From Candidatus Omnitrophota bacterium (GTDB lineage Bacteria > Omnitrophota > Gorgyraeia > Zapsychrales > JANLHA01): DNA of 11,665 nt. Under the pieces are notes generated by a model. It made no database searches, had not been told where the DNA came from, and was given only the letters and a program-made list of their open reading frames with translations. Below, piece after piece: positions 1 to 11,665 of the stretch. The stretch's first letter is position 1, and each line of letters opens with the position of its first letter. The translations under genes and the position numbers were made by a program. The DNA is taken from positions 1-11,665 of the forward strand of contig JANLHA010000058.1 in the NCBI GenBank assembly GCA_024653845.1, in the 5' to 3' direction.

Positions 1-431
1 AATTTAGCCTCGACATTGAATTCTCCAAATTTCAAATTCAGATTTGAATCCAATATACTTAGCTTATCAATGGCTATTTTTGCAGAGGCGCTATTGACAT
101 CGCTCTTAAGATTCACCTTGTCTAACTGCGCAACTACCGTTCCATTCTTGAGCAGCAACTCCTGAATCTTACGTTTCCAAATATCCCGAAGACGATACTC
201 AATGCCAATTTCCTCAAAGTTCAGATCATAGATATCAGTTTTTTGAATTTTGACATTCAAAAAACTTAAGTGATGGGAAACTTGAAAATGGCAGCTTTTG
301 ATGGAGACGACCGTTGCACCCAAAGTTTTCTTGATTTGCTTTTGAGCGTAAAAAATTACCAGGGGTTTAAACGAAACACTGAGAACAATAAAAAGGCAGG
401 CTATTAATATAAAAAATTGAGGGCGTTTCAT
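1..431 (-). CDS. AsmA-like membrane-anchored envelope protein, N-terminal part
   Basis: The reading frame opens with ATG at 431 and stays open to the left edge, giving at least 143 residues with the C-terminus outside the window. Residues about 5-27 form one hydrophobic segment (FFILIACLFIVLSVSF), a signal anchor. After it comes AQKQIKKTLG and then alternating short strands with a segment like LLLKNGTVVAQLD. This single anchor followed by beta-rich repeats resembles the start of AsmA/DUF748/TamB-like proteins, which span the periplasm and are linked to outer-membrane lipid or protein transport. The match is by architecture, not by a diagnostic motif. The ATG lies 6 bases after the stop of the upstream gene (TAA at 440-438), so the genes are probably co-transcribed and perhaps translationally coupled. 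The Shine-Dalgarno is poor. A generic membrane-anchored protein remains possible. Confidence 0.55.
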   Translation of the reverse strand, partial: MKRPQFFILIACLFIVLSVSFKPLVIFYAQKQIKKTLGATVVSIKSCHFQVSHHLSFLNVKIQKTDIYDLNFEEIGIEYRLRDIWKRKIQELLLKNGTVVAQLDKVNLKSDVNSASAKIAIDKLSILDSNLNLKFGEFNVEAK

Positions 432-437
432 AGGTCA

Positions 438-1034
438 TTATTTCTTAAATTCAAAATCTTCCCAGCACTTTACTCGATCACGAATTAATCTCATTATCTC
501 ATTCGCTAAATTATAAATTTCATCACTATTTTTCTTTGAGTTCTCCCAATATTTAGGATCATGTCCATCAGTTTTTCTAAAATGTGCGTACTCTACAGCT
601 TCTTTATAAGCTAAATGATCAAGCTTCTGAAGGGCTTTATAAATATCCTCCGGGTAAAATGCTTGTCGGACTTGAAATAAATCATAAAAATCTGAAGCAG
701 CTTTCCGGTATTCCGACAATCTCCGCTTTTTCCGTTCTTCATCAGACTCATTATTATCAAAAGAATCAATCACGGGCCTTAAACTTCTTGCCGCATCACT
801 TAATTCGATAATTTTTTCTGATAACTCCTTTAGGATTTCAAATTCGTTTTGATATCGAGTCTGGTGAATAAATTGCTGTGAGCCGATTGCCGCTTTAAGC
901 GATTCAACTTTTTCCGTGATTTCCTCCACGTCCTCTTTTGTGGCGAGGTTCTCACCTTTCTTTTTCAAATAATTTCTGAATAAAATAACTACGACGACTG
1001 TTAAAAGCTGCAACAAAATTATTAAAATTTCCAC
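438..1034 (-). CDS. Membrane-anchored coiled-coil protein of unknown function
   Basis: 198 residues with a GTG start at 1034, preceded by AAGGTGAT four to six bases upstream. Residues 2-19 are a hydrophobic anchor (ILIILLQLLTVVVVILF), followed by a basic stop-transfer stretch (RNYLKKK) and then GENLATKEDVEEITEKVESL, a charged heptad-like segment. I know this last pattern from many uncharacterised membrane-anchored bacterial proteins; it has no assigned function. The remainder (about 55-198) is charged and helical and rich in Lys, Glu and Asp, with no catalytic motif that I recognise. It should sit at the inner membrane facing the cytoplasm. Its start overlaps the end of the 47-codon ORF upstream by 13 bases in another frame, and its stop is 6 bases before the AsmA-like start. 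This indicates a tight operon. Function is unknown. Confidence 0.8.
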   Translation of the reverse strand: MEILIILLQLLTVVVVILFRNYLKKKGENLATKEDVEEITEKVESLKAAIGSQQFIHQTRYQNEFEILKELSEKIIELSDAARSLRPVIDSFDNNESDEERKKRRLSEYRKAASDFYDLFQVRQAFYPEDIYKALQKLDHLAYKEAVEYAHFRKTDGHDPKYWENSKKNSDEIYNLANEIMRLIRDRVKCWEDFEFKK

Positions 1035-1165
1035 AGATCACCTTTGGGGTATAAGTATGGCTTTGACTGCTTCCTCCGAACCACCAGCTTATCCGGTGTA
1101 GGAAGAGCATCCTTAACTTTGGTCAATTTACCAATTAGCATCTCCAGATTAATCTTTTTCTCCAT
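1022..1165 (-). CDS. Small basic protein of 47 residues, first gene of the left operon
   Basis: Reading the minus strand from ATG at 1165 gives MEKKINLEMLIGKLTKVKDA followed by LPTPDKLVVRRKQSKPYLYP and KGDLWKF, then TAA at 1024-1022. A good Shine-Dalgarno (AGAGGAAG) lies about 8 bases upstream, and a TTGACA-type promoter sits further up. The protein is strongly basic, with no membrane segment, signal peptide or cysteine. The N-terminal half could form an amphipathic helix. Its last 13 bases overlap the GTG start of the membrane-anchored protein downstream, an arrangement typical of translational coupling. I recognise no family. It could be a small regulatory or antitoxin-like partner of the downstream gene, or a translated leader. 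That it is coding rests on the Shine-Dalgarno, promoter and overlap, not on homology. Confidence 0.5.
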   Translation of the reverse strand: MEKKINLEMLIGKLTKVKDALPTPDKLVVRRKQSKPYLYPKGDLWKF

Positions 1166-1191
1166 ATCATACTTCCTCTTTTCTCCAGAAT

Positions 1192-1221
1192 CTATAAATT
1201 TAGTTTACCATTCACTGTCAA
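1192..1221 (-). promoter_or_regulatory. Sigma70-type promoter of the small-ORF operon
   Basis: On the minus strand a perfect -35 TTGACA (1221-1216) is followed by a -10-like TTTATAGA around 1198-1191 (spacer 17 to TTTATA or 19 to TATAGA). The -35 overlaps the TGA stop of the ORF6N gene. The Shine-Dalgarno of the 47-codon ORF follows about 15 bases downstream. The -35 is excellent and the -10 mediocre. Confidence 0.5.
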
Positions 1222-1742
1222 TGACGAAAGCCAATGGGCAATTTTTTCTTCTTAGGCTCCCTCGGAGCTTCTAGCAGTTTCTTAATAGCCTTAAAAACAA
1301 TAATAAAATTTTCATCATGCCTGTTGAACTTGTGCTCAAGATCTTCAATCTTACGGGCCAAATCTTTATGAGAAATCATCAGTTCACGCAACTTCACAAA
1401 GGCGCGCATGATGGCAATGTTAACCTGAATGGCACGTTTGCTATTCAAGACACTAGAAAGCATCGCTATTCCCTCTTGCGTAAATGCGTAAGGCTTAGCC
1501 CGACGAGCTCCGCCCCAACTTGAAGTCACAAATTGTGATTTCAAGTTCTCATATTCCTGATGGTTAAGCTGAAACATAAAATCTTTTGGGAATCTCTCAT
1601 TATTACGCTTTACCGCTTGAATCAAGGCCCTTGCTTGAACTTCATAAAGCTTTGCCAAATGCACACTAAGCATGACCTTGTGCCCTCGTATTATAAAAAT
1701 TTTATTTTCAATAATTTCAGATGGGACTAATGCTGTAGACAT
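1218..1742 (-). CDS. ORF6N-domain (KilA-N/Bro-type) DNA-binding protein
   Basis: 174 residues with ATG at 1742 and a strong Shine-Dalgarno (GAGGAGG) four bases upstream. Residues about 8-95 match the ORF6N domain pattern: IFIIRGHKVMLSVHLAKLYE, then VQARALIQAVKRNNERFP, KDFMFQL and a later AFTQEGIAMLSSVL. The tail (about 110-174) holds LRELMISHKDLARKIEDLEH, a predicted coiled coil, and a lysine-rich end (EPKKKKLPIGFRH). ORF6N domains are known from phage antirepressors and large DNA viruses, but many bacterial chromosomes carry stand-alone copies of about this length. The expected role is DNA binding and transcriptional control; the target is unknown. No phage structural or integrase genes are adjacent, so this is a solitary gene, perhaps a domesticated phage relic. 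An inverted repeat just upstream (1761-1776) could be an autoregulatory site. Confidence 0.85.
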   Translation of the reverse strand: MSTALVPSEIIENKIFIIRGHKVMLSVHLAKLYEVQARALIQAVKRNNERFPKDFMFQLNHQEYENLKSQFVTSSWGGARRAKPYAFTQEGIAMLSSVLNSKRAIQVNIAIMRAFVKLRELMISHKDLARKIEDLEHKFNRHDENFIIVFKAIKKLLEAPREPKKKKLPIGFRH

Positions 1743-1760
1743 ACTGCCTCCTCGGGTGAA

Positions 1761-1776
1761 AAGTTGGTTTTAACTT
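1761..1776. promoter_or_regulatory. Short inverted repeat upstream of the ORF6N gene
   Basis: AAGTT (1761-1765) and AACTT (1772-1776) form a 5-bp dyad with a 6-base centre, about 20 bases before the ORF6N start codon. It is a possible operator for autoregulation. Such a short AT-rich dyad can occur by chance, so support is weak. Confidence 0.2.
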
Positions 1777-1799
1777 ATTTTATGAGGGGAATTGATGGG

Positions 1800-1818
1800 G
1801 AATTTGGGGGACAAATTC
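1800..1818. other. 7-bp hairpin downstream of tmRNA
   Basis: GAATTTG (1800-1806) and CAAATTC (1812-1818) form a perfect 7-bp stem with a 5-base loop, starting 16 bases after the tmRNA 3' end. No T-tract follows on the minus strand, so it is not a standard intrinsic terminator. It might stop exonucleases or act as a weak terminator for ssrA. Confidence 0.3.
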
Positions 1819-1833
1819 TTCACTAAAACAAAT

Positions 1834-2221
1834 TGGTGGAGGTGCCGGGAATTGAACCCGGGTCCTTAGGTGACCTCATATAAGCCTCTACATGCTTAGA
1901 CTGCCTTTTAGTTTGACCTTAGCCACTCCGACAGACGAGATTGACTAAGGCGAGCCTTTGAAGGTCTCGTTCCACCGCCAAAGGCATTCAGTGGAACCAG
2001 CCTGCTAGAGTCCTTTTTAGCACCCGCAGGCGCTGCGCTAAAGAGGGCTTAGTTTATTTTTTAAACTAAGGCTGGTGTCGCTTCGGCTAAAATAGCCTCG
2101 GCTTCTGCAACTACATCGTAGTTAGCATTTAATGTGTGCCCAGATGATTAACGAGGCCTACTAGGCTTCCTCGGCATGCCACCTATATGACGCTTCACTC
2201 AAGTCGATACCGATCACCCCC
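1834..2221 (-). ncRNA. ssrA: tmRNA (transfer-messenger RNA, 10Sa RNA), one-piece
   Basis: A 388-nt tmRNA on the minus strand that rescues stalled ribosomes together with SmpB. The 5' end GGGGGUGA (from 2221) pairs with the 3' CACCUCC, followed by an encoded ACCA ending at 1834. The pairing includes the G3-U wobble that marks alanine acceptance. The T arm (GGGTTCAATTCCC) and the conserved CTAAGCATGTAGA just before it are clear, as are the GTATCGAC segment near the 5' end and a PK1-type stem (CGAGG ... CCTCG). The tag frame starts at GCT (2126-2124), begins ANYDVVAE, ends EATPALV and stops at TAA 2063-2061, 21 codons in all. The other two frames stop within a few codons. The stop lies in a perfect hairpin (TTAGTTTA ... 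TAAACTAA). The tag is long and lacks the usual AA ending. Confidence 0.97.
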
Positions 2222-2246
2222 AAATGAAGGACGTCAAATATAATTA

Positions 2247-2275
2247 ATTATAGCGAATTAAATCGAAGGATGCAA
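2247..2275 (-). promoter_or_regulatory. Promoter of ssrA
   Basis: On the minus strand a perfect TATAAT (2252-2247) lies 17 bases after TTGCAT (2275-2270). Transcription would start near 2240, leaving a leader of roughly 18-20 nt to be removed from the pre-tmRNA, as is usual. ssrA is therefore probably transcribed independently of the MORN gene upstream, which stops at 2297. Confidence 0.7.
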
Positions 2276-2296
2276 CCGTCCCGTCGGCACCAAAGA

Positions 2297-3502
2297 TTAT
2301 TGGGGCGCTGGCTCCGCCGGAACGACCAACTTCCCCTTTTGATCATACTCTTTGATATCAATAATTTGCCCCTGAGCATAAGTTTCCACCTGCTCCAGGC
2401 TTCCATCCTCACGATAAAATTTTATAGGTCCATCCAACTTCCCATCAATGTAATATCCTTCTTCTTTCAACTTTCCGTTTTCATAATAATAGTAAAAGCG
2501 ATCTTGAGGCACTCCCGAACGCACCTCTCCATCCTCCTGCAGCTGGCCGTTCTCATAATACTTTTTGACCTGTCCACGGATTTGTCCACGATAATACGTA
2601 ATCTCGGCCTGAGGATTTCCATTGGGATAATACTGAATCATCTTGCCGTCCAATTGATCGTCGATAAACTTGCCCTGGTTAGATAAAATACCACTTGGAA
2701 AATATTTCTTAAATTCGCCATTTCTCTTCCCATTCTGATAATTCACCTCTGCTTCCAACTGTCCATCTTGAGCATAACTTTTTTTCAGACCATGGAGCTG
2801 ATCGTTCAAATAAAATTCTTCTGTTTTCACAGCGCCATTTTCATAATACGTTTTAACCGGCCCTTGCAAAACGTCGTCGACATATTCTTGGGTTGCGATC
2901 AACGTTCCTTTTTCGTCAAATTTCTTGGATGGACCATTCTTTCGATTGTGATGGTACGTCGCCTCTTCTTGCACATAGCCTAACGGATTATGAATGAGAA
3001 CCGTCCCTATTTTCGAACCATTCACATAATTGCCCTCCATCAAAAGATATCCGTCTTTATGATATTCCTTAAAGGGACCATTGAGAACACCGTTCTGATA
3101 AGTCTTCTCAGATAACGATCGCCCCAACTCATCGTATTCTTTAACAACTCCTTGAAGTTGGCCATTTTCATATTGCTCCTCACGCATCACTTGACCATTG
3201 CGATAATAAAGAAAACTTGGACCATGCAAAGAATCTTTGACATACGTTCTAAGCCAACGTAACTGCCCCGTAACATACCGCGCTTCTCTCTTGCCTGTAA
3301 ATCGTGAATCTACCACCTGGACCGGTTTTTCTTTGACCTGCTCGACTCCACCAAGATAAACTTTTACCTCTGGCTTTTCTCCGCCTTCAGGAATTTCCTG
3401 AACCTCCGTCCCCCCAAGCTGAGCAAATGTCCATGGACAACAGATCAGAGTCAAAATTATCGCAACACTCAAAAAAGCTATTTTTGATAATTTCCGTCTC
3501 AT
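2297..3502 (-). CDS. Secreted MORN-repeat (YwqK-type) protein
   Basis: 401 residues, starting with ATG at 3502 behind an AAGGAGGAAGGA region. Residues 1-27 form a type I signal peptide: basic MRRKLSK, hydrophobic core, and a likely cut after TFA. No good lipobox is present. From about residue 85 to 385 the protein is a run of about 12-13 repeats of roughly 23 residues, of the form YYENGxLxxEGxYxxGKLDG. These are MORN_2 repeats, which databases often label 'toxin-antitoxin system YwqK family antitoxin'. That label is a family name and not evidence of an antitoxin here. A periplasmic or surface beta-repeat scaffold is more likely. The last residues (LVVPAEPAPQ) are a Pro-rich tail. It begins 22 bases after smpB and ends 22 bases before the ssrA -35, so it is probably co-transcribed with smpB. 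A link to trans-translation is not shown. Confidence 0.85.
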   Translation of the reverse strand: MRRKLSKIAFLSVAIILTLICCPWTFAQLGGTEVQEIPEGGEKPEVKVYLGGVEQVKEKPVQVVDSRFTGKREARYVTGQLRWLRTYVKDSLHGPSFLYYRNGQVMREEQYENGQLQGVVKEYDELGRSLSEKTYQNGVLNGPFKEYHKDGYLLMEGNYVNGSKIGTVLIHNPLGYVQEEATYHHNRKNGPSKKFDEKGTLIATQEYVDDVLQGPVKTYYENGAVKTEEFYLNDQLHGLKKSYAQDGQLEAEVNYQNGKRNGEFKKYFPSGILSNQGKFIDDQLDGKMIQYYPNGNPQAEITYYRGQIRGQVKKYYENGQLQEDGEVRSGVPQDRFYYYYENGKLKEEGYYIDGKLDGPIKFYREDGSLEQVETYAQGQIIDIKEYDQKGKLVVPAEPAPQ

Positions 3503-3524
3503 AAATCGTTCCTTCCTCCTTAAA

Positions 3525-3986
3525 TTAATTCTTTTTGTAACTTCTTGAAATACGTTTCAATGCCCGGTCAATGGTGCGCTTCTTAATGTCTTCCCGTTTA
3601 TCAAAAAGCTTTTTGCCTCGACCCAACGCCAATTCAACTTTGAGAATTCCGCGTGAATTGAAATAAACCTTTGTTGGAATGAGCGTCATTCCTTTCGTAC
3701 TCACATAACCGTTGATCTTCTCAATCTCTTTCCGATGCAAGAGAAGTTTGCGAATCCGGTCCGGCTCATCATTCATGTAGCTGGCTTGCCGATAAGGATT
3801 GATATGGAGGTTATGCAAAAAAACCTCTTTCTCCTCGATCCGCGCGAAACTGTCAGCAAAATTCACCTCACCGGCCCGAACCGACTTGACTTCACCACCC
3901 GTCAACACAATTCCGCACTCCCATTTGTGAGTCAGCACAAAATTGTGGTAGGCTTTCTTGTTAACCGCTATCGTCTTCGCTTCCAT
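3525..3986 (-). CDS. smpB: SsrA-binding protein SmpB
   Basis: 153 residues, the usual length. SmpB binds the tRNA-like domain of tmRNA and carries Ala-tmRNA to stalled ribosomes. Family hallmarks run through the whole protein: KKAYHNF near the N-terminus, then WECGIVLTGGEVKSVRAGE, NFADSFARI, VFLHNLHINPY, RKLLLHRKEIEKI, TLIPTKVYF, and KVELALGRGKKLFDKRE near residues 115-132. The basic C-terminal tail (IKKRTIDRALKRISRSYKKN) is the part that enters the mRNA channel in known SmpB. The start at 3986 matches the family N-terminus. No Shine-Dalgarno precedes it, and an extended -10 sits so close that transcription should begin at or next to the ATG. Its partner ssrA lies about 1.3 kb downstream on the same strand, beyond the MORN gene. 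Confidence 0.97.
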   Translation of the reverse strand: MEAKTIAVNKKAYHNFVLTHKWECGIVLTGGEVKSVRAGEVNFADSFARIEEKEVFLHNLHINPYRQASYMNDEPDRIRKLLLHRKEIEKINGYVSTKGMTLIPTKVYFNSRGILKVELALGRGKKLFDKREDIKKRTIDRALKRISRSYKKN

Positions 3987-3992
3987 TATAAA

Positions 3993-4001
3993 ATTATAAC
4001 A
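3993..4001 (-). promoter_or_regulatory. Extended -10 promoter of smpB (leaderless start)
   Basis: The minus strand reads TGTTATAAT (4001-3993), which is TG-N-TATAAT, an extended -10 element. There is no convincing -35, as is common for this class. Six bases separate the -10 from the A of the smpB ATG (3986), so the transcript should start at or beside the start codon. A second TATAAT (3990-3985) overlaps the ATG and cannot serve this gene. Confidence 0.6.
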
Positions 4002-4048
4002 TACAACAAGATAAGACGCCCAGGTGAGAACTTCTTTTTTAGAGGCTG

Positions 4049-4077
4049 TTGACAGGGCTAAAGTTTGTGGTTATATT
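4049..4077 (+). promoter_or_regulatory. Strong sigma70-type promoter for the tRNA-Leu transcript
   Basis: A perfect -35 TTGACA (4049-4054), 17-base spacer, and -10 TATATT (4072-4077, five of six consensus bases). Transcription would begin near 4084 and run through about 155 nt of structured leader into tRNA-Leu. No open frame with a plausible protein lies downstream, so the tRNA is the likely product. The promoter diverges from that of smpB. Confidence 0.75.
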
Positions 4078-4138
4078 AAGGAAGTTTTTGGAAGGAAAAT
4101 TACAAGAACGTTTGCAAAGTAGCGATCGAATTATTTTA

Positions 4139-4155
4139 TCGAAGTGGCGGCAATT
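4139..4155 (+). repeat. Upstream copy of the tRNA-Leu 5' segment
   Basis: TCGAAGTGGCGG (4139-4150), then C and AATT, repeats TCGAAGTGGCGG-AATT at 4240-4255, which spans bases 2-17 of the tRNA. The copies are 101 bases apart, with one extra C in the upstream copy. The twin hairpins lie between them. It may be a duplicated tRNA fragment left by an insertion, or a sequence kept for alternative pairing. Confidence 0.6.
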
Positions 4156-4200
4156 ACACTTACCTCAAGTCTTTCTTAGAAAGAGTGTAATTCCCGCCAC
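4144..4200 (+). other. Leader hairpin A, long two-part stem
   Basis: GTGGCGG (4144-4150) pairs with CCGCCAC (4194-4200), and AATTACAC (4152-4159) pairs with GTGTAATT (4185-4192). The 15 base pairs are broken only by a C-C mismatch. Inside is a bulge starting TACCTCA and a 6-bp inner hairpin, TCTTTC-TTA-GAAAGA (4170-4184). It lies in the predicted leader of tRNA-Leu. It shares its inner architecture with hairpin B but has a different outer stem. Confidence 0.7.
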
Positions 4201-4251
4201 GAGACATATTTACCTCAGATTTTTCCCAGAAAGAATATGTCGAAGTGGCGG
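4194..4251 (+). other. Leader hairpin B, which pairs into the tRNA-Leu 5' end
   Basis: GACATATT (4203-4210) pairs with AATATGTC (4234-4241), whose last three bases are the first three of the tRNA. The inner part repeats hairpin A: TACCTCA (4211-4217), then TTTTTC-CCA-GAAAGA (4220-4234) with one U-G pair. The stem can be extended by CCGCCAC (4194-4200) with GTGGCGG (4245-4251, tRNA bases 7-13) across a 2x3 internal loop. That extension competes with hairpin A for the same CCGCCAC. Confidence 0.65.
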
Positions 4252-4321
4252 AATTTGGTATACGCGTACGTCTCAGAAGCGTATGGGGAAACCCTTGTGG
4301 GTTCGAGTCCCACCTTCGACA
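4239..4321 (+). tRNA. tRNA-Leu, anticodon CAG
   Basis: An 83-nt class II tRNA. The acceptor stem is GTCGAAG (4239-4245) with CTTCGAC (4314-4320), discriminator A at 4321. The D arm is GCG ... CGC with GGTA in the loop. The anticodon stem is TACGT/GCGTA around the loop CTCAGAA, giving anticodon CAG at 4274-4276 (reads CUG). The long variable arm has a GGG-GAAA-CCC core, and the T arm is GTGGG-TTCGAGT-CCCAC. CCA is not encoded, so it must be added after transcription. The sequence closely follows known bacterial tRNA-Leu up to the D arm (GAAG-TGGCGGAA). Confidence 0.95.
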
Positions 4322-4342
4322 TTTTATTCCTTAAAAGTAGCC

Positions 4343-4363
4343 AAAACTGAATCTTCCAGTTTT
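4343..4363. terminator. Possible bidirectional terminator between tRNA-Leu and the TPR gene
   Basis: AAAACTG (4343-4349) and CAGTTTT (4357-4363) form a perfect 7-bp stem with a 7-base loop. It is followed by T on the plus strand and preceded by A-runs that give a U-run on the other strand. It sits between the convergent tRNA-Leu and TPR genes (TPR stop at 4369). The stem has only two GC pairs, so termination would be weak. Confidence 0.4.
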
Positions 4364-4368
4364 TGCAA

Positions 4369-4926
4369 TTATCTAAAAAATTTAAACTCAATAACTTTAA
4401 TAAAATCTGCAGTAGCCAACCCTAGTTTATACTGACGCAAATATGCCAAACCACGATTGTAATGCGACATCGGTGGATTATATTTATCCCCCGCAGGAAC
4501 AACTTTCAATGACTTGGTATAGTCCGCAATCGCCTTATCATATTCTCTCTTAAGATAAAATGCATTCCCACGGTTGATGAACGCAAAGGTGTGTCCAGGA
4601 TCAAGTGACAATGCCGTGTTGCAATCCTCCAAAGCTTTATCCAACTCCATCTTATTATTCCAAGCGAAACATCGATTGTTATAAAAATTAGGATGCGGGT
4701 TGATCGCAATGGCTTTAGAGTATTGTTCAATAGCCTTGTCGAAATTCCCCAGGCTCAGATAAGCATTTCCTAAATCCTTAATCGCAATGGCATCAGAAGG
4801 GTTTTGAGCAATGTATTCTTCCAAATGTTGAATTTTAGGATCCATACCTTGGGGTTGATCTGCAAAAGATGTACTCAAAAACAAGAAATTGATGATCACT
4901 AAAATAAAAATTTTTATTTTTTTCAT
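4369..4926 (-). CDS. Secreted TPR-repeat protein
   Basis: 185 residues, starting with ATG at 4926. I chose this start because GAGGAGA lies 5-7 bases upstream and it produces a clean signal peptide (MKKIKIFILVIINFLFLSTS, likely cut after SFA); a longer frame to 5088 runs into the kimA coding region and has no such signal. Residues about 33-178 hold four tetratricopeptide repeats with the usual spacing of small and aromatic residues, for example AIKDLGNAYLSLGNFDKAIE, then FYNNRCFAWNNKMELDKALE, FINRGNAFYLKREYDKAIAD and SHYNRGLAYLRQYKLGLATA. TPRs mediate protein-protein contacts; the partner is unknown. The protein should be periplasmic. It begins 19 bases after the kimA stop on the same strand, so it is probably co-transcribed with kimA. 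Confidence 0.85.
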   Translation of the reverse strand: MKKIKIFILVIINFLFLSTSFADQPQGMDPKIQHLEEYIAQNPSDAIAIKDLGNAYLSLGNFDKAIEQYSKAIAINPHPNFYNNRCFAWNNKMELDKALEDCNTALSLDPGHTFAFINRGNAFYLKREYDKAIADYTKSLKVVPAGDKYNPPMSHYNRGLAYLRQYKLGLATADFIKVIEFKFFR

Positions 4927-4945
4927 TAATCTCTCCTCACCCTCA

Positions 4946-6904
4946 TCACACCCGAATCGGCAAGACCACGAAAGGAATGCCTCGCTGATAAAACATCCTC
5001 TGCAGCGCAAAGACGGTATAGTTGTGCAACCAGCGGTTGGTGAACGTCTCGTGAGAAAAAACCAACTGACCTCCGAAGAAAACCGCATTGGGATACTTCT
5101 CTAAAATTTCGGCACTTCTTTTCTCAAATTCATCGATGACTTCGAGTCCAACAAAAGATAATCCTTCAGCATGATAACCTTGTCGATTCATAAAATCGAC
5201 ATAACGTTTCACATGGCTGTTGATTTGGTTTCTCAAATTCTCAACTTCTTCGTATCCCTTAAAGTTTCCTGCATCGATCACACCCACTTCGATAAAGACA
5301 AAATTTCTAAATTCTTTACCAAAAAGACGAATAACATTCATTACGGTGTGAAGACCCAGCCCATTATAACCATTGACGAGAATAATCGCTGTTTTAGAAA
5401 GGGGATCGAATTCACATTTTTGTTCAGTATTCTGCTCGACAATAGAGTTGTCCGCCACGCGAACAAGTTCATCTAATCGTTTAAGATCGCCTAATGTTTC
5501 TTGATAATGCCTTTTAATACGAAAAGCCAATGCGACTAAAGAGCCCGTAATAATCAGCGTAACCCATCCACCATCAAAAAATTTCAAAATCACAACAGAA
5601 ACTAAAATGAATGTACAAAGCATCAGCCCACTTCCATTGATGATGATTTTTTTTACCCATCCTGGACTTCGAGCACGCCACCAATGCCGAACCATTCCCG
5701 CCTGAGAAAGACAAAATGTGACGAACACGTTGATACTGTACAAAACCACGAGCAACTTGACGGATCCATGCGTCATGGCCATGGCAACCAAGGCGGTTGT
5801 TCCCATCATAATGATTCCGTTTTGCGACACCAGGCGGTCGCTCAAAGAAGCAAACCGGACAGGAAACCAACGATCAATGGCCATGTTCCCCAAAACTCGC
5901 GGTCCATCGATAAAACCTGCCTGTGCTGCAACAAACAAAAGGGCCGCTTCTGAAAAAAGAGCAACAAGAGTAAAAATTTGTCCGCCCCTTCCCCAATCTT
6001 TGGTGATCGCTTCAAACAACACGGCGTTCAAAGTTTTACCAGGAATATGCTCGACCTGAAACAAAAGATAAGCCAAAATCAATCCCACAACGGTGATCGA
6101 AAGAGAAAAAGCCATGTAATACATCGTTCTCTTTCCCGTCTCAACTTTGGGTTCGCGAAGAATGGAAATCCCATTGCTCACCGCCTCAATTCCCGTATAG
6201 GTTCCCGCTCCCATACTATAAGCTCTCATCAACAGCAGAAAAATTCCCATCAATCCAATTTCCTGATGCGTTTGGGTCAACTCATGGGCGGTCGTCGTCG
6301 CGACAAGCTGAAAATCTGAGAAATGAACAAAAATCGCGTATAAAATAATAAAAAGGTGAGAAAAAAGAAATGTCAAGAAAACCGGCACCAAGGGGATCAC
6401 GGATTCTTTGACACCCCTGAGATTAAGTGTCGTCAAGAGAAGAACTCCCAAAATGGCAAATGGCAATTTAAAGGACAGCCATTCGGGAGGTAAAAAACTA
6501 AAAATCGCATCTGAACCTGCAGCAATGGATATCGTGATCGTCAAAATATAATCCACGAGAAGCGCGCACCCAGAAATCATTCCCAATTTAGGAGAAAGCA
6601 ACTTGCTGGCAACCACATACCCGCCACCGCCATGTGGGAAAAGCTGGATGATTTGAGAATAACTGGCGCTGATGATAAAAACCGTGAATGCTGAAGCCAA
6701 GGCAATGAAAATGCTCAGATGGCGATGCTCTCCCAAGGCTAAAAAGGCTTCTTCGGGACCATAACAAGAAGACGACAATCCGTCTGCCCCTAACCCAACC
6801 CAAGCAAAAAAAGCAATGAGAGTCAGATTATGGAAGACCCGACGATCTTGGGGGTCTTTGGCTTTGCCAATCACCAAACCTTTCATCCATCTCAATAACG
6901 GCAT
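4946..6904 (-). CDS. kimA: KimA-type K+/H+ symporter (APC superfamily permease)
   Basis: 652 residues from ATG at 6904. A frame open to 6961 adds 19 residues, but only the 6904 start has a Shine-Dalgarno (GAGAGGG, 6 bases away), and the extension would run through a terminator hairpin. About 12 membrane segments span residues 25-490, followed by a soluble C-terminal domain (about 500-652, with KTAIILVNGYNGLGLHTVMN), as in KimA. ADGLSSSCYGPEE places D41 and Y48, and VDYILTITIS places D118, T122 and S126. As I recall, B. subtilis KimA binds K+ with D36, Y43, D117, T121 and S125, so the spacing matches well. Other family marks are FPHGGGGYVVASK and GTYTGIEAVSNG. The expected role is high-affinity potassium uptake at the inner membrane. 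A related amino-acid permease is the alternative, less likely given these residues. A terminator-like hairpin lies in the leader. Confidence 0.82.
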   Translation of the reverse strand: MPLLRWMKGLVIGKAKDPQDRRVFHNLTLIAFFAWVGLGADGLSSSCYGPEEAFLALGEHRHLSIFIALASAFTVFIISASYSQIIQLFPHGGGGYVVASKLLSPKLGMISGCALLVDYILTITISIAAGSDAIFSFLPPEWLSFKLPFAILGVLLLTTLNLRGVKESVIPLVPVFLTFLFSHLFIILYAIFVHFSDFQLVATTTAHELTQTHQEIGLMGIFLLLMRAYSMGAGTYTGIEAVSNGISILREPKVETGKRTMYYMAFSLSITVVGLILAYLLFQVEHIPGKTLNAVLFEAITKDWGRGGQIFTLVALFSEAALLFVAAQAGFIDGPRVLGNMAIDRWFPVRFASLSDRLVSQNGIIMMGTTALVAMAMTHGSVKLLVVLYSINVFVTFCLSQAGMVRHWWRARSPGWVKKIIINGSGLMLCTFILVSVVILKFFDGGWVTLIITGSLVALAFRIKRHYQETLGDLKRLDELVRVADNSIVEQNTEQKCEFDPLSKTAIILVNGYNGLGLHTVMNVIRLFGKEFRNFVFIEVGVIDAGNFKGYEEVENLRNQINSHVKRYVDFMNRQGYHAEGLSFVGLEVIDEFEKRSAEILEKYPNAVFFGGQLVFSHETFTNRWLHNYTVFALQRMFYQRGIPFVVLPIRV

Positions 6905-6925
6905 TGGAATCCCTCTCTTATCAAT

Positions 6926-6949
6926 AAAAAACCAGAGAAACATCTCTGG
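6926..6949 (-). terminator. Intrinsic terminator in the kimA leader (attenuator)
   Basis: On the minus strand CCAGAGA (6949-6943), loop TGTT, TCTCTGG (6938-6932) and then six T (6931-6926). This is a perfect 7-bp stem with a tetraloop and U-tract, a textbook intrinsic terminator. It ends 21 bases before the kimA ATG (6904) and lies downstream of the kimA promoter, so it would cut transcription before the gene unless bypassed. The leader element CCTCT can pair with AGAGG of the Shine-Dalgarno, and CTCT with AGAG in the terminator. Confidence 0.7.
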
Positions 6950-7000
6950 CAAATATCCCATTTATCTTGACTAGGTTAGCTGTCGAGGCTAGAGGTAAAA

Positions 7001-7028
7001 ATTATATAACAAAACCAGGAATCAACAA
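7001..7028 (-). promoter_or_regulatory. Promoter of kimA
   Basis: On the minus strand a perfect TATAAT (7006-7001) lies 16 bases after TTGTTG (7028-7023, three of six consensus bases). Transcription would start near 6994, giving a leader of about 90 nt that contains the terminator hairpin at 6949-6926. Confidence 0.55.
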
Positions 7029-7075
7029 ATGAAATATATTATTTTGTCAGCCATAAAAACTCAACCTTTTTACAC

Positions 7076-7104
7076 TTGCCTATCCTGATATTCCGTACTA
7101 GAAT
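7076..7104 (+). promoter_or_regulatory. Promoter of the aceE-aceF-lpd operon
   Basis: TTGCCT (7076-7081, four of six consensus bases), a 17-base spacer, and TAGAAT (7099-7104, five of six). The start would be near 7111, about 50 bases before the aceE ATG. It diverges from the kimA promoter in the same intergenic region. Confidence 0.55.
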
Positions 7105-7107
7105 ATC
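7087..7107. promoter_or_regulatory. Perfect inverted repeat over the aceE -10 (candidate operator)
   Basis: GATATTC (7087-7093) and GAATATC (7101-7107) form a perfect dyad of 7-bp arms with a 7-base centre, 21 bp in all. The right arm covers the -10 and the left arm lies in the spacer, the position of a repressor site. It does not resemble the PdhR site (AATTGGTNNNACCAATT), so the regulator is unknown. Confidence 0.5.
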
Positions 7108-7161
7108 GATCCATTAAAGAAAAAGAAACAACCTGTGTCATTTCTAGTAAAGGAATCCATT

Positions 7162-9837
7162 ATGAATCACTTCAGTAATAAGTCCTCTGAAATTGAAGAA
7201 ATTGAAATCCAAGAGTGGTTAAGCTCTCTTGATTATGTTCTTGAAAATGGCTCAGAAGAGCAGGTGCAAAAAATCCTTCAACAGCTGCAAATCCGGGCCC
7301 AGCAAGCGGGAATCACCCTTCCTTTTGTGGCCAATACTCCTTATATTAATACCATTCCACCTGAAAAGCAGCCCGCGTTTCCTGGCAACCGAGAAATTGA
7401 ACGACGCATCAAGAGCATCATTCGTTGGAACGCGATGGCCATGGTTGTTAAAGGCAATAAGAAAGAAGCTGGGATTGGCGGTCACATTTCGACATACGCC
7501 TCCTGCGCAAACCTTTATGAAGTAGGATTCAATCACTTTTTCCGTGCTCGGACCAAAGATTTCAGCGGTGATTTTGTGTATTTTCAAGGCCATTCTTCCC
7601 CTGGCGTCTACGCGCGCGCGTTTGTCGAAGGCCGTTTGACTGAAGAGCATCTAAATAATTTCCGTCGAGAACTTCAACCTGGCGGTGGCCTTTCATCTTA
7701 TCCTCACCCCTGGCTGATGCCAAACTTCTGGCAATTCCCGACCGTTTCGATGGGGCTAGGGCCCTTGATGGGACTTTATCACGCCAGATTCAACCGCTAT
7801 CTGGAAGACCGCGGGCTCAAACCCAAAGATGACGCTAAAGTCTGGGTTTTCATTGGTGATGGCGAATGCGACGAACCCGAAACGTTGGGTGCGATCAACA
7901 TGGCCTCCCGTGAAAAACTCGACAACCTTATTTTTGTTATCAACTGCAACCTCCAACGGCTCGATGGGCCGGTACGAGGAAACGGTAAAATTATTCAGGA
8001 ATTGGAAGCTCTCTTTCGCGGCGCCAAATGGAATGTTCTCAAAGTCGTTTGGGGCAACGATTGGGACGATCTACTCTCCAGAGACAGCGAAGGTGTTTTG
8101 GCCAAACGTCTAGGAGAAGTCGTCGATGGGCAATATCAAAAATATACGGTCTCCAGCGGCGATTATATTCGCCAAGATTTCTTTGGGACTGATCCACGAT
8201 TGATGGAGATGGTCAAAAATTATTCTGACGAAGATTTGCAAAACATGCGTCGAGGCGGACATGATCCTGAAAAGGTCTATGCCGCTTATAAGACGGCGAC
8301 GGAATATAAGGGCGCTCCTTCCGTGATCCTCGCCAAAACGATCAAAGGATACGGTTTGGGCGAAAGCGGTGAAGGTAAAAACATCTCTCACCAGCAAAAG
8401 AAAATGAATCAAGAAGAACTCCAACAATTCCGCACCCGTTTCAACATTCCCCTCTCTGATGAACAAATCGCGGAAACACCTTTTTACAAACCCCCTGAAA
8501 ATTCTGAAGAAATCAAATATTTGCGTCAGCGACGAGAAGCTTTGGGAGGATATGTCCCCTCACGACGAGAAAAAAGTGAAACTCTTGCCACTCCGGAAGA
8601 ATCGCTTTTTGAAGAATTTTATAAAGGCACCGAGGGGCGGGAAGTATCGACGACCATGGCTTATGTGCGCATCTTGACCAAACTCCTCAAACACAACGGT
8701 GTTGGTAAATTCATTGTCCCCATCATTCCGGATGAAGCACGCACCTTTGGTATGGAAGCGTTATTCCGTCAATGCGGGATTTATTCTCACGTAGGACAAC
8801 TGTATGAGCCAGTCGATAAAGACAGCCTTCTCTATTACAAGGAAGCAACGGATGGCCAGATCCTTGAGGAAGGAATCAACGAAGCGGGATCGATGTGTTC
8901 TTTCATTGCCGCCGGAACGTCTTATTCCACTCAGGGGATCAACATGATTCCTTTCTATACCTATTACTCGATGTTTGGACCGCAACGTGTGGGTGATTTG
9001 ATTTGGGCCGCTGCCGACTTGCGTTGCCGAGGATTTCTCGTCGGAGCCACATCCGGCCGCACGACACTCAATGGTGAAGGATTGCAACATCAGGATGGCC
9101 ATAGCCACCTCCTGCTCTCTTCCGTTCCAACATGTATGGCTTATGACCCTGCCTTTGCTTATGAATTGGCCGTCATCATTCGTGAAGGAATCCGACGGAT
9201 GTATGAAAACCAGGAAAGCATCTTTTATTATTTAAGCGTTGGAAATGAAAATTATGCGATGCCAGCGATGCCTGAAGGTGTGAAAGACGGGATTATCAAG
9301 GGGATGTACCGACTTAAAGGGTCTGACAAAAAAGGATCCACGCTGCGTGCTCATCTTTTTGGCAGCGGTGCAATCATGAACGAAGTGATTGGAGCACAAA
9401 AAATTCTCGAAGAAAAATATCAGGTTTCAGCAGATGTTTGGAGTGCGACCAGTTACAATGAATTGCGTCGAGAAGCCCTCGCGATTGAACGCTGGAACCT
9501 CCTTCATCCCGCAGAAACTCCTAAGAAAGCTTATGTGACTGAACTTTTTGAAAAAGAAGAGGGCGTCTTGGTTGCAGCTTCAGACAACATGAAAGTCCTT
9601 CCAGATGCCATTAGCAAATGGCTTCCCCGACGTCTTTTCAGTTTAGGGACCGATGGATTTGGACGCAGTGAAAGCCGTCAAGCCTTGCGCAATTTCTTTG
9701 AAGTCGATAGCCGGCACATTGCTTTTGCTACGTTGGTTGCACTCTTTCGAGAAGGGAAAATCAAAAAAGACCTTCTTGAAAAGGCCCAAAAAGAAATGAC
9801 GATCGACCCCGAAAAAATCAATCCCATGACTTCATAG
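7162..9837 (+). CDS. aceE: Pyruvate dehydrogenase E1 component, homodimeric type
   Basis: 891 residues, close to the 887 of E. coli AceE, and similar from end to end. It decarboxylates pyruvate with thiamine diphosphate (ThDP) and acetylates the lipoyl group of E2. I chose ATG at 7162, with AAAGGA 7 bases upstream; a GTG at 7135 in frame has no such signal. The ThDP/Mg motif is GDGECDEPE (232-240) through NLIFVINCNLQRLDG. The catalytic-loop His is H410 in GKNISHQQKK (E. coli H407). E525 in DEARTFGME matches E. coli E522. The substrate-channel motifs GGHISTY and GHSSPGV and the C-terminal GTDGFGRSESR are present. No key residue is missing. aceF begins 22 bases after its stop. The homodimeric form is typical of gammaproteobacteria and some other Gram-negative groups, in contrast to the alpha2-beta2 form. 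Confidence 0.97.
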   Translation: MNHFSNKSSEIEEIEIQEWLSSLDYVLENGSEEQVQKILQQLQIRAQQAGITLPFVANTPYINTIPPEKQPAFPGNREIERRIKSIIRWNAMAMVVKGNKKEAGIGGHISTYASCANLYEVGFNHFFRARTKDFSGDFVYFQGHSSPGVYARAFVEGRLTEEHLNNFRRELQPGGGLSSYPHPWLMPNFWQFPTVSMGLGPLMGLYHARFNRYLEDRGLKPKDDAKVWVFIGDGECDEPETLGAINMASREKLDNLIFVINCNLQRLDGPVRGNGKIIQELEALFRGAKWNVLKVVWGNDWDDLLSRDSEGVLAKRLGEVVDGQYQKYTVSSGDYIRQDFFGTDPRLMEMVKNYSDEDLQNMRRGGHDPEKVYAAYKTATEYKGAPSVILAKTIKGYGLGESGEGKNISHQQKKMNQEELQQFRTRFNIPLSDEQIAETPFYKPPENSEEIKYLRQRREALGGYVPSRREKSETLATPEESLFEEFYKGTEGREVSTTMAYVRILTKLLKHNGVGKFIVPIIPDEARTFGMEALFRQCGIYSHVGQLYEPVDKDSLLYYKEATDGQILEEGINEAGSMCSFIAAGTSYSTQGINMIPFYTYYSMFGPQRVGDLIWAAADLRCRGFLVGATSGRTTLNGEGLQHQDGHSHLLLSSVPTCMAYDPAFAYELAVIIREGIRRMYENQESIFYYLSVGNENYAMPAMPEGVKDGIIKGMYRLKGSDKKGSTLRAHLFGSGAIMNEVIGAQKILEEKYQVSADVWSATSYNELRREALAIERWNLLHPAETPKKAYVTELFEKEEGVLVAASDNMKVLPDAISKWLPRRLFSLGTDGFGRSESRQALRNFFEVDSRHIAFATLVALFREGKIKKDLLEKAQKEMTIDPEKINPMTS

Positions 9838-9859
9838 GACACGAAAGGAATTTTCTGTG

Positions 9860-11149
9860 ATGGACATTAGGCTCCCTGAAGTTGGCGAAAACATCAAAGG
9901 CGGAACAGTTGTCAAGGTTTCGGTATCCGTCGGAGATCAAGTCAAGAAAGACCAAGATCTTCTGGAGTTGGAAACAGAGAAGGCTTCGTTTCCCGTTCCC
10001 TCTCCGACCGCAGGCGTGGTAAAAGAGATTCTGGTCAAAGAAGGGCAAGAGGTTAAAGTTGGTACGGTTGTCATACGATTAGAAACAACGGATTCAGCTC
10101 CCGTTTCAGCAGGCGCCCAAGAAAAACAACCAGCCGCCACTAATGCATCAGCACCAACAACTACAACAAGCACAACCAGTCCAACAGAACCTTCACCCGT
10201 TAATCATGTCAGCCTTGCCACCTCAGCTCCAACAACACGAACTTCATCACCGACTCACAGCACTGCCAATGTTCCCGCAGCCCCCTCCATTCGACGACTC
10301 GCTCGCGAACTCGGGATCAATTTGATCCAAGTTCCTGGATCGGGACCTCAAGGACGGATTTCCAAAGACGACGTCAAAGCTTTTGCCAAGAGCATTCTTC
10401 AATCTGGCGGTGGCGCGGCAACTGTCGCTCAACGCTCTCTTCCCGATTTTGCCAAATGGGGCAACGTCCGGCGGGAAAAAATGAATAACATCCGCAAGAA
10501 AACTGCGGAACACATGACCTATTGCTGGAGCACGATTCCTCATGTGACTCAATTTGATAAAGCGGACATTACCGATCTGGAAAAGCTGCGCAAACAGCAT
10601 TCCACGCCAGAACGAAAACTGACTATCACTCCTTTTCTAATGAAAATTTTAGCTGCAGCACTCAAGAATTTTCCACAATTCAATGCCAGCATTGATCTGA
10701 CCACCCAAGAGATTGTTCTCAAAGATTACATCCATATTGGCGTTGCTGTTGATACCCCACGAGGGCTCGTGGTTCCTGTCATCCGTGACGTCGAGAAAAA
10801 AAGCATTTTACAAATTGCCGACGAACTCAATGCCACAGCCGAACGCATTCGTGCCGGAAAAATCACTTTGGATGAATTGCAAGGTGGTAGTATGACGGTT
10901 ACAAATCTCGGCGGGATTGGCGGAACAGCGTTTACTCCGATTGTCAATTGGCCGGAAGTCGCCATTTTAGGAATTTCTCGAGGAAGCTATGAACCCGTTT
11001 ATACAAACAATCAGTTCATTCCCCGACTCATGCTACCCCTGTCTCTGTCTTATGATCATCGCGTGGTCGATGGAGCCGATGGAGCACGTTTTCTAAAGTG
11101 GGTTTGTGAAGCAATCCAGCAACCTCTTTTAATGGAATTGGACGGATGA
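9860..11149 (+). CDS. aceF: Pyruvate dehydrogenase E2, dihydrolipoyl acetyltransferase
   Basis: 429 residues. The core enzyme transfers acetyl from lipoate to CoA. Order of domains: one lipoyl domain (1-75) with K41 in LELETEKAS; an Ala/Thr/Pro/Ser linker (about 76-138); an E1/E3-binding domain (about 139-175, PSIRRLARELGINL and GSGPQGRISKDDV); and the catalytic domain (about 203-429) ending in SYDHRVVDGADGARF, with H400 and D404. Only one lipoyl domain is present, whereas E. coli AceF has three. The second lipoyl domain of the system is on lpd. ATG at 9860 is taken as the start; GTG at 9857 is in frame and has slightly better spacing from AAAGGA, so the protein may have one extra residue. 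The stop (11147-11149) is one base before the lpd ATG, indicating coupling. Confidence 0.96.
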   Translation: MDIRLPEVGENIKGGTVVKVSVSVGDQVKKDQDLLELETEKASFPVPSPTAGVVKEILVKEGQEVKVGTVVIRLETTDSAPVSAGAQEKQPAATNASAPTTTTSTTSPTEPSPVNHVSLATSAPTTRTSSPTHSTANVPAAPSIRRLARELGINLIQVPGSGPQGRISKDDVKAFAKSILQSGGGAATVAQRSLPDFAKWGNVRREKMNNIRKKTAEHMTYCWSTIPHVTQFDKADITDLEKLRKQHSTPERKLTITPFLMKILAAALKNFPQFNASIDLTTQEIVLKDYIHIGVAVDTPRGLVVPVIRDVEKKSILQIADELNATAERIRAGKITLDELQGGSMTVTNLGGIGGTAFTPIVNWPEVAILGISRGSYEPVYTNNQFIPRLMLPLSLSYDHRVVDGADGARFLKWVCEAIQQPLLMELDG

Positions 11150-11150
11150 A

Positions 11151-11665
11151 ATGAATACGATAGAATTCAAAATCCCGGAAATTGGTGAAAATATTCACTC
11201 TGGAACCGTGACCCGCATTGCAGTCTCGCAAGGACAAACCGTGAATAAAGGGCAAGATCTTTTAGAACTCGAAACCGATAAAGCCACGGTACCAATTCCT
11301 TCTCCCGTCGATGGGAAAGTCGAAGAAATTTTAATCAAAGAAGGTGCCCAGATCAAAGTTGGGCAAGTGGTGATGAAAATTGCAACCGAAGTCCCACTTG
11401 CTAAAGAGCCCCAGCCATCTCCCAAGGAAGAAAAAACGAAAATGGCTGCCCCTGCCTCGCTTACGAAGACAGATGCGAAAGCTCAACAGGCGCCAACGGC
11501 TTCTTCTCAGCCTGTACATCCCTCATCAGGCCCTATTAACCTCGTTGTCGTCGGTGGTGGACCCGGCGGATATGCTGCGGCATTCTTGGCTGCTGATTTG
11601 GGAATGAATGTCACCCTCGTTGACAAAGAAAAAAATCCAGGCGGGGTTTGTCTTTTCCGCGGATG
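11151..11665 (+). CDS. lpd: Dihydrolipoamide dehydrogenase (E3) with N-terminal lipoyl domain, partial
   Basis: 171 codons are in the window; the C-terminal two-thirds or more lie beyond the right edge. E3 reoxidises dihydrolipoamide with FAD and NAD+. Residues 1-80 form a lipoyl domain (IPEIGENIHSGTVTRIAVSQ, K44 in LELETDKAT), similar to the one in aceF. A Lys/Ala/Pro/Gln linker (about 85-125) follows. The FAD-binding start is VVVGGGPGGYAAA (G135-G140), and the redox disulfide region begins at GGVCLFRG (C167), cut just before the second cysteine codon (TG at the edge). CLFRG in place of the common CLNVG is a variant. The start ATG at 11151 is one base after the aceF stop, with a weak Shine-Dalgarno. 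E3 proteins with a fused lipoyl domain are known in several bacteria. Confidence 0.95.
   Translation, partial: MNTIEFKIPEIGENIHSGTVTRIAVSQGQTVNKGQDLLELETDKATVPIPSPVDGKVEEILIKEGAQIKVGQVVMKIATEVPLAKEPQPSPKEEKTKMAAPASLTKTDAKAQQAPTASSQPVHPSSGPINLVVVGGGPGGYAAAFLAADLGMNVTLVDKEKNPGGVCLFRG

Follow-up and report, generated by a model that had tools for sequence, protein, structure and literature searches.

The two adjacent hairpins upstream of a tRNA-Leu gene in Candidatus Omnitrophota are interpreted here, with a probability of roughly 0.7, as a tandem pair of copies of a miniature, clade-specific mobile palindromic DNA repeat (similar to REP and double-hairpin elements) that shows a preference for tRNA genes. 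Members of the repeat family are found within a single order of Candidatus Omnitrophota, at genes for tRNAs and at other sites that encode RNA. The unit is approximately 38-45 bp in length and consists of C, a variable stem of approximately 6-9 bp, the core TTTTCTnnA...TTTTGwGGTA, the complementary stem and A, typically between CNG trinucleotides. No description of such a family was found among the matches listed in literature searches on Omnitrophota and tRNA, Omnitrophica palindromes, pre-tRNA leaders and palindromic or tRNA-inserted elements, with subscription papers mostly beyond reach.

The window (the whole stretch of DNA analyzed, 11,665 nt) is one contig of the host assembly, an 87% complete draft whose 395 contigs total 2,074,247 bases. 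Both hairpins are placed between a promoter-like site and the tRNA gene, in the following arrangement (R2 is a covariance model described below):

4049-4077, + strand: putative sigma-70-like promoter, TTGACA-17-TATATT (consensus scan, 11/12 matches)
4139-4150, + strand: direct (upstream or decoy) copy of the tRNA-Leu 5' end, TCGAAGTGGCGG (from the sequence)
4152-4192, - strand: hairpin 1, a copy of the repeat family reversed relative to the tRNA (R2 match 4154-4190)
4194-4210, + strand: segment antisense to the tRNA 5' end and the last leader bases, CCGCCACGAGACATATT (from pairing)
4203-4241, - strand: hairpin 2, another family copy, likewise reversed relative to the tRNA (R2 match 4204-4240)
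4239-4322, + strand: tRNA-Leu(CAG) (ARAGORN 4238-4322; Rfam RF00005 4239-4321, 55 bits)

The TTGACA-17-TATATT site probably drives the tRNA-Leu transcript; in the 601 bases scanned, two sites of the 11/12-match grade were found and 1.4 were expected. Elsewhere in the window, a tmRNA gene (1834-2221) is close to a gene (3525-3986) that, from its translation, we take to be smpB-like, and a repetitive protein gene (2297-3502) separates the two.

The coordinates, stems, bulge and 3-base loops given for the twin hairpins in the original prediction, as well as a C-to-T change kept as a U-G pair, all match the sequence. The 6-bp inner hairpin can be seen in the sequence, but the ViennaRNA minimum-energy fold of each element differs there. 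The outer stems had been described as unrelated. Their sequences do differ, yet stem 2 contains the 5' end of the tRNA and the base of stem 1 contains its copy: because bp 4139-4150 repeat the tRNA start and bp 4194-4210 are antisense to it, stem 2 pairs antisense with tRNA, and stem 1 at its base pairs antisense with copy. By sequence inspection, bp 4194-4210 pair with bp 4234-4251 except for a GA/GAA internal loop, and the right arm of hairpin 2 includes tRNA nucleotides 1-3 (bp 4239-4241). Stem 1 can be extended by GTGGCGG (bp 4144-4150) and its complement CCGCCAC (bp 4194-4200), its 17-nt arms (bp 4144-4160 and 4184-4200) being 94% complementary, while stem 2 can be extended by the same CCGCCAC with the GTGGCGG of bp 4245-4251. 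The 104 nt from 4138 to 4241 fold at -34.1 kcal/mol, compared to -15.0 +/- 2.9 kcal/mol for shuffled sequences (z = -6.7; 0/200 shuffles equal it). The original prediction could assign the motif to no named family; in the window only the tmRNA and the tRNA reach the Rfam gathering score, and at 18 other loci the gathering-score matches were one c-di-GMP-I-GGC riboswitch and one tRNA, with no others. A c-di-GMP-I-GGC riboswitch occupies bp 369-478 of locus L317 (genome G007), approximately 190 nt from a repeat copy.

Hairpins of three related genomes (G007, G019 and G026) have a common core, of which the window core is the reverse complement. When these genomes were scanned with a core pattern, eight matches were found: five just 5' of a tRNA, one at a contig end and two without a tRNA. 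Exact cores were rejected as a means of detecting the repeat. The only mismatch-free matches in the window's own genome were the two window copies, allowing up to three mismatches gave 21 matches versus 27 in the reversed control, and in 141 genomes the other matches had two mismatches and were about as rare as in the control. Cores are divergent, and most are in the other orientation. Copies elsewhere were searched for with two covariance models, the first (R1) being built from a hand-picked alignment of 22 hairpins that includes both window sequences and one row with a letter error. R1 matched 35 of the 81 genomes of the order at E ≤ 0.05 (approximately 4 by chance if the E-values hold), with 48 matches in G007 and none in G001, G002, G004 or G018. 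An intact tRNA or tmRNA gene was present within 250 nt, on either strand, at 22 of 27 loci with an R1 match (from 30 fetched as the best match per genome, leaving out L267, L268 and L296), a proximity that is favoured because the R1 training set is largely composed of tRNA-leader hairpins.

The second model, R2, was based on 139 copies collected by R1, none of them from the window's own genome. In 42.8 kb, R2 finds both hairpin 2 (28.6 bits, E-value: 0.0013) and hairpin 1 (24.7 bits, E-value: 0.0084) on the minus strand. Further matches in the same genome (E-values: 2.5e-5 to 0.027) are found beside tRNA-Ala(GGC) (L109), tRNA-Leu(TAG) (L087), tRNA-Ser(GCT) (L116) and tRNA-Ser(GGA) (L115), and at L288. 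Among leaders of the same layout, R2 gave no match at E ≤ 1 for L048 or L078, and its matches in L042, L117 and L095 were weak (E-values: 0.55-0.7). These misses indicate that the layout extends beyond the model, or that some leaders lost or never had the core; leaders with the layout but no R1 or R2 match count against a mobile element. Over 293 genomes of the class, R2 identified four genomes at E ≤ 0.001, each a member of this order; absence outside the order is a weak negative because only 23 candidates per genome were scored among the rows listed and the window's own genome was missed. In viral contigs (13 and at least 80 stretches), only two of 94 pattern matches had a stem of at least 6 bp; these are one sequence found twice, not at a tRNA. 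Covariance-model searches, an approach that had been proposed for the twin motif, recovered more copies in the host and related genomes, beside other tRNAs and with stem covariation.

The copies used for analysis of orientation and pairing comprised 77 from one scan, the best 150 of 200 from another and 12 of 19 R2 rows. Among 88 distinct sampled copies located up to 150 nt 5' of a tRNA, 67 were forward and 21 were reverse; many of the sampled loci were chosen for holding tRNAs and, as near-perfect palindromes can match both strands, the better-ranked strand was retained. Twenty-nine of the 88 extend into the tRNA start (20 forward, 9 reverse). Stem columns were paired in 89.1% of cases versus 59.2% following shuffling, and both stem sides were changed in 367 cells versus 109, in each case with an alignment fitted to the stem. 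G-U pairs made up 16 of 1174 paired positions in the repeat stems (1.4%), compared to 100 of 2340 (4.3%) in the tRNA acceptor stems of the same loci, the latter in a register chosen to maximise pairing. Freedom of orientation and the small number of G-U pairs point to a palindrome acting at the DNA level, although the compensated stems also fit selection at the RNA level. The twin motif had been proposed to be either an RNA structure or a family of mobile palindromic repeats. A purely RNA motif is less likely, given the scarcity of G-U pairs and the fact that most copies have the orientation of which the window cores are the reverse complement, while the second proposal gained support from further copies in the order, in both orientations and away from tRNAs, and from empty sites. 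A point against it is that simple copying of an element would not yield stems that are unlike even in adjacent copies, as they are here.

The flanks of the repeat were compared in 193 copies with a clear register, of which 86 have C.A as the first basal mismatch. In these 86 copies, CNG is mostly present on both sides (CNG|C...A|CNG). The flanking trinucleotides are identical in 30 of the 86, in excess of the 13.1 expected and of the maximum of 23 in 1000 shuffles. They are unlike in the remaining 56, which argues against a mobile element.

Occupied and empty sites were identified at two types of loci. At a tRNA-Val locus in one genus, L367 and L368 have an upstream array that L369 and L370 lack, although Cys and Leu are the upstream neighbours in all four. 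In G047, G053 and G063, a repeated 5'UTR element has empty copies (L366, L363, L350 and L360) and copies with one site occupied (L364 and L307), where CTA is found on either side of an inserted hairpin pair. Other hairpins are found at the same site in L359 and L338 with an imperfect right-hand repeat, which again counts against mobility. The 5'UTR element itself is approximately 95 nt long and lies immediately 5' of start codons in L366, L363, L350, L360 and L309, and also in L318; the genes that follow presumably include map, rplC and purD, which their starts resemble. Within it, GAAAACTCC could form pairs with GGAGTTTTC, which lies at the Shine-Dalgarno site; L318 carries changes on the two pairing sides (GAAAATCCC/GGGATTTTC). 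No Rfam gathering match to this element was obtained in the loci searched (including L307, L309 and L318), and it may be a new regulatory RNA. In G047, a longer repeated composite (roughly 300-400 nt by eye) that contains hairpins and closes with its own palindrome is found at three different places (L298, L299 and L301).

Several tRNA genes are interrupted, and copies of the repeat are also found in tRNA anticodon loops. In both L313 and L272, the interruption follows CAG in the anticodon loop. L313 yields an intact tRNA-Leu gene once a 240-nt insert, which ends in CAG, is taken out, and the insert holds a second tRNA-Leu(CAG). Similarly, removal of two inserts from L272 restores an intact tRNA-Leu gene; the second insert, nearer to the tRNA start, holds a tRNA-Leu(CAG) and has no R2 match. 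In L315, a tRNA-Arg(TCT) is seen by eye in an insert within an apparent tRNA-Arg of the same anticodon; taking out one insert restored no recognisable tRNA, and more inserts were seen by eye. L293 was rejected as a member of this group: its tRNA-Asn, interrupted in the anticodon loop, instead holds what looks, from its motif, like a group I intron.

An arrangement in which a copy of the tRNA start is followed by a hairpin, an antisense segment, a second hairpin and the tRNA is readable in the tRNA-Leu leaders of G001, G002, G004, G018, G020 and G026, where sequences differ and pairing is kept. The strongest rival explanation, though one that we regard as unlikely and favour less than a mobile palindromic element, is built on this layout. 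It proposes a putative cis-acting RNA switch in the pre-tRNA leader that would control tRNA output through attenuator-like alternatives: with the decoy as segment 1, the antisense segment as 2 and the 5' and 3' strands of the tRNA as 3 and 4, pairing of 1:2 and 3:4 would give a folded tRNA while 2:3 would block it. Such a switch would be consistent with the presence of the layout, at similar spacing, at many isotypes besides Leu, and with antisense segments that follow each tRNA and its leader bases. It would also fit the results obtained when each tRNA start was replaced by the start of another isotype (30 controls per tRNA). Of 271 tRNAs examined, the 236 with at least 95 clear upstream bases were scored, and the tRNA's own score exceeded all 30 controls in 22/135 of the first set (4.4 expected) and 19/101 of a set fetched later (3.3 expected), using position limits chosen once the first set had been seen. 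A preceding run with other settings gave 22/140 beating 20 controls (6.7 expected), and the antisense part is weak in some high scorers (L243, L227). At the window locus (L001), the combined copy-plus-antisense score exceeds all 30 other-isotype controls. In this genome as a whole, 7 of the 26 testable tRNA genes (34 found) beat all 30 controls, with the score of an eighth (L109) equalled by 2/30 controls. In G003, from the same family, 0/18 tRNAs beat all controls, which counts against a mobile element. Two fixed antisense-plus-tRNA patterns were rejected as detectors: the first matched 7 of 384 genomes, with true leaders in 4, and the second matched 9 contigs, of which 2 were Omnitrophota leaders. 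By eye, six of the other seven contigs have the match away from tRNAs and one (L102, Anaerolineae) has it at a tRNA without an upstream copy, read as a chance match.

Evidence from folding and distribution is less compatible with the switch. The mispaired and independent folds of the window leader are predicted to be nearly equal (-73.5 versus -71.8 kcal/mol), a point in favour of a switch, but the corresponding differences (-0.5 to -4.1 kcal/mol in four leaders without the element and -1.5 to -6.9 kcal/mol in five with it) fail to separate the two groups. Bistability was thus rejected as proof, and the modelled energies do not support a designed switch. Furthermore, the core is present in both orientations, repeat copies are also found beyond tRNA leaders, tRNAs of the same kinds elsewhere have leaders without the layout (L031, L037, L039 and L044 by eye, as well as L369 and L370), and a search for an intrinsic terminator found none.

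A less probable alternative is that the repeat belongs to the REP/REPIN family and is moved by RAYT transposases. Its short palindromes do occur as singlets, opposite-orientation pairs and clusters, and Y1_Tnp (PF01797) genes are present in 18 of the 24 genomes searched. However, the regular GTAG/CGTC foot of these elements is absent (GTAG/CTAC in 23/193 copies, CGTC/GACG in 4/193), the stems are highly variable, tRNA genes are preferred and no Y1_Tnp match was found in the repeat-bearing genome G019. Least probable is a neutral by-product in which template switching at tRNA 5' ends would make the copies and palindrome correction would keep them perfect with no dedicated element: snap-back synthesis would leave the direct-inverted-direct order seen here, G-U pairs are few and some layout-bearing leaders have no model match, but there is a conserved core at tRNA and non-tRNA sites in both orientations, and CNG flanks are enriched.

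Under the preferred reading of a mobile palindromic repeat, the element would be mobile, now or in the past, at the DNA level; its most likely form would be a folded single strand on which a trans-supplied transposase acts. Insertion at the 5' end of a tRNA gene would leave the promoter adjoining a direct copy of the start of the tRNA. One hairpin copy would come next, then the tRNA start in inverted form, then another hairpin that runs into the intact tRNA, and the tRNA would survive with a longer structured leader. Arrays may grow by duplication between direct tRNA-start copies; those of L266 and L261 are best read as tandem duplication of this type followed by stem turnover. Stems could be kept perfect by templated palindrome repair, by selection for harmless folding in RNA genes, or both. 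Two observations count against this reading: ordinary transposition gives no account of the inverted tRNA-start copy, and no transposase is tied to the family, as Y1_Tnp is found in bearers and non-bearers (11/12 genomes with an R1 match and 7/12 without, the latter group including G001 and G002 although both show the leader layout). We tentatively suggest, at somewhat less than even odds, that the repeat represents a miniature mobile element of a new class, specialised for insertion into tRNA genes, which duplicates the tRNA start directly and inverted so that the gene survives with one hairpin arm made of tRNA sequence, and of which some members carry a same-anticodon replacement tRNA, reshaping tRNA loci across the order.

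The Omnitrophota palindromes have the look of very small mobile DNA elements of a type about which little is known. A mobile repeat with a preference for genes as short and essential as those of tRNAs must have some means of sparing its host, and the direct and inverted tRNA-start copies and replacement-tRNA inserts point to one. With copies in many genomes of the order, sites that are empty, single or arrayed form a natural series, in which two questions can be tested: by what route tiny gene-free palindromes spread, and in what way their stems change yet remain perfectly paired.

Several known systems share features with this repeat. Integrative islands insert in a tRNA gene, with element-side sequence rebuilding its function; the tRNA target and rebuilt function are alike, but the Omnitrophota repeat duplicates the 5' end and, at tens of bp, has no room for an integrase. 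Rickettsia palindromic elements, which insert into genes, are likewise bacterial palindromic repeats. According to PMC3733652, those of R. conorii end in CGTC, unlike the feet of 189/193 Omnitrophota copies, where CGTC/GACG is absent and where tRNA loci are prominent. REP/REPIN elements, as described in PMC3733652 and PMC3116915, are 20-40 bp palindromes with GTAG or CGTC feet that occur as singlets, inverted pairs and clusters, have alternative complementary stem residues and are proposed to be mobilised by a transposase. The Omnitrophota repeat resembles these in size, hairpins and clustering, and differs in its lack of a regular foot of this kind, its tRNA preference, its tRNA-start arms and its CNG flanks. 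G-U pairs are scarce in its stems, whereas G-T pairing is often observed in REP palindromes according to PMC3733652. With regard to inverted doublets, forward-reverse pairs are seen at the 5'UTR sites, but both window copies share one orientation. Mitochondrial double-hairpin elements are, according to PMC2800124, small single or double hairpin repeats found in intergenic regions and within RNA genes, and the Omnitrophota repeat similarly forms variable-stem hairpins at intergenic and RNA-gene sites. The hairpin elements of Allomyces are without flanking duplications according to the same paper, in contrast to the excess of matching flanking trinucleotides identified here. The Omnitrophota repeat further differs from double-hairpin elements in that it resides in bacterial rather than mitochondrial genomes and in that some of its inserts hold whole tRNA genes.
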